The position numbers and the translations under genes are program-made. Below, piece after piece: positions 1-57,880 of a stretch of 57,880 nt of DNA. Location: assembly GCF_026586675.1 (NCBI RefSeq), contig NZ_JAODIX010000053.1, positions 1-57,880 of the forward strand, written 5' to 3'. The notes under the pieces are model-generated. The model made no database searches. It saw only the letters and a list, made by a program, of their open reading frames with translations, and was not told the DNA's origin. The DNA is from Halorubrum yunnanense (GTDB lineage: Archaea; Halobacteriota; Halobacteria; Halobacteriales; Haloferacaceae). Each line of letters opens with the position of its first letter. Within the stretch, counting starts at the first letter, position 1.

Positions 1-12
1 CCGAGATAACGA

Positions 13-54
13 GATGATTCCACGGGCTCACACCGTGCCGGCAGTTGAATCATC
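13..54. repeat. Interrupted inverted repeat (hairpin)
   Basis: The 8-mer GATGATTC (13-20) is answered by GAATCATC (47-54). Inside it, CACGG (21-25) pairs with CCGTG (33-37). The right arm is interrupted by a 9-nt bulge. Transcribed or single-stranded, this forms a two-part stem-loop. It lies in the low-GC accessory edge, downstream of the minus-strand transducer gene. It could be a terminator-like structure or the end of a mobile element; nothing seen decides between them. Confidence 0.45.
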
Positions 55-72
55 GGGGTAAAGACATACCAG

Positions 73-95
73 TTGAACAAAGAGAGAGCCGGTAA
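73..95 (+). repeat. Direct repeat copy 1 (cassette-boundary repeat, shortened)
   Basis: TTGAACAA followed by AGAGAGAGCCGGTAA. Relative to the other copies it lacks about nine internal bases, but it keeps both flanks: the TTGAACAA start and the GAGAG..CGGTA end. It lies 116 nt beyond the 3' end of the transducer gene and is in the same orientation as copies 2-4. Confidence 0.5.
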
Positions 96-210
96 ATCGC
101 CAGACAGCGCGGTTATGGTGGTTCTCATAGAAGTTCTTTAAATAAGGTATAAATCAACGAAGCAGAACCCCGACAGAACCGCGCGTTCAACAGTGCCTGT
201 CAGGAGGATT

Positions 211-2109
211 TTACTCCGGATTGCCGCCGTCACCCACTGTCTTGACCGAGCTATTGGCTTGCGGGCTGGCACTGTTACCCGTTACACTACTGAGCCGGTC
301 AGACTCGACATCGATTGTAAATTCACTGAGTCGATCTTGAAGTCCTCCCGCTCGCTGTTTGAGGTTATCTGCGTTCTGAGAGACCTCCGAAAGCGATGAG
401 GTTTGTTCTTCGGCTGCTGCTGAGACATTATCGGACTCGCTGTTCACTTCATTTGCCGCGTTAGCGACCTCCTCGACGATGCTCACGACTTCCTCCGTAG
501 AGGCGGCTTGACTGTCTGTTGCGTCGCTAATCTCTTGGATACCATCATTCACCCCTTCGACGGTGGTCGTGATCTCATCGAGAGCAGCGAGAGCCGACTC
601 AACCGTGTCAGCACCCGAACGAACCCGCTCCTGCATTGCCTCCATATCTTCAACAGTCTCATCGGAATTAGACTGGACGCGCTCAATACGCTCGGTAACG
701 TCATCTGCCGCCTCCGCAGTCTCTTCTGCAAGCCCTTTCACTTCGTCCGCTACCACAGCGAACCCAGACCCGGCTTCACCGGCACGAGCCGCTTCTATCG
801 AGGCATTCAGCGCGAGCAAGTTCGTTTGCTCAGCAATATCCTCGATTAACTCCACAACTTCTCCAATCTCATCGAGCTCGTTCGCCAGCGTATTGACCTG
901 ATCGACCGTCTGCTCGGACTGAGACTCAATATTTTCCATTTCATCAATCGCTTCTGACGCGGCCGCTTGGCCGTCATTGCTGAGTTCAACCGCATTCTGA
1001 GAGGCCGCGGCGACTTCGTCTGCTGAGGAGGCGACTTCTTCCACCGTCCCAGAGAGATTCTGCATCTCGTTCGACGCCTCTCGACTCTGCTCGTATTGTG
1101 TATCGGCGTCTGCCGCGATCGCTTGGATAGAGTCAGCGACTTGCTCGCTCGCACGCTGCGTCTCTGCGGTCGATGCACTCACGTCTTCACTCGCAGAGGC
1201 GACCTCATCTGCGAAATTTTGGATCTGCGCGAAAGTCAGCTCAAGATCTTCCACCATGTCGTTGAACGTGGTGGCTATTTCCGCCATCGCATCGTTGCTC
1301 ACGTCGGTATCGAGTCGGCGGGTGAAATCACCGGCTGCACACTTACCCATGACCGATTGGTAGTCGGCAGCGGCCTGCTCAAGTTCCGCGTTGAGCTGTT
1401 GCATTTCTTCACGCTGTTCGGCCGCCTCTATCTCCTTCTCTTTGGCACGATCTCTCGCTTCCTCTGCTTCTTCCAGTTTCTCTTGGACTTTCTCGCGGGC
1501 CTGTTGTCGCTGAATTGCGAGAGACTGCCAAAGGAACGTGATTGTCCCCGCAAGCATCAGCACCCCAACAGCGTGTATCCCACCCCAGACGACCGGGTTA
1601 GCCATCGCTGCCGGATGGTTATAGACTGTGAACCACTCTAAGAGCCCGAAGACGCTGTGTTGGATGGCGACGTACCCGATCGTGATCGCAAACGGCACCC
1701 AATCTTCATACAGTGCGACAACCCCGACTCCCACAAAGTAGAGAAAATGTGCCTCGATGAATCCCCCAGTAAAGTAGGCCAACACTGATCCCTGTACCAT
1801 AAACGCGACCGAACCTGTGGCTGCTCTAATTCGGCGAGGAAGTACCGGAATTGCAGCTATTACTACCAATCCCAACACGATACCAGTGCCAACAACGGAG
1901 TGTAGCATCGGGATGACTGGTAATTCGGCACCAGTGATCGACTCCGCGCCCACTATCCGACTCACTCCGAAGACAAACGGAAGCAACGCGAGCGTGAAGG
2001 CCAACACACCGATGTGCCGCCGACTGAACGTCTCGTCAGGAATCTCTGTGCCATTCGGCGTGTTCTCTATGTACCGTTGAACTGCCGATTCTGTGTCTCC
2101 CAATTCCAT
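211..2109 (-). CDS. Methyl-accepting chemotaxis transducer, multi-TM sensor
   Basis: A 632-aa halobacterial transducer (Htr/MCP) that would pass sensory input to CheA/CheW. Residues ~30-200 hold about six hydrophobic segments in place of a large extracellular domain, suggesting a membrane-embedded sensor (small hydrophobic ligand, membrane energy state or light partner; inference). A charged coiled coil (~200-250) and a HAMP-like stretch (~250-290) follow. The kinase-control hairpin carries the invariant tip, with [15 protein letters not shown] at ~430-445. The start at 2109 precedes the first hydrophobic segment directly. It stands alone, without che genes, in a low-GC accessory region. The ligand cannot be read from sequence. 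Confidence 0.93.
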
Positions 2110-2311
2110 GTACTTCTGCTGTACGATACCATGTTTAGTACCTTGCGCCGAGTTCTCGCTTTTGAGAATCGTCTTGCTTGGTGAACCCGATGACTGCGTC
2201 TATGTCATTGGTTGAGCGATCCTTCGAGATCGTGGACTGTAGCGGTCAACACAGGTTTGTAGAAATGATTCACGGCAGACGAGAATTGCCGAACTCGCAA
2301 CGACTTTCGAT

Positions 2312-2590
2312 GTGTGGAGTGTGAGTCGGAAGCGAACACAGAGTACAACGCGGTCGCCGGAAGTCGTCCGGCGGGCAGCAAAGCCACTGCGCGACTTTGC
2401 GACGGCGAGGGACACCGGAATGCGGAATGTCCATCGAAGCCAACAGTCGTCTCGGCGGACGAGCGACAGTCAGCTCGCTCTGAAGTCCGGAACGGTGACG
2501 TCAAGTGGCGGATTCACCGCCCACCCGGACGGGTTCGAGGGCGAGCCCACGGACAAGCCCCATCACCAGAAGTCACAGACTTCTGGTTAG
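2312..2590 (+). pseudogene. Probable C-terminal remnant of an IS1341-type TnpB
   Basis: The last ~45 codons of this frame read ..LALKSGTVTSSGGF..HPDGFEGEPTDKPH.., which resembles from memory the variable tails of haloarchaeal IS1341-type (IS200/IS605) TnpB proteins. The upstream part shows Cys-rich fragments (CVEC..., LCDGEGH...) in another frame, suggesting a frameshifted zinc-finger region. The stop overlaps a perfect hairpin, as expected at an IS605-type right end. No RuvC-like catalytic region remains. The call rests on tail similarity plus the hairpin and is uncertain; it could be a non-autonomous derivative (MITE/PATE). Confidence 0.35.
2566..2586. repeat. Perfect hairpin CCAGAAGTC-ACA-GACTTCTGG
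   Basis: A perfect inverted repeat with 9-bp arms and a 3-nt loop overlaps the stop codon of the TnpB-like remnant. IS200/IS605 right ends carry such subterminal hairpins, which the transposase recognises as single-stranded DNA. A transcription terminator is the alternative. Confidence 0.6.
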
Positions 2591-2595
2591 CAGCC

Positions 2596-2612
2596 AGAAC
2601 TCGAAGAGTTCT
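2596..2612. repeat. Second palindrome AGAACTC-GAA-GAGTTCT
   Basis: A perfect 7-bp inverted repeat with a GAA loop begins 9 nt after the previous hairpin. The two together resemble a mobile-element end more than a single terminator. Confidence 0.5.
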
Positions 2613-2970
2613 CTCGACACCCTCTACGAGCGAAGTCGGTAGACTGAGCGAAGTACAGCGTGTCATAGAAGTCTTCACATGCTATATTCATTTTTATTAT
2701 CTTTTTACAGCGTTACAGTTGTGGAAACCCGTGCACCGAGTGCACAGCGCTTAGAACTGTTCAAAAACAGGCGTTTTATTTCTGTATACTGACTGTTCTT
2801 GCTTGGTTCGCGTTGTTCAGCTTAGCGACCGTAATTTCTATGACGCCGTGGACAGCGAACTCGGAGCCGATAACGCTGAATCCGTCGACAGCCATGAGAA
2901 CAGTTCTATGACACCCTCTGAGCGAAGTAGGGTAGGGTTGTTGACGAGTGTGGATGGTGGATTTAAGCGA

Positions 2971-3006
2971 CTTGAATAAGGCGGAGCAAAGAGAGAACCG
3001 GTAGCT
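2971..3006 (+). repeat. Direct repeat copy 2 (cassette-boundary repeat)
   Basis: A 36-nt copy: CTTGAATAAGGCGGAGCAAA then GAGAGAACCGGTAGCT. Its last base is the outer base of the mazF-like stop codon, so it abuts the toxin gene exactly. Same orientation as copies 1, 3 and 4. Confidence 0.65.
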
Positions 3007-3359
3007 CAGTCGAGGCCGAGACTCAGCTGTAACGCCTCGTCGACTTCAGCCATCGTTGGTCCGTGGAGTGAACCGGCGACCGAGCGAATCCGTTCCGGAA
3101 CCGAGACGGTTCGAATCTGGTCGAGCCGGATTGACGAATCCTTTCCGAGCGGTGACCCGTCCGCCTCGACGAACACCTCGAACGGATACTCGCGGTAAGT
3201 CCCCGTGATGGGCGCGACGATAGTCGTACTGGAGTTTCGGTTTCCGATATCGTTTTGAATGACGACCGCCGGCCGCGTCTTTTTTATCTCGTGTCCTTCA
3301 GCGGGGTCAAGTCGAACGATAACCACATCGCCCCGTCGCACGTCCGCGCCGTCACTCAT
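3006..3359 (-). CDS. MazF/PemK-family toxin (type II toxin-antitoxin)
   Basis: A 117-aa protein of typical MazF length. MazF toxins are sequence-specific endoribonucleases with a PemK/SH3-like barrel. The family signature is clear: RRGDVVIV (8-15), the KKTRPAVVIQND loop (26-37) and STTIVAP (44-50). It overlaps the upstream antitoxin gene by 8 nt, so the two are almost certainly cotranscribed and translationally coupled. The pair sits between direct-repeat copies 2 and 3. The role is assigned from family and context; the target site cannot be inferred. Confidence 0.92.
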   Translation of the reverse strand: MSDGADVRRGDVVIVRLDPAEGHEIKKTRPAVVIQNDIGNRNSSTTIVAPITGTYREYPFEVFVEADGSPLGKDSSIRLDQIRTVSVPERIRSVAGSLHGPTMAEVDEALQLSLGLD

Positions 3360-3588
3360 CGAGACTTTCCCACGCTTCGTCGGACGTTTCGCTCCACTCC
3401 TCGGCGAGTGCCTCCGCGCTCTCGGAGGCCTCCCGATAGGCGGTTGCCAGCTCGTCGTCGTCCGGCCGGTCGGACTCTACCTCAACGACAGCGATGGTTA
3501 CGCGCTTGTTCGCGTACTCGGTGCCGAGATAGACTCGACCCCGGTCGTCCGTCTCGTTCGTTTTGAGGTCTGTTGCGTCGACTTTCAT
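3352..3588 (-). CDS. Antitoxin of the MazF-like pair
   Basis: A 78-aa acidic protein. The frame stays open upstream to 3639, but the Met at 3588 is preferred because a TATA-like box lies about 25-30 nt before it and haloarchaeal mRNAs are usually leaderless. The N-terminal half is beta-rich (GRVYLGTEYANKRVTIAVVE), compatible with an AbrB-like swapped-hairpin DNA-binding fold. The C-terminal half is acidic and helical, rich in Ser, Glu and Trp, as expected for the toxin-wrapping tail. It precedes and overlaps the toxin by 8 nt, the usual antitoxin-first order. Named from position; the fold assignment is inference. Confidence 0.75.
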   Translation of the reverse strand: MKVDATDLKTNETDDRGRVYLGTEYANKRVTIAVVEVESDRPDDDELATAYREASESAEALAEEWSETSDEAWESLDE

Positions 3589-3682
3589 CGAGGAACGGTA
3601 CGGACCCGCCGCCGATATGTGTTGCCCACCATTACCCACAGATTTCCCGTAGAGGTTACATGTGTATTATGCATTTCAGCTA

Positions 3683-3718
3683 CCTGAACAAAGTGGAGCA
3701 ACGTGAGTCTCGGTAGCT
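3683..3718 (+). repeat. Direct repeat copy 3 (cassette-boundary repeat)
   Basis: A 36-nt copy: CCTGAACAAAGTGGAGCAAC then GTGAGTCTCGGTAGCT. It separates the MazF-type module (left, minus strand) from the RHH/PIN module (right, plus strand). A sequence starting AAACAGGCGT follows at once (3721-3743) and resembles 2765-2788. Confidence 0.65.
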
Positions 3719-3873
3719 ACAAACAGGCGTCTTAGTCTGTTTATCACCGGTTTGGCTGCCGAATTCCCTTCCGATAGCTGCTCTTTTGATTCAGGCTCGA
3801 TGAAAGACACCATGTCCGCGGTGGCTCCGAAGGATGTGGTAGTGACAAGAGGGCAAGCGTTTTGATCCTGTGC

Positions 3874-3894
3874 TCACAGTGTACACATATGAGT
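3874..3894. promoter_or_regulatory. Candidate autoregulatory operator of the RHH/PIN module
   Basis: The 8-bp palindrome GTGTACAC (3880-3887 region) is flanked by CTCA on the left and TGAG on the right, a nearly symmetrical site spanning the ATG at 3889. Ribbon-helix-helix antitoxins repress their own operons by binding such palindromes. The symmetry is seen; the function is inferred. Confidence 0.4.
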
Positions 3895-4209
3895 TCCGAG
3901 TCCGAAAAAAAGCGCGTCCAGTTCCGTGCACCGAGGGGACTAGTAAACCGGGCGGACGCGCTCGCTGCGGTGTTCGAGACGGATCGGACGGACATCCTCA
4001 TCTCCGCGCTTCGGGACTACCTGCGGGACGCCGCGCACTCCGACGAGGTGAAACAGGAGATCGCGGAGGCCTTTTACGACGACGATATCACGTTCGAGGA
4101 ACTGAAAGACCTCGTCGGGCACGAGGAGGCCGCCAACTTCCGACTGCTGAAAGAGCAACTGGCCGACGAATTCGTGGACGAGGTCGCGGAGGAGCTGGCC
4201 GACTCGTAG
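3889..4209 (+). CDS. Ribbon-helix-helix antitoxin-like protein
   Basis: A 106-aa protein from the ATG at 3889. The frame opens at 3862, but the first nine residues are Cys-rich and unlike the rest. Residues 8-15 (KRVQFRAP) form the expected RHH strand. Helices covering ~16-47 (RGLVNRADALAAVFETDRTD.. then ILISALRDYL) complete the ribbon-helix-helix. The acidic helical C-terminus would neutralise the toxin. The stop is immediately followed by the toxin start with no gap, so the pair is one transcript. Likely binds its own promoter palindrome. Confidence 0.82.
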   Translation: MSSESEKKRVQFRAPRGLVNRADALAAVFETDRTDILISALRDYLRDAAHSDEVKQEIAEAFYDDDITFEELKDLVGHEEAANFRLLKEQLADEFVDEVAEELADS

Positions 4210-4749
4210 ATGGTTCTGATAGTCGCCGACACGTCGGCTCTGGTAAGCCTCGGGACGGTGGCGGGCACCTCACCGAATCCGCTCGACCTTCTCCTCGATT
4301 CGCACACCGTGGTCGTCCCAGAGCAGGTCGTCGACGAACTCATCGAGACCGCGTCCTACAACGACGCATCCGGTGAGGCGGCGCGGGCGATTCTCGACCG
4401 TCGCTCTGCGTTGGAGACTCGTTCCATCGAACTGGACGAGACGTTCCCGCTGGACGACGGCGAGAACGCGGCGGTCACGCTGGCGAGCGATATCGGCGCC
4501 GTCCAACTGCTCTGTGACGAGTTCAATCGACTTGCGCTCGTCCACGCCTCGCTGGCCGAGACCCGCCTCGTCACGACGCCGATCCTCCTCACCGCACTGG
4601 TTCGCAACGACGCGATCTCGCCGGACACTGCCGACGAGTTCTTGGCCGAGATGAGTGGCGCTCGCAGTTGGTCGTCGAACTCCTACGTCGAGCGGGCGCG
4701 GTCCACGCTTCGACAGCAACGCGATAACGAGCAACCCGATCCGAACTGA
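4210..4749 (+). CDS. PIN-domain ribonuclease toxin (VapC-like)
   Basis: A 179-aa PIN-like protein, somewhat longer than classical VapC (~130 aa). Acidic metal-binding positions are visible: D7 in VADTSAL, E43 in VPEQVVDEL, D83/E85 in LDDGENAA and D103 in LLCDEFN. PIN toxins cleave RNA with bound Mg2+/Mn2+. It begins on the base after the antitoxin stop. The arrangement and residues support a VapBC-type pair, although it belongs to a divergent haloarchaeal PIN branch and the RNA target is unknown. The module lies between repeat copies 3 and 4. Confidence 0.85.
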   Translation: MVLIVADTSALVSLGTVAGTSPNPLDLLLDSHTVVVPEQVVDELIETASYNDASGEAARAILDRRSALETRSIELDETFPLDDGENAAVTLASDIGAVQLLCDEFNRLALVHASLAETRLVTTPILLTALVRNDAISPDTADEFLAEMSGARSWSSNSYVERARSTLRQQRDNEQPDPN

Positions 4750-4910
4750 TCGGCTCGTTGGAGACGCGCTACCCGATCGGAACGACTCTCCGTAGAGCAA
4801 GGGCATCTCAATTAAATACGCCACCGATACACGCCCTTTGTGTCCTGAATTCTGTCGTATTGGACCGTTGGTGGACACTATTTCTCAAGAATCCATTATG
4901 GATTTCATCC

Positions 4911-4945
4911 ATTTGAACAAAGTTGAACAGAGAGAGTCGGTAGCC
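4911..4945 (+). repeat. Direct repeat copy 4 (cassette-boundary repeat)
   Basis: A 35-nt copy: ATTTGAACAAAGTTGAACAG then AGAGAGTCGGTAGCC. It closes the RHH/PIN module on its right side, same orientation as the others. A palindrome (AATCCAT/ATGGATT) lies just upstream. Confidence 0.6.
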
Positions 4946-5452
4946 GAGAGAACGGCTGTTGCGGGGCTTCTGGCCACATATTAGCGGATAGAGATGTCGA
5001 ATCTCGTGCCACCGCCCGAATCTTTGGACTCGATGAGCAGTCGGAAGATTCGATCAGATCTGTCGCGCTTGCGGTCACGAAAGCCACTACGAGTACCTCG
5101 CTTCGTTCACTACAACGACCACTCAGTTAACTCAGCCGGTCAGAACGTTGGCGTAGTTGGTGTAGGCCGTTGTCGGATTCATCACCGCGCCACGGCACGG
5201 GGGTTTCTCCTTGCGCTTCCGTACCCAGTAGCCAGATCCCGGTGATAGCCAGAAACGGTACGGCGTCCTGAGCGGCGGTCGCTGCCCCGGCGCGCGGGCC
5301 CGTCATGTCTCGGGTTTGTCGTAGCCGTCTGAAAATGCTGGTGGCGCCGAACGACGCCACAGTCCGGATTGGTCCTGTCACTGGTCATCTCGCTTGGATG
5401 CGCTCGCGCCGACAGGGTGGCAACTGGTGGGGTCGCTCGGATACACAGGCAG

Positions 5453-5464
5453 CCCCCCCCCCCC
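5453..5464. repeat. Homopolymeric C tract (12 nt)
   Basis: Twelve consecutive C residues in noncoding DNA about 175 nt before cofE. Such tracts are prone to replication slippage and sequencing error. Confidence 0.9.
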
Positions 5465-5638
5465 GCGACCAGACAATCGGCCGGAGAAGGCTGGCTCCCG
5501 CGGCTCTCACCCGGTGACTGCACCCCCCGTCCTACGCACGCTAATTCGGTCAGAAGCCGTTGCTTTCCGCAGCGCTCGGTACCGTCAAACGGACCCGGTA
5601 CCGGCGGGGTTTTTGCTCGTCGCGGCCCATCGGGCTGT

Positions 5639-6394
5639 ATGGAGCTGTTCGCCGTCCCGGACCTCCCGGAGATCCGGGAAGGAGACGACCTCGCGGCCAT
5701 GATCGACGAGCGCGTCGACCTCCGCGGGGACGACGTCGTCGTCGTCGCCAGCACGGTCGTCTCCAAGGCGGAAGGCCGGACCTTCGACCTGGACGACTTC
5801 CCGGCCGGGCCCCGAGCGAACGAGGTGGCCGGCCGGCTCGCGGAGCTCTCGGGCGAGGAGAAGGACCCGCGCTTCGCGCAGGCCGTCATCGAGGAGTCGA
5901 CGGAGCTGATCATGGAGGCGCCGTTCCTCCTCACGGCGACGCGCTTCGGCCACATCGGTGTCAACGCCGGGATCGACCGGTCGAACGTCCCGGACGGCGA
6001 CCTGCTGCTGCTCCCGGAGCGGCCCTCCGAGAGCGCGGAACGGGTCCGCGAGGGGATCGCCGCCGACCGCGTGGTCATCAGCGACACCTGCGGGCGCCCC
6101 TTCAGACACGGCCAGCGCGGGGTCGCGGTCGGCTGGGCCGGCCTGCCGGCGAGCCGCGACTGGCGCGGCGAGTGCGACCGCGACGGCCGGGAGATGGGCG
6201 TCACCATCCAGAACGTGATCGACGAGCTCGCGGCGGCGGCGAACCTCGTCGCCGGCGAGGGCGCCGGCGGCACCCCCGTCGTCGTCGTCCGCGACTGGTC
6301 GTTCGGCGACCACGAGGGGTCGGAGAACCACTTCCGCGAGGTCGGCGGCGACTTCGTTCGGCAGGCGCTCCGGGACTGGAACTACGAGGACTGA
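5639..6394 (+). CDS. cofE: Coenzyme F420-0:L-glutamate ligase
   Basis: A 251-aa CofE, the usual length of the stand-alone archaeal enzyme. It adds gamma-linked L-glutamate to F420-0 using GTP in the last steps of F420 synthesis. Family features include the N-terminal LPEIREGDDLA, the VVVVASTVVSKAEGR core (~33-47), the Glu-rich EESTELIMEAPF helix, FGHIGVNAGID, and the SDTCGRPFRHGQRGVAVG block. The ATG at 5639 follows a TTTTTGC box at ~5610. One nucleotide separates its stop from the next gene, an F420-dependent enzyme, so cofactor synthesis and use appear cotranscribed. Confidence 0.95.
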   Translation: MELFAVPDLPEIREGDDLAAMIDERVDLRGDDVVVVASTVVSKAEGRTFDLDDFPAGPRANEVAGRLAELSGEEKDPRFAQAVIEESTELIMEAPFLLTATRFGHIGVNAGIDRSNVPDGDLLLLPERPSESAERVREGIAADRVVISDTCGRPFRHGQRGVAVGWAGLPASRDWRGECDRDGREMGVTIQNVIDELAAAANLVAGEGAGGTPVVVVRDWSFGDHEGSENHFREVGGDFVRQALRDWNYED

Positions 6395-6395
6395 C

Positions 6396-7379
6396 ATGCT
6401 CGGTATCGAACTCACCCCTGAACACGACTTGCACCGCCTCGTCGACCTCGGCGTCCGCGCCGAGGACGCCGGCTACGACGCCGTCTACTCGACGTGTCAC
6501 TACAACAACCGCGACCCGTGGGCGTTCCTCTCGCAGCTCTCGACCGCCACGGACTCGGTCCGGCTCGGACCGGGCGTCGCCAACCCCTACGAGACCCACC
6601 CCGTGACGCTGGCCTCGCGGGTCGCCACCCTCGACGAGCTGTCGGGGGGTCGCGCCGTCTTCGGGCTCGGCCCCGGCGACCCCTCCACGCTCGCGAACCT
6701 CGGGCTCGAAGACGAGCGCGGGCTCCGCCCCGTGCTGGAGGCGTTCAAGACCGCCCAGAACCTGTGGGCCGGCAAGCGCGTCGACCACGAGGGGACCTTC
6801 GACGCCAGCGAGGCTGGGCTCAACTACGAGCCCCCGCAGGGCGCGTCGATTCCGATCCACGTCGGCGGCGAAGGCCCCCACATGTGCCGGATGGCCGCGA
6901 AACACGCCGACGGGCTGCTGTACAACGGCTCGCATCCGAAGGACCTCGCGTGGGCCCGCGAGCAGGTCGACGACGGGCTCGGGGACCGCCCCGAGCACCG
7001 CGGCGACTTCGACCTCATCGCGTACGCCGCGGTCTCGGTCGCCGAGGACGAGGACGCGGCCCGCGAGGCCGCCCGACCCCCGGTCGCCTTCATCGCCGCC
7101 GGCGCGGCGCCGCCGGTCCTGAAGCGACACGGGATCGATCCGGACGCGGCGAGCGAGATCGGCGACCGGGTCTCGGCCGGCGAGTTCTCGGCGGCCTTCG
7201 ACCTGGTGACGCCCGAGATGGTCGACGCGTTCTGCATGGCCGGCTCCCCGGAGACTGTCCGCAAACGGGCGGCCGCCGTCGCGGAGCACGCCGACGGCCT
7301 GGTCGTGGGGTCGCCGCTCGGTCCGGACCTGGAGGAGGCCGTCGACCTCGCGGCCGAGACCGTCGACGGTCACTTTTAA
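6396..7379 (+). CDS. F420-dependent oxidoreductase, methylenetetrahydromethanopterin reductase (Mer)-like
   Basis: A 327-aa luciferase-like TIM-barrel flavin/F420 oxidoreductase closest in style to Mer. Recognisable blocks are MLGIELTPEHDL at the N-terminus, RLGPGVANPYETHPV, the SGGRAVFGLGPGDPSTL loop, IPIHVGGEGPHMCRMAAKHADGLL, and a C-terminal gate on SPETVRKRAAA. Mer reduces methylene-H4MPT with F420H2. Haloarchaea are not methanogens and use folate-type C1 carriers, so the real substrate may be methylene-tetrahydrofolate or another compound (inference). It begins 1 nt after cofE. Confidence 0.85.
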   Translation: MLGIELTPEHDLHRLVDLGVRAEDAGYDAVYSTCHYNNRDPWAFLSQLSTATDSVRLGPGVANPYETHPVTLASRVATLDELSGGRAVFGLGPGDPSTLANLGLEDERGLRPVLEAFKTAQNLWAGKRVDHEGTFDASEAGLNYEPPQGASIPIHVGGEGPHMCRMAAKHADGLLYNGSHPKDLAWAREQVDDGLGDRPEHRGDFDLIAYAAVSVAEDEDAAREAARPPVAFIAAGAAPPVLKRHGIDPDAASEIGDRVSAGEFSAAFDLVTPEMVDAFCMAGSPETVRKRAAAVAEHADGLVVGSPLGPDLEEAVDLAAETVDGHF

Positions 7380-7470
7380 ATTGTCGGGGCGGTCTCACGG
7401 TCCAGGAACCCGGAATCGATCGTGAGAACTCGGGGCGGGATTCATAACCCGGTCCCGTCGAGTTCGGAGT

Positions 7471-9171
7471 ATGTCGATCGATAGAGAGCGACGTCCGGGG
7501 ATCCGCGGGCGGTATGAGGCTCTCCTCTGGGGCACGATGGACCGTCTCGGCGTCTCCGAGTCGATAGAACGGAAGGTTGTGACGGCCGTCGGGATCCAGT
7601 TCCTCGTCACCGTGGGCATCTTCCTCGCGCCGTTCCTCCTCTCTGGGACGCTCGCGTCCGCCGTCTCCGGGGCGCTGTTCCTCGGGGCGATCGCCGCGAT
7701 CTACAACACCCTGCTCATCGTGCGCCGGGACTTCGTCGCGCCCCTCAAGCGGCTGGAGGCCGGAGCCGACGCGATAGCCGCCGGCGACGTTCGGGGGGCC
7801 GGAGCGACGACGACCGGGAGCGACCAAGCGGACGAGATCGGGGGCCTCGTGGACTCGTTCGTCGAGGTCGAGCGGTACCTCGGGACGGTCTCGGCGCAGG
7901 CCGAGGCGCTCGCGGCTCGCGAGTTCGACGACCCGGTCCTCGACGAGGAGGTGCCCGGGGACTTCGGCGACGCCCTCGACGAGATGGCCGCGAACATGGC
8001 GGCGTACACGACCGAGCTCGAGTCGGTCGTCGACGCGTTCGGGGACGCCGCCGAGCGCGCGCAGGACGGCGACCTCACGGCGACGATCGACGCCGAGTCG
8101 CTCGCCACCGACGACGATCGATACGACGAGCTCGTCGGCAACTACGACCGGCTCGTCGCCACGCTCGGCGAGACGGTCGGCGACGTCCGGTCGTTCACCG
8201 GCGACGTCGCCACGGCGAGCGACGACGTGCGGGCGAGCATGGACGAGGTCGACGACGCGAGCGAGGAGGTGGCCCGATCGGTACAGGAGATCTCGGACGG
8301 CGCCGCCGAACAGCGGAGCGACTTGGAGGCGGTCTCCGCGGAGATGAGCACGCTCTCGGCGACCGTCGAGGAGATCGCGGCCTCCGCGGACGACGCGGCG
8401 ACGACCGCTCGGAGCGCCGCGGACCGCGGTCGGGACGGCCGCGAGGAGGCCGTGGAGGCGATCGCGGAGCTGGAGGCGCTCGAATCGCGGATCGGCGAGA
8501 CGGCGACGGCCGTCGAGGAGCTCGTCGACCGGGTCGGCGAGATCGACGAGATCGCGGCCGTGATCGACGGGATCGCGGAGGAGACGAACCTGCTCGCGCT
8601 GAACGCCTCGATCGAGGCCGCCCGGGCCGACGGCTCCGGCGACGGGTTCGCGGTCGTCGCCGACGAGGTGAAGTCGCTCGCCGAGGAGACCCGCGAGGAG
8701 GCGGCGGCGATCTCGGACCGCATCGACGAGGTGCAGGCGGCGTCGGCCGACACCGCCGCCGACGTCGACGGCATGGAGTCGCAGGTGTCAGAGAGCGTCG
8801 GCGCCGTCGAGTCCACGCTCCGAGAGTTCGAGGAGGTGGTGGAGGACGTGACGGCGGTCGACGAGACGGTCCAGGAGATCAGCGACGCCACCGACGACCA
8901 GGCCCGGACGACCCAGGAGGTCGTCGACATGGTCGAAGACGTCGCGGCGGTGAGCGGGCAGACCGCGAGCGAGGCCGAGACCGTCGCCGCGGCGGCGGAA
9001 GAACAGACGGCGAGCGTCTCGGAGGTGACCGACAGGGCGCACGCGCTCGCCGACCGGTCCGACGAGATACTCGCGCGGCTCGACGACTTCGAGGTGCCCG
9101 GGGACAACGGGCGACCGTCGGCCGCGGCCGAGCCGGGGGCGACCTCACAGACGAGCCCGACCGACGACTGA
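7471..9171 (+). CDS. Methyl-accepting transducer with two TM helices and no sensor domain
   Basis: 566 aa. Two hydrophobic helices (~36-57 and ~61-84) are joined by only a few residues, so there is no extracellular ligand domain. Two HAMP-like units follow (~85-135 and ~175-230). A long methylation helix pair carries the conserved tip (~369-407, [14 protein letters not shown]). Input could come from the membrane, the HAMP tandem or a partner protein (inference). The ATG is the first Met after a short spacer from the Mer-like gene. The two transducers in the window are not close copies: sensor parts and codon use differ. Confidence 0.92.
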
Positions 9172-9185
9172 CTCTCGGGAACGAC

Positions 9186-9428
9186 CTACTGCTCCGATCG
9201 ACCGCGACCGCCCAGCGACGGGAGCGTCACGCCGATCTCCTGCAGGAGCGCGCCGACCGCGGCGTAGCCGAGCGCGCCCACGGAGGCGACGATCAGGACC
9301 TGTCCAACGAGGACGAGCAGCGCCGAGAGCGGGTCGCCGGCGCCGAGGATGAGGTCGTTCAGGAAGATGTCGACGAAGCGGCCGATGTCGCCGACGACCC
9401 GCAAGACGAAGTCGATGAGCGCGAACAT
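9186..9428 (-). CDS. Small membrane protein, unknown function
   Basis: 80 aa starting MFALIDFVLRVVGD. One amphipathic N-terminal helix is followed by a strongly hydrophobic segment (LSALLVLVGQVLIVASVGALGYAAVGALL, ~35-62) and a short polar tail. No family recognised. It converges on the transducer gene and diverges from the site-2 protease gene; the ~160-bp gap to the latter holds both promoters. The longer frame upstream is an artefact of GC-rich DNA, so the Met at 9428 is taken. Confidence 0.7.
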   Translation of the reverse strand: MFALIDFVLRVVGDIGRFVDIFLNDLILGAGDPLSALLVLVGQVLIVASVGALGYAAVGALLQEIGVTLPSLGGRGRSEQ

Positions 9429-9588
9429 AGACGTCGGTTGAGTCGCGGGGTACTTGGGTGTTGAGTTCTCGGCCGTTCCTCTCGGGGTCGCGGCCGCGGC
9501 CCGGGAGGGCCGTCGCGATCCTGTCTCCCCCTCGACGCGGTTCCGGTAACCGAACGCCTTACACCCGACGGACACGGACGTGTCGGTA

Positions 9589-11475
9589 ATGAACGCGCTG
9601 ACGGACCTGTTTGCCCAGAACACGCTCCTGTGGGTCCTCACCGGTGTCCTCGCGTACTCCGCGGTCGCGCTGTGGCTCCGGAACCGCGGGATCCTCCCGG
9701 AGTCGGTCCGCGTCTCCGGTCCGATACTCACCCTGCGCACCCTCCGCGGCCGCGAGTTCCTCGACCGACTCGCGGCCCCGCGGCGGTTCTGGCGCGGGCT
9801 CGCGAACCTCGGCCTCGGCGGGGCCTTGGTCGCGATGGTCGGCTCCTTCTTCCTGATCGTCTCCTCGGCGGTCTCGGCGCTGGACACCGCCCAGCCCTCC
9901 GCGATCCAGCAGCCGCAGAACTTCCTCATCATCCCCGGCGTCAACGACTTCCTCCCGCTGTCGGTGGCGCCCGAGATCGTCGCCGGCCTCGCGGTCGCGA
10001 TGGTCATTCACGAGGGCGCTCACGGCCTGCTGTGCCGCGTCGAGGGGATCGACATCGAGTCGATGGGGCTCGTCTTCTTCGCAGTTCTCCCCGTCGGCGC
10101 CTTCGTCGAACCCGACGAAGAGGCGACGCAGGCCGCGTCCCGCGGCGCCCGCGCCCGGATGTTCGCGGCCGGCGTCACCGCCAACACGCTGCTCACCGTT
10201 CTCGTGTTCGCGCTGCTGTTCGGCCCCGTCGCCGGCGCGATCTCGCCGGCCCCCGGCTACGCCGTCGGCGAGGTGAACCCCCAGTCCCCGGCCGACGCCG
10301 CCGGCCTCGGAGCGGGCGACCGGCTCGTCGAGGTCGACGGGACGCCGGTCGACACGGCCGCCGAGTTCGAGGCCGCGGTCGCGGACGCCGACGAGACAGT
10401 GACGGTCGCGGCCGACGACGGCGACGGGGAGCGCGAGGTGGAGGTGGACCGGCGGCTCCAGGCGGTCGGCTCCGCCGGCGGTAACCCGCTCGGCGTGACG
10501 ATCGCCGACGCGCCGCTGACGATCGAGTCGGTGAACGGCGAGCCGGTGGCGACCGAGCGCGCCTTCTACGACGCCGTCGGCGACGCGGAGCGTGCCACGG
10601 TGTCGGTGCGGAGCGCCGGCGGGAGTGACGGGAACGCAAGCGACGGGGACGCCAACGCCACGACAGCGGAGATCCCGATCGGCGCGTACGCCCTCGGCGT
10701 GCAGGAGGACGGCCCGCTCGACGGCGCCGGCGCGACGGCCGGCGAGCCGCTGACGATCGTCTCGATCGACGGGGAGCGGATCCACGGCGCCGAGGACCTC
10801 TCGACCGTCCTCGCCGAGCGCGACCCAGGGGCGACCGTCGAGGTGATCGCGTACGACGGCGGCGACGAGCGACGGAGCTACGACGTCGAGCTCGCTCCGC
10901 ACCCGAACCGCGACGGCGGGTTCGTGGGCGTCTCGGTGTTCCCCGGCTCCAGCGGGCTCGCGCTCGACGACTTCGGCGTCTCCCAGTACCCCGCGGGCGC
11001 GTACCTCGAACTGCTCGGCGGCGACGCCGGCGAGGCCGCCGGCGACGCGGTCCCGCTGGGCGGGCTCACCGACTCGCCGCTCGGGCTCGTCTTCATCTCG
11101 CTGATACTCCCGCTCGGCAGCCTGTTCGGGCTCCCGTTCAACTTCGCGGGCTTCACGGGCGAGGTGACCAATTTCTTCGTGGTCGATGGGGCCCTCGGCG
11201 CGCTCGGCGGCGGGGTCTTCCTGCTCGCGAACCTCCTCTTCTGGACCGGCTGGATCAACATCCAGCTCGCGCTGTTCAACTGCCTGCCGGCGTTCCCGCT
11301 CGACGGCGGGCGGATCCTCCGGATGGTCGCCGAGGCGGTGATCAGCCGGGTCCCGCTCTCCGACCGACACGCCGCGGTCCGGACGATCACCGTCTCCTCC
11401 GGGCTCGTCATGCTCGCCGGGCTGATCGCGATGGTGTTCGGGAACCAGATCCTCTCGGCGCTCGGGCTGATCTGA
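9589..11475 (+). CDS. Site-2 protease family intramembrane metalloprotease (M50) with PDZ domains
   Basis: 628 aa from the ATG at 9589; an in-frame GTG three codons earlier is possible. The zinc motif HEGAH (~141-145) sits in a TM helix, and the distal Asp ligand lies in NCLPAFPLDGGR (~563-574). Between them are a PDZ domain (~230-290, SPADAAGLGAGDRLVEVDG) and a degenerate second PDZ-like region (~330-440). There are about six TM helices in total. These enzymes cut TM segments of regulators after a first cleavage; the substrate here is unknown. It stands alone, without an anti-sigma-like partner. Confidence 0.93.
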   Translation: MNALTDLFAQNTLLWVLTGVLAYSAVALWLRNRGILPESVRVSGPILTLRTLRGREFLDRLAAPRRFWRGLANLGLGGALVAMVGSFFLIVSSAVSALDTAQPSAIQQPQNFLIIPGVNDFLPLSVAPEIVAGLAVAMVIHEGAHGLLCRVEGIDIESMGLVFFAVLPVGAFVEPDEEATQAASRGARARMFAAGVTANTLLTVLVFALLFGPVAGAISPAPGYAVGEVNPQSPADAAGLGAGDRLVEVDGTPVDTAAEFEAAVADADETVTVAADDGDGEREVEVDRRLQAVGSAGGNPLGVTIADAPLTIESVNGEPVATERAFYDAVGDAERATVSVRSAGGSDGNASDGDANATTAEIPIGAYALGVQEDGPLDGAGATAGEPLTIVSIDGERIHGAEDLSTVLAERDPGATVEVIAYDGGDERRSYDVELAPHPNRDGGFVGVSVFPGSSGLALDDFGVSQYPAGAYLELLGGDAGEAAGDAVPLGGLTDSPLGLVFISLILPLGSLFGLPFNFAGFTGEVTNFFVVDGALGALGGGVFLLANLLFWTGWINIQLALFNCLPAFPLDGGRILRMVAEAVISRVPLSDRHAAVRTITVSSGLVMLAGLIAMVFGNQILSALGLI

Positions 11476-11560
11476 GCCGGGAGCCCTCGCTCCTTCTCTC
11501 GCCGGCCGGCCCGCCCGAGAGAGGGGAAACGCGTTTCTCCTCGGGCCGAAACGGTGCGGT

Positions 11561-12823
11561 ATGAGCCACGAACGCACCGTCGAGATCGAGGGCCACATCA
11601 TCGACAGCGGGACGATGCAGCGCTGTTTCGGCGCGGTGATGGACCTGGGCGGCTCCTTCGACGTCGAGCGGTTCGACGTCGGGAAACACGAGGCCGAGGA
11701 GTCGCACTGCCGCATGACGGTCTCGGCCGACGACTCGGAGACGCTCCAGGCGATCCTCCACGAGCTCCACCAGAACGGTGCGGTGCTCGACGACCCCACC
11801 GACGTCGACCTCGTCGCGGCCCCCGCGGACAGGGTCGTGCCGCCCGACTTCTACTCCACGACGAACCACCCGACGGAGGTGCTGTACGACGGCGAGTGGA
11901 TCGAGGTCGAGCGGATCGAGATGGACTGCGCGCTGGTGGTCGATCCCGACGGGGGCGAACACGGAACGCCCAGAGCGTACACGAAGGTGCTCAACGCGGT
12001 CGAGGAGGGCGACCTGATCGCGACCGACCAGTCGGGGATCCGGGTGAAGCCGCCGGAGCGCCCGCGGAGCGGCGGCAGCGCCTTCGGGTTCATGCAGGGC
12101 GGCGTCTCCGCCGAGCGCCCCTCCGAGTCGACGATTCGAGAGGTCGCCGCGGAGCTCCGCGCGGTGAAGGAAGACGGCGGCGACGTGCTGGTCGTCGCGG
12201 GCCCGGCCGTGATCCACTCGGGCGCGGGCGACGCGCTCGCGGACTTGGTCGCGGCGGGCTACGTCGACGCGCTCTCGGCGGGGAACGGGTTCGCCACCCA
12301 CGACCTGGAGCGCTCTATCTACGGCACCTCGCTCGGGATGAACGTGGAGACGCTCGAACACCCGCGGAAGGGCCACAAACACCACATCTGGACCATCTCC
12401 GAGATCATTCGCGCGGGCGGGATCGAGGCCGCCGTCGATGACGGGATCGTCACGGAGGGGGTGATATACCAGTGCATCGAGAACGACGTCGACGTCGTGC
12501 TCGCGGGCTCGATCCGCGACGACGGCCCGCTCCCGGACACGATCACGGACGCCGTCGAGGCCCAGGACGCGATCCGCGAGCAGGCCCACGAGGCCGACAT
12601 CGTGATCATGCTCGCGACGCTGCTCCACTCGGTGGCGGTCGGGAACTGCCTCCCGTCGACGACGAAGACCGTCTGCGTCGACATCAACCCCGCGACCGTC
12701 ACCCAGCTGCTCGACCGCGGCTCGGCGCAGGCCGTCGGGATGGTCACCGACATCGGGACCTTCGTCCCGAAGCTCGCCGAGTTCGCGCTGGAGGGCGGGG
12801 ACGATGAGGGGGGCGACCGATGA
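11561..12823 (+). CDS. TIGR00300 family protein (LOR/SDH conserved domain)
   Basis: 420 aa. The N-terminal LOR/SDH region (~1-100) shows IEGHIIDSGTMQRCFGAVMDLGGSF and the serine/aspartate-rich sequence following it. The C-terminal half (~200-410) looks like a Rossmann NAD-binding domain with HPRKGHKHHIWTISEIIRAGG and VGNCLPSTTKTVCVDINPATVTQL. The family was named after lysine-ketoglutarate reductase/saccharopine dehydrogenase similarity. As I recall, relatives have been linked to ornithine cyclodeamination (ornithine to proline); that activity is likely but unproven here. It overlaps the GNAT gene by 4 nt (ATGA). Confidence 0.85.
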   Translation: MSHERTVEIEGHIIDSGTMQRCFGAVMDLGGSFDVERFDVGKHEAEESHCRMTVSADDSETLQAILHELHQNGAVLDDPTDVDLVAAPADRVVPPDFYSTTNHPTEVLYDGEWIEVERIEMDCALVVDPDGGEHGTPRAYTKVLNAVEEGDLIATDQSGIRVKPPERPRSGGSAFGFMQGGVSAERPSESTIREVAAELRAVKEDGGDVLVVAGPAVIHSGAGDALADLVAAGYVDALSAGNGFATHDLERSIYGTSLGMNVETLEHPRKGHKHHIWTISEIIRAGGIEAAVDDGIVTEGVIYQCIENDVDVVLAGSIRDDGPLPDTITDAVEAQDAIREQAHEADIVIMLATLLHSVAVGNCLPSTTKTVCVDINPATVTQLLDRGSAQAVGMVTDIGTFVPKLAEFALEGGDDEGGDR

Positions 12824-13323
12824 CGGTCGACCTCCGACCGTACGACCCTACAACCGACGCCGAGGGGCTCTACGACTGCAAGCTCGCCTTCGAGCGCGGA
12901 CTCGGCGAGAACACCGGCGGCGACGACAAGGCGACCGTCTACGAGGCGAAGCTCACCGACGGCTACCGCGACCGGTGGCTCGACTGGGTCGACCGCTGCG
13001 TCGCCGACGACGAGCGGTGCGTGACGGTCGCGGTCGACGCCGCGAATCTCGTCGGCTACGTCTTCGTCCTCCCCGAGCGGCTCGCGATGATCTGGGACGC
13101 GGCGGTGATAAACGAGCTCTACGTCGCTCCCGACTACCGCGGCACGGGCGTCGCCGACGATCTGATGGCCGCCGCCGTCGCCCTCGCGGCCGACCAGTCG
13201 CTCCCGCTGGATCGGGTCGTGCTCGACGTCGACCCCGCGAACGAGCGCGCTCAGGCCTTCTACGACCGCTACGGCTTCGAGTCGTGGGGCGAGATGGTCG
13301 CTCGGCCGGTCGACCCCGACTGA
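12820..13323 (+). CDS. GNAT-family N-acetyltransferase
   Basis: 167 aa, a single GNAT domain. The acetyl-CoA pyrophosphate loop is visible as YVAPDYRGTGVADDLM (~102-117; R-G-x-G-x-A pattern). The VDPANERAQAFYDRYGF block (~138-154) is the usual C-terminal strand and helix. The start overlaps the TIGR00300 stop in an ATGA, so the two are translationally coupled. The substrate is unknown; the coupling suggests an amine such as ornithine or a related amino acid (weak inference). Confidence 0.88.
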   Translation: MTVDLRPYDPTTDAEGLYDCKLAFERGLGENTGGDDKATVYEAKLTDGYRDRWLDWVDRCVADDERCVTVAVDAANLVGYVFVLPERLAMIWDAAVINELYVAPDYRGTGVADDLMAAAVALAADQSLPLDRVVLDVDPANERAQAFYDRYGFESWGEMVARPVDPD

Positions 13324-13383
13324 GCGGGCGTTCGCGGGCGACGCCGCGAACCGGTGCCGCAAAGCGTGAGAACCCCGGACAGG

Positions 13384-13391
13384 TATTATAT
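13384..13391 (+). promoter_or_regulatory. TATA box of the UspA gene (leaderless)
   Basis: TATTATAT ends about 24 nt before the ATG at 13415, the spacing expected if transcription starts at or next to the start codon. One of the clearest core promoters in the window. Confidence 0.65.
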
Positions 13392-13414
13392 GCGCGGCGG
13401 CGCCATCTCCGGCT

Positions 13415-13840
13415 ATGAGCTATCTCGTGGCCACCGACGGATCGACGGAGAGCGACGAGGCCGTCCGATACGCGGCGCGGCAGGCGGTCGCGTTCTACGA
13501 GACCCTCGAGGTCGCCCACGTGCTGACGCCGGACTCGGAGCTCGTCGACGGCACGATCGTGCTCCCGGGCGAGGAGGCCGCGGTCGACGCGGGCGAGGGC
13601 GTGCTCGAAAACGCTCGCTCGATCGCGGAAGAGGCGGTCGGCGACGAGTCGATCGAGGTGGAGACGCAGCTGCTCACCGGGCGCCCGGCCGACGCGATCG
13701 CCGACTACGCGACCGAGGCCGACGTCAACGCCATCTACGTGGGCCACCGGGGGCTGAGCGAGGAGCGCGAGCAGGTCGTCGGCAGCGTCGCGAAGAGCGT
13801 CGTCGACAAGGCCGACGTGCCGGTGACGGTGATCCGGTAA
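13415..13840 (+). CDS. Universal stress protein, UspA family
   Basis: 141 aa, one Usp domain. It starts MSYLVATDGSTESDEAVRYA, the conserved first strand with Asp. It ends with an ATP-binding-type loop, GHRGLSEEREQVVGSVAKSVV then VPVTVIR (G-x2-G-x9-G-S). Proteins of this type bind ATP and act in stress survival; the partner is unknown. Monocistronic, with its own TATA box. Confidence 0.93.
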   Translation: MSYLVATDGSTESDEAVRYAARQAVAFYETLEVAHVLTPDSELVDGTIVLPGEEAAVDAGEGVLENARSIAEEAVGDESIEVETQLLTGRPADAIADYATEADVNAIYVGHRGLSEEREQVVGSVAKSVVDKADVPVTVIR

Positions 13841-13978
13841 GTGTCGTCCAGCGAACTGCTCCGCGGCCGCCGCTGACTCCCATTTTGACCGTCTCCGCCG
13901 AGAACGGCGGCGTCACAGGCGCCGGAAAGAACCGCCATTATCGGACGTTCAAAGCCGCGTTGTGCTCTACTACGGGTG

Positions 13979-14851
13979 ATGCCAGAAGACGTACTCGTCA
14001 CGGCGGACTGGGTGGAATCGAACCTCGACGCCTTTCAGGACGACGACTCCGATCACCGGCTCGTGGAAATCAACAATCCGACCGTCACCGACGACTCGGA
14101 GTACACGCCCTACGGGGAGGGACACATCCCCGGGGCGCTGAACTTCGAGTGGGACGCGGTCTTCACCGACGAGACGGAGCGCGACATCGCCTCGAAGGAG
14201 GACTTCGCGGCCCGAAACGGTGAGGCCGGCATCGACGCCGACACGACGATCGTCGTGTACGGCGGCGGCCGCGTTCCGAACTGGTTCGCGCTGTTCGGCT
14301 ACTGGATCTACAAGTACTACGGTCACGACGACATCCGCGTGATCGACGGCGGGAAGGGCTACTGGGTCGAGAACGACTACCCGCTCTCGACCGAGGAACC
14401 GGACTTCACGCCTCGCGAGTACGAGGCGAGCGGTCCCCACGAGGACATCCGCGCGTACAAAGATGATATCGACGAAGCGATCGAAGAGGGGATCCCGATG
14501 GTCGACGTCCGCTCCCCCGAGGAGTTCTCCGGCGAGGTCATTGCCCCCGAGGGACTCAACGAGACGGCCCAGCGCGGCGGCCACATCCCCGGCGCGAGCA
14601 ACGTGCCGATCGGCACCACGCTGAACGAGGACGGGACGTTCAAGAGTCCGGACGAGCTCCGCGAGCTGTACGACGAGGCCGGCGCCGACGGCGACGGCGA
14701 GACGATCACGTACTGCCGGGTCGGCGAGCGCTCGTCGATCGAGTGGTTCCTCCTGCACGAGCTGCTCGGCCACGACGACGTCAGCAACTACGACGGCTCC
14801 TGGACCGAGTGGGGCAACCTCATCGGCGCGCCGATCGAGACCGGCGAGTAA
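13979..14851 (+). CDS. Thiosulfate sulfurtransferase (tandem rhodanese domains)
   Basis: 290 aa with two rhodanese domains. The N-terminal one (~10-135) keeps EINNPTVTDDSEYTPYGEGHIPGALNF-type strands but has no Cys at the active loop. The C-terminal one (~150-285) carries the catalytic Cys at ~246 in TYCRVGERSS. It transfers sulfane sulfur, for example from thiosulfate to cyanide or a biological thiol. The start is the ATG at 13979 rather than the GTG one codon earlier. A single transcription unit between UspA and photolyase. Confidence 0.93.
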   Translation: MPEDVLVTADWVESNLDAFQDDDSDHRLVEINNPTVTDDSEYTPYGEGHIPGALNFEWDAVFTDETERDIASKEDFAARNGEAGIDADTTIVVYGGGRVPNWFALFGYWIYKYYGHDDIRVIDGGKGYWVENDYPLSTEEPDFTPREYEASGPHEDIRAYKDDIDEAIEEGIPMVDVRSPEEFSGEVIAPEGLNETAQRGGHIPGASNVPIGTTLNEDGTFKSPDELRELYDEAGADGDGETITYCRVGERSSIEWFLLHELLGHDDVSNYDGSWTEWGNLIGAPIETGE

Positions 14852-14963
14852 GCGACGCTCGCGGCCTCTGACCGCTCGATCATTTTTAAACGTCCGGGCT
14901 GCCGCGGAGCCGAGGCGTCGCCGACAGGTCCATGCGCGAAGAGGCCGAACGGGCGAACAGAGC

Positions 14964-16652
14964 ATGGGCGCGGACGACGACGCGACGCCGGCGACGGTCC
15001 CCGACCGAGAGGCGATCCGGTCCCTCGTTGACTCGCCGGCGGACGCCGGAACCGTGGTGTGGCACCGCGAGGACCTCCGGATCGCGGACAACCCCGCGCT
15101 CGCCGCGGCCGCGGCGGGCTCGGACCGGATCCTCCCGCTGTTCGTCTTCGACCCGGCCTTCTATGGCGACCGCGGCGCCGCCTGCGACGCCCGGATCGCG
15201 TTCCTCCACGACTGCCTGCGCGACCTCGACCGGCAGTACCACGACGTCGGCGCCCCGGGCCTGACGTACGCCCACAGCGACCCGATCGAGGCGCTCGGTC
15301 GCTTCGTCGACGCCGGCTGGGACGTCGTCGCGACGCGGAGCGTGACCGGGCGGTACGGCCTCCGTCGCGACGAGCGCGCCCGCAACGAGATGGGCGTCGA
15401 ACTCGTCGACGGCGACGGGCTGGTGCGCGACGCCGACCGCCCCCGTCGGGAGTGGAAAGCGGCGGTCGAGTCGTGGCTGGCCGCCGACCCGTACGACTGG
15501 GACCCGCGGGACGTCGCCGTCGAGCGGATCGGGTCCGGAGCGGGACCGAACGCGGAGCCGGGCCCGGACCACGGCGACTCGTTCGTCCCGACGCCCGAGG
15601 CGGTCACCGCCGCCTACGACGTCGCCCCCGAGAAGTCGATGGTGCCTGAGGGCGGACGGGCGGCGGGTCGCGACCGGCTGGAGTCGTTCACCGCTCGGAT
15701 CGGGGAGTACCCGGGGTCCATCTCCTCGCCGGTCGACGCCCGCGGGGGGACGAGCGGGCTCTCGCCGCACCTGCGGTTTGGCTGCCTCTCGGTCCGGGAG
15801 GTCCACCGGTACGTCGACGAGCACGCCCCCGACGGCCGGGGGAAGTCGATGTTCGTCTCCCGGCTGTTCTGGAACCGTCACTACCGCCAGAAGCTGGTCG
15901 ACTGGCCGGGGTGGCTCGAGGAGGCCGTCAACCCCGTCTACGCCGGGTTCAACCGCGAGCGACGCGACCCGGAGCTCGTCGCGGCGTGGACGGCGGGCGA
16001 GACGGGGTTCCCGATGGTCGACGCGAGCATGCGGTGTCTCCGCGAGACCGGCTGGCTCAACTTCCGGATGCGGGCGCTCTGTGCGAGCTTCTACTTCCAT
16101 ATCCTCCAGCAGCCGTGGCGGATCGGCGCGGACCACTTTTATAAACACCTGATCGACGCGGACGCCGCGATCAACTACACGCAGTGGCAGTCGCAGTGCG
16201 GGCTCGTGGGGCGTCCCGGGCTCCGGCTCTACAACCCGCGCAAGCAGGTCCGCGACCAGGACCCCGACGGCGAGTTCGTCAAACGGTGGATCCCCGAGCT
16301 GGACCCGCTCCCGGCGGAGCACCTCGACCGCCCCGAACACGCCCCACTCGCGGTCCAGGCGGAGTGCGGCGTCGAGATCGGTGGGGAGTACCCCTACCCG
16401 GTCGTCGACTTCGAGGCGGCTCGCGAGGAGTTCAAGCGCCGGTACTACGACGCCGCCCCCGCGGCCGCCGCGCGGCTGGCCGACGAGCCGATCGCCCGAC
16501 GGGCCTCCCTCTCCGGCGGGTTCGGCGCCGCGCGGGCGATCGCGGAGGAACACGGCGTCGACGCGGCGGGGGAGACGGACAGCGGGTCGGCCGGCTCCGC
16601 GGACGGTCGGGGCCACCAGACGGACCTCTCGGCGTTCGATGGGACCGACTGA
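14964..16652 (+). CDS. Cryptochrome/photolyase family protein (deoxyribodipyrimidine photolyase)
   Basis: 562 aa. The N-terminal Rossmann antenna domain opens GTVVWHREDLRIADNPAL (~28-46). The FAD-binding helical domain shows TSGLSPHLRFGCLSVREV, SRLFWNRHYRQKL, GFPMVDASMRCLRETGWLNFRMR (Asp/Arg contacts to FAD) and INYTQWQSQCG. This supports blue-light, FADH-dependent repair of UV photoproducts in DNA. The length and a low-complexity acidic tail (~530-562) are typical of haloarchaeal copies. CPD versus 6-4 specificity cannot be settled by eye. Confidence 0.92.
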   Translation: MGADDDATPATVPDREAIRSLVDSPADAGTVVWHREDLRIADNPALAAAAAGSDRILPLFVFDPAFYGDRGAACDARIAFLHDCLRDLDRQYHDVGAPGLTYAHSDPIEALGRFVDAGWDVVATRSVTGRYGLRRDERARNEMGVELVDGDGLVRDADRPRREWKAAVESWLAADPYDWDPRDVAVERIGSGAGPNAEPGPDHGDSFVPTPEAVTAAYDVAPEKSMVPEGGRAAGRDRLESFTARIGEYPGSISSPVDARGGTSGLSPHLRFGCLSVREVHRYVDEHAPDGRGKSMFVSRLFWNRHYRQKLVDWPGWLEEAVNPVYAGFNRERRDPELVAAWTAGETGFPMVDASMRCLRETGWLNFRMRALCASFYFHILQQPWRIGADHFYKHLIDADAAINYTQWQSQCGLVGRPGLRLYNPRKQVRDQDPDGEFVKRWIPELDPLPAEHLDRPEHAPLAVQAECGVEIGGEYPYPVVDFEAAREEFKRRYYDAAPAAAARLADEPIARRASLSGGFGAARAIAEEHGVDAAGETDSGSAGSADGRGHQTDLSAFDGTD

Positions 16653-16701
16653 CCCGCCCCGCGTGCAAACGTATTTACGGTTGTGTGCCGTATTGTGTAG
16701 T

Positions 16702-16935
16702 ATGAACCAGAACGTCGGCGTCACGGACAAGCGCGTTAGAACGGCCCTCGGTGCGACGTCTGGGATCGCCTCGCTCGCCGTCCTCGCCGGGGCGGTCTCG
16801 ATCCCGTCGCTCGCGGCGCCGGTGTTCGGCATCGCGTCGCTGCTCCTGCTCGGCACCGCCGCGACCGGCACCTGCGCGCTCTACTCGCTGCTCGGCGTCG
16901 ACACGTGTCCGGCGTCGGCGGGCGGGTCTCGGTAG
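16702..16935 (+). CDS. DUF2892-like small membrane protein
   Basis: 77 aa: MNQNVGVTDKRVRTALGATSG opening, then two hydrophobic helices (~20-37 and ~40-60), ending in TGTCALYSLLGVDTC. This layout, especially the Leu/Tyr-Ser-Leu-Leu-Gly-x-x-Thr-Cys end, matches the DUF2892 (YgaP-like membrane) family. In bacteria such segments are often fused to rhodanese domains; a rhodanese gene lies 2 kb upstream, which may be coincidence. A GTATTTACGG box at 16671 sits ~25 nt before the ATG. Confidence 0.85.
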   Translation: MNQNVGVTDKRVRTALGATSGIASLAVLAGAVSIPSLAAPVFGIASLLLLGTAATGTCALYSLLGVDTCPASAGGSR

Positions 16936-17033
16936 AGCTCTCTTCCGGTTCGGATACCGCGACGAGAGCGCTGACGCGGCCCTTCTCGGCGGCTCGGGAC
17001 CGCCGGCGACGGTAGCCTCAAGTGTGGCTGGTC

Positions 17034-17045
17034 GTAACATGTTAC
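17034..17045. promoter_or_regulatory. Perfect 12-bp palindrome upstream of the GlpA-like gene
   Basis: GTAACATGTTAC is exactly self-complementary and lies 75 nt before the GTG start at 17120, in a 184-bp gap. Position and symmetry fit an operator for a dimeric regulator. Binding is not shown. Confidence 0.45.
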
Positions 17046-17119
17046 ATGAGACTTCGAGACAGATCGGTGGCTGCCGCGAGCGTGCGAGACGGAACTCACG
17101 TTGACCGGGGTGACCTGGC

Positions 17120-18349
17120 GTGACCGACGACCCGACCGTCCTCGTGATCGGCGGCGGCGCGACGGGGGCCGGCGTCGCGCGCGACCTCGCGCGTCGGGGG
17201 GTCGACGTCGCCCTCGTTGACCGGGGCGGGCTCGCGGGCGGCACCTCTGGGCGCTCGCACGGGCTGCTCCACAGCGGCGCCCGGTACGCCGAAGCCGACG
17301 CGCCGGGCGCGGAGGAGTGTCTCCGCGAGAACCGCACGCTCAGGGACATCGCCGGCGAGTGCGTCCGCGAAACGGGCGGGCTGTTCGTCCGACTGACCGG
17401 GGACGACCCGGAGTACTTCGAGGAGAAGCTGGCGGCCTGCGAGGCGGTCGGCATCGAGACCGAGCGGCTCGACACCGGCGAGGCCCGCGAGGCCGCGCCC
17501 GGGCTCTCCGACGACGTCGCCGAGGCGTTCCGCGTGCCTGACGGCGTGATCTATCCCTCCCGGCTGGTGGCCGCCAACGCGGCCGACGCCGAGGAGCACG
17601 GCGCCGACGTCTACCCGCACGCCGCGGTCGAAGGGATCGAGACGTCCGACGGCTCGGTCTCGGCCGTCCGCGTCGGCGGCGAGCTCAACGCGACCCTCGA
17701 ACCGGAGTACGTCGTCAACGCGACCGGGGCGTGGGCCGACCGGATCGCCGACCTCGCCGGCGTCGAGGTGGGGATGGCGCCGAGCCGCGGCGTGATGGTC
17801 TCGGTCGAGCACGAGGGGCTCGGGCCGGTGTTGAACCGGTGTCGCGACCCCGACGACGGCGACATCGTCGTCCCCCACGACGGCGAGGTCGTGTTGGGGA
17901 CGACGAGCGTCCCCGTCGACGACCCCGACGAGTACGAGCGCGCCGACTGGGAGGTGGAGCGCTCGGTCGAGGAGTGCGCGGCGATGCTCCCCGCCGTCGC
18001 CGACGCCCCGACGGTCCGGACGTGGTGGGGCGTCCGCCCGCTGTACGCGCCCGAGGAGACGGGAGCGAACCGGCGCGGCATCTCCCGCGGCTTCACGCTG
18101 ATCGACCACGGCGACGAGGGCGTCGAGAACCTGTTCAGCGTCGTGGGCGGGAAGCTCACGACTTACCGGGAGATGGCCGAGGCGACGAGCGACCGCGTCT
18201 GCGACCGCCTCGGCGTCGACGCACCCTGCGAGACCGCGGACGAGCAGCTCCCCGGCGTCGACGACCCCGCGGAGCTCGACGCGCTCGTCGAGCGATACGG
18301 CGGCGCGAACCCGACCGACGCCGACGTCGTGGGCGCCGCTGACGACTGA
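17120..18349 (+). CDS. FAD-dependent glycerol-3-phosphate dehydrogenase GlpA-like, short form
   Basis: 409 aa from a GTG start. DAO-type FAD fold: VLVIGGGATGAGVARDLARRGVDVALVD (7-34), SGRSHGLLHSGARYA (flavin contacts), VVNATGAWADRIADLAG, VVLGTTSVPVDD, and FSVVGGKLTTYREMAE near the end. It converts glycerol 3-phosphate to DHAP and passes electrons to the quinone pool. Complete haloarchaeal GlpA is, from memory, near 580 aa with a C-terminal [2Fe-2S]/BFD part; that part is absent and no glpB or glpC follows. It may be a paralogue with another 2-hydroxy substrate. Confidence 0.8.
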   Translation: MTDDPTVLVIGGGATGAGVARDLARRGVDVALVDRGGLAGGTSGRSHGLLHSGARYAEADAPGAEECLRENRTLRDIAGECVRETGGLFVRLTGDDPEYFEEKLAACEAVGIETERLDTGEAREAAPGLSDDVAEAFRVPDGVIYPSRLVAANAADAEEHGADVYPHAAVEGIETSDGSVSAVRVGGELNATLEPEYVVNATGAWADRIADLAGVEVGMAPSRGVMVSVEHEGLGPVLNRCRDPDDGDIVVPHDGEVVLGTTSVPVDDPDEYERADWEVERSVEECAAMLPAVADAPTVRTWWGVRPLYAPEETGANRRGISRGFTLIDHGDEGVENLFSVVGGKLTTYREMAEATSDRVCDRLGVDAPCETADEQLPGVDDPAELDALVERYGGANPTDADVVGAADD

Positions 18350-18563
18350 ACGACGGCGACACCCGAGGGCGCCGATACCGCGCCGACTACTCGGCGTCGC
18401 GGATCGGGTCGCCGAACACCGCAGTTCCCGACGGCGCCCCGTCGCACGCCGGCGGCGCTGCCGAGAGATCGGAGCGAGTCGCCGTGCGTACTCCCGCGGC
18501 GGAAGCCGATCTGTGCGGTACCGAAGCCCGATTATTTATCCGTGTCACGTGGCAGTGTACACC

Positions 18564-18791
18564 ATGGGAAGAGAAGTGACTCACACGGCCACCGGGCCGA
18601 CGCCGGTAGGCGAAGAGGACCTCGAAGAACAGGGCGGGACGGCGTTCATCTGCCAGTGCGGGTTGTCGGATACCAAGCCGTACTGTGACGGGTCTCACAA
18701 CGAGACGGACGACGAGGAGGAGGGGAAGACGTACAAGTACGTCGACGGCGAGCGGAGGGAGGTCGAGGAGATCGCATACTCCGACGAGTGA
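18564..18791 (+). CDS. CDGSH iron-sulfur domain protein
   Basis: 75 aa with the full 2Fe-2S CDGSH signature: C30-x-C32, then C41-D-G-S-H45 in CQCGLSDTKPYCDGSH. The three-Cys one-His ligation gives a labile redox cluster. The rest is acidic with no TM segment, so it is cytosolic. The ATG at 18564 is preferred because ATTATTTATC at 18531-18540 is a TATA box at leaderless distance. It follows the GlpA-like gene but has its own promoter. Confidence 0.93.
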   Translation: MGREVTHTATGPTPVGEEDLEEQGGTAFICQCGLSDTKPYCDGSHNETDDEEEGKTYKYVDGERREVEEIAYSDE

Positions 18792-18930
18792 GCGGTCACC
18801 GAGCGCTGGGCGGTGTCGGACCGCGCCGCGCGCGTTCACCTGTCGTCCGTGCCGAAGCGGACCGCAGTGACCCCGTTTTCGCCCGCGAACGCCCCCGTGC
18901 CGAGTCCGGCCGGCACCGGACCTCGAGGGG

Positions 18931-19821
18931 TCACGACGAGAAGTCCGAGAGCGACTCGTGTGAGTCGTCGGGTCCGTCGGGTCCGTCGCTCCGTCCGCCT
19001 TCGTCCCCGTCCTCCCGGTCGCTCTCGTCGCTCTCCTCGCGGTTCTTGCCGATCGTCTCGGGCTCGTGCCACGGGTCGTCCGAGTCGACGGGCTCGACCG
19101 CGCGGTCGAGCTCGGCGGCGGAGTAGTCGCGCTCCTCGTCGAGCAGCATCGCGAGGCGTTGCCACCGGGCGCTGTGCTCCCCCTCGCCCTCCGGGCCGAC
19201 GCGCGCGCCGCGAGTCTTGAAGAACCGCGTGCCGCGTCCCAGCTTCGACCCCTCGCCGGTGTGGCCGTCGAAGATCGCGTCGAACTCGCCGCCGGGCTCG
19301 AGGTCGCCGACGGGGAAGTCGTGGGCGGGCTCCTCGCCGCGCTCGCGCGCCTCGGCGCGCAGGTCCGCGACGGAGCGGAAGTACTCGTCGGCGTTGGGGC
19401 CCTCGCGGGTCGACCGCGCGCGGGCGGCCGCCAGCGCGGCGTGGATCGCGCAGAGGCGGCCCTTCCACTCGGCGGGCTCCCAGCGCTCGGTGGCGAGTTC
19501 CTCGTAGCGCTCGATCGTCAGCGCGACGTCGCTGCCGGCGCGGAGGTCCTCGACGACGTAGAGGTTGAGGCGGTCCCAGAGGTTCCAGGCGTACCCGGAG
19601 CGCGCCAGCTCCCAGGCGGCCCACGCGGCGACGTCCTCGTCGGAGCGGCGCACGGCCTTCTGGAGCAGGCTGGAGACGGTGTAGCGGCTGTACCCACCGT
19701 CGGTCTCGTTCGACTCCTTCGCCTCGCCGAAGTCGTTCTCGCCGGTCGCGTCCGGCGTCGTGTCGGTCTCCAGGCTCCCGTCGGACCCGAACGTCGCCTG
19801 TCTGTCGTCGCCGTCGGCCAT
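18931..19821 (-). CDS. Conserved haloarchaeal protein resembling the C-terminal domain of RarA/MgsA AAA proteins
   Basis: 296 aa, soluble, with disordered acidic ends (~1-42 and ~250-296). The centre reads YTVSSLLQKAVRRSDEDVAAWAAWELARSGYAWNLWDRLNLYVVEDL (~45-91). That resembles the S-x-LQKAxRRSD...A...L...RL...ED pattern of the domain following the ATPase in RarA/WHIP-type clamp-loader relatives. No Walker motifs are present, so it is not itself an ATPase. A DNA-replication or recombination accessory role is possible but speculative. It lies just upstream of tRNA-Tyr on the opposite strand. Confidence 0.7.
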   Translation of the reverse strand: MADGDDRQATFGSDGSLETDTTPDATGENDFGEAKESNETDGGYSRYTVSSLLQKAVRRSDEDVAAWAAWELARSGYAWNLWDRLNLYVVEDLRAGSDVALTIERYEELATERWEPAEWKGRLCAIHAALAAARARSTREGPNADEYFRSVADLRAEARERGEEPAHDFPVGDLEPGGEFDAIFDGHTGEGSKLGRGTRFFKTRGARVGPEGEGEHSARWQRLAMLLDEERDYSAAELDRAVEPVDSDDPWHEPETIGKNREESDESDREDGDEGGRSDGPDGPDDSHESLSDFSS

Positions 19822-19969
19822 ACGCCCGCTCCCACCGCGAGCGACTTAAAAACCGCGCGCCGAGCGGAATGGGGATCCGGCCGCGGCCCCGAGGCGTCCG
19901 CGGTACGACGGATCACACCGCTGCTGAAAGGGAACCCTTAAGTCGAATCCGGCGGGTAGAATACGGTAA

Positions 19970-20043
19970 CCGCCCTTAGCTCAGCCTGGTAGAGCAGTCG
20001 ACTGTAGATCGACTTGTCCCCCGTTCAATTCGGGGAGGGCGGA
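19970..20043 (+). tRNA. tRNA-Tyr (GUA)
   Basis: Acceptor stem CCGCCCT (19970-19976) pairs perfectly with AGGGCGG (20036-20042), with discriminator A at 20043. The D arm is GCTC/GAGC, the anticodon stem GTCGA/TCGAC with loop CTGTAGA (anticodon GTA), and the T arm CCCCG/CGGGG around TTCAATT. The C1-G72 pair is the archaeal tyrosine identity element. No intron and no encoded CCA. Confidence 0.97.
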
Positions 20044-20248
20044 CTGAACCTCAGTACCCGTGAGCGACAGCGAACGGGTGGTTTCCGTGGGGGGATCAGA
20101 TTAGCTTTGGCGTGAGGCCGGACTTCCTTTCCAGCCGAGACGGTCGAGCGCAGATCGGCTTCTCACCGGGGTCGTGAGCAAGCTGGCGAGCGCTCGAACC
20201 CTTCCGTCGAATCACAGCCTACTTGTCACGCTGCGCCGAACGCGACCC

Positions 20249-20605
20249 ATGGGAAACGCGGATCCGGACGCCGTCCGGTCGTACTACGAGTCGATTGACG
20301 CGGACGCGTACGACTCCGTCTTCGCGCTCTTCGACGAGGACGTCGTCTACGAGCGCCCCGGGCAGGACGACATTGAGGGGATGGACGACCTCCGCCATTT
20401 CTATCTCGACGGGCGACCCCTGACGGAGGGCGCACACGAGGTCCACTCCCTGACCGCCGAGGACGACACCGTCGCGGTCAGGGGGACGTTCAGCGGCCTC
20501 CAAGACGGCGACCGAGTCGCATTCGGCTTCGCCGACTTCTTCGTGTTCACCGACGCCGGCGCCATCGGCCGCCGCTACACCTACACCGATCGCGACGAAG
20601 TGTGA
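20249..20605 (+). CDS. SnoaL/NTF2-like ketosteroid-isomerase-fold protein
   Basis: 118 aa from the ATG at 20249. The fold signature is a helix pair (ADPDAVRSYYESIDADAYDSVFALFDEDVVYERPG) followed by GMDDLRHFYLDGRPLTEGAHEV and curved beta strands with HSLTAEDDTVAVRGTFSG. NTF2-like proteins bind small hydrophobic ligands or act as isomerases/hydrolases; no catalytic assignment is justified. Upstream in-frame codons to 20174 look like noncoding spacer after tRNA-Tyr. Confidence 0.85.
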   Translation: MGNADPDAVRSYYESIDADAYDSVFALFDEDVVYERPGQDDIEGMDDLRHFYLDGRPLTEGAHEVHSLTAEDDTVAVRGTFSGLQDGDRVAFGFADFFVFTDAGAIGRRYTYTDRDEV

Positions 20606-20670
20606 GGAAACGAGGTCCCGTCGGCGAAGCGGAGCGCTCAGTTCTCAACGCAGTCATTCGGACCGACAGG

Positions 20671-20680
20671 GTATTTATCC
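20671..20680 (+). promoter_or_regulatory. TATA box of the second UspA-family gene
   Basis: GTATTTATCC ends 21 nt before the ATG at 20702, consistent with leaderless initiation. Confidence 0.6.
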
Positions 20681-20701
20681 CTCCCATGCAACCGTTCCGA
20701 C

Positions 20702-21172
20702 ATGACTCTCGTCGTGGTCCCGGTTCGGTTCCCGCCGTCGTCGCACTCGGAGGCGACGCTACGGGAGGCCGTCCGCGTCGCCGAGGGGCGCGACGCCGAA
20801 CTCACGATCCTCCACGTGGATCTCTATCAGAACTCCGGCGGCGTCTCCCGCAGCGACCTCAAGCGCGCGGTCGAGAAGCGGATCGGTCGGCTGGACCGCG
20901 CGCGGTACGTGGTCCGCCGGGGATTCCTCGTCGAGGAGACGATCCTCGAGGAGATCGTTGCCGAGAAGGCCGACGTCGTCGTCATCGGCTCGAAGCAGGC
21001 CGGACGCTGGCGGCGCATGGTCCAGAAGCTCCTCTCCGACCCCGACATCGACTCCTTCCTCCGAAGCGAGCTCGACTGTACCGTGATCACCGTCGAGGCC
21101 GACGGCGAGACCACAAGCAACCAGTCCGACGGCGAGACGGACGCCCCGCTCCCGAACGACGGCGACGACTGA
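20702..21172 (+). CDS. UspA-family protein
   Basis: 156 aa. A Usp-like alpha/beta domain starts MTLVVVPVRFPPSSHSEATLREAVRVAEGRDAELTILHVD. A central strand reads IVAEKADVVVIGSKQAGRWRRMVQKLL. The usual G-x9-G-[ST] ATP loop is weak or absent, so this is probably a non-ATP-binding variant. It has a ~25-residue acidic disordered tail. Independent promoter; the neighbour downstream is on the other strand. Confidence 0.85.
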   Translation: MTLVVVPVRFPPSSHSEATLREAVRVAEGRDAELTILHVDLYQNSGGVSRSDLKRAVEKRIGRLDRARYVVRRGFLVEETILEEIVAEKADVVVIGSKQAGRWRRMVQKLLSDPDIDSFLRSELDCTVITVEADGETTSNQSDGETDAPLPNDGDD

Positions 21173-21199
21173 CTCGGGTCGAGTTCGACCGACCGTTGG

Positions 21200-21841
21200 T
21201 CAGGCGCTCCCGTCCCCGGCCGCGACCCCGTAGCGACGCTCGTACTCGATGACGGTCGCGACGCGGTCAGCGACGCCCTCCCCGAACTCCCGCTCGACGA
21301 GGTACAGCGCAAGATCGATCCCGGAGGTCACCCCGCCCGCGGAGAGCAGATCGCCGTCGTCGACGACGCGCGCGTCGACGACCTCGGCGCCCGACTCGCG
21401 CAGCTCGTCGATCGCGCCGGCGTGGGTGACCACGCGGCGGCCGTCGGTGACACCGGCCTCGGCGAGCAGCATCGAGCCGGTACACACCGAGGCGATCCGC
21501 GTGCCGGCCGCGTGGTGGTCGGCGAGCGTGCGGGGCACGTCTCCCTTCTGGGCCTCCGCCCACGCGCTGGCCTCCTCGTCCCGGGCGTTCCACCCGCCGC
21601 CGGGAACGACGAGCAGGTCGGGGACGTCGTCCGCGTCCGGCTCGGGGAGGGCCGCGTCCACGCCAACGCGCGTCCCGTGGCTCGCTGTCACCGAGTCGCG
21701 CTCGTCGAGGGTTACGTACCGGACGCGCCCCGCGCGGTCCTCGCCCCCGGCGGCGTAGCCCAGCGCGTAGTCGAACACCTCGTACGGGCCGATCCCGTCG
21801 AGCTCGTCGAAGCCGTCGTACAGCAGAATGTCGACGTTCAC
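21200..21841 (-). CDS. DJ-1/PfpI family protein (GATase1-like)
   Basis: 213 aa. The fold is marked by the nucleophile elbow in ASVCTGSMLLAEAG (Cys ~120), an early acidic residue in YDGFDELDGIGPYEVF (~8-23), and SAGGVTSGIDLALYLVE near the C-terminus. This arrangement resembles the isonitrile-hydratase/AraC-type amidase branch of the DJ-1 superfamily rather than the protease or glyoxalase branches. The substrate is unknown. It lies 73 nt downstream of carB on the same strand. Confidence 0.88.
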   Translation of the reverse strand: MNVDILLYDGFDELDGIGPYEVFDYALGYAAGGEDRAGRVRYVTLDERDSVTASHGTRVGVDAALPEPDADDVPDLLVVPGGGWNARDEEASAWAEAQKGDVPRTLADHHAAGTRIASVCTGSMLLAEAGVTDGRRVVTHAGAIDELRESGAEVVDARVVDDGDLLSAGGVTSGIDLALYLVEREFGEGVADRVATVIEYERRYGVAAGDGSA

Positions 21842-21914
21842 ACCGACTCGAAGGGGAGCGGGCCGGTTGTGCGTTCCCCTCCGAACCCGGCCGCGACCCG
21901 CGTTAGCTGGTCTC

Positions 21915-24900
21915 CTACTCGCTCGCGCCCCAGTCCTCGACGCGCTTGGGCCGGTCGGAGACCGCCATCACGTCGAGGTCGTCGCCGGCGTGTTCGAGCG
22001 CCTCTAAGGCCGCCTTCGCGGAGGCGTGCGTCGAGAAGTAGGTGATCTCCTCCTCGACGGCGACCTCGAGCAGCTCGCGCTGCCGGGAGACGATGAGGTC
22101 GATCTCGCCGCGCTTCGCGGCCTCGATCAGGTCCGTCGCCTCACTCAGGTCGAACTGCTCGGCGTACCCCGCGACCAGCGCCTCGCCGGCCTCGGTGTCG
22201 GGGTCCGGGAACTCCTCGGCGGAGAGGTCGACGACGGCGGTGCCGGACTCCGGGATCGGCTTGCTCGTCGCGTCCTGCGCCTTGTCGTACGCCTTGCCGA
22301 ACGAGCGGGCGGTGCCCATCACCTCGCCGGTCGACTTCATCTCCGGGCCGAGCCGCGGGTCGGAGCCCGGCAGGCGGTCGAACGGGAGGACGACTTCCTT
22401 CACGCTGCGGTGCTCCGGGATCTGCTCGTCGACGTCGAGGTCGGCGAGCGTCAGGTCGTCGGTCATCACCTTCGCGGCGAGCTTCGCGATGGGGACGCCC
22501 GTCGCCTTCGAGACGAACGGGACCGTCCGCGAGGAGCGCGGGTTCGCCTCCAGCACGTACACCTCGCTGTCGGCGTCGTCGTCGACGCCGGTCACCGCGA
22601 GCTGGACGTTGAGCAGGCCGACCGTGCCGAGCGCGCTGGCGATGTCCTCGGTGACCTCGCGTACCCGCGCCATCGTGTCGTCGTCGAGCGAGCGCGGCGG
22701 GATCATGCAGGCGGAGTCGCCGGAGTGGACGCCCGCGCTCTCGACGTGTTCCATCACGCCGCCGAGCAGCACGTCTTCCCCGTCGGCCACCGCGTCGACG
22801 TCCAGTTCGACCGCGTCGTCGAGGAACTGGTCGATCAGGATCGGCTTGTCGGGCGAGACCCGGACCGCCTCCTCGATGTACTCCTCCAGCTCCGCGTCGC
22901 TCTCGACGACGCGCATCGCGCGACCGCCGAGGACGTAGGAGGGCCGCACGAGGACCGGGTAGCCGATGTCGTGGGCCAGCGCCAGCGCCTCGCTCTCGCT
23001 CGTCGCGGTGCCGCCTTCCGGCTGGGCGGTCCCCATCTCGTCCATGAGGACGTTGAAGCGGTCGCGGTCCTCGGCGAGGTCCATCGCTTCGACGCTCGTC
23101 CCCAGGATCGAGCAGTCGAGCCCGCGACGCTCGAGCTCCGCCTCGAGCGGTTCGCCGATGTTCACCGACGTCTGCCCGCCGAACTGCACCATCACGCCGT
23201 CGGCACCGGTCGCCTCGGCCACGTCGGCGACCTCCTCGGCGGTTATCGGGTCGAAGAACAGCCCGTCGGAGGTGTCGTAGTCGGTCGAGACGGTCTCGGG
23301 GTTGTTGTTGACCACGTGCGCCTCGATGCCGAGCTCGCGGAGCGCCTGGATCGCGTGGACCGAGCAGTAGTCGAACTCGACGCCCTGTCCGATCCGGATC
23401 GGGCCGCCGCCGACCACGACAACGCTGTCGACGCTCTTGTCGACGACGAGCTCGCCCGCCGCGGCGTCGCCTTTCAGCGGCCCGCGATTGAACTCCGACT
23501 GGCGGGCGGAGTAGTAGTAGGGAGTCTGGGCGGCGAACTCGCCGGCGCAGGTGTCGACCTGTTTATAAGAGCGACCGGGGACGTCCTCCTCGACCGCGCC
23601 CACGTCGACGTCGCCGCCGGCGAGCGCGGCGATCTCCGCGTTCGTGTGACCCGCGGTGGCCGCCTGCGTGAACTCGCCGTCCTGCGCGGCCTGCGCGGAG
23701 TCGCTGACGCGCTCGAACCGCTCGAGGTACCACGGCTTGATGCCGGTCATGTCCTCAACGTCCGCGACGGTGTAGCCGCGGTCGAACGCCTCGAAGATCG
23801 CGTACGGGCGGTCCGGCGAGGGACGGACGAGGTACTCGGTCTCCAAGGTGTCGTCGTCCACCGCGGCCCAGTCGACGGCCGGGTCGTACTCGGAGGAGCG
23901 GAGCGACTTCAGCAGGCTCTCCTCGAAGTTCCGGCCGATCGACATCGCCTCTCCCGTCGATTTCATCGCCGTGCCGAGCTCGAAGTCGACGTCGTCGAAC
24001 TTGTCGATGGGCCAGCGCGGCACCTTCGTCACCACGTAGTCGATGGCGGGCTCGAAGGCGGCGGTCGTCTCGCCGGTGATCTCGTTGTCGATCTCGTGGA
24101 GCCGCTTGCCGAGCGCGACCTTCGCCGTGACGCGGGCGATCGGGTAGCCGGTCGCCTTCGACGCGAGCGCCGAGGAGCGAGAGACGCGCGGGTTCACCTC
24201 CACGACGCGGTACTCGCCGCCCGGCGTCCCGTCGTCGTGCCACGCGAACTGGATGTTGCAGCCCCCCTCGATGCCCAGGTCGCGGATCACTTCGAGCGCC
24301 GCGTTGCGCATCTCCTGGTGCCCGTCGTCGGGGATGACCTGCGAGGGGGTGACGACTGTCGACTCCCCAGTGTGGATCCCCATCGGGTCGATGTTCTCCA
24401 TGTTGCAGATGATGATACAGGAGTCGTCGGCGTCCCGCATCACCTCGTACTCGAGCTCGACCCAGCCCGCGATGGACTCGGTTATCAGCACCTCGCTGTT
24501 CCGCGAGAGGCGGAGCCCCTTGCGGACGCGCTCCACGAGCTCCTCGAAGTCGTCGACGACCCCGGAACCGGAGCCGCCGAGGGTGTACGTCGTCCGGGCG
24601 ATGACGGGAAGCCCGCCGACCTCGTCGACCGCCTCCTGTACGTGCTCGCGGAAGGCGTCCTCGTCGAAGTCGGTGACCGACTCGCCCTCGTCGAGCGAGA
24701 TAGTCGTCGAGGCGGGTACCGGCTGGCCCAGACCCTCCATCCGCTGGCGGAACAGGTCGCGGTCCTCCGTCGCGTAGATGGTGTCGAGCGGGGTCCCCAT
24801 CACCTCGACGTCGTACTCCTCCAGAATGTCTTCCTCGGCGAGCTCGGCGGTGACGTTGAGTCCGGTCTGCCCGCCGAGCCCGGCGATGACGCCGTCGGGC

Positions 24901-25136
24901 TCCTCGATCCGGATGACCTCCGAGATCGCCTCGGGCGTGATCGGCTCGATGTACACCCGGTCTGCGGTCTCCGGGTCGGTCATGATCGTCGCGGGGTTCG
25001 AGTTCACCAGCACGACGCGGGCCCCCTCCTCTTGGAGGGCGCGACACGCCTGCGCGCCGGAGTAGTCGAACTCGGCCGCCTGTCCGATCTGGATCGGTCC
25101 GCTACCGATGAGTAGTATGGTCCGGTCCTCGCTCAT
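21915..25136 (-). CDS. carB: Carbamoyl-phosphate synthase large subunit
   Basis: 1073 aa, full length. Two homologous halves each start with the pre-ATP-grasp motif: LLIGSGPIQIGQAAEFDYSG (~8-27) and VVVGGGPIRIGQGVEFDYCS (~565-585). Each half has an ATP-grasp domain, and the last ~130 residues form the methylglyoxal-synthase-like regulatory domain. It makes carbamoyl phosphate from bicarbonate, ATP and glutamine-derived ammonia for arginine and pyrimidine synthesis. carA is not adjacent. A perfect inverted repeat upstream (25200-25214) could be its operator. Confidence 0.97.
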   Translation of the reverse strand: MSEDRTILLIGSGPIQIGQAAEFDYSGAQACRALQEEGARVVLVNSNPATIMTDPETADRVYIEPITPEAISEVIRIEEPDGVIAGLGGQTGLNVTAELAEEDILEEYDVEVMGTPLDTIYATEDRDLFRQRMEGLGQPVPASTTISLDEGESVTDFDEDAFREHVQEAVDEVGGLPVIARTTYTLGGSGSGVVDDFEELVERVRKGLRLSRNSEVLITESIAGWVELEYEVMRDADDSCIIICNMENIDPMGIHTGESTVVTPSQVIPDDGHQEMRNAALEVIRDLGIEGGCNIQFAWHDDGTPGGEYRVVEVNPRVSRSSALASKATGYPIARVTAKVALGKRLHEIDNEITGETTAAFEPAIDYVVTKVPRWPIDKFDDVDFELGTAMKSTGEAMSIGRNFEESLLKSLRSSEYDPAVDWAAVDDDTLETEYLVRPSPDRPYAIFEAFDRGYTVADVEDMTGIKPWYLERFERVSDSAQAAQDGEFTQAATAGHTNAEIAALAGGDVDVGAVEEDVPGRSYKQVDTCAGEFAAQTPYYYSARQSEFNRGPLKGDAAAGELVVDKSVDSVVVVGGGPIRIGQGVEFDYCSVHAIQALRELGIEAHVVNNNPETVSTDYDTSDGLFFDPITAEEVADVAEATGADGVMVQFGGQTSVNIGEPLEAELERRGLDCSILGTSVEAMDLAEDRDRFNVLMDEMGTAQPEGGTATSESEALALAHDIGYPVLVRPSYVLGGRAMRVVESDAELEEYIEEAVRVSPDKPILIDQFLDDAVELDVDAVADGEDVLLGGVMEHVESAGVHSGDSACMIPPRSLDDDTMARVREVTEDIASALGTVGLLNVQLAVTGVDDDADSEVYVLEANPRSSRTVPFVSKATGVPIAKLAAKVMTDDLTLADLDVDEQIPEHRSVKEVVLPFDRLPGSDPRLGPEMKSTGEVMGTARSFGKAYDKAQDATSKPIPESGTAVVDLSAEEFPDPDTEAGEALVAGYAEQFDLSEATDLIEAAKRGEIDLIVSRQRELLEVAVEEEITYFSTHASAKAALEALEHAGDDLDVMAVSDRPKRVEDWGASE

Positions 25137-25199
25137 TATCGCGACGGAGTACGCTCATCGTAATAAGGCCGGCGGTAGAGTACGAATCTCGCAGCGATT

Positions 25200-25214
25200 T
25201 TGCGATTTTCGCAA
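25200..25214. promoter_or_regulatory. Perfect inverted repeat TTGCGA-TTT-TCGCAA before carB
   Basis: Six-bp arms with a 3-nt spacer, 64 nt upstream of the carB start, preceded by a further GCGATTT half-like copy. Candidate binding site for a regulator of carbamoyl phosphate synthesis, or for the small winged-helix protein encoded just upstream. Symmetry is seen; regulation is inferred. Confidence 0.45.
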
Positions 25215-25387
25215 GTTACGGTATCCCATGATGGACGAGAACGAGTGGCACAGATCTCGACGGGAGCCCGGGCGACGGCCGCAGCGCTTTTAAAAACAGG
25301 TGACGGTGCCCTCTCGCTCACGGCGACTCCGGCGTCTCGCGGATGCGGTCGGTCGCGACCCGGATCGACCGGCCGAGTGTCCCTCGC

Positions 25388-25603
25388 TCAGGTCTCCAGC
25401 CGGTACCGGTACGGCCGGTCCGCGATGACCTCGACCTCGCCGCGCTCGGCCCAGCGGCCCAGCACGGTCGCGACGCGGTGCGGGCTGTCGATCTCCTCGC
25501 ATCCGTCGGCGAGCGCGAGAATCTCCCGGGCCGTCAGCGGCTCGTCGGCCTCAGCGAGCACACCGCGAATCCGGTCGTACCGGTCGTATTCACCGGTCCT
25601 CAT
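25388..25603 (-). CDS. Small winged-helix DNA-binding protein
   Basis: 71 aa from the ATG at 25603, chosen because a TATATG box lies ~25 nt upstream. The sequence YDRIRGVLAEADEPLTAREILALADG...HRVATVLGRWAERGEVEVIADRPYRYRLET has the layout of a winged-helix domain: helix, recognition helix, then a two-strand wing ending in YRYRL. No effector domain. It is transcribed toward carB and could regulate it (inference from position). Confidence 0.75.
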   Translation of the reverse strand: MRTGEYDRYDRIRGVLAEADEPLTAREILALADGCEEIDSPHRVATVLGRWAERGEVEVIADRPYRYRLET

Positions 25604-25745
25604 GCGTCTTACGTACGGCACCCGCACATATAGGGTTCAGTGAGACAGGAGTCGGACAACCGTCTGACACGAGGGCCGAGACGGGGCTTTTCGGCGGGAT
25701 GAGCCCCGACGAACTCTCAGTTTAAAACGGCACCGAGTCCCGCGG

Positions 25746-26279
25746 TCAGGCGTACGGGTCCTCGGCCTCGAGGTCGCGCTCGGCGCGGTACTGCTCGACG
25801 AACTCGCTCACGTCGAACTCGACCATCTCGCGCTCGAACGCGGAGAGCGCCTCGTCGTCGTCGGCGTGGCTCACCGCGTGTTCCATCAGCTCGACGACGA
25901 GCTCGACGACGATCTCGTGGAGCCGCCGCGAGTCGAACTCGGTCACCCACGCCATCGCGTAGCCGACATCGCCGTCCTCGCTGGCGTCGTGGGCGACGAC
26001 GGCCTCCGGGAACTCCTCCAGCACGACGCCGAGCAGGTGCGGCGTGTCGAACTCCGGCATCTCCTCGCTGGTCGTCTCGATCGCCTCGCGGAGCACCTCG
26101 ACGAGGAAGTCGGGGAGGAACCGCTCCGGGGGATGGACGTCCATCACGACCGCGTGTGTCTCGCCGCAGTCGCACTCGAGCTCGCGCATCCCCAGGTCCA
26201 GCTCGCCGGCCGCCATCGTCCGCCCGCAGGGCAGCTCCAGCGTGTTCTCGTCGTCGCCCGGGACGCGCGGCTGGGACAT
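25746..26279 (-). CDS. Conserved haloarchaeal protein with a putative zinc-binding start (DUF5815-like)
   Basis: 177 aa. The N-terminus carries three Cys and a His in LPCGRT then LECDCGETH (~17-41), which may bind zinc. The rest is acidic and mainly helical: FLPDFLVEVLREAIETT, PHLLGVVLEEFPEAVVAH and RLHEIVVELVVELMEHAV. No enzyme motif. I recall this type as DUF5815, but that name is from memory. It lies downstream of cdc48 and a small acidic gene on the same strand. Confidence 0.75.
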   Translation of the reverse strand: MSQPRVPGDDENTLELPCGRTMAAGELDLGMRELECDCGETHAVVMDVHPPERFLPDFLVEVLREAIETTSEEMPEFDTPHLLGVVLEEFPEAVVAHDASEDGDVGYAMAWVTEFDSRRLHEIVVELVVELMEHAVSHADDDEALSAFEREMVEFDVSEFVEQYRAERDLEAEDPYA

Positions 26280-26360
26280 GGACCTACTTGGTCGCTGTCG
26301 AGGTTAAAAGGAGCGGAACGCGACGATTGCGGGTCGAGACCGGGGTCCGAACCGAGGCGG

Positions 26361-26567
26361 CTACTCGGGGTCGCGTTCGGGTTCCTCGCGGCCGGAGCCG
26401 CGGTCGGCGCGGCCTCCGTGCGTCTCCACCTGGGCTTCGATCTCGATCTCGACGCCGCCGGCCTCGTAGCTCGCCTCGACGAGCTCGGCGTCGTCGCGCT
26501 CGATCTCCAGCTCGTCGCTGTCGACCTCCACCTCGACCTCCACGTCGACGGTGACGTCTTCTGACAT
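26361..26567 (-). CDS. Small acidic protein, unknown function
   Basis: 68 aa with alternating Val/Glu/Asp (VTVDVEVEVEVDSDELEIE) predicted as beta strands, then EVEIEIEAQVETHG and a charged disordered tail. No family recognised. It follows cdc48 by 77 nt on the same strand, so cotranscription is plausible. The regular amphipathic strands argue for a real folded protein, though composition alone makes this uncertain. Confidence 0.6.
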   Translation of the reverse strand: MSEDVTVDVEVEVEVDSDELEIERDDAELVEASYEAGGVEIEIEAQVETHGGRADRGSGREEPERDPE

Positions 26568-26643
26568 GGCCGACTCCCGCTACGGGCCTCGAACGCAAAA
26601 ACGGTCGCCGGCGAGCGAGCCGACCGCGGAAGCGAGCCGGTCG

Positions 26644-28866
26644 CTACTGGAACCCGACCCGGCCGCCAGTGTCGCGGATCGCGTTGCCGCTGCCGCCCTT
26701 GAACTGCTCTTCGACCTCCTCGTAGTACGCGAGGATGTCGTCGTTGATCGTGGGGCGCACCGACTCCAGCGCGCGCCGGAAGTGCTTCATCTCGACCTCC
26801 TCGGCGTCGTCGTCGTCGCGTAGCGCCTCGATGGCGGCCTCGCGGGCGATCCCCTCCAGGTCGGAGCCGACGTAGCCGTCCGTGATCTCCGCGACCTCGC
26901 GGAGGGTCACGTCGGGCGCGAGCGGCGTGTCCTGGGTGTGGATGTCGAGGATCTGTTCGCGGCCCTCTTGGTCCGGCTGGCCGATCATCACGAGCCGGTC
27001 GAACCGGCCGGAGCGCAGCAGCGCGGGGTCGATCATGTCCGGGCGGTTGGTGGCGCCGATCACCATCACGTCGCCCATGTCCTCTAACCCGTCGAGCTCG
27101 GTGAGCAGTTGGTTGACCACGCGCTCGGAGACGTTGTTGCCCGCCTCCTGCCCGCGCGAGGGCGCGAGGCTGTCGAGTTCGTCGAAGAAGATGATCGTCG
27201 GGCTCACCTGCCGGGCCTTCCGGAAGGTCTGCCGGATCGCCTTCTCCGACTCGCCGACCCACTTCGAGAGCAGCTGCGGTCCCCTGACCGAGATGAAGTT
27301 CGCGTTCGTCTCGTTGGCGACCGCCTTCGCCATCAGCGTCTTCCCCGTGCCGGGCGGCCCGTACAGCAGGACGCCCTTGGGGGCGTCGACGCCCATGCGG
27401 TCGAACTTCTCCGGCGAGGTGAGCGGCCACTCCACGGACTCCTGCACCTGCTCTTTGGCGCTGTTGAGCCCGCCGACGTCGTCCCACGAGATCTTCGGGA
27501 GCTCGACGAGGACCTCCCGCATCGCCGAGGGCTCCACCTCGTTGAGCGCGCCGCCGAAGTCGTCCTGCTTGACGATCATCCGGTCGATCAGGCTCGGCGG
27601 GACCTCCTCGTCGTCCAAGTCGATCTCGGGGAGGTAGCGCCGGAGCGCCTTCATCGCGGCCTCCTTCGTCAGGCTCTCGATGTCGGCGCCGACGAACCCG
27701 TGCGTCTCGTCGGCGAGGTGGTCGAGGGAGACGTCGTCCGAGAGCGGCATCCCGCGGGTGTGGATCTGGAGGATCTCCTTACGCCCCACCTCGTCGGGGA
27801 CGCCGATCTCGATCTCGCGGTCGAAGCGCCCGGGGCGCCGGAGCGCCGGGTCCACGCTGTCGACGCGGTTGGTCGCCCCGATGACGACCACCTGTCCGCG
27901 CGTCTCGAGGCCGTCCATCATCGTCAGCAGCTGGGCGACGACGCGGCGCTCGACCTCACCGGTGACGTCCTCGCGCTTGGGCGCGATCGAGTCGAGCTCG
28001 TCGATGAAGATGATGCTGGGGCTCTCCTCTTTGGCGTCCTCGAAGATCTCCCGGAGCTGCTGTTCGGACTCGCCGTAGTACTTCGAGATGATCTCCGGGC
28101 CGGCGATCGAGAAGAACGACGCCGAGGTCTCGTTGGCGACCGCCTTCGCGAGCAGCGTCTTCCCGGTGCCCGGCGGGCCGTGCAGGAGGACGCCCTGCGG
28201 CGGCTCGATCCCGAGCTTCGAGAAGATCTGCGGGTGTTTCATCGGCAGCTCGACCATCTCGCGGACGCGCTGGATCTCGTTTTGGAGCCCGCCGATGTCC
28301 TCGTAGGTGATCCCGCCGCCGGTCTTCTCGAAGCCGGAGATCGGCTCTTCTCGGAGCTCGACCTCGGTGTCCTCGGTGATCAGACAGACGCCGTCGGGCT
28401 CCGTCTCCACCGCGATCAGCGGGATCGCCTGCCCGGGCGACCGCATGAACGGGTGGTTCGTCGAGGACATCACGGGGACGATGTCGCGCTCGACGACCGG
28501 GCGCTTGAGGATCTGGCGTTTCACCATGCCGGCGGCGTCGGAGCCGAACTGGACCGAGGCCTCCTCGGGCGGGGCCAACACGAGCTTGTCGGCCTTCTCG
28601 GCCTCGGCCTTGCGGATGGTCACGCGCTCGCCGATGCCGACGTCGGCGTTCTGCCGGGTGAACCCGTCGACGCGGACCGTGTCGGTGTTCCAGTCCTGGC
28701 GGTCCGCGCGCCAGACCTTCGCGGCGGTCGTCTCCGCGCCCTCGATCTCGATGATGTCGCCGGGCGAGAGCTTGAGGTGCAACAGCGTGTCGGGGTCGAG
28801 TCGGGCGATGCCGCGGCCCGAGTCGTTCGGGTACGCCTTCGCCACTTCGAGTTGGACTTCGTTCAT
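26644..28866 (-). CDS. cdc48: Cdc48/VAT-type AAA+ ATPase
   Basis: 740 aa. The N-domain (~1-185: double-psi barrel plus four-stranded barrel, opening [21 protein letters not shown]) is followed by two AAA modules. D1 has Walker A GPPGTGKT near 226 and Walker [17 protein letters not shown]2 has Walker A near 501 and [16 protein letters not shown]. It is a hexameric unfoldase that feeds proteins to the 20S proteasome. The C-terminus ends GGRVGFQ, without a clear HbYX proteasome-docking motif. Divergent from a small membrane gene. Confidence 0.97.
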
Positions 28867-29095
28867 GGTTCCTCGCGGGGGTTACTCGTATCTCCTCCCG
28901 GTTCGGGAATAAGCCTGTTGCCGGTGGCGGCGCCGCCGATCCGCCCCGGGGAACCGGGGGGCGCGGCAGACTGTGCTATCATATGTCACGGTACGGAACC
29001 CTCACTTAAAACGCCGTCGTAAGCGTGCGTTTTCGCCGTCGTTCCGGCGGCGAGCCCTCCCGACGCTTTTTGCTCGCTCGGTGCGAGGTCAGGTC

Positions 29096-29284
29096 GTGCT
29101 CGACTCCCTCTCCGGGCCGATGCGCTCGCTGCTCTCCCGGGTCGCCTTCCTCGCGGCCGGCGCGCTCGTCGGCCTCGGGCTGTACGCGCTCGGCGTCGGC
29201 GGCGTCTTCGCCGTCCCGCTCGCGGTGGTCGGGGCCCTGGTGATCGGCGAACTGTACCTGTTCGCGCTCGCCGAGGCCTCGTAG
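29096..29284 (+). CDS. Small two-helix membrane protein, unknown
   Basis: 62 aa from a GTG at 29096 (MLDSLSGPMRSLLSRV...), or 54 aa from the ATG at 29120. The GTG is favoured because a CTTTTTGC box lies ~20 nt before it. Two hydrophobic helices (SRVAFLAAGALVGLGLYALG and FAVPLAVVGALVIGELYLFAL) with a tight turn make a helical hairpin. No family recognised. Sits between the divergent cdc48 and larC. Confidence 0.65.
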   Translation: MLDSLSGPMRSLLSRVAFLAAGALVGLGLYALGVGGVFAVPLAVVGALVIGELYLFALAEAS

Positions 29285-29363
29285 CGCCGCCGTCGTCGAG
29301 GCCGGTTCGAACGCGCGCCCCCGGACCACGGGGTATTTGTCCCGCGATCGCCTCCGGTCTGCC

Positions 29364-30719
29364 ATGCGAACGCTCGCCTTCGACGGCCGGACCGGCGCCG
29401 CCGGCGACATGGTCTGCGCCGCGCTGATCGCGGCCGGCGCCGACCCCGCGGTCCTCTCGCCCGTGAGCGACCGGCTCCCGGTACGGTACGAGGTCGGGGA
29501 GACGACGAGGAACGGGATCCGGGCGACGACCGTCGACGTGCTTCTCGACGGCGCGGAGGGCGGAGAGGCGGGGAGCGACGGCGGAGAGGCGGGGAGCGAC
29601 GACGCCCACGGTCACGGGCACGGCCACAGCCACGCCCACCGTCACGAGCACGACCGGGAGCACGCGGACCACGCCGAGGGCGCGGGCGTCCACCGAACCT
29701 ACCACGAGGTCGTCGCGCTCGTGGAGTCGATGGACCTCCCCGAGTCCGTCGAGTCGGTCGCGCTCGACGCCTTCGAGCGCCTCGGCCGCGCGGAGGCGTC
29801 GGTCCACGGGACGGACCTCGACGGGACGCGCTTTCACGAGGTCGGTGCGGACGACGCGATCGCGGACGTGGTCGGCGCGGCGCTCCTGATAAACGATCTC
29901 GGCCCCGACCGCGTCGTGACGACCCCCGTCGCCGCGGGCGGCGGCGAGGTCGAGATGAGCCACGGCGTCTACCCGGTCCCAGCGCCGGCGACGACCGAGA
30001 TCGCGGCGGGCGCCGACTTCTCGGTGGTCGGCGGCCCTGTCGACCGCGAGCTGCTTACCCCGACCGGGGCCGCGGTCCTCGCCGCCGTCGCCGAGGGCGT
30101 CGACCGGCTGCCACCCCTCGACGTCGACGCCGCGGGCTACGGAGCGGGCGACGCGACCTTCCCCGACCACCCGAACGCGCTCCGCATCCTCGTCGGCGAC
30201 GGCGGGGAGGCGAAGGGGGAGACCGCGACCGACCCCGACGGTCACGGGCTCGTCCGCGACGATATCGCGGTGTTGGAGACGAACCTCGACGACGCGTCGC
30301 CGGAGGCGCTCGGCGGGCTCCAGGAGGCCCTCTCGCGCGCCGGCGCCCGCGACGTGACGGTCGTGCCGACGACGATGAAGAAGTCGCGGCCGGGCCACCT
30401 CGTGAAGGTCATCTGCAAGCCCGAGGACGCCGAGGCGGTCGCGGAGCGGCTCGCCCGCGAGACGGGGACCCTCGGCGTCCGCCAGTCGGGCGCGAGCCAC
30501 CGGTGGATCGCCGAGCGCGCCTTCGAGACGGCGACGCTCGCGATCGACGGCGACGAGCACGAGGTGTCGGTGAAGGTCTCCTCGACCGCCGACGGCGACG
30601 TCTACGACGTGAGCGCCGAGTACGACGACGCGGCTGCGGTCGCCGAGGCCACGGGGCTCCCGATCCGGGACGCGCTCCGCCGGGCCGAAGCGCGGGTGCG
30701 CGAGTCGATCGGCGAGTAG
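29364..30719 (+). CDS. larC: Nickel pincer cofactor biosynthesis protein LarC
   Basis: 451 aa from the ATG at 29364, after a GGGTATTTGT box. LarC inserts nickel into the pincer nucleotide used by lactate racemase and related enzymes, using CTP. Family blocks: FDGRTGAAGDMVCAALIAAGAD (6-27), GTRFHEVGADDAIADVVG, VAAGGGEVEMSHGVYPVPAPATTEI, LETNLDDASPEALGGLQEAL, and the C-terminal VPTTMKKSRPGHLVKVICKPEDAE. A His-rich insert (~82-110, eleven His) follows a 21-bp tandem duplication and may store nickel. larA, larB and larE are not in the window. Confidence 0.93.
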   Translation: MRTLAFDGRTGAAGDMVCAALIAAGADPAVLSPVSDRLPVRYEVGETTRNGIRATTVDVLLDGAEGGEAGSDGGEAGSDDAHGHGHGHSHAHRHEHDREHADHAEGAGVHRTYHEVVALVESMDLPESVESVALDAFERLGRAEASVHGTDLDGTRFHEVGADDAIADVVGAALLINDLGPDRVVTTPVAAGGGEVEMSHGVYPVPAPATTEIAAGADFSVVGGPVDRELLTPTGAAVLAAVAEGVDRLPPLDVDAAGYGAGDATFPDHPNALRILVGDGGEAKGETATDPDGHGLVRDDIAVLETNLDDASPEALGGLQEALSRAGARDVTVVPTTMKKSRPGHLVKVICKPEDAEAVAERLARETGTLGVRQSGASHRWIAERAFETATLAIDGDEHEVSVKVSSTADGDVYDVSAEYDDAAAVAEATGLPIRDALRRAEARVRESIGE

Positions 30720-30854
30720 CTCGCCGACGCGATGCTCGGCCAAGCGACCGCCGAGAATCCGGGTCGAGACCGCCGTGCGCGACGAGTTCCGCTGACCGCG
30801 AGACGACAGGCCTATGCCGAACGCCCGACCAGTTGCGCGTAAGCAGCCACCGTC

Positions 30855-32159
30855 ATGATCGAGCGAATCCACACGTCGGACGTCGAACCGGACGCGGACG
30901 AGGTCGCCATCGCCGGCCACGTCCACGAGATCCGCGACCTGGGAGGCCTCGTCTTCCTCATCGTGCGCGACCGCGAGGGGCTCATCCAGGTCGTCTTCAA
31001 GGAGGAGCGCGAGCCGGAGCTGTTCGAGGCCGTCCAAGACGTCGGCGCCGAATACGTCGTTCGCGTCGTCGGCGAGCCGCTGGAGAGCGACCAAGCGCCC
31101 GGCGGCGTCGAGATCGCCCCGACCGAGTACGAGGTCATCGACGAGGCCGGCTCCCCGCTCCCGCTGGAGATCTCGAAGGACATCGAGGTCGACCTCTCGA
31201 CCCGGCTCGACAACCGCGCGCTCGACCTCCGGAAGCCGGAGACGCTCGCGGTCTTCTCCCTGCGCTCGAAGCTGATGACGGCGATGGAGGAGTGGTTCGA
31301 CGACGAGGGGTTCGTCGACATCAAGACCCCGCTCATCTCGAAGGGCGGCGCCGAGGGCGGCGCGGAGCTGTTCCCGATCCTCTACTACAACAAGGATGCG
31401 TTCCTCTCGCAGAGCCCCCAGCTGTACAAGCAGATGCTGATGGCGTCGGGGTACGAGGCCGTCTACGAGACCGGGACCGCGTTCCGCGCCGAGGACTTCG
31501 CGACCTCCCGCCACGTCTCCGAGATCTCGATGTTCGACGTCGAGCTCGCGTACATCGAGGACCACGACGACGTGATGGACGTCCAAGAGGAGTCGCTGCG
31601 GTACGCGCTCCGCGAGGCCGCGGAGAGCGCTCAGCGCGAGCTCGACCTCCTCGACGTCGACATTGACGTCCCCGAAGAGGACTTCCCCCGGATCACCTTC
31701 GACGAGGCGCTCGACATCCTCGAGACCGAGTTCGGGCACTTCCCGGACGACCCGACCGACCTCGACACGAAAGGCGAGAAGCTGCTCGGCGAGCATTTCG
31801 ACGAGCGGGGCCACCCCGCCTTCTTCGTCGTCGGCTACCCCGACGAGAAGTTCTACTACATGCAGGACGTCGAGGGCGACGAGATCGCCTCGCGGAAGTT
31901 CGACCTCATTTATAAGGGCCAAGAGCTCTCCTCGGGCGGCCAGCGCGAGCACGACGTCGACCGCATGATCGAGGTCATGGAGGAGGAGGGCGTCGAGACG
32001 GCCAACTTCGAGTTCTACATCGAGGCGCTCAGCTTCGGCACTCCGCCTCACGGCGGCTACGGGCTCGGCATCGACCGGCTCGTCCAGAAGGTCGCCGACC
32101 TCGACAACATCAAGGAGGCGATCATGTTCCCGCGCGACCCGAATCGGCTGGAGCCCTGA
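30855..32159 (+). CDS. aspS: Aspartyl-tRNA synthetase (probably nondiscriminating Asp/Asn)
   Basis: 434 aa, the compact archaeal length without the bacterial GAD insertion. The N-terminal OB-fold (~1-105) binds the anticodon. The class II core has motif 1 around [10 protein letters not shown], motif 2 [14 protein letters not shown], and motif 3 YGLGIDRLV near the end; the [11 protein letters not shown] loop is typical. Charges tRNA-Asp and, in archaea lacking AsnRS, also tRNA-Asn for later GatCAB amidation (established for relatives; not testable here). Confidence 0.96.
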
Positions 32160-32279
32160 CCGTTCCTGACGCGGTCCGCGCCCGCGCTGTTGACCGCGAT
32201 CCTCCGCCGGCTTTTTATAAGTAATCGCCGGTTACCTCGCTTGGAACAGGAATCGCGGCCGTCGAACCGCCTCCCGTCG

Positions 32280-32295
32280 ATTAAACCGGTTTAAT
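32280..32295. promoter_or_regulatory. Perfect 16-bp palindrome ATTAAACCGGTTTAAT
   Basis: Exactly self-complementary. It lies 31 nt before the TATTAAAA box (32326-32333) of the secreted-protein gene at 32361, and downstream of a second AT-rich box (TTTTTATAAGTAA, ~32212). The position just upstream of a core promoter suggests an operator for a dimeric regulator. Confidence 0.5.
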
Positions 32296-32360
32296 TCGGA
32301 CGTAAATGGGCTGAACGGCTTGCGGTATTAAAACCTGTAGAGGCCAGAGCCGGAATCGTC

Positions 32361-32660
32361 ATGAACGCGATCCGAACGACGCTAATCGTGGCGCTCGCCA
32401 CGGTGGTACTGATCGGGACCGGCGCGGTCGCCGGTGCCGTCGCGGCGACGCCCGGCCCGGACGACGCCTCGGGCGACGCGGGCCCGCCGAGCGACCTGCC
32501 GGACCAGGTGCCCGACTTCGTCGGCGACGTCTTGAGTAGCGTGAACGACTTCCTCTCGGGCGGCGTCGACGATCTCGGCGAGACCGTGAGCGGGATCGCC
32601 GGCAGCGGCGACGACGCCGCGACCGATGACGGCGAGACCGACGACGAGGGGGGCGCGTAA
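32361..32660 (+). CDS. Small secreted acidic protein, unknown
   Basis: 99 aa. A Sec-type signal or anchor (MNAIRTTLIVALATVVLIGTGAVAGAVAA, ~1-29; likely cleavage after AVAA) precedes a short acidic mature part with an amphipathic stretch (QVPDFVGDVLSSVNDFLSGGVDDLGETVSGI) and an Asp/Glu/Thr tail. No family recognised. A single nucleotide separates its stop from the next gene, a Tat lipoprotein, so the two probably act together at the cell surface. A TATTAAAA box and a 16-bp palindrome precede it. Confidence 0.75.
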   Translation: MNAIRTTLIVALATVVLIGTGAVAGAVAATPGPDDASGDAGPPSDLPDQVPDFVGDVLSSVNDFLSGGVDDLGETVSGIAGSGDDAATDDGETDDEGGA

Positions 32661-32661
32661 C

Positions 32662-33378
32662 GTGACGGACCGCACGCCCGACGCCGGCGCCTCCGACCGC
32701 GACGCGCTGTCGCGCCGGACCTACCTGCAGGCGACCGGCGCCGCGGCGCTCGGGGCGACCGGCCTCGCCGGCTGCGTCGGCAAGGCGACCGGAACGCTCG
32801 CGACCCGCGTGACCGACCAACCGGCCGACATCGGCGACTTCGAGTCGCTCGTGGTCACCATCGAGGGGATCTGGCTCGGGCCCGAGGGCGCTGAGAGCGG
32901 CGCGGACGGGAACGAGACGGACGACGGGAGCGGAACCGACGGCGACGACGCCGACGGCAACGAGACCGACGAAGCGGGCGAGAGCGAACCCGCCGGCCGC
33001 GAGTACCAGGAGTTCGACGAGCCGAAGGAGGCGGACCTCGTCCGGCTGCAGGACGGCGAGACGCAGCTGATCGACGAGCGCGAGCTGTCCGTGGCCACGT
33101 ACCGGTTCCTCCAGCTCGACGTCTCGAACGTCGACGGCACCCTGGAGGGCGGCGACGAGGCCGAGGTCGACCTCCCGGGGAACGCCCCACTCACGTTCAA
33201 CGAGGCGTTCGAGGTCCGCGAGAACACCCGGACGAGCTTCACCGCCGACTTCGCGCCGGTGCGGCGCGGGACCGGCTCGTACCTCCTCCGCCCGGTCCCG
33301 CGCGGGATCGACGTCTCCTACGAGGAGACCGGCGGCGAGGGGGGCGACGGAAGCGACGGCGGCGACGGAAGCGAGTAG
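32662..33378 (+). CDS. Tat-exported lipoprotein with DUF4382 domain
   Basis: 238 aa from the GTG at 32662, one base after the upstream stop. Twin-arginine signal SRRTYLQATGAAALGATGLAGC with RR at 18-19 and a lipobox Cys at 38. The mature part (~45-215) follows the DUF4382 pattern: TDQPADIGDFESLVVTIEGIWL, a low-complexity Glu/Asp/Gly/Thr insert, then TQLIDERELSVATYRFLQLDVSNVDGTL and a C-terminal beta region. Lipid-anchored outside the membrane. Function unknown. Operon with the small secreted protein. Confidence 0.88.
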   Translation: MTDRTPDAGASDRDALSRRTYLQATGAAALGATGLAGCVGKATGTLATRVTDQPADIGDFESLVVTIEGIWLGPEGAESGADGNETDDGSGTDGDDADGNETDEAGESEPAGREYQEFDEPKEADLVRLQDGETQLIDERELSVATYRFLQLDVSNVDGTLEGGDEAEVDLPGNAPLTFNEAFEVRENTRTSFTADFAPVRRGTGSYLLRPVPRGIDVSYEETGGEGGDGSDGGDGSE

Positions 33379-33713
33379 CGTACGGCGAGGACCGACGGAG
33401 CGCAGCGCCCCCGGTCCCCCGTTGAAGCCGCGTTCGGTCGGCGCGCCCCTCCGGCGCCGCGGCTTCGGGGTTAGGGCTGGGACGGTCCCGGGAATCGGGG
33501 ACCGGGGGAATGCACGCTCGCATCGGTCCTCACAGAGGCACACGACTCGGTTCGGCCGTTCGGAGACACGGCGTCGCCGAGCGGTCGATGACGTCCCACG
33601 CACGGTCCCGGTCTCGATCGGGACCACCGAATCACGGCGGTCGCCCTGCCGCGGTCCGGCACGGCGACCCGTCGCAGCCGCGATCCCTGCCTGCTGTTCG
33701 CCCGCCGAGGCGG
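33379..33713. other. Intergenic stretch, nothing identified
   Basis: 335 bp between the convergent DUF4382 and VTT genes. High GC with several short frames that lack codon bias or homology that I recognise. No clear TATA box, repeat or RNA structure was picked out. Confidence 0.5.
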
Positions 33714-34391
33714 TTACGCCCTTGACGCGGGCTCTTCTCGGAGGAACGTCCGATACGCCGGCCCGGCGAGCAGCAGCGCTCCGACGCCCGCCATCGCGAC
33801 CAGCACCGTCGGGTCGACCGTGGAGAGGTCGCCCGCCGCGAGCCGGTCGAGCGAGACGCCGACGGCGACGCCGACGATCACCCACGGGAGCTCGCCGGCC
33901 GCGGTCCCGAGGAGGAACGGTCGCGTGCGGATCCCCGCGGCGCCCGCGCCGACCGAGACCGCGTCGGAGGGCAGCGGGAGCAGCCGGGCGGCCGTCACGG
34001 CCCGGACGCTCCCGGTCTCCGTCGCCAGCCGCTCGCCGGCGTCGCAGAGCCGGTCCGCGGCCTGCCAAGCGCCCCGAGCCCGGACCCGGCCCGTCCGGGC
34101 GAGGATGTAGGGGAGGACCGCCGTCGCCACGAGGAGGGCGACGCCGAGCGGGACCCCGACCCAGCCGTACCCGAAGCCGACCGCCGCGGCGAGGAGCGTC
34201 GTCGGCCACGCCAGGACGGGCCTGACGGCGGTCAGCGCGAGCAGCGCGACCCCGTACCGGACCGGGTCGGCGGCGAGGAGCGAGAGCCGCGCGAGGGCGA
34301 CCTCCGGGGAGGCAAGCCAGGCGGCCCCCGCCGCGCCAGCGGCGGCGACGCCCGCGACGACGTACCCGAGCAGGACGAACCGACGGTTCAC
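33714..34391 (-). CDS. TVP38/TMEM64-like (VTT/SNARE-associated) membrane protein
   Basis: 225 aa with about six hydrophobic segments. The VTT signature is present in two parts: RPVLAWPTTLLAAAVGFGYGW..PLGVALL and, after a soluble loop, TAARLLPLPSDAVSVGAGAAGI..FLLGTAAGELPW. DedA/VTT proteins are implicated in lipid scrambling or transport. It runs toward the DUF4382 gene and is upstream-adjacent to nadK on the same strand (64-nt gap). Confidence 0.85.
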   Translation of the reverse strand: MNRRFVLLGYVVAGVAAAGAAGAAWLASPEVALARLSLLAADPVRYGVALLALTAVRPVLAWPTTLLAAAVGFGYGWVGVPLGVALLVATAVLPYILARTGRVRARGAWQAADRLCDAGERLATETGSVRAVTAARLLPLPSDAVSVGAGAAGIRTRPFLLGTAAGELPWVIVGVAVGVSLDRLAAGDLSTVDPTVLVAMAGVGALLLAGPAYRTFLREEPASRA

Positions 34392-34455
34392 GGCCGACGG
34401 TTCGCTCCGGGGGATAAACGCTTTGCGGCCGCGGTCGGCGCTCGGTGCCGCGGGC

Positions 34456-35283
34456 TCACGAGAGCTTCCCCAGGGCCTCGAAGAAGTCCGACGGCGGGCC
34501 GGCGATCCGCATCGGCGGCGACGTCCGCTCGACGGTCACCTCGACCGGGGCCTCCAGGCTCGTCTTGTTCCGTCCGTCACTGACGACGACGGCCTCCTCG
34601 ACGCCCTCGACCGCAACAGTGATCTCGGCGTCGACGCCGACGACGAGCGGCGGCATCCCCGGCTCGGCCGCCATCTCGTTCACGACGAGCCCGCTCACGC
34701 CCGGGCCGACGAGGGGTCCCCGCTCCGAGAGGTTGTACGCGCTCGAGCCGGTCGGCGTCGCGACGAGGACGCCGTCGGCGTGCCCCCCGGAGTAGCGGCT
34801 CCCGTCGACGCGCACCTCGTAGTCGACCCCGGCGCCGGGGCCACGGCGGTCGCTCTGGACCACGATCTCGTTGGCCGCCGGGACCGAGGCCCAATCGCCC
34901 GCCCGCGCCGCGAGCCGCGGCGCCTCGCGGACGTCCGGCTCACCCCGGCCGAACGCCTCGACCTCGGCGATGACGGCCTCCTCGGCGTCCGCCGGCGAGA
35001 CCGCGTTGAGGAACCCCACCTCGCCGAGGTTGACGCCGACGATCGGGGTGTCGCCGGCGTTGCGCGCGACGAAGAGGAACGTCCCGTCGCCGCCGACCGC
35101 GACGGCGAGGTCGCAGTCCGCGAGAGCGTCGACCGAGCGGCCGCGGTCGCCCTCGCCGAGCGCGTCGGCCGTCTCCGCGTCGAGCCAGACCGACTCGCCG
35201 GCGTCGACGATCGCGTCGCGTAGCGCCGCCGCGAGGCTCACCGCTCGCTCGCTTCCCTTCCGCGCAACGATGCCGACCTCCAT
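34456..35283 (-). CDS. nadK: NAD kinase
   Basis: 275 aa. The nucleotide site shows GGDGT at 64-68 (LAVAVGGDGTFLF), NLGEVGFLNAVSP, and the substrate loop ATPTGSSAYNLSERGPLVGP with the family's PTGS/AY signature. Phosphorylates NAD to NADP with ATP or polyphosphate. Ends with a C-terminal FFEALGKLS. nadE, which makes NAD, lies 3.3 kb away on the same strand. Divergent from the KaiC-like gene with a 121-bp gap. Confidence 0.96.
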   Translation of the reverse strand: MEVGIVARKGSERAVSLAAALRDAIVDAGESVWLDAETADALGEGDRGRSVDALADCDLAVAVGGDGTFLFVARNAGDTPIVGVNLGEVGFLNAVSPADAEEAVIAEVEAFGRGEPDVREAPRLAARAGDWASVPAANEIVVQSDRRGPGAGVDYEVRVDGSRYSGGHADGVLVATPTGSSAYNLSERGPLVGPGVSGLVVNEMAAEPGMPPLVVGVDAEITVAVEGVEEAVVVSDGRNKTSLEAPVEVTVERTSPPMRIAGPPSDFFEALGKLS

Positions 35284-35404
35284 GTGTCACCGGTTCTCGC
35301 CGGCCGACAAAAGGATGCGGACTCCGACCCCGGGTTCCGGAAAGTTTCAAGCCGACCCACCACGTTGCCCGAGACATGTCGACCGCCCACGGCCGACTGG
35401 AACG

Positions 35405-36706
35405 ATGAGCGAGGAGGACGACTGGTTCGAGCGCGCCCTGCGCGACCTCGACGAGGAGTCCGACCGCTCGGCTGACACCGAGGGCGACGAGACCGCCGAC
35501 GGCGAGGGCGACGAGACCGCCGACGGCGAGGGCGACGACGCGCCTGAGCCCGCCGCGGGAGGAGAGCGCCCCGCAGCCGACGAGGACGACCCGTTCGGCG
35601 GCGTCCGCGACGGGCCGGGCGGGACCGAACCGGACGACGCCGGAGACGAGAGCGACCCCTTCGGCGGCGGGTCGTTCGGCGACGCCGACCCGTTCGGAGG
35701 CGAGGACGCCGGTAGCGGGGCGCCCGGAGAGGACCCCGGCGGCGGCTTCGGCGAGACCGACTTCGGCGCCGACCCCGGAGAGGGCGGCCCCGGTGACCCG
35801 GAGCCGCCCGCGACGGACGAGGGCGCCGGGGCCCCGTTCGGCGGCGCCGACGACGAGGGGGGCGAGGACCCGTTCGGCGGGTACCGGGGGGACACCTCGG
35901 CAGAGTCGGACGACTTCGGCTTCGGCGACTTCGACGGCGGCGGTGACGGCGCGGGCGGCGGCGGAACCGAGACGGAGTTCGACGTCGACCCCGACGAGTT
36001 CGAGTCGGCGATCGACCGCACCGACATCGGGATCGACGGGCTCGACGACATGATCCTGGGCGGGGTCCCGAGCCGCTCCCTGCTCTCCGTCATCGGCGGG
36101 GCGGGGACGGGGAAGACGACGTTCGCGCTCCAGTTCCTCAACGAGGCGCTCGAGTCCGACGAGAAGGGCGTCTACATCACGCTGGAGCAGACGCGCGAGT
36201 CGATCTTCTCGACCGCCGAGGAGAAGGGGTGGTCGTTCCGCGAGGCCGCCGACGAGGACCGGCTCGCCGTGGTCGCGATCGACCCGATCGAGATGGCGAA
36301 CTCGCTCGCGTCGATCCGGAACGACCTCACCCGCCTGATCGCCGAGTTCGACGCGGACCGGCTGGTGCTCGACTCCGTCTCGCTCTTGGAGATGATGTAC
36401 GACCACCCGGCGAAGCGCCGCTCGGAGGTGTTCGGGTTCACCCGGTCGCTGAAGGACGCCGGCGTGACGACGCTGCTGACCTCCGAGGCGAGCCAGGAGA
36501 CGTCGTACGCCTCCCGACACGGGATCGTCGAGTACCTCACCGACGCGGTGTTCGTGCTCCAGTACGTCCGCGGTTCGGACTTCCGGGAGACGCGGCTCGC
36601 CGTCGAGATCCAGAAGATCCGCGACGCGAACCACTCCCGCGAGACCAAGCCCTACGAGATCACCGACACCGGCATCTCCGTCTACGGGCAGGCGAACATC
36701 TTCTGA
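35405..36706 (+). CDS. KaiC-like RecA-superfamily ATPase with a long DPFGG-repeat N-terminus
   Basis: 433 aa from the ATG at 35405. The first ~190 residues are disordered and acidic, with five [D/A]PFGG motifs and a 24-bp in-frame tandem duplication (35480-35527). The ATPase (~195-433) starts DIGIDGLDDMILGGVPSRSLLSVIGGAGTGKTTF (Walker A ~231-239) and has DRLVLDSVSLLEMM (Walker B) and a late SQETSYASRHGIVEYLTDAVFVL block. A single KaiC domain, so not a clock KaiC. A signalling or DNA-linked role is open. The DPFGG motifs look like short linear binding sites (inference). Confidence 0.85.
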   Translation: MSEEDDWFERALRDLDEESDRSADTEGDETADGEGDETADGEGDDAPEPAAGGERPAADEDDPFGGVRDGPGGTEPDDAGDESDPFGGGSFGDADPFGGEDAGSGAPGEDPGGGFGETDFGADPGEGGPGDPEPPATDEGAGAPFGGADDEGGEDPFGGYRGDTSAESDDFGFGDFDGGGDGAGGGGTETEFDVDPDEFESAIDRTDIGIDGLDDMILGGVPSRSLLSVIGGAGTGKTTFALQFLNEALESDEKGVYITLEQTRESIFSTAEEKGWSFREAADEDRLAVVAIDPIEMANSLASIRNDLTRLIAEFDADRLVLDSVSLLEMMYDHPAKRRSEVFGFTRSLKDAGVTTLLTSEASQETSYASRHGIVEYLTDAVFVLQYVRGSDFRETRLAVEIQKIRDANHSRETKPYEITDTGISVYGQANIF

Positions 36707-36763
36707 CGGCATTCCGATGCGCGGCGGAGTGGTTTTATAAGTCGCATCGTGAAACGAGTCGTC

Positions 36764-37015
36764 ATGCCCTCCGCGAGCACGGTCTCCGTCTCCTCCCGCC
36801 GAGCGCTCGGAGTCGGTCTACTCGGCGGGCTCGCCCACCTAATCGTCGCCGGCGCGCTCGCCGAGTGGTTCGAGTTCTCGATAGGGTTCAATCCCGTCGG
36901 TGATTTCTCTCACTTCGTTCGAGAAATGCACCGTCCGGGAATCGAACCCGGGCTATTAGCTTGGGAAGCTAATGTCCTACCACTGGACCAACGGTGCTCG
37001 GTCGAAGCTACCTGA
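36764..37015 (+). CDS. Putative small membrane protein whose frame runs antisense through tRNA-Gly
   Basis: A TTTTATAAG box (~36733-36741) lies ~25 nt before the ATG at 36764, so a leaderless transcript is plausible. The first ~45 residues (MPSASTVSVSSRRALGVGLLGGLAHLIVAGALAEWFEFSIG) contain one good TM helix. The remaining ~38 residues are the antisense of the tRNA-Gly gene and its 3' hairpin, and look like read-through (MHRPGIEPGLLAWEAN). It may be a small gene truncated next to the tRNA, or only a chance frame. Confidence 0.35.
   Translation: MPSASTVSVSSRRALGVGLLGGLAHLIVAGALAEWFEFSIGFNPVGDFSHFVREMHRPGIEPGLLAWEANVLPLDQRCSVEAT
36927..36997 (-). tRNA. tRNA-Gly (CCC)
   Basis: Read on the minus strand: acceptor GCACCGT/ACGGTGC, discriminator A at 36927, D arm with GGTCCAGTGGTAGGAC, anticodon arm TTAGC-TTCCCAA-GCTAA (anticodon CCC), and T arm CCGGG/CCCGG around TTCGATT. 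No intron, no encoded CCA. Immediately 3' is an inverted repeat TTTCTC...GAGAAA (36904-36926) that could end the transcript. Confidence 0.96.
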
Positions 37016-37088
37016 CGGCCACACTTTAACATAGCGTTTCCGGTGCCGAGAGCCACACGCTTAACAGGCTTCCGCGGCAGCCTGTGGT

Positions 37089-38525
37089 ATGCACTTGCAG
37101 CCGTCCGGAACCGACGTGGCCGCCGATACAGAGGCCGTCGAGCGCGTCCGCGAGCGACGCGATGCGCTCGCCCCGGCGCTCGGTCGGGCGTGGGCAGACG
37201 ACGAGCCGTGGCGCTTCCTCACCGACCTCACGGCCATCGGGAGTCGCATGGCCGGCAGCGACGGGGAGCGCCGGGCGGCGGGGATCGTCGCCGAGGCGTT
37301 CGAGCGCGCGGGGCTCGCCGACGTCGGCACCGATCCCTTCGAGCTGGACGCGTGGGAACGCGGGAGCGCGGGGCTGCGGGTCCGAGTCCCGGGACGGGGC
37401 GGCGACGGGACCGCTCGCGAGTTCGAGTCGATCGCGCTCCCGTACTCGCCCGCGGGCGCGGTCTCGGGCGCGCTCGTCGACGTCGGCTACGGCACCCCCG
37501 CCGAGATCGACGAGCGCGACGTCGAGGGGCGGATCGCCGTCGCCTCGACGACGACGCCGGGCGGGCGGTTCGTCCACCGGATGGAGAAGTTCGGCTACGC
37601 GATCGACGCCGGCGCGGTCGGCTTCGTCTTCGTCAACCACATCGACGGTCAGCTCCCGCCGACCGGCTCGCTGACCTTCGGCTCGGAGGCCGACGCGGTG
37701 GCCGTCGGGGTCTCGAAGGAGACCGGTGCGTGGCTCCGAGAGTACGCGGTCGGCGACGGCGACGCGAGTGACTCGAACGGAGGCCCCACCGCCGAGGCCG
37801 AGATCGCCGTCGAGGCGACGACCGCGCCCGGCGAAAGCCGGAACGTCGTCGGGCGCGTGGGACCGGACACCGACGAGCGCCTCCTGCTGCTCGCCCACTA
37901 CGACGGCCACGACATCGCGGAGGCGGCGCTCGACAACGGCTGCGGGATCGCGACCGTCGCGACGGCGGCGAGGATCTTGTCGGCGGCCGACCTCCCGATC
38001 GGCGTCGACGTCGTCGCCGTGGGGGCCGAGGAGGTCGGGCTGCTCGGCGCGGAACACCTGGCCGAGACGGTCGATCTGGACCGGGTTCGCGGGGTGGTCA
38101 ACGTCGACGGCGCTGGGCGCCACCGCGACCTCGTCGCGCTTGCGCACGCCTCCGACGCGGCGGCGTCGGTCGCGGAGTCGGTGTCGGCGGCGACCCGCCA
38201 GCCGATCGCGGTCGACGCGGAGCCGCACCCGTTCTCCGACCAGTGGCCGTTCGTCCGCCGCGGGGTGCCGGCGCTCCAGCTCCACAGCGACTCCGGCGAC
38301 CGCGGTCGAGGGTGGGGGCATACACACGCCGACACGCGGGACAAAGTCGACGACCGGAACGTCCGGGAGCACGCGATGCTGACGGCGCTGCTCGTGTGCG
38401 AGTTCGCGGCGCCCGAGCGCGACGCCCCCCGGCTCGACCGCGACGACCTGATCGCCGAGTTCCGCGACGCCGACTTCGAGACGGGGATGCGCGCGGCCGG
38501 CCTCTGGCCCGACGACTGGGAGTAG
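37089..38525 (+). CDS. M28-family zinc aminopeptidase with PA domain
   Basis: 478 aa. The catalytic domain is split by a PA-like insert (~120-225, GALVDVGYGTPAEIDERDVEGRIAVAS). Di-zinc ligands are seen as LLAHYDGHD (His ~269), the bridging Asp in ALDNGCG, the catalytic Glu pair in VGAEEVGLLG, an Asp in NVDGAG, and a C-terminal His in WGHTHADTRDKVD. No signal peptide, so cytosolic peptide breakdown is likely. Independent gene after tRNA-Gly. Confidence 0.92.
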   Translation: MHLQPSGTDVAADTEAVERVRERRDALAPALGRAWADDEPWRFLTDLTAIGSRMAGSDGERRAAGIVAEAFERAGLADVGTDPFELDAWERGSAGLRVRVPGRGGDGTAREFESIALPYSPAGAVSGALVDVGYGTPAEIDERDVEGRIAVASTTTPGGRFVHRMEKFGYAIDAGAVGFVFVNHIDGQLPPTGSLTFGSEADAVAVGVSKETGAWLREYAVGDGDASDSNGGPTAEAEIAVEATTAPGESRNVVGRVGPDTDERLLLLAHYDGHDIAEAALDNGCGIATVATAARILSAADLPIGVDVVAVGAEEVGLLGAEHLAETVDLDRVRGVVNVDGAGRHRDLVALAHASDAAASVAESVSAATRQPIAVDAEPHPFSDQWPFVRRGVPALQLHSDSGDRGRGWGHTHADTRDKVDDRNVREHAMLTALLVCEFAAPERDAPRLDRDDLIAEFRDADFETGMRAAGLWPDDWE

Positions 38526-38548
38526 GGCGACGGCCGGCGCGGAGCGGG

Positions 38549-39517
38549 TCACCGGCCGCGTTCGGTCGGCACGGTCGGCGTGGTTCGCTTGTGAGCCGTC
38601 GCGCGGTGTCGCGCGAGCAGATCGGCGACCGTCTCCTCGTCGACATCGACCTCAACCCCGCCGCTTTCCGACAACTGCTCCGCGACCGTCGCAGCGTCGA
38701 GCCCGCGGTCGACACCGAGCCGGAGCACGCGATCGATCACCTCGTACGGGGCGCCCAGGTCGTCGGCGTCGCGCTGCCCCGGGAGGAACCCCGCGGTCGG
38801 CGGCTTCTCGACGACGAACTCGGGGACGTCGAGCTCGGCGGCGAGCGCCCGGACCTCGGTCTTGTACAGGTGACCGATCGGGTGCATGTCCGCCCCGCCG
38901 TCCCCGTGTTTCGTGAAGTAGCCCAGCAGCAGCTCGCTCCGGTTGGCCGTGCCGCAGACGAGGCGGTCCGTCGCGTTGGCCGCGAGGTACGCGAGCGTCA
39001 TGCGGAACCGCGCGACTGCGTTGCCGGACAGCACCGGCTCGTCGTGGAGGTCGAACCGGTCCGGCGCGACCGCCCCGAACTGCGCGAACAGCGAGTGGAC
39101 GTGGACCGTGTCGTGATCGATCCCGAGCGCCTCCGCGAGCGCCTCGGCGTCGCGGGCGTGGTGCGCGCCGACCTTGTTACACGGGAGGACCAGGCCGTAG
39201 ACGCGGTCGGCGCCGAGCGCCTCGACGGCGAGCGCCGCCGTCACGGTGGAGTCGAGCCCGCCGCTCATGTTGACCACGACCCCGTCCGCGTTGGCGGCCG
39301 CGACCGAGGACTCGACGAACGAGCGGACGCGCTCGCGCTCGGCGCCGGGGTCGCGCAAGTCGATGGCGACGTTTTCGGCCGACTCGTCGTGATCCGTCCC
39401 GTCCGCCGGCGCTTCGTCGGTCGTGGCCCTCTCCTCGCCGACGACCGATCGGACCGCGCCCGCGGTGCGCTCGTCCAGTGAGTTCCCCTCGAAGGCGGGG
39501 GATCCGCGCTCGCTCAT
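38549..39517 (-). CDS. nadE: NAD+ synthetase
   Basis: 322 aa. The PP-loop SGGLDS (85-90) binds the ATP phosphates. LVLPCNKVGAHHARDAEALAEALGIDH, GTANRSELLLGYFTKHGDGGADMHPIGHLYKTEV and KPPTAGFLPGQRDADDLGAPYEVID are the family's catalytic and substrate blocks. Without a glutaminase domain it uses ammonia to amidate deamido-NAD. The first ~55 residues are acidic and extra; the Met at 39517 is the only good start before them, but an internal start is possible. Convergent with the M28 gene. Confidence 0.95.
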   Translation of the reverse strand: MSERGSPAFEGNSLDERTAGAVRSVVGEERATTDEAPADGTDHDESAENVAIDLRDPGAERERVRSFVESSVAAANADGVVVNMSGGLDSTVTAALAVEALGADRVYGLVLPCNKVGAHHARDAEALAEALGIDHDTVHVHSLFAQFGAVAPDRFDLHDEPVLSGNAVARFRMTLAYLAANATDRLVCGTANRSELLLGYFTKHGDGGADMHPIGHLYKTEVRALAAELDVPEFVVEKPPTAGFLPGQRDADDLGAPYEVIDRVLRLGVDRGLDAATVAEQLSESGGVEVDVDEETVADLLARHRATAHKRTTPTVPTERGR

Positions 39518-39936
39518 CGGTCGGCCCTCCGGTCGCCCGGGCTCTCGCTTCGCTGTTCCGCTGGAGAACTGCGATCCGGTACCGTGATTCGGCGGCGTCG
39601 CGGTCGCGGCCGACCGCTGGTTCGACGATTCATGTTCACCCGCCGCTTCCGAACGGACGAATAAATACTCACGGTGCCAACTGTATAAGGTATTACGCGT
39701 ATTTTACGACAGACCAGCGTATCTCACGTATTTCGCTGTCTATAATACATTTATATGGAACGAAAATAGACATACGTTTAATTATAACGCGAGTGAATAT
39801 GACGTATTGAGTTTTGTGGCTACTTTCTCGGGTTATCTACCGCATTCGTTTAGTTATATAGCCCTAAACAATAATACCAAGAATATAAGGTGCGAGAAAG
39901 CGAACATTTATTCATATCAAAGCGATCCGTTTGCGT
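39518..39936. promoter_or_regulatory. Long AT-rich divergent regulatory region
   Basis: 419 bp between nadE (minus) and the HTH gene (plus). From ~39640 on it is far richer in A+T than the genes around it. It has TATAAGGT twice (~39686 and ~39890), several TATA-like words (TATAATACATTTATATG near 39745) and paired CGTATTT words (~39700, ~39728). The TTTATTC near 39907 fits the HTH core promoter. Much longer than usual for this genome, so multiple promoters or operators are likely. No origin-recognition boxes or orc/cdc6 gene seen. Confidence 0.5.
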
Positions 39937-40494
39937 ATGTCCACGATACAGCTCACGTCCAGTCAGGAACGCGTGCTCACCGCGCTCGTGAACCTCGCGG
40001 AGAACGCCGACAGACCGGTGTCGGGGAGAGAGATCGCGGAGGCGATCGACCGGAACCCCGGCACGGTTCGGAACCGGATGCAGAGCCTCCGGGACCTCCG
40101 GTTGGTCGAGGGGGTTCCGGGCCCGGGAGGCGGATACGTCCCCACCGACGGCGCCTACGAGACGCTCGGCGTCGAGCGGATGGACGACGCCGAGACCACG
40201 CCTGTCGCGGTCGACGGCGAGCGCGTGGAGGGGGTGAACGTCGAGGAGATCGACCTCTCGAGCGTCGCCAATCCCGAGCTCTGCCGCGCGGAGCTCGTGA
40301 TCCGCGGTCCAGTCGGTCCCTTCGGGGTCGGCGACCACGTCACCGTGGGACCGACGCCGGCGGCCGGTCTCCGCCTCTCGGGGACCGTCGACGCCACGAG
40401 CGTCGACGGCAACACCCTCCTGTTGCGCGTCGACGGGATGGAGACGCCCCCCGCCGACGCGGGCGACGCGGCCGACGTGGGCGCGGCCGACTAA
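39937..40494 (+). CDS. Rrf2-like/winged-helix transcription regulator
   Basis: 185 aa from the ATG at 39937. A winged helix (~1-75): TSSQERVLTALVNLAENADRPVSGREIAEAIDRNPGTVRNRMQSLRDLRLVEGVPGPGGGYVPT, with the recognition helix at NPGTVRNRMQSL and the wing at GPGGGY. The C-terminal ~100 residues (VAVDGERVEGVNVEEIDLSSV..HVTVGPTPAAGLRLSGTV) form an all-beta sensor-like domain. Its very long upstream region suggests autoregulation. Its 3' end overlaps convergent truA by 4 nt. Confidence 0.82.
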   Translation: MSTIQLTSSQERVLTALVNLAENADRPVSGREIAEAIDRNPGTVRNRMQSLRDLRLVEGVPGPGGGYVPTDGAYETLGVERMDDAETTPVAVDGERVEGVNVEEIDLSSVANPELCRAELVIRGPVGPFGVGDHVTVGPTPAAGLRLSGTVDATSVDGNTLLLRVDGMETPPADAGDAADVGAAD

Positions 40495-41405
40495 GCGTCG
40501 TCGGCGTCGTACCGCTTCCCCGGGTCCGCTTCGGTCCTCTCCGCGATTCGGTCGCGGATCGCCCCCGTCGCGGCGGCGACGTGGCGGGCCGTCCGGTAGC
40601 GCTCCCCGAAGGCGACGTGGGCGCTCTCGGCGGCCGCCGCGTCGACGTCGAAGGCGACTCCATCGTACGCGACGTCCCACAGCACCAGCGGCTCGGGCGG
40701 CGCAGGGCCGACGCCGATCTCGCCCGGCACCGACTCCGCGCCGAGCAGCCGGTCGATCCGCGACGGCTCGGTCTGTCCGCGGCCGACCGCCCGGACCGCG
40801 GCGACGAGTCGGCGAACGAGCGCCCGCGGGAACCCGTCCGCGGAGACGTCGAGCAGGAGGAGGTCGCCGTCTCGCGTCGCCGTCGCGGTCAGGTCCCGGA
40901 CGGTCCCCGCGTCGTCGCTGGTCAGGTTGTGGAAGTCGTGGCGTCCGGAGAGGCGGTCGAGCGCGTCGCGGACGCGGTCGTCGTCCACGGCGCAGGCCGG
41001 GCCCGCCGAGGGGTCCGCCGCCGCCGGCGCGTAGAGGTGGTATCGGTACGTCCGTCGGACCGCGTCGTGAGTCGCGTGGAACCCGTCGCGGACGTCCGCG
41101 GCCGCCCAGACGCGCACCGAGCCGGGGAGGTGACCGTTGAACGCCCGCGGGGTCAGCCACTCCGGCGCCTCGAACGCGACCGTCTGGGCGACCGCGGAGA
41201 CGCCGGCGTCGGTCCGGCCGGCCGCGGCGTAGCCAGGGGGCGTCGCGTGCGTCGGGCCGTCGCCGCGGTCGAGGATCCCGTGTTCGGCGAGCGCTCGGAG
41301 GAGGGTCCCCTCGACGGTCGTCGCGTGGGGCTGGCGCTGCAGGCCGGCATACTCCCGGCCGTCGTACGCGACCCGGAACGCGCGGATTCCCGAAGAGGCG
41401 CTCAC
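40491..41405 (-). CDS. truA: tRNA pseudouridine(38-40) synthase TruA
   Basis: 304 aa. Catalytic Asp66 in AAGRTDAGVSAVAQ. Other family blocks are FRVAYDGREYAGLQRQP, FNGHLPGSVRVWAAADVRDGFHATHDAVRRTYRYHL and SADGFPRALVRRLVAAVRAVGRG. Isomerises uridines in the anticodon arm. The start overlaps the stop of the upstream UspA gene by 4 nt, so the two are translationally coupled. Confidence 0.96.
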   Translation of the reverse strand: MSASSGIRAFRVAYDGREYAGLQRQPHATTVEGTLLRALAEHGILDRGDGPTHATPPGYAAAGRTDAGVSAVAQTVAFEAPEWLTPRAFNGHLPGSVRVWAAADVRDGFHATHDAVRRTYRYHLYAPAAADPSAGPACAVDDDRVRDALDRLSGRHDFHNLTSDDAGTVRDLTATATRDGDLLLLDVSADGFPRALVRRLVAAVRAVGRGQTEPSRIDRLLGAESVPGEIGVGPAPPEPLVLWDVAYDGVAFDVDAAAAESAHVAFGERYRTARHVAAATGAIRDRIAERTEADPGKRYDADDA

Positions 41406-41893
41406 GCCTCGCCGTCGGCCGACTCGTCGCGTTCGCCGGCTTCGTCGGTCGGTTCGCTCTCCTCCGGGTCGGCCATCGGCACGGTGACCACGGGGACGGC
41501 GGAGACGCGGACCACCTTCTCGGTCACGCTTCCGAGGAGGACCCGCCGGATGCCGCTACGGGTGTGACTCGGCATCACGACCATGTCGGCGCCGGTGTCG
41601 GCGATCGCGTTCTCGATGACGGTAACGGGCTGCCCCTGTCGGACGTCGCCGACGACGTCGACGCCGGCGGCCTCCAGCTCCGCGGACACCGTCTCGACGC
41701 GCTCTTGCGCCGCGGACTCGACGCGCTCGGCGAACGCACCGGCCTGCGGCCCGCGCAGGGTCCGCGCCAGCGTATCACTTGCGGAGACGACGTGGACGGT
41801 CGCGTCGTAGCGCTCGGCGAGGCTGGCCGCGTGCGGGACCGCGTCGTTCGCCTCGCTGCCCGGCGCGACGGGGAGGAGGATCTCGTCGTACAT
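41402..41893 (-). CDS. Universal stress protein, UspA family
   Basis: 163 aa from the ATG at 41893. N-terminal MYDEILLPVAPGSEANDAVPHAASLAERYDATVHVVSA. The ATP loop PSHTRSGIRRVLLGSVTEKVVRVSAVPVVTV lacks the first Gly pair but keeps G-S. A short acidic tail follows. It is the first gene of a two-gene unit with truA. The frame extending to 42304 is not coding. Confidence 0.92.
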   Translation of the reverse strand: MYDEILLPVAPGSEANDAVPHAASLAERYDATVHVVSASDTLARTLRGPQAGAFAERVESAAQERVETVSAELEAAGVDVVGDVRQGQPVTVIENAIADTGADMVVMPSHTRSGIRRVLLGSVTEKVVRVSAVPVVTVPMADPEESEPTDEAGERDESADGEA

Positions 41894-41961
41894 ACGCGAC
41901 ACTGCTCGGGCCGAGTGGAAAACGATACCGACCGCTGGGGCGTGGGAGAGGGGGCGGACCG

Positions 41962-42162
41962 CTACAGCCCGAGCGCGTCGAGCAGGTCGAAGCCGACGCC
42001 GGCGTAGCCGACGAGTTTGAACCCGAGGTAGATCCCGACGATGGCCATGACGCCCGGCAGCTCCGGCGGCGCGGGAATCGGAACGCGGAGGAACGCGAAC
42101 AGCGCGCCGACCGCCGCCCCGACGAGGAGCGCCGCGACGGTCAGGACGGCGGTCGAACTCAT
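41962..42162 (-). CDS. XapX-like (DUF1427) small membrane protein
   Basis: 66 aa: MSSTAVLTVAALLVGAAVGALFAFLRVPIPAPPELPGVMAIVGIYLGFKLVGYAG.... Two TM helices flank a conserved PxPxPPxLPGxxAIVGI turn, the hallmark of the XapX domain. The family's function is unknown. The ATG at 42162 is preferred; the upstream frame is spacer. Same strand as the UspA-truA pair, with a 68-nt gap. Confidence 0.88.
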   Translation of the reverse strand: MSSTAVLTVAALLVGAAVGALFAFLRVPIPAPPELPGVMAIVGIYLGFKLVGYAGVGFDLLDALGL

Positions 42163-42275
42163 GTCGACGGGTCGGCGGCGTCCGTTGATAAGTGCGATGT
42201 TCGCGGCCGCCGGTCCCTCGGCCCGCGACGACGCGGATGGGTAGGGTTTTCCGACGCGCGTCCGTCCGTGAACAT

Positions 42276-42842
42276 ATGGCACGAGAGGTTTCCAACCCCG
42301 ACAACCCGCAGGTAGCGCTCCGGACGAATCACGGCGACGTCGTCGTCGAGCTGTTCGCCGACCGCGCCCCGAAGACGGTCGAGAACTTCCTCGGCCTGGC
42401 CCGCCACGACCCCGCCGCGGACGCCGACCCCGCCCGCGACACCAACACCTGGGAGGACCCCGAGTCCGGCGAGGTCCGAGGCGACTCGCTGTACGAGGGG
42501 AACGTCTTCCACCGCGTCATCGAGGACTTCATGATCCAGGGCGGCGACCCGCAGCAGAGCGGTCGCGGCGGTCCCGGCTACCAGTTCGACGACGAGTTCC
42601 ACGACGACCTCACCCACGACGGCCCGGGAATCCTCTCGATGGCGAACTCCGGCCCGGACACGAACGGCTCGCAGTTCTTCGTCACGCTGGACGCGACCCC
42701 GCACCTCGACGGCAAGCACGCCGTCTTCGGGCAGGTCATCGACGGGATGGACGTCGTCGAGGAGATCGGCTCCGTGCCGACCGACCGCCAGGACGAGCCC
42801 CGCGAGGCGGTGGAGATCGAAGGCGTCACCGTCGACGAGTAA
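42276..42842 (+). CDS. Cyclophilin-type peptidyl-prolyl cis-trans isomerase
   Basis: 188 aa from the ATG at 42276. Core motifs: VVVELFADRAPKTVENFLGLA (~22-42), YEGNVFHRVIEDFMIQGGDP (catalytic Arg in FHR), GPGILSMANSGPDTNGSQFFVTLDATPHLDGKHAVFGQV. An acidic insert (~45-72, HDPAADADPARDTNTWED..) between the first helix and strand is typical of haloarchaea. Cytosolic protein-folding catalyst. A GGGTTTTCC box is ~25 nt upstream. Confidence 0.95.
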   Translation: MAREVSNPDNPQVALRTNHGDVVVELFADRAPKTVENFLGLARHDPAADADPARDTNTWEDPESGEVRGDSLYEGNVFHRVIEDFMIQGGDPQQSGRGGPGYQFDDEFHDDLTHDGPGILSMANSGPDTNGSQFFVTLDATPHLDGKHAVFGQVIDGMDVVEEIGSVPTDRQDEPREAVEIEGVTVDE

Positions 42843-42854
42843 GGCTCGCTCGCT

Positions 42855-43400
42855 CGGCACCATTTATAAGTAGCTTCCCCCAACCCGGTGGTCGACTCTT
42901 CGGAAGCTCCGACCGCTCGTTTTTGAATGGTCGACAGCGGATCGGTGGTGAGCGCTTGCAAAGACCCAGCCGCTCGCTTAGAAGTGTCAGACCGAAGATC
43001 GACGGAGAACACCGCCAAAGCCCTAGTCGCTAGGCCATACGCATCCGGTTACTCGACAGTGAACACCTCCAAAGCCCCAGTCGCGACGGCTCGCGTGACT
43101 CGCTGCGCTCCTCACTCGGTCGCTACCGCTCCCTCGTTGCGGTGCTTGCGTCGTCAAGCGCCGCCCTCGCGACTGCCCCTTTGAGTCCCGCCCCGCACTG
43201 CACAGCACCGCAGCCTCACGCCTCCCCAGCCTCGCGGTTCGCGCTCTCCGAGCGCTCACCGCGTCCAGCGAGGGACCTCCGGTCCCTCTGGCAGCCGGCG
43301 CTACGCGCCGGCGACCTCGCACGCGCACCTCGCGACCGCCGAGGGCGGTCGCTCGGAGGCGCGCGCCACCGCACCGGCGCGTTCATTTATAAATAGTCCG
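42855..43400 (-). repeat. Intergenic repeat element, copy A (promoter, GC-rich core and 57-bp array)
   Basis: Fills the gap between the cyclophilin and dehydrogenase genes. Read on the minus strand: ATTTATAAAT (43385-43394), a conserved GTGCGGTGGCGCG block, self-complementary GC-rich arms, GAGGCTGGGGAGG, then a 37-nt block (43158-43194) identical to copy B, AAGCACCGCA and GAGCGCAGCGAG. A tandem array of four diverged units follows (boundaries ~43070, 43016, 42959, 42902; spacings 54, 57, 57), each holding CTTTGG-type and TATA-like words. No conserved reading frame. May specify a structured RNA; unproven. Confidence 0.8.
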
Positions 43401-43417
43401 GTAGCACGGGCCGTCGC

Positions 43418-44365
43418 TCAGATCACCCGGTTCTCCAGTTCTTCAGCGCTGTCGAGACGGTCGAAGTTGCCGGCGAGGATATCGGCGACGCGGTCGTAGT
43501 AGTGCGGCGTGTGGCCGGCGTTGTGCGGGGTGATCGTGACGTTGCCGAGCCCCCACAGCGGGTGGTCCTCGGGGAGCGGCTCGGGGTCGGTCACGTCGAG
43601 CGCGGCCCCGCGGATCCGGCTGTTTCGGAGCGAGGAGACGAGCGCGTCGGTGTCAACGATCGGGCCGCGAGCGATGTTGACGAGGACGGCGTCGGCGCGC
43701 ATCGTTTTGAGCGCGTCTGCGTCGACGAGCCCCCGAGTCGTCTCGGTCAGCGGGCACGCGAGCACCACATACTCCGCGTCGGCGACCGCCTCGTGGAACT
43801 CGTCAAAGCCGTACACCGCGTCGGCCGGCCCGCCCTTCTCTGGCGAGTACCTGACACCGACCGTGTCCACGTCGAACGGCTCCAACCGGTCGAGGATCGC
43901 CTGTCCGATGGCGCCGAGCCCGACGACGGCGACCGTCGACCCGTACACCTCGGTCGTCTCGTAGGTGCGCCACTCGCGATCCGCCTTCTGTCGGTGCGCG
44001 CGCGGCCACTGGCGAGCGTGGGTGATCATCGAGCCGAGGACGTGCTCGGCGATGTTCGGCCCGTGGACGCCCGAGGCGTTCGTCACGGCGACGCCGCGGT
44101 CCGCGAGGGCGTCACGCGGGAGGTGGCCGGTCCCGGCGAACACGCAGGCGAACAGCTCAAGCTCCTCCGCGGCGGCCAGCAGCTCCTCGTCGATCTCGAG
44201 CCCGACCGCGACCCGGGCGGTCTCGATTAGCTCGCGCTCCTCCGCTGGCGTCCGCGCCAGCGCGATCTCTCGGTCCGGGAGTCGCTCGCGGAGCGACGCG
44301 ACGAGGTCCGACGCGTCCGAGCCGTGGATCGTCTGTCGCAACACGAGTACGTCTGGGTCGGCCAT
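43418..44365 (-). CDS. D-2-hydroxyacid dehydrogenase (NAD(P)-dependent)
   Basis: 315 aa. Rossmann motif VAVVGLGAIGQAILDRL (~143-160). Catalytic residues: Arg in NIARGPIVDTDAL (~235), Glu in DVTDPEPLPEDHPLWG (~264) and His in ITPHNAGHTP (~284). The phosphoglycerate-dehydrogenase-like fold lacks an ACT domain, so it is not SerA of the regulated type. It reduces a 2-ketoacid to a D-2-hydroxyacid or the reverse; the specific acid is unknown. It abuts repeat element copy A at its 3' end. Confidence 0.93.
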   Translation of the reverse strand: MADPDVLVLRQTIHGSDASDLVASLRERLPDREIALARTPAEERELIETARVAVGLEIDEELLAAAEELELFACVFAGTGHLPRDALADRGVAVTNASGVHGPNIAEHVLGSMITHARQWPRAHRQKADREWRTYETTEVYGSTVAVVGLGAIGQAILDRLEPFDVDTVGVRYSPEKGGPADAVYGFDEFHEAVADAEYVVLACPLTETTRGLVDADALKTMRADAVLVNIARGPIVDTDALVSSLRNSRIRGAALDVTDPEPLPEDHPLWGLGNVTITPHNAGHTPHYYDRVADILAGNFDRLDSAEELENRVI

Positions 44366-44477
44366 GGCGTCGCCACTCGGCGCGACCGATATAAATGGTG
44401 CCCGTGCGGCGAGGGGTGCCGGCTTCGGGGTGCCGCGCGCGGCGTCCGGCGCGGGACGCGGCCCAGACTCCCTCCCG

Positions 44478-45653
44478 CTAGTCCGAGGCGGCGTCGAACG
44501 CGGCCTGCAGGTCGGCCTTCATGTCGTCGACGTGTTCGAGGCCGACGGAGACCCGGATGAGCCCGTCGGTGAGCCCGGCGGCCAGCCGCTCCTCTCGCGG
44601 GATCGCGGCGTGCGTCATCGCGGCCGGCTGCTCGATGAGGCTCTCGACGCCCCCGAGCGACTCCGCGAGCGTGAACACCTCGGTCTCGCTCACGACGGCC
44701 GACGCCTGGTCGAGGCTCCCGTCGAACTCGAAGGAGAGCATCCCGCCGAACGCGTCCATCTGCTCGGCCGCGAGCTCGTGGTCGGGGTGGCTCTCTAACC
44801 CGGGGTAGTAGACGCGGCTCACGTCGTCGTGCGCTTCCAGCCACTCGGCGAGTTCCATCGCGTTCTCGCAGTGGCGGTCCATCCGCACCGGGAGCGTCTT
44901 GGTCCCGCGGAGCACGAGGAAGGCGTCGAACGGGCCGGGCGTCGCGCCGACCGAGTTCTGGTAGAAGCCGAGCCGCTCGTCGAGCTCGTCGTCGTCGACG
45001 ATCAGCGCGCCGCCGATGGTGTCGGAGTGGCCCCCGAGGTACTTCGTCAGCGACTGCGAGACGATGTCGGCCCCGTGTTCGAGCGGGCGCTGGAGGTACG
45101 GCGTCGCGAACGTGTTGTCGACCGCGCAGAGCGCGTCGCTCTCGTGGGCGATGTCCGCGAGCGCGCCGATGTCGTTGACGTTCATCAGGGGGTTCGTCGG
45201 CGTCTCCACCCACACCAGCTCCGTCTCCTCGCGCAACGCCGCCCGGACCGCGTCGTGGTCGGTCGTGTCGACGAAGGAGGTGTCGACGTCGTACTCGTCG
45301 TACACCTGCGTGAGGATGCGGTGGGTCCCGCCGTACACGTCGTCGCCGGCGACGACGTGGTCGCCCGCCGACAGCAGGTTCAGGACGGTGTTGATCGCGC
45401 CCATCCCCGACGAGAAGCAGCGCGCGTGGCTCCCCGACTCCAGCGACGCGAGGTTCGCCTCCAGGTCGGTCCGCGTCGGGTTCCCGGTCCGGCTGTACTC
45501 GTAGCCGCGATGGTCGCCCGGCGCGTCCTGTTTATACGTGGAGTTCGCGTGGATCGGCGTCATCAGCGCGCCGGTCTCGGGGTCCGGGTCCTGTCCCGCG
45601 TGGATCGCGCGGGTCTCGAAGCGGGGGTCGTCGCCGTCGGACTGGTCGCTCAT
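44478..45653 (-). CDS. Cystathionine gamma-synthase/lyase family PLP enzyme
   Basis: 391 aa. PLP lysine K204 in [14 protein letters not shown]. The phosphate-binding loop [11 protein letters not shown] (~81-91), Y43-type active-site tyrosines in [12 protein letters not shown], and [22 protein letters not shown] all match the Cys/Met metabolism PLP family. It catalyses gamma-replacement or elimination in the cysteine/homocysteine pathways; synthase versus lyase cannot be decided by eye. Separate unit between the dehydrogenase and tRNA-Glu. Confidence 0.93.
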
Positions 45654-45746
45654 ACCCGAGTGTCGTCGCCGAGCGTCGTGATTCTTCCCCTTCGGAAGGG
45701 AATCGGAGAGCGGGTGCCGCCGCTGGCGGCGCGGGTCCGTGAGAAG

Positions 45747-45857
45747 TGCTCGGTCAGGGATTTGAACCCTGGTCGTCGGCTGACTTCCGAACCGGCGCGC
45801 CGTCGCGCCGCGTCCGTCGAAAGGCCAACATGATTGGCCGGACTACACCAACCGAGC
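45747..45857 (-). tRNA. tRNA-Glu (UUC) with a 36-nt archaeal intron
   Basis: Minus strand: exon 1 45857-45818, intron 45817-45782, exon 2 45781-45747. Acceptor GCTCGGT/ACCGAGC with discriminator A. The anticodon arm after splicing is TTGGC-CTTTCGA-GCCGA (anticodon TTC). T arm CAGGG/CCCTG. The intron sits after position 37. The precursor folds into a bulge-helix-bulge: helix CTTTC/GGAAG, 3-nt bulges GAC and TCA, inner helix GGAC/GTTC, then a 7-bp stem CGGCGCG/CGCGCCG. A GAGTTAAATC box lies ~27 nt upstream. Confidence 0.92.
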
Positions 45858-46345
45858 GCATTTGACGTTACTGCCGCATCCGATTTAACTCTTCTCAACT
45901 TCCACCACCGTGGGACGGCGGGGCAGGGCCCCGTCACCGCGCTCGCCGGCGTCGCCCCCGACACCGGGCCGGCCGCTCGGTCGGATCGCTCCGCGTGGTT
46001 GAAATGTTGACGGGCGGGTTGATGCGGCGCGGCGCCGTCCGTACTCGCATGCCCAGAGCGACACGCGACGGGGCCGGGATCGGCTACGCCGTCGACGGGA
46101 CGAGCGAGGGCCCGACGGCCCCCCGCCGGAGAAGACGAGCAGCGTCGGCGTGCCCGCGCTCGCGGTCGACCGCAAAAATATATAGGCATATATAAATTCG
46201 GTAGAATGCACGGTATCTCTTTTCTGTGAGGGGGTCAAATTCCGCAATAGACGCGGAAGAGCGTCTCAGAACCGCATTTCTACCGCATAGCCGCGGAGTA
46301 TATATTTTGGACAGATTTAAGAGACATTGTGTGTGAACGTAGTGC
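45858..46345. promoter_or_regulatory. 488-bp gap with AT-rich promoters and operator-like repeats
   Basis: It contains the tRNA-Glu promoter (~45884-45893) and then ~280 bp of GC-rich DNA without a convincing frame on either strand. A bidirectional TATA cluster follows (AAATATATAGGCATATATAAATT, ~46174-46198). Next come the inverted repeat TTCCGC-AATAGAC-GCGGAA (46240-46258), the direct repeat ACCGCAT-TTCT-ACCGCAT (~46270-46287), TATATATTTT (~46298) and GATTTAAGAG (~46313) before phoU-like. The GC-rich part, read on the minus strand from the TATATATTTTT box, could be an RNA gene; no family recognised. Confidence 0.5.
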
Positions 46346-47344
46346 ATGGAAACGAGGAAGGTGCAGGTCACCGGCGGTTCGACGTACACGGTCTCGATCC
46401 CGAAGACGTGGGCGACGGACAACGACGTGGAGGCCGGCACCGAGATCGAGTTCTTCCCGGACGGGGACTCGCTGTTCCTCACGCCCCGGTCGGAGAAGGA
46501 GCGCACCCGCGGGACCCTGGACGTGACCGACCTCACCGGACGGGCGCTCACCCGCGCGGTGACGACGATGTACGTCAGCGGGTTCGACGTCATCGAGCTG
46601 GAGGGGGCCGACATCACCACGGAGCAGCGCTCCATGGTCCGTGAGGCGGTCCAGAGCCTCGTGGGGCTGGAGGTGTTAGAGGAGACGCGCGACCGGGTCG
46701 TCGTCCAGGACCTGCTCGACTCCTCGGAGCTGTCGATCCACAACGCCGTCACCCGGATGCGGCTCATCTCGCTGTCGATGCTGGAGGACGCGATCACGGC
46801 GCTCTCCGAGCTCGACCATGACCTCGCCCGCGACGTGATCGGTCGCGACGACGACCTCGACCGGCTGTGGCTCGTCGTCTCCCGGATCTTCCGGGCGACG
46901 CTCCGCACGCCGAAGGCGGCCGAGGAGCTCGGGCTCCCGCGCGAGGAGTGCTTCGACTACCACTCCAGCGCCCGGCAGTTAGAACGGATCGGCGACCACG
47001 CGACCAAGATCGGCCACCTCACGCTCAACATCGACGAGCCGATGCCCGACGAGGTCGTCGAGGCCGTCAACGACCTGCACGCCGACGCGGTCGAGGTGAT
47101 CGACACCGCGATGGACGCGCTGTTCGCCGACGACAGCGACGAGGCGACGCGGCTGGCGAACGAGGCCCGAACCGGCGTCAGGGCGATCGACGAGCGGGTC
47201 CGCGCGATCGACGAGCTCCTCCGCGACCTGGACCCGGCCCGCGCGCAGCTGCTCGGGCTCGTCGTCGACTCAGTGCTGCGGTCGGCCGACTACGGCGGCA
47301 ACATCGCCGAGACGGCCCTCCAGAAGGCCGCGCCGGCGCCGTGA
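46346..47344 (+). CDS. AbrB-PhoU phosphate-uptake regulator-like protein
   Basis: 332 aa. An N-terminal SpoVT/AbrB domain (~1-50: RKVQVTGGSTYTVSIPKTWATDNDVEAGTEIEFFPDG) is fused to a PhoU-like helical bundle (~110-325) with LSMLEDAITALSE and the metal-binding type HSSARQLERIGDHATKIG (~211-228). Such fusions replace stand-alone PhoU in haloarchaea and combine DNA binding with phosphate-transport control. No pst genes are adjacent. The strong operator-like repeats upstream fit autoregulation. Confidence 0.9.
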   Translation: METRKVQVTGGSTYTVSIPKTWATDNDVEAGTEIEFFPDGDSLFLTPRSEKERTRGTLDVTDLTGRALTRAVTTMYVSGFDVIELEGADITTEQRSMVREAVQSLVGLEVLEETRDRVVVQDLLDSSELSIHNAVTRMRLISLSMLEDAITALSELDHDLARDVIGRDDDLDRLWLVVSRIFRATLRTPKAAEELGLPREECFDYHSSARQLERIGDHATKIGHLTLNIDEPMPDEVVEAVNDLHADAVEVIDTAMDALFADDSDEATRLANEARTGVRAIDERVRAIDELLRDLDPARAQLLGLVVDSVLRSADYGGNIAETALQKAAPAP

Positions 47345-47363
47345 TCGCCGGGGCAGAGACGGC

Positions 47364-47430
47364 GGCCGGACCGCTGGGCCCGAGACGACGGCCGGACCGC
47401 TGGGCCCGAGACGACGGCCGGACCGCCGGG
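47364..47430. repeat. 26-bp tandem repeat, 2.6 copies
   Basis: Units begin GGCCGGACCGCTGGGCCCGA at 47364, 47390 and 47416; the first two are identical and the third is partial with one change. It occupies most of the gap between the PhoU-like gene and the next gene. Recent slippage duplication. Confidence 0.85.
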
Positions 47431-47469
47431 TGAACGGGTTTTTTGAGCGTCGCCGTCCGAGTTTCAGAC

Positions 47470-47853
47470 ATGCCTGAGATAGAACTCGGCGTGCCGCGAG
47501 GCGTGGTCGAGTCGCTGCCGGAGGAGGGCGAGACCGCCGAGCAGGACATGCGGCGCGCCATCACCGGTATCCAGTCGCGGATCAACGAGGAGATCGAGGG
47601 GGCCGAGCCCGCCGAGGCGGCCGAGGTCGTCGCGGACGCGGTCGAGCGCATGGAGGCGCAGGCGAGCACCTACCACGAGTTCGTCCCCGAGCTGCGCGCG
47701 TGGGGCCAGTCGCCGATCTACGCGATCGCGTGGCGGAACCTCTACGTCGAGCTGATCGGGCAGCTGTACGAGCACGAGTGGCTCGGCGACGATCTCGACC
47801 GAGAGCGGAACTTCCGCCTCGTCGAGGACGGGATCCGCCTCTCGGACCTGTAG
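47470..47853 (+). CDS. Conserved haloarchaeal helical protein, unknown function
   Basis: 127 aa from the ATG at 47470, after a GGGTTTTTTGAG box. All-helical and acidic: QDMRRAITGIQSRINEEIEGA, AEVVADAVERMEAQASTYHEFVPELRAW and SPIYAIAWRNLYVELIGQLYEHEWL. The Trp/Tyr-rich last third is distinctive. No family name recalled with confidence. Located between the PhoU-like gene and the ubiquitin-like operon. Confidence 0.8.
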   Translation: MPEIELGVPRGVVESLPEEGETAEQDMRRAITGIQSRINEEIEGAEPAEAAEVVADAVERMEAQASTYHEFVPELRAWGQSPIYAIAWRNLYVELIGQLYEHEWLGDDLDRERNFRLVEDGIRLSDL

Positions 47854-47971
47854 GCGGCTTTCGGCTCTCGGCTCGCCGTTCGCACTGTTCGGTGTGGCCG
47901 ACCCGTGGTCCCGACTCGCAGGGATCCCCGCGGCCGCCCGTTTTTAAGCCACAGGAGCCCGATGGACGCGT

Positions 47972-48253
47972 ATGGAACTGGAACTGCGGTTCTTCGCGAC
48001 GTTTCGCGAGGCCGCCGGCGGGAAGGTCGTCGACGCGGAGTTCGCCGACGGCTCGAGCGTCGGCGACGTGTTGCGGGAGCTACAAGCGGAGTACGAGGAG
48101 ATGGACGGTCGCCTGATCGTCGACGGCGGGCTCGCCCCCCAGATCAACGTGCTGAAGAACGGCCGCGAGGTGCTCCACCTCGACGGACTGGAGACGGCGC
48201 TGGAGAACGGCGACCGCCTCTCGGTGTTCCCGCCGGTCGCGGGCGGCGCATGA
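47972..48253 (+). CDS. MoaD/ThiS-like ubiquitin-fold protein (SAMP type) ending GGA
   Basis: 93 aa beta-grasp protein: ELRFFATFREAAGGKVVDAEFADGSSVGDVL..., INVLKNGREV, ENGDRLSVFPPVAGGA. Archaeal SAMP/MoaD proteins are activated by UbaA at a C-terminal Gly-Gly and donate sulfur (molybdopterin, thiolated tRNA) or modify proteins. Here an Ala follows the Gly-Gly, so the tail is not directly usable without trimming or a different stop. The stop overlaps the next start (ATGA). A TTTTTAAGCC box lies ~25 nt before the ATG. Confidence 0.9.
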   Translation: MELELRFFATFREAAGGKVVDAEFADGSSVGDVLRELQAEYEEMDGRLIVDGGLAPQINVLKNGREVLHLDGLETALENGDRLSVFPPVAGGA

Positions 48254-48573
48254 CCGCCGATGCCGACTCCGAGGCCCTCCCCCCGACCGAGGAGGGCTGG
48301 GAGCGCGAGACGGTCGCGTACCGCGGGATCTCGCGGCGGCTCGCGGCCCACTACCTCGTCAACCTCGGCGGAGAGCTGGTCGGGACCGACGACCCGGCGG
48401 AGGCGACCCGTGTGGACGGCGACGGGTGGCGCGTCGCTCTCAGCGCCGAGACGGTGACGGCCGCGGCCGCGATCACGCTCACCGAGGTGACCGCGGCGTT
48501 CGCGGGCGACCCCGAGGCGCTCGCGGAGCTCCTCCCGAAGTACCGGCAGAAGGCCATGCGCGCGGGCGGCTGA
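48250..48573 (+). CDS. Conserved haloarchaeal protein coupled to the SAMP/MoaD-like gene
   Basis: 107 aa. The start overlaps the ubiquitin-like gene by 4 nt and its stop overlaps the next start by 1 nt. Sequence: GWERETVAYRGISRRLAAHYLVNLGGELV..DGWRVALSAETVTAAAAITLTEVTAAFAGDPEALAELLPKYRQKAMRAGG. No recognised motif; it ends in Gly-Gly itself, which is notable beside a ubiquitin-like gene. Possibly a molybdopterin or sulfur-transfer accessory (context inference only). Confidence 0.8.
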   Translation: MTADADSEALPPTEEGWERETVAYRGISRRLAAHYLVNLGGELVGTDDPAEATRVDGDGWRVALSAETVTAAAAITLTEVTAAFAGDPEALAELLPKYRQKAMRAGG

Positions 48574-48998
48574 TGGGCGGTGACGAGGAGTCGCCGGGGG
48601 CGGACGAGACCTCGTCGACCGGCGGCTACCCCATCGACGGGACCGCGCTGGTGAAGACGGCGGCGCTCGCGTCCGTCCCCGCCGAGCGGCTCCCCGCCCT
48701 CCTCGCCCGGGTGCAGGCGGATCTCGGTCCGCGGGTCGACGACTACCGGCGGCGGTACGAGCGCATCGCGACCGAGCCGGACCGCGAGACGTTCCTCGTC
48801 GAGCCCGACCACTGGGAGGGGGTCGGGGATCGGCTGGGGCTCTCGGACCGGGAGCGCGCCGCCGTCGCCCGCGCCCACGAGACCGCTGTCGAGCGCTCGG
48901 GGTCGGGCCAGACGTCGCGCGAGGAGTTCGAGACCGCGCTGGAGATCCGGTCGGGGGTCGTGATCGGGACCGATGGCGGTGAGCGCGACGGGAAGTGA
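48573..48998 (+). CDS. Conserved haloarchaeal protein, unknown function
   Basis: 141 aa, soluble and helical. The body reads ALVKTAALASVPAERLPALLARVQADLGPRVDDYRRRYERIATEPDRETFLVEPDHWEGVGDRLGLSDRERAAVARAHETAVERSG. Third gene of the ubiquitin-like operon, overlapping the previous stop by 1 nt. No domain recognised. The tight coupling suggests a shared pathway. Confidence 0.75.
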   Translation: MGGDEESPGADETSSTGGYPIDGTALVKTAALASVPAERLPALLARVQADLGPRVDDYRRRYERIATEPDRETFLVEPDHWEGVGDRLGLSDRERAAVARAHETAVERSGSGQTSREEFETALEIRSGVVIGTDGGERDGK

Positions 48999-49053
48999 GC
49001 CCGCACCACCCGCGACCGACGCCTTTTCTACGCCCCCGCGTGGACGTGCGGCC

Positions 49054-49773
49054 ATGCGACTCGCACGCCTGCTCACGCCGGACGGACCGGTCTCCGGACG
49101 CTACGAGGACGGGACTGTCGTCGCCGCCGACGGCCGCTACGAGGTCGGCCGCGACGGGCGGCTCCTCCCCCCCTGCGATCCGAGCGCGCTCTACTGCGTC
49201 GGGCGGAACTACGCTGAGACGCTCCACCAGATGGAGTACGAGCGCCCCGAGGAGCCCGATTTCTTCATCAAGCCGCCGGCGAGCCTGCTCGCGCACGGCG
49301 AGCCCATCGCGTACCCCGACTGGACCGACGAGCTGACGTACGCCGGCGAGCTGGTCGCCGTCATCGACGAGCGCTGTCCGGACATCGACCCCGCGGACGT
49401 GCCCGACGTGGTCCGCGGCTACACGATCCTGAACGACGTCGACGCGCTCGACCAGCAGGGCCGGACCGCGCGGAAGGCGTTCGACGGCTCCGCGCCGCTC
49501 GGCCCGTGGATCGAGACCGACGTCGACCCGACGAATCTCGACATCTCGACGACCGTGGGGGGCGAGGAGCGCCAGGACGCCAACACCGAACTGATGCTGT
49601 TCGGGCCCCGCGAGATCGTCTCGTACCTCTCGGAGCGGTTCACGTTCGAGCCCGGCGACTGCATCGCGTTCGGCAGCCCGGCGAACCCGGGACTCGTCGA
49701 GCCGGGTGAAGAGGTCGAGATCACCTACGAGGGCGTCGGGACGCTCTCGAATCAGGTGGTCGACGAGACGTAA
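49054..49773 (+). CDS. Fumarylacetoacetate hydrolase family protein
   Basis: 239 aa from the ATG at 49054. FAH signature: ALYCVGRNYAETLHQMEYERPEEPDFFIKPPASL (~50-83), the metal-site Glu in DELTYAGELVAVIDERC, VRGYTILNDVDALDQQGRTARKAFDGSAPLGPWI and FEPGDCIAFGSPANPGLVEPGEEVEI. Likely a 2-keto-acid hydrolase, decarboxylase or isomerase such as acylpyruvate hydrolase; substrate not assignable. Own promoter (CCTTTTCTACG). Repeat element copy B starts just after its stop. Confidence 0.9.
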   Translation: MRLARLLTPDGPVSGRYEDGTVVAADGRYEVGRDGRLLPPCDPSALYCVGRNYAETLHQMEYERPEEPDFFIKPPASLLAHGEPIAYPDWTDELTYAGELVAVIDERCPDIDPADVPDVVRGYTILNDVDALDQQGRTARKAFDGSAPLGPWIETDVDPTNLDISTTVGGEERQDANTELMLFGPREIVSYLSERFTFEPGDCIAFGSPANPGLVEPGEEVEITYEGVGTLSNQVVDET

Positions 49774-49779
49774 CTGACG

Positions 49780-50212
49780 GCATATTTTAAATAATCGTGC
49801 GGTGGCGCGTGCCTGCGAGGCCGCTTCGCGGCCGAGCAGCACGCGCGAGGGAGTCGCTGGCTCCCGAAGCGAAGCGGAGGGTGCCAGCGACGAGGCTGGG
49901 GAGGTGTGAGGTGCGGTTGCGGTGCGGTAGGGGCGGGACTCAAAGGGGCAGTCGCGAGGGCGGCGCAGGCGATGTAAGCACCGCAGGGAGCGAACGAAGT
50001 GAGCGACCGAGGAGCGCAGCGAGCGTGCGCCGCCCTCGCGGCTGGGGCTTTGGAGGTGGTTTCCGAGGATCCGCAGTCAACTACTTATAAGCGAGCGGCT
50101 GGGGCTTTGGAGGTGGTTTCCGAGGATCCGCAGTCAACTACTTATAAGCGAGCGGCTGGGGCTTTGGAGATGTTCGCCATCGATCCGCAGTCAACCATTT
50201 ATAACCTGTATC
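49780..50212 (+). repeat. Intergenic repeat element, copy B (inverted relative to copy A)
   Basis: It opens with CATATTTTAAATAA and GTGCGGTGGCGCG as in copy A. GC-rich hairpin arms, GAGGCTGGGGAGG, the 37-nt identical block (49930-49966), AAGCACCGCA and GAGCGCAGCGAG follow. It ends in a 57-bp tandem array starting at 50041, 50098 and 50155: two identical units and a diverged third, each ending in ACTTATAAG or ATTTATAAC. A 73-aa frame with 19-aa repeats across it is a by-product of 57 being divisible by three; copy A does not keep that frame. Confidence 0.85.
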
Positions 50213-50216
50213 TCGA

Positions 50217-51437
50217 TTAGTCCGGATTCCGTAGCGGCTGTCGCTCGCCGTACGTCAGCGTCCGCCAGAGCCACTCGACGGGGCCGAACCGGTAGTACTC
50301 GAGCCAGAGCACGGACAGCGCCACCTGCACGACCCAGATCGCGAGGACGATCCCGTACTGTTCGACGCGGGTCACGGAGCCGAACAGACCGAGCCCGTGG
50401 CCGTAGAAGATCGAGGTCGCGAGGACGGTCTGCAGCAGGTAGTTCGTGAAAGCGGTCCGGCCGACCGCGGCGAAGGTCCTCGTCATCGGGCCGTCCGGGC
50501 GCCGCTTCGCGTACAGCGTCACGGCCCCGAGGTAGCCGCCGGCGACGAGGAGGCTCCCCACGTAGTTGAACTGTCGCCAGTACAGCGCCGCGCCCGCGCT
50601 CCAGTCGTTGGCCTCGATGTAGACCACGCCCGCGACGACGATCGCGACGCCGACGACCCCACCGGCGACGAGCCGCTTATAAAGACGCGCCGAGCGCTCG
50701 CCGGTCAACACCCCCCAGCGGTACAACGCCATTCCGAGCAGCATCACGCCGCCGATCCGCCAGAAGCTGAAGCCGATGAAGCCGCTCGTCTGCCGCTGGA
50801 ACGAGGCGGAGACGCGGTGGTCCATCTGCTCGAGCCAGCCGCTCCGGTAGGTCGCCACCTCCTGGCGCAGGGCGGCCTCGCTCGGCGCCCACTGCGCCGC
50901 GATGGCGTCGCCGCCGATGCTGACCGCGGCGAACAGCTCCGACGCGGGGACGAACAGCAGGAAGAGCCCGGCGAGCGCCGCGAGCTGTTTCGCCTCGAGG
51001 TCGCGGAGCGTGATCAGGAACAGCGCCGTGACCCCGTAGGCGACGAGGATGTCGCCGTACCACAGGAGGTACGCGTGGAGCAGGCCGATCGCGATGAGGA
51101 CCGCGGTGCGCCGGTAGTGGAGCCGGACCGCGTTCTGGCCCTTCTCCGCTTTGCTCTCGACGAACAGCAGGATCCCGGCGCCGAACAGCGCCGAGAACAG
51201 CGTGATGAGCTTCGACTGCGCGAACACGTGGCCGGCGAACCAGGTCCAGTAGTTCGCGCCGGTGAACTCGCCGTAGGCGACGCCGTCGGCGTAGACGGTG
51301 GGGTTCAACAGCGCGTCCTCTGGCATCGCGAACACCCAGACGTTGATGAGCAGGATTCCGAGGAGGGCGAACCCTCTGAGCGCGTCGAGGCTGACGATGC
51401 GTTCGGAGGGGGGCGTCGGGCCGGAATCGCGTGTCAC
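50217..51437 (-). CDS. DUF418 family membrane protein
   Basis: 406 aa with 8-10 hydrophobic segments. It starts RIVSLDALRGFALLGILLINVWVF, the characteristic N-terminal LDxLRGFALLGILxxN signature. The C-terminal DUF418 part has VGRTAFTNYLLQTVLATSIFYGHGLGLFG and VEWLWRTLTYGERQPLR. Function of the family is not established; it resembles acyltransferase-3-type membrane proteins in layout. Convergent with repeat copy B. Confidence 0.92.
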   Translation of the reverse strand: MTRDSGPTPPSERIVSLDALRGFALLGILLINVWVFAMPEDALLNPTVYADGVAYGEFTGANYWTWFAGHVFAQSKLITLFSALFGAGILLFVESKAEKGQNAVRLHYRRTAVLIAIGLLHAYLLWYGDILVAYGVTALFLITLRDLEAKQLAALAGLFLLFVPASELFAAVSIGGDAIAAQWAPSEAALRQEVATYRSGWLEQMDHRVSASFQRQTSGFIGFSFWRIGGVMLLGMALYRWGVLTGERSARLYKRLVAGGVVGVAIVVAGVVYIEANDWSAGAALYWRQFNYVGSLLVAGGYLGAVTLYAKRRPDGPMTRTFAAVGRTAFTNYLLQTVLATSIFYGHGLGLFGSVTRVEQYGIVLAIWVVQVALSVLWLEYYRFGPVEWLWRTLTYGERQPLRNPD

Positions 51438-51494
51438 GGGTTGGCTCCGACGAGGGACCGGAGGACCGAATAGGTTCTGATGAGTTCGCGCGCG

Positions 51495-52565
51495 TCAGTC
51501 CAGCCGAACCGCCTCGCCCCGCTCCGAGGACCGGTAGATCGCGTCGATGACGCGCTGGACGGAGAGCCCCTCCTCGATCGTGTTGATCGCGGGCGCTTCG
51601 CCCGCCGCGACCGCGTCGAGAAACGTCGCCTGCTCCGCGGCGTGGCTGTCGCCCTCACGGGTCTCGACCTCGGCGTCGGAGAAGTGGTGCCGCCCGCCGT
51701 CGAGCGCGCTCGCCTCGTGGATCGCGAGCTCGTCGCTGCCGCGGTCGAACGTCGCCCCCGCCTCGGTCCCCCAGATGACGAACTCGTCGTTCGTCGGGCG
51801 GTTCGTCGCCCACGCGACCTCCAGCGAGACCGTGTTGCCGTCGGCGTCGCGGATGAACGCGGACGCGGAGTCCTCGACGTCGAACCCGTCGGGCCCGTCG
51901 TCGTCGCCCCACATGTGGAGGTACGCGTAGTCGTCTCGCCCCCCGAACTCGGAGCGCGTCTCCCCCGACACTTCGATGACCTCCGGGTGGTCGAGGAAGT
52001 ACAGCGCCAGGTCGACGGCGTGGACGCCGATGTCGATGAGCGCGCCGCCGCCGGCGACGTCGCCCGACGTGAACCACGAGCCGCGGCCGGGGACGCCCCG
52101 GCGTCGGACGTAGTTCGCCTCGACGTGGGTGGTCTCGCCGAACCGACCCTCCTCCTGGTAGCCCTTGATCACCTGCACCGGCTCCGCGAACCGGTTGTTG
52201 AACCCGACCATGCAGAACCCCTCGGCGTCGCGGGCGGCCGCCGCGATGCGCTCCGCGCTCCCGAGGGTGTGGGCGAGCGGCTTCTCCAGGAGGACGCCGA
52301 GGCCGGCCTCCAGCGCCGAGACCGCGTACTCCTCGTGGAACCGGTTCGGGGTCGTGACGAGGACGGCGTCGCACTCCTCGTAGAGCTCCGTCTCGTCCTC
52401 GTAGGCGCGGACGCCGAACTCTTCGTGGAATCGACGGCGGACGTCGGCGTCGATGTCCATACCGCCGACGAGGTTGGCGCCGCGCTCGGTCAGCTTCGTC
52501 GCGTGGTGGTTCCCGATCCCACCGAGCCCGACGATGCCGACGGCGACGTCATTCGCGCGAGTCAT
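51495..52565 (-). CDS. Gfo/Idh/MocA family NAD(P)-dependent oxidoreductase
   Basis: 356 aa. Rossmann VAVGIVGLGGIGNHHATKL (~8-26), then the EKPLAHTLGSAERIAAAA motif (Lys-Pro of the family, ~95-112), FNNRFAEPVQVIKG and GGGALIDIGVHAVDLALYFL (catalytic Asp/His in DIGVHAVD). The C-terminal beta sheet domain holds the sugar or inositol-like substrate. Exact substrate unknown. Independent gene on the minus strand. Confidence 0.93.
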   Translation of the reverse strand: MTRANDVAVGIVGLGGIGNHHATKLTERGANLVGGMDIDADVRRRFHEEFGVRAYEDETELYEECDAVLVTTPNRFHEEYAVSALEAGLGVLLEKPLAHTLGSAERIAAAARDAEGFCMVGFNNRFAEPVQVIKGYQEEGRFGETTHVEANYVRRRGVPGRGSWFTSGDVAGGGALIDIGVHAVDLALYFLDHPEVIEVSGETRSEFGGRDDYAYLHMWGDDDGPDGFDVEDSASAFIRDADGNTVSLEVAWATNRPTNDEFVIWGTEAGATFDRGSDELAIHEASALDGGRHHFSDAEVETREGDSHAAEQATFLDAVAAGEAPAINTIEEGLSVQRVIDAIYRSSERGEAVRLD

Positions 52566-52656
52566 GCCCGCAACTTACAACGACCGCTGTTAAGGCTCAC
52601 GCTCCGCTTTCGGGGCCGAGTCGATCCCGCAGAGTCGGACGCCGAACGCCGGGCGC

Positions 52657-53082
52657 TCAGAGGAGCGCGAGGAGCGTATCGAGCAGTTCCACGAGCCAGT
52701 CGAGCGACTCCGCGCCCGGGCCGAGTCCGTCGCCCGACGCGAGTCGCTCGATCCGCTCGGCCTCGCGGCTCCAGACGAACCGCCCGAGCAGCCACCCGCT
52801 GCCGAGGAACGCGACCGCCGCGAGCAGCCGCGAGATCGCGAGCAGCCGCAGGATGAGCGGGAGCAGGAGCACCAGCGCGGCCCCGGCGACGACGTACGTG
52901 ACAGCGGACCCCAGCGATCCCCCGAGCGCCGGATCGACCGCTCCGGTCCCGATGAGCAGCGCGGTTCCCCCGACTCCGAGCAGCAGCGTTCCCCAGACGA
53001 TCGCTCCCAGGATCCGGACCTTTCCGCCGTACCCGGAATCGGCCCCGGGCGGTACGTCGTCGTGAACCCACGGATTGCGCAT
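52657..53082 (-). CDS. Haloarchaeal membrane protein, unknown function
   Basis: 141 aa. A short cytosolic start (MRNPWVHDDVPPGADSGYGG) is followed by three hydrophobic segments: ~22-46, ~56-80 and ~84-104 (LLAISRLLAAVAFLGSGWLLGRFVW). The soluble acidic C-terminus (~108-141) ends in LDWLVELLDTLLALL, an amphipathic helix. No family recognised. It lies between the Gfo/Idh/MocA gene and the ThDP enzyme. Confidence 0.75.
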   Translation of the reverse strand: MRNPWVHDDVPPGADSGYGGKVRILGAIVWGTLLLGVGGTALLIGTGAVDPALGGSLGSAVTYVVAGAALVLLLPLILRLLAISRLLAAVAFLGSGWLLGRFVWSREAERIERLASGDGLGPGAESLDWLVELLDTLLALL

Positions 53083-53171
53083 GCGAATCGTCGTCTCTCG
53101 GACGGCATATAACTCGCTTCAGAAACCCGAAACGCGAGGGACGAAACGCCCCTCATCCCGCGGGAGCGGGG

Positions 53172-54935
53172 CTACCGCTCCCCCTCGGCGCGGCGGGCTC
53201 GCGTCATCCACTCGCTCGCCTGCGGCTCCGCCGCGTCCGTGGCGACCTCGACGAGCGCGGGCCCGTCGCGGCGCCGGGCAGCGTCCACCGCGTCCGCGAC
53301 CGCGCCGATCTCAGTCACGCGCTCCGCGGGGACGCCCATCCCGGACGCGACAGCGACGAGGTCGAGCCCCGCGTCTGCCCAGCCGTAGGCGCCTTCTGCG
53401 AAGCCGTACGAGCGCGACGCCTCCTCGCTGATGATCGCGTAGTCGTCGTTGTTCAGCGCGACCACGGTGACGTCGATCCCCTCCGCGGCGAGCGTGTGCA
53501 GCTCGTGCACGCACATCATGAGCCCGCCGTCGCCGGTGAGCGCGACCACGTCGCGCTCGGGGTTCGCGAGCTTCGCGCCGACCGCCGACGGGAGGCCGGT
53601 GCCCATCGTCGCCCACGAGCCGGGGTTGACGTACGAGCGCGGCCCCGCCGCCGGGAACGAGACGAGCGTCCAGAGCCGGAAGCCGCCGGCGTCAGCCGTC
53701 ACGACGGTCTCCACGGGGAGCGCCTCGCGGACCTCGCGGAGCGCCTCGACCGACGAGAGGGGCTCTTCGGGGTCGCGGTCGTCCGCGAGCGCCGCGAACC
53801 GGTCCTGGTCGGCCGACCTGACCGCCTCGGCGCGGGCGGCGCCGGCTGGCCCGCTCGCGGTTCGCCCGCCCTCGTCGAGTTCCTCCCCGAGCGCTCGCAG
53901 GAACCGGTCCGCGTCGCCGACGACGCCGAGTTCCGTCTCGTAGCCGAACCCGACGTCGTCGCCCCCGAGGGTGACGTGAACGAGCCGATCGGGCATTTCG
54001 ACCGACCACGAGGCGGTCGCGACCGCGTCGAGGTCGGAGCCGACGACGAGCCCGACGTCGGCCGAGCCGAGCAGCTCCCGGAGCCCCGCGCTCGACCCCC
54101 CGCAGAGGACGCCGGCCGAGAGCGGGTGCGTCTCCGGCAGCACCCCTTTTCCTTTATAAGTGGTCGCCACGGGAGCGTCGAGCGCCTCCGCTGTCGACCG
54201 GAGCGCGTCGCTCGCGGCCGCGCGTCGCACACCGCCGCCTGCGAGGATCACGGGCGAGTCCGCCTCCGTGAGCAGTTCCGCGGCGCGGTCGACGGCCGCG
54301 GCCGGCGGAGCCGGCGGCGCGCTCGGTTCCCGCTCTCCGACCGCGGCCTGGGGCGTCCGGCTCGCGAGGACGTCCTTCGGGATCCCCACGCGAACGGGCC
54401 CCTGCGGGTGTTCGCGGGCGACGCGGATCGCGTCGGCGACGGCGGGGACCGCGCCCGCGGGGGAGTCGACGAGGGCGTTCTCCTTGACGACCGTGTCGTA
54501 CGTCTCGGGCGGCGTCTCGTGGATCCCGTCGCCCCCGCGGACCTCGCGCTCGGTCTCGACGGCCAGGTGGAGGAGGGGGACGCAGTCGTTCAGGGCGTTC
54601 TTCAGCCCGTTCATCGCGTTCATGTCGCCCGGGCCGGGGACAACGACCGACGCCGCCATCGCCCCCGGCTCGCTCGTCTCGGCGTACCCCCACGCCTGGT
54701 GGGTGACGGCCGTCTCGTGGCGCGCCACGACGAACCGCGCGTCGCGGTCGGCGAGCGCTCTGTTGAGCGGGAGGGTCTGCTTTCCGGGGATCCCGAAGGC
54801 GACGTCGACCCCGCGGTCGAGCATGTGGTCGACGACCGCCTCGGCGACGGTCGGCGTCGCGGGACCGTCGTCGCTTCCCGCTCCGCGCCGCGACGCGTCG
54901 GCGTCCGAGCCGCTCGGAGACTCGTCGGTGTCCAT
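53172..54935 (-). CDS. Thiamine-diphosphate enzyme, acetolactate synthase large-subunit-like
   Basis: 587 aa from the ATG at 54935; the frame runs to 55001, but the extra residues are Arg-rich and unlike the acidic body. Three ThDP-enzyme domains: pyrimidine-binding with catalytic Glu in VVARHETAVTHQAWGYAE; central SPVILAGGGVRRAAASDAL; pyrophosphate-binding VALTGDGGLMMCVHELHTLAAEGIDVTVVALNNDDYAI (GDG..N motif). Decarboxylates a 2-ketoacid. No regulatory subunit gene adjoins it, so it may be a catabolic or paralogous ThDP enzyme rather than IlvB. Confidence 0.88.
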   Translation of the reverse strand: MDTDESPSGSDADASRRGAGSDDGPATPTVAEAVVDHMLDRGVDVAFGIPGKQTLPLNRALADRDARFVVARHETAVTHQAWGYAETSEPGAMAASVVVPGPGDMNAMNGLKNALNDCVPLLHLAVETEREVRGGDGIHETPPETYDTVVKENALVDSPAGAVPAVADAIRVAREHPQGPVRVGIPKDVLASRTPQAAVGEREPSAPPAPPAAAVDRAAELLTEADSPVILAGGGVRRAAASDALRSTAEALDAPVATTYKGKGVLPETHPLSAGVLCGGSSAGLRELLGSADVGLVVGSDLDAVATASWSVEMPDRLVHVTLGGDDVGFGYETELGVVGDADRFLRALGEELDEGGRTASGPAGAARAEAVRSADQDRFAALADDRDPEEPLSSVEALREVREALPVETVVTADAGGFRLWTLVSFPAAGPRSYVNPGSWATMGTGLPSAVGAKLANPERDVVALTGDGGLMMCVHELHTLAAEGIDVTVVALNNDDYAIISEEASRSYGFAEGAYGWADAGLDLVAVASGMGVPAERVTEIGAVADAVDAARRRDGPALVEVATDAAEPQASEWMTRARRAEGER

Positions 54936-55010
54936 ATCGCGCAGTCGACGGAGCGGGTGTTGAAAGCTTCGGCGTCGGAGCCGCGGGGTTCGCGGTGTCA
55001 ACCGGGAGCG

Positions 55011-56972
55011 CTACTCCGCGACGTTCGTCTCGCGGACCCGCACGCCCTTGCGCGCGAGGTGTCGCATCTGGCGCTGCGCGAACTCCTCCTCGCCGGAGCC
55101 CCGCGTCGCGAGTACGTAGACGAGCGCGGAGCCCGCGGGTCGCATCGTCCGGCCCGCGCGCTGGGAGCCCTGTCGACGTGAGCCGCCGAGGCCGCTGGCG
55201 ACGATCGCGACCTCGGCGTTCGGGAGGTCGATCCCCTCGTCGCCGACGCGGGAGACGACGAGGGTGTCGAGGTCGTCGCTGTCGCGGACCGCTGGCGACC
55301 CGTCTCCCTCAGCCTTCCCGACTCCCTCTTCGCGGAACCGGCGGAACAGCTCGGCGCGATCGCGGTGCGGCGTCTCGCCGCTTATAAACGGAACGTCGAG
55401 GGCGTCGGCGATGGCCTCGCCCTGGTCGAGGAACTCGATGAAGACGAGGGCCTTCTTGTCGCGGTGGGCCGCGAGGAGATATCGGATCTCTTCGATCTTT
55501 GCGGGGTTCTCGGCAGCGAGCCGGCGCCGCTCACGGCCGTCGGCGCTGGCGTACTCGTTCTGCGCCAGTTCGTCGCGCCACGGGACGTAGCGGATCTCGA
55601 CTTCGGGCTCTTGGACGAAGCCGGCCTCGAAGAGGGCGTCCCAGTCGGCGCCGATCGGCTGGCCGATCAGGGTGTAGATCTCCTCCTCGCTGCCGGTCTC
55701 GCGGACCGGGGTGGCCGAGAGCCCGAGGCGGTGTTTGCTCTGAAGTTCCGCCGTACGGCGATAGACCGGGGCACTGACGTGGTGGGCCTCGTCGAAGCAG
55801 ATCAGCCCCCATTTCCGCGAGTCGAACAGGGAGCGGTGGCGGTCCATCCCGGCGATCTGGTAGGTCGCGATCGTGACGGGGCGGATCTCTTTTTGGCCGC
55901 CGTGGTACAGGCCGATGTCGGCCGGATCGACCGTAGAGTGGTCGAGGAGCTCCTCGCGCCACTGGCCGGCGAGCTCGCGGGAGGGGACGAGGATGAGCGT
56001 CTCGCCGCCCACGGCCGCGATGGTCGCGATGGCGGCGACGGTCTTCCCGGAGCCCGGGGGACCGACGTACACCCCGGAGCGGCGTTCGAGGAACGTCTCG
56101 ACCCACGTCTCTTGGTAGGCGCGGAGGTCGGTCGTCAGGTCGATATCCACCGGGTCGCCAGTTTCGAGGTCGCGGTCGTCCTCGACCGGGTAGCCCGCGT
56201 CGTAGAGGGCGCGCTTGACCTCGGCGACGGCCTCCTCGTTCACCCACGCCTCCGTCTCGGAGATGGGTGCCCGGAGGTGGTCGTCGTCGAGGTGCTGGTC
56301 GGCGACGTTGCCCATCAGGCTCTCGGAGGCGGCCTGCAGGACGACATAGTCGTCCTCGTGGGTGTACAGGCGGAAGCGGTGCGCCCGGCGCCACTGGTCG
56401 CGGATCCAGTCCTCGAGGTGCTCGTAGCGGCGCGGGAGCACCGACCGGAGACTCGCGATCAGGGCGTCGGCGTCGTCGAACGGCGCCGCCCACACGTCCT
56501 CCTGCCGGATCCGGTAGAGGTACCCGCGGGTGCCGGGCTCGGTGCCGGTGGTGTCGACGAGGTAGGCGAACTGCGAGAGGCGCGCCCGGGTGTACTGTGT
56601 CGGCCGGTCGACGACGATCTCGCGGCGGTTCGGAAACGCGACGACGCGCTCGCGGGTCGCCAGTCGGCCCCAGTCGGTCGGGTAGAAGACGACCGGGTCG
56701 CTCTCGACGTCGAGCCGGTCCACCTCCCCGCGGTCGACGAGGGCGGCCAGCGCGTCGCGGGCGGCGGACTGCGTCGTCCCGAGTCGGCGGGCGACCTCGC
56801 TGGCGGTCGCGATCGGGCGCTCTTCGCCCTCAAGCGCCTCGTGGAAGCGGTCCAGCGAGAGGTCGGCGTCGGCGTCGTTCTCCCCGGTGTCGCCGGTGTC
56901 GACGTCGTTCTCCCCGGTGTCGCCGGTGTCGGCGTCGGGGCCGGCAGTGGGGCCGTCCGCGTCGTCAGTCAT
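55011..56972 (-). CDS. XPB/Rad25-like superfamily 2 DNA helicase
   Basis: 653 aa. An N-terminal acidic tail contains a duplicated 10-residue block. A winged-helix-like part (~45-85, ASEVARRLGTTQSAARDALAALVDRG) and a damage-recognition-like region follow, then the helicase: Walker A VGPPGSGKTVAAIAT (~303), LILVPSRELAGQW, DEAH box LICFDEAHHVSAP (~392), LGLSATPVR, VVSRVGDEGIDLPNAEVAIVA and QRAGRTMRP (motif VI). The GDEGIDLP and QRAGRT motifs are XPB-like. Likely acts in nucleotide excision repair or transcription-linked DNA opening. Confidence 0.92.
   Translation of the reverse strand: MTDDADGPTAGPDADTGDTGENDVDTGDTGENDADADLSLDRFHEALEGEERPIATASEVARRLGTTQSAARDALAALVDRGEVDRLDVESDPVVFYPTDWGRLATRERVVAFPNRREIVVDRPTQYTRARLSQFAYLVDTTGTEPGTRGYLYRIRQEDVWAAPFDDADALIASLRSVLPRRYEHLEDWIRDQWRRAHRFRLYTHEDDYVVLQAASESLMGNVADQHLDDDHLRAPISETEAWVNEEAVAEVKRALYDAGYPVEDDRDLETGDPVDIDLTTDLRAYQETWVETFLERRSGVYVGPPGSGKTVAAIATIAAVGGETLILVPSRELAGQWREELLDHSTVDPADIGLYHGGQKEIRPVTIATYQIAGMDRHRSLFDSRKWGLICFDEAHHVSAPVYRRTAELQSKHRLGLSATPVRETGSEEEIYTLIGQPIGADWDALFEAGFVQEPEVEIRYVPWRDELAQNEYASADGRERRRLAAENPAKIEEIRYLLAAHRDKKALVFIEFLDQGEAIADALDVPFISGETPHRDRAELFRRFREEGVGKAEGDGSPAVRDSDDLDTLVVSRVGDEGIDLPNAEVAIVASGLGGSRRQGSQRAGRTMRPAGSALVYVLATRGSGEEEFAQRQMRHLARKGVRVRETNVAE
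56871..56930. repeat. 30-bp in-frame tandem repeat within the helicase gene
   Basis: Two units (56871-56900 and 56901-56930) differ at one base. They encode the duplicated DTGDTGENDx blocks near the helicase N-terminus. Slippage in a disordered acidic tail; likely neutral length variation. Confidence 0.85.
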
Positions 56973-57057
56973 TGCCCCCGGTTCGGCCGCGATGCTGAAA
57001 GGGGTAGCGTCCGCGGCCGGGAGGGGAGAGAGCGATCAGGGACGCCCGGACGCGGCT

Positions 57058-57762
57058 TCACCGACCCGAGCGCCCGTGACAGCCGCGGGAGGTGATCGCG
57101 TCCTTCGAGCGGAACCGGCAGCCGCAGTCGGCGCACCGAACGAACGGGTCGCCCGGCTCGGTTTTTAAGCGATGATCGCCGACGACGAACGGCCGGGTCA
57201 CGGTTCGGGGACGGATCCGGTCCGGAATCGGCGTCGACGACGACTCGCTGAGCGCCGCTCGCACGGCGATGGTGTCGACGTCGACGGGGTCCCACCGGCG
57301 GGCGTCGAGCGCCGCCTCGCGGTCAGCCACCTCGGTCCACCCGGTGACGACGACGGGAGAGTTGGTCTCCGTGTCGCCGACGACGACGACGAACCGGATC
57401 CCGCCCTCGACGAGGGCGAACCGCCAGCCGTCGGTCCGGTTCCACCGGAGCTGGCCCCGGCGGATCGCGTCGCTCACGGTGCGGGTCGACACGTAGCGAC
57501 CGGGCTGTTCCAGCCGGTCGCGGAAGTGATCGGTGAGGGCGTAGAGCCCGGGGTCTCGGATCGGCGGGTCCTCCGCGGTCCGCGAGACCGAGTGCCGCCG
57601 ATCCGCGGACGAGCTCCGGCGACGGGAGTCTCCCGTTTTGGGGTCGAAGGGGAGGTCCGACCGGCGAGAGCCCGCCGGCGCGGTCGTGGAGGCGGTCCGA
57701 CGCTCCGTCGATCCGGGACGGGATGACTCCGCGTCTCCCGGCCCGCCCTGTCGGGAAGCCAC
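57058..57762 (-). CDS. Conserved haloarchaeal protein with a C-terminal zinc-ribbon-like motif
   Basis: 234 aa. The first ~65 residues are Arg/Ser-rich and disordered, unusual in this acidic proteome, so an internal start is possible. The middle (~68-155) is a compact alpha/beta domain: DPGLYALTDHFRDRLEQPGRYVSTRTVSDAIRRGQLRWNRTDGWRFALVEGGIRFVVVVG. The C-terminus has CADCGCR and a late Cys/His pair (RGCHGR) that could hold zinc. Fold looks DUF4258-like (weak). A CTTAAG-containing AT-rich box lies ~25 nt upstream. Confidence 0.7.
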   Translation of the reverse strand: MASRQGGPGDAESSRPGSTERRTASTTAPAGSRRSDLPFDPKTGDSRRRSSSADRRHSVSRTAEDPPIRDPGLYALTDHFRDRLEQPGRYVSTRTVSDAIRRGQLRWNRTDGWRFALVEGGIRFVVVVGDTETNSPVVVTGWTEVADREAALDARRWDPVDVDTIAVRAALSESSSTPIPDRIRPRTVTRPFVVGDHRLKTEPGDPFVRCADCGCRFRSKDAITSRGCHGRSGR

Positions 57763-57864
57763 TGTGTGTGGGTACAGAGCGTGTTCTTAAGTGTGTTACG
57801 GCGCCACAGGGGGCGGTGTTCAGATAAGGATTGAAAGGTGAGGCGGTGCGTTTTCAAAGTGTCT

Positions 57865-57880
57865 ATGCCCGAAAACGACC
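57865..57880 (+). CDS. Possible start of a gene cut by the window end
   Basis: ATGCCCGAAAACGACC starts here and reads MPEND before the window ends. A GTTTTCAAAG stretch lies 15-20 nt upstream, closer than usual for a TATA box. The 102 bp between the two divergent starts could hold both promoters. Too short to identify. Confidence 0.3.

Follow-up and report, generated by a model that had tools for sequence, protein, structure and literature searches.

Interspersed structured repeats, e.g. REP, BOX, ERIC and Correia elements, are well studied in bacteria. REPs are imperfect hairpins in intergenic DNA, which stand head-to-head inverted in BIMEs, and movement by an IS200/IS605-type (HUH) transposase has been proposed both for REPs and for PATEs. 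The BOX elements of Streptococcus pneumoniae comprise about a hundred intergenic copies, are enriched between convergent genes, have a predicted RNA fold, and carry a boxB module in variable tandem number (PMC3049150). The PATEs and SMRs of Haloquadratum walsbyi are presented as transposase-free, heterogeneous and palindrome-bearing, with small elements nested inside (PMC3119063). The class I intergenic repeats of halovirus HF2 are TATA-bearing, 56-58 bp long, dispersed as single copies, and proven promoters (PMC8707807).

In this study, we analysed a stretch of 57,880 nucleotides from Halorubrum yunnanense (contig NZ_JAODIX010000053.1; the whole stretch is called the window), together with related loci in this and other haloarchaeal genomes. 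We consider it reasonably probable that one of its repeats, copy B, is a member of a dispersed, intergenic, non-autonomous BOX/BIME-like repeat family, the sense strand of which is built to fold as a structured RNA.

Anatomy and copy number of the repeat

Copy B occupies positions 49780-50212 on the plus strand, and copy A approximately 43395-42880 on the minus strand, with parts common to both. The features of the two copies and of the genes flanking copy B are as follows:

49054..49773, plus strand: gene upstream of copy B, from ORF scoring
49782..49793, plus strand: AT-rich left edge of copy B, ATATTTTAAATA (consensus TATTTATAAAT), from a left-edge alignment of 70 copies
49805..49846, plus strand: hairpin H1 of copy B, from the RNA fold, with pair changes in 49 copies
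49853..49891, plus strand: hairpin H2 of copy B, its sequence varying in most copies with self-complementarity retained
49892..49904, plus strand: conserved linker of copy B, GAGGCTGGGGAGG, from the consensus of 70 cores
49938..50056, plus strand: hairpin H3 of copy B, from pair counts in a 74-copy alignment
50044..50100, plus strand: unit 1 of copy B, consisting of the H3 3' arm, a GGTGTTC-type block and TTATAA (50085-50090)
50101..50157, plus strand: unit 2 of copy B, with TTATAA at 50142-50147
50158..50212, plus strand: unit 3 of copy B, diverged, with TTTATAA at 50198-50204, ending at the 3' end of the convergent gene
50217..51437, minus strand: gene convergent to copy B, from ORF scoring
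43046..43395, minus strand: left edge, H1, inserted mini-hairpins, H2 and H3 of copy A
42913..43078, minus strand: diverged tandem units of copy A, at spacings of 54 and 57

The first-pass annotation had described copy B as inverted relative to copy A, with a common 37-nt block and array, and this is borne out by an exact inverted match of 37 nt (43158-43194 in A, 49930-49966 in B); further shared blocks of 131 nt and 59 nt both align at 73%. Tandem Repeats Finder gave its top score in the window (271) to 50038-50204, with a period of 57 and 2.9 copies. Two registers are in use: the unit rows above start at 50044, and unit identity is given for 50038-50094 and 50095-50151, which are 100% identical, as had been reported of the first two units, the third unit being at 79%. 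Copy A retains three recognisable units at spacings of 54 and 57, in agreement with the description of its array as diverged with the spacing kept. Matches to an H3 covariance model span 49924-50062 in copy B (E 7e-32) and 43060-43200 in copy A, and H3 itself is interrupted by a GGG/GGG internal loop and by two tandem GA/GA mismatch pairs. Between the stop codon of the upstream gene (which ends at 49773) and the left edge of copy B lie 8 nt, and this gene was matched in 39/39 genus genomes searched. Elsewhere in the window (45747-45857, minus strand), Rfam places a 111-base tRNA, probably intron-bearing, that ARAGORN did not report.

With copy B as the query, at least 51 matching places were found in the genome (40 of 215 candidates were scored). 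The 20-mer GGGGCGGGACTCAAAGGGGC, which lies in the 37-nt block, occurs at 81 genome places at <=2 mismatches and at 0 in the reversed-pattern control, so that the resemblance of copies A and B is not due to chance. An iterated profile was applied to 73 stretches around matches (807 kb including the window) and gave 218 matches that fall into 102 element regions, some 95 of these being substantial. The pair singled out by the first-pass annotation is thus real, but it belongs to a set of about 95 intergenic copies in this Halorubrum genome. The regions hold 1, 2, 3, 4, 5 or 6 units in 26, 32, 23, 12, 5 and 2 cases, respectively, with two regions having no detectable unit, and unit spacing is exactly 57 in 110 cases.

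The consensus order of the element is TATTTATAAAT, H1, H2, GAGGCTGGGGAGG, H3 and then the 57-bp units. The start of unit 1 falls inside the H3 3' arm (CTGGGGCTTTGGAGG), which means that each added unit brings an extra copy of this arm together with a GGTGTTC-type block and a TATA word. The array forms the tail end of a dispersed structured repeat, a tandem duplication of the H3 3' arm plus the TATA word; the earlier reading had missed the class-wide structured element to which the array belongs. H1 is close to the left edge, and the right-edge side has only a short GGTGTTCACC palindrome.

Several copies are themselves modified. Small palindromic modules (CCGGCGCGTAGCGCCGG, GAGGGACCGGAGGTCCCTC, GAGAGAGC..GCTCTCTC) interrupt some copies, either between H1 and H2 or within the loop part of H3; they are carried by copy A (roughly 43255-43310) and by the site-B copies of loci L222, L225, L227, L234 and L235. 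A TIR-like sequence, ATAGCGGGAGYGGGTGTTGCAG, stands ~75 nt ahead of the element in six copies (E008, E011, E037, E041, E058 and E071, at loci L065, L045, L060, L032, L055 and L082) and is followed by an inverted counterpart in E008, E037 and E071, which looks like a larger TIR-bearing vehicle. Terminal inverted repeats shared with a transposon, as expected of a MITE, are not a feature of the main family: the one TIR-like sequence found (of the ATAGCGGGAGTGGGTGTTGCAG type) occurs in only 6/102 element regions, the rest having none of that type.

Constraint on the fold and its range in haloarchaea

Covariation of the base pairs in H3 is overwhelming. Across 74 aligned copies, 98.7% of cells are paired, double-sided changes number 292 compared with 67 +/- 10 in shuffles, 20/29 pairs covary, and pairing falls to 28-41% when the partner is slid by 1-3 columns. 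H1, in 49 copies, has changes on both sides in 10/16 pairs, while H2 occurs as 55 distinct sequences in 64 copies, of which 54/63 fold with z < -2. On the element strand, G-T outnumbers A-C by 134 to 10 in H3 (73 to 10 when one mostly-GU pair is left out) and by 57 to 4 in H1, an asymmetry that a cruciform using both strands would lack, and that therefore points to constraint on one single strand. RNA is the simplest reading that fits this pattern, with single-stranded DNA also compatible, as far as sequence comparison can distinguish them. Hardly any variation is seen among H3 copies in the GGG/GGG internal loop or the tandem GA pairs, so the arms are not merely being corrected to perfect palindromes. 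At locus L258 (site A of genome G130), the loop part of H3 is inverted between its arms, as if recombination between the arms had flipped it.

The exact Halorubrum motif is genus-restricted among 117 genomes of the order, save for one variant in G075. Its named matches all belong to Halorubrum or an uncultured archaeon, seven other Halorubrum genomes have from 6 to 163 exact-motif matches, and the same pattern gave 0 matches in other genera of the family; the unit motif was found in 46/52 Halorubrum genomes. The H3 covariance model reaches much further, with matches in 60/99 genomes and 29/42 genera of the order (counts per genome reach at least 33) and in 0/53 genomes outside it. All 23 placeable matches, mostly in other genera, sit between called genes. 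The usual sequence of the element in other families is GGGACTGAAAGGGGC ... GGGGCTTTC; H3 often stands by itself there, sometimes H1-H2-like sequence lies upstream, and the TGGGGAGG word precedes H3 in some other genera too. Over 42 of these wider matches covariation amounts to 308 versus 93, in an alignment fitted to the model itself, and the G-T excess is weaker (35 versus 14 A-C). In one genome (G027, family f12) and at loci L342, L343, L346 and L351, H3 often stands in head-to-head inverted pairs, a few to tens of bases apart. A search of the window region and eight loci against Rfam 15 (4227 models) returned sub-threshold matches only, none of them credible. The element was absent from viral contigs by exact patterns, nothing was found in phage records, and three plasmid records had weak matches. 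A literature search by sequence words of the repeat family yielded no relevant paper.

The conservation of the fold in 29/42 genera, the near-invariance of its unpaired motifs and the strand-specific wobble excess would all suit a true multi-copy ncRNA gene family, in which every copy is transcribed, the RNA acts in trans via H3, and selection maintains copy number. We give this reading a low, though not negligible, probability: related genomes differ in copy number from none or one to over 100, the sites differ between species, and the copies have no consistent promoter. The TATA at the left edge was rejected as a promoter of the element's own RNA, as its spacing is unsuitable: it mostly lies only about 7-13 nt ahead of H1, and a start 20-odd nt past it would cut into that hairpin. 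A second AT-rich word is found about 20-40 nt further upstream in 21/70 copies. A related model, also unlikely in our estimation, is that of an undescribed order-wide structured haloarchaeal RNA with dozens to >100 dispersed copies, acting via the GGG/GGG-loop hairpin. Were it true, the Halorubrum arrays would add competing H3 3' arms, each with a promoter-like TATA word, and array length might tune folding or dosage.

Constraint on one single strand also speaks for a DNA-level element that an IS200/IS605-type (HUH) transposase mobilises in single-stranded form, the hairpins being its recognition structures. The hairpin near the left edge is in keeping with this, as is an AT-rich word common to element left edges and some unfilled sites, and PATEs are known in haloarchaea (PMC3119063). 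However, the element model is absent from the genome's Y1/TnpB loci, three of which have an element nearby, and the Y1 genes at C13 and C38 adjoin TnpB, so that these look like ordinary IS605 units. An IS605/PATE origin of the family was rejected, the element model not lying at the ends of 24 such loci, and we regard transposition of this kind as improbable.

Placement, promoter-like units and turnover

Gene calls were made with our own ORF scorer, trained on the 73 fetched stretches, and 0/102 element regions in this genome overlap a called gene. The 86 regions with both neighbours comprise 33 convergent, 42 tandem and 11 divergent placements, the convergent class being enriched (33/86 compared with 142/702 gene pairs, p=4e-5), and in 57/86 copies the array points towards a gene's 3' end. 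Enrichment between convergent genes, and frequent positions directly past stop codons, with the stop of the upstream gene supplied by the element (as TTATAA or TTTTTAA) in at least 5 copies, could suggest a transcription terminator, a 3'-UTR or an anti-readthrough element between convergent genes. We consider this highly doubtful, because orientation is unbiased in co-directional pairs (18 co-oriented versus 24 anti), 11 copies lie between divergent genes, and a conserved three-hairpin fold whose unpaired motifs are fixed is more than a simple cis terminator requires.

The first-pass annotation had suggested that each unit could act as a promoter or as a TBP/TFB decoy. The geometry upholds part of this: a conserved GTG follows 28 nt, and GGGGCTTTGG about 20 nt, after the start of the unit TTATAA. 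Native genes here have their TATA peak at -33 to -28 relative to the ATG, which makes the unit spacing promoter-like and a match to that of native leaderless genes. The 56-58-bp intergenic repeats of halovirus HF2, being proven promoters, would favour the same reading (PMC8707807). The remaining observations run the other way. Most arrays face the 3' ends of genes, and where a start codon does follow an array, the distance is usually 60-140 bp. Flank scores of the unit TATA are at background (-0.69, compared with -0.62 for any TTATAA in the fetched DNA and +0.60 for native promoters, of which there were only 36), the TATA word is missing from 34/125 internal units and 20/97 last units, and the units have no coding signal. 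The annotation had also named randomly varying unit number as one half of what would count against its reading; unit number varies freely, copies carrying anything between 1 and 6 units and a single site having 1 to 3 depending on the species. We hold a promoter or decoy array to be very unlikely.

Where a unit deviates from 57, its length is in most cases divisible by 3 (10/13 in this genome, p=0.0016), and periods of 48, 51, 54 and 57 recur in several Halorubrum species (G021, G124, G143, G145 and this genome). A coding role of the arrays was rejected, as conservation by codon position is flat (0.734, 0.725 and 0.723) and adjacent units have no synonymous excess in any frame. These 3-nt steps in the unit period, occurring without a coding signal, count against the BOX/BIME-like explanation that we prefer.

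Element sites differ between genomes. About a dozen related species carry the element at site B, and G052 lacks it there, while site A is filled here and in G130 (and in G141, by left-edge sequence) and empty in most. In 400 kb of G120, sites E006, E020, E044 and E087 are filled, and E004, E012, E014 and E088 clearly unfilled; the unfilled orthologous sites are too diverged for exact junctions or a target site duplication to be placed, and any of them could be a deletion. At site B, in species with flanks 88-93% identical, orthologous cores (0.85-0.89) are no closer than paralogues (0.84), which indicates overwriting in place, by conversion or repeated insertion. Only G118 has a close site-B core (0.988, i.e. 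98.8%), and on this nearly identical core it carries two units, compared with three in this genome. Identical adjacent units form 18 pairs over 14 elements, whereas identical first units between elements number 0/4753. Taken together, identical neighbouring units and the two versus three units of G118 show that arrays change length locally and recently, and the recent expansion claimed for copy B is well founded.

A mechanism in line with the BOX/BIME-like explanation can be proposed. Copies would spread via an enzyme supplied in trans, and also by gene conversion between copies, and may persist where no promoter is harmed. Arrays would grow when replication slippage or unequal crossing-over duplicates the H3 3' arm with its adjoining TATA word, a process that may be compared to the repeated boxB module of pneumococcal BOX elements. 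Either a protein or the mobilising machinery probably recognises the conserved fold as RNA, and the TATA words may serve as element-edge and unit-boundary signals, which need not be promoters of neighbouring genes.

Comparison with described repeat families

The family would add to the bacterial repeats a comparably abundant archaeal case, with an RNA-like fold that extends across most genera of an order and is not in Rfam 15, and its RNA, if expressed, would form a new class open to testing. Halorubrum genomes carry up to about 160 copies, which are potential sites of rearrangement and gene conversion. These copies may also lead to false ORF calls, some contig ends fall on them, and the variable arrays are ready strain-typing markers.

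As regards HF2, its class I repeats and the 57-bp units are of similar length, TATA-bearing and haloarchaeal, but the unit consensus lacks the HF2-specific word TCTTTAAGTC, and, unlike the viral repeats, this family is absent from phage records and, by exact patterns, from viral contigs. PATEs and SMRs are likewise transposase-free, heterogeneous, palindrome-bearing haloarchaeal repeats with small nested elements; the covarying three-hairpin core and the 57-bp TATA arrays are not among the features described in the consulted parts of that account (PMC3119063). With REPs and BIMEs, the family has in common its imperfect intergenic hairpins and, in G027, H3 copies in head-to-head inverted pairs, but H3, at about 120-140 nt, is unlike a REP, and the surroundings of the element yielded no REP-associated transposase.

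Like BOX, the repeat has about a hundred intergenic copies (about 95), a preference for convergent gene pairs, a predicted RNA fold and an internal module in variable tandem number (1 to 6x). It differs in being archaeal, in that its repeated module is the 3' arm of the main hairpin plus a TATA word, and in having a core hairpin conserved across an order. Judged by its architecture, which is structured, modular and intergenic and includes a tandem part of variable length, the repeat appears to work like a BOX/BIME-type interspersed repeat.
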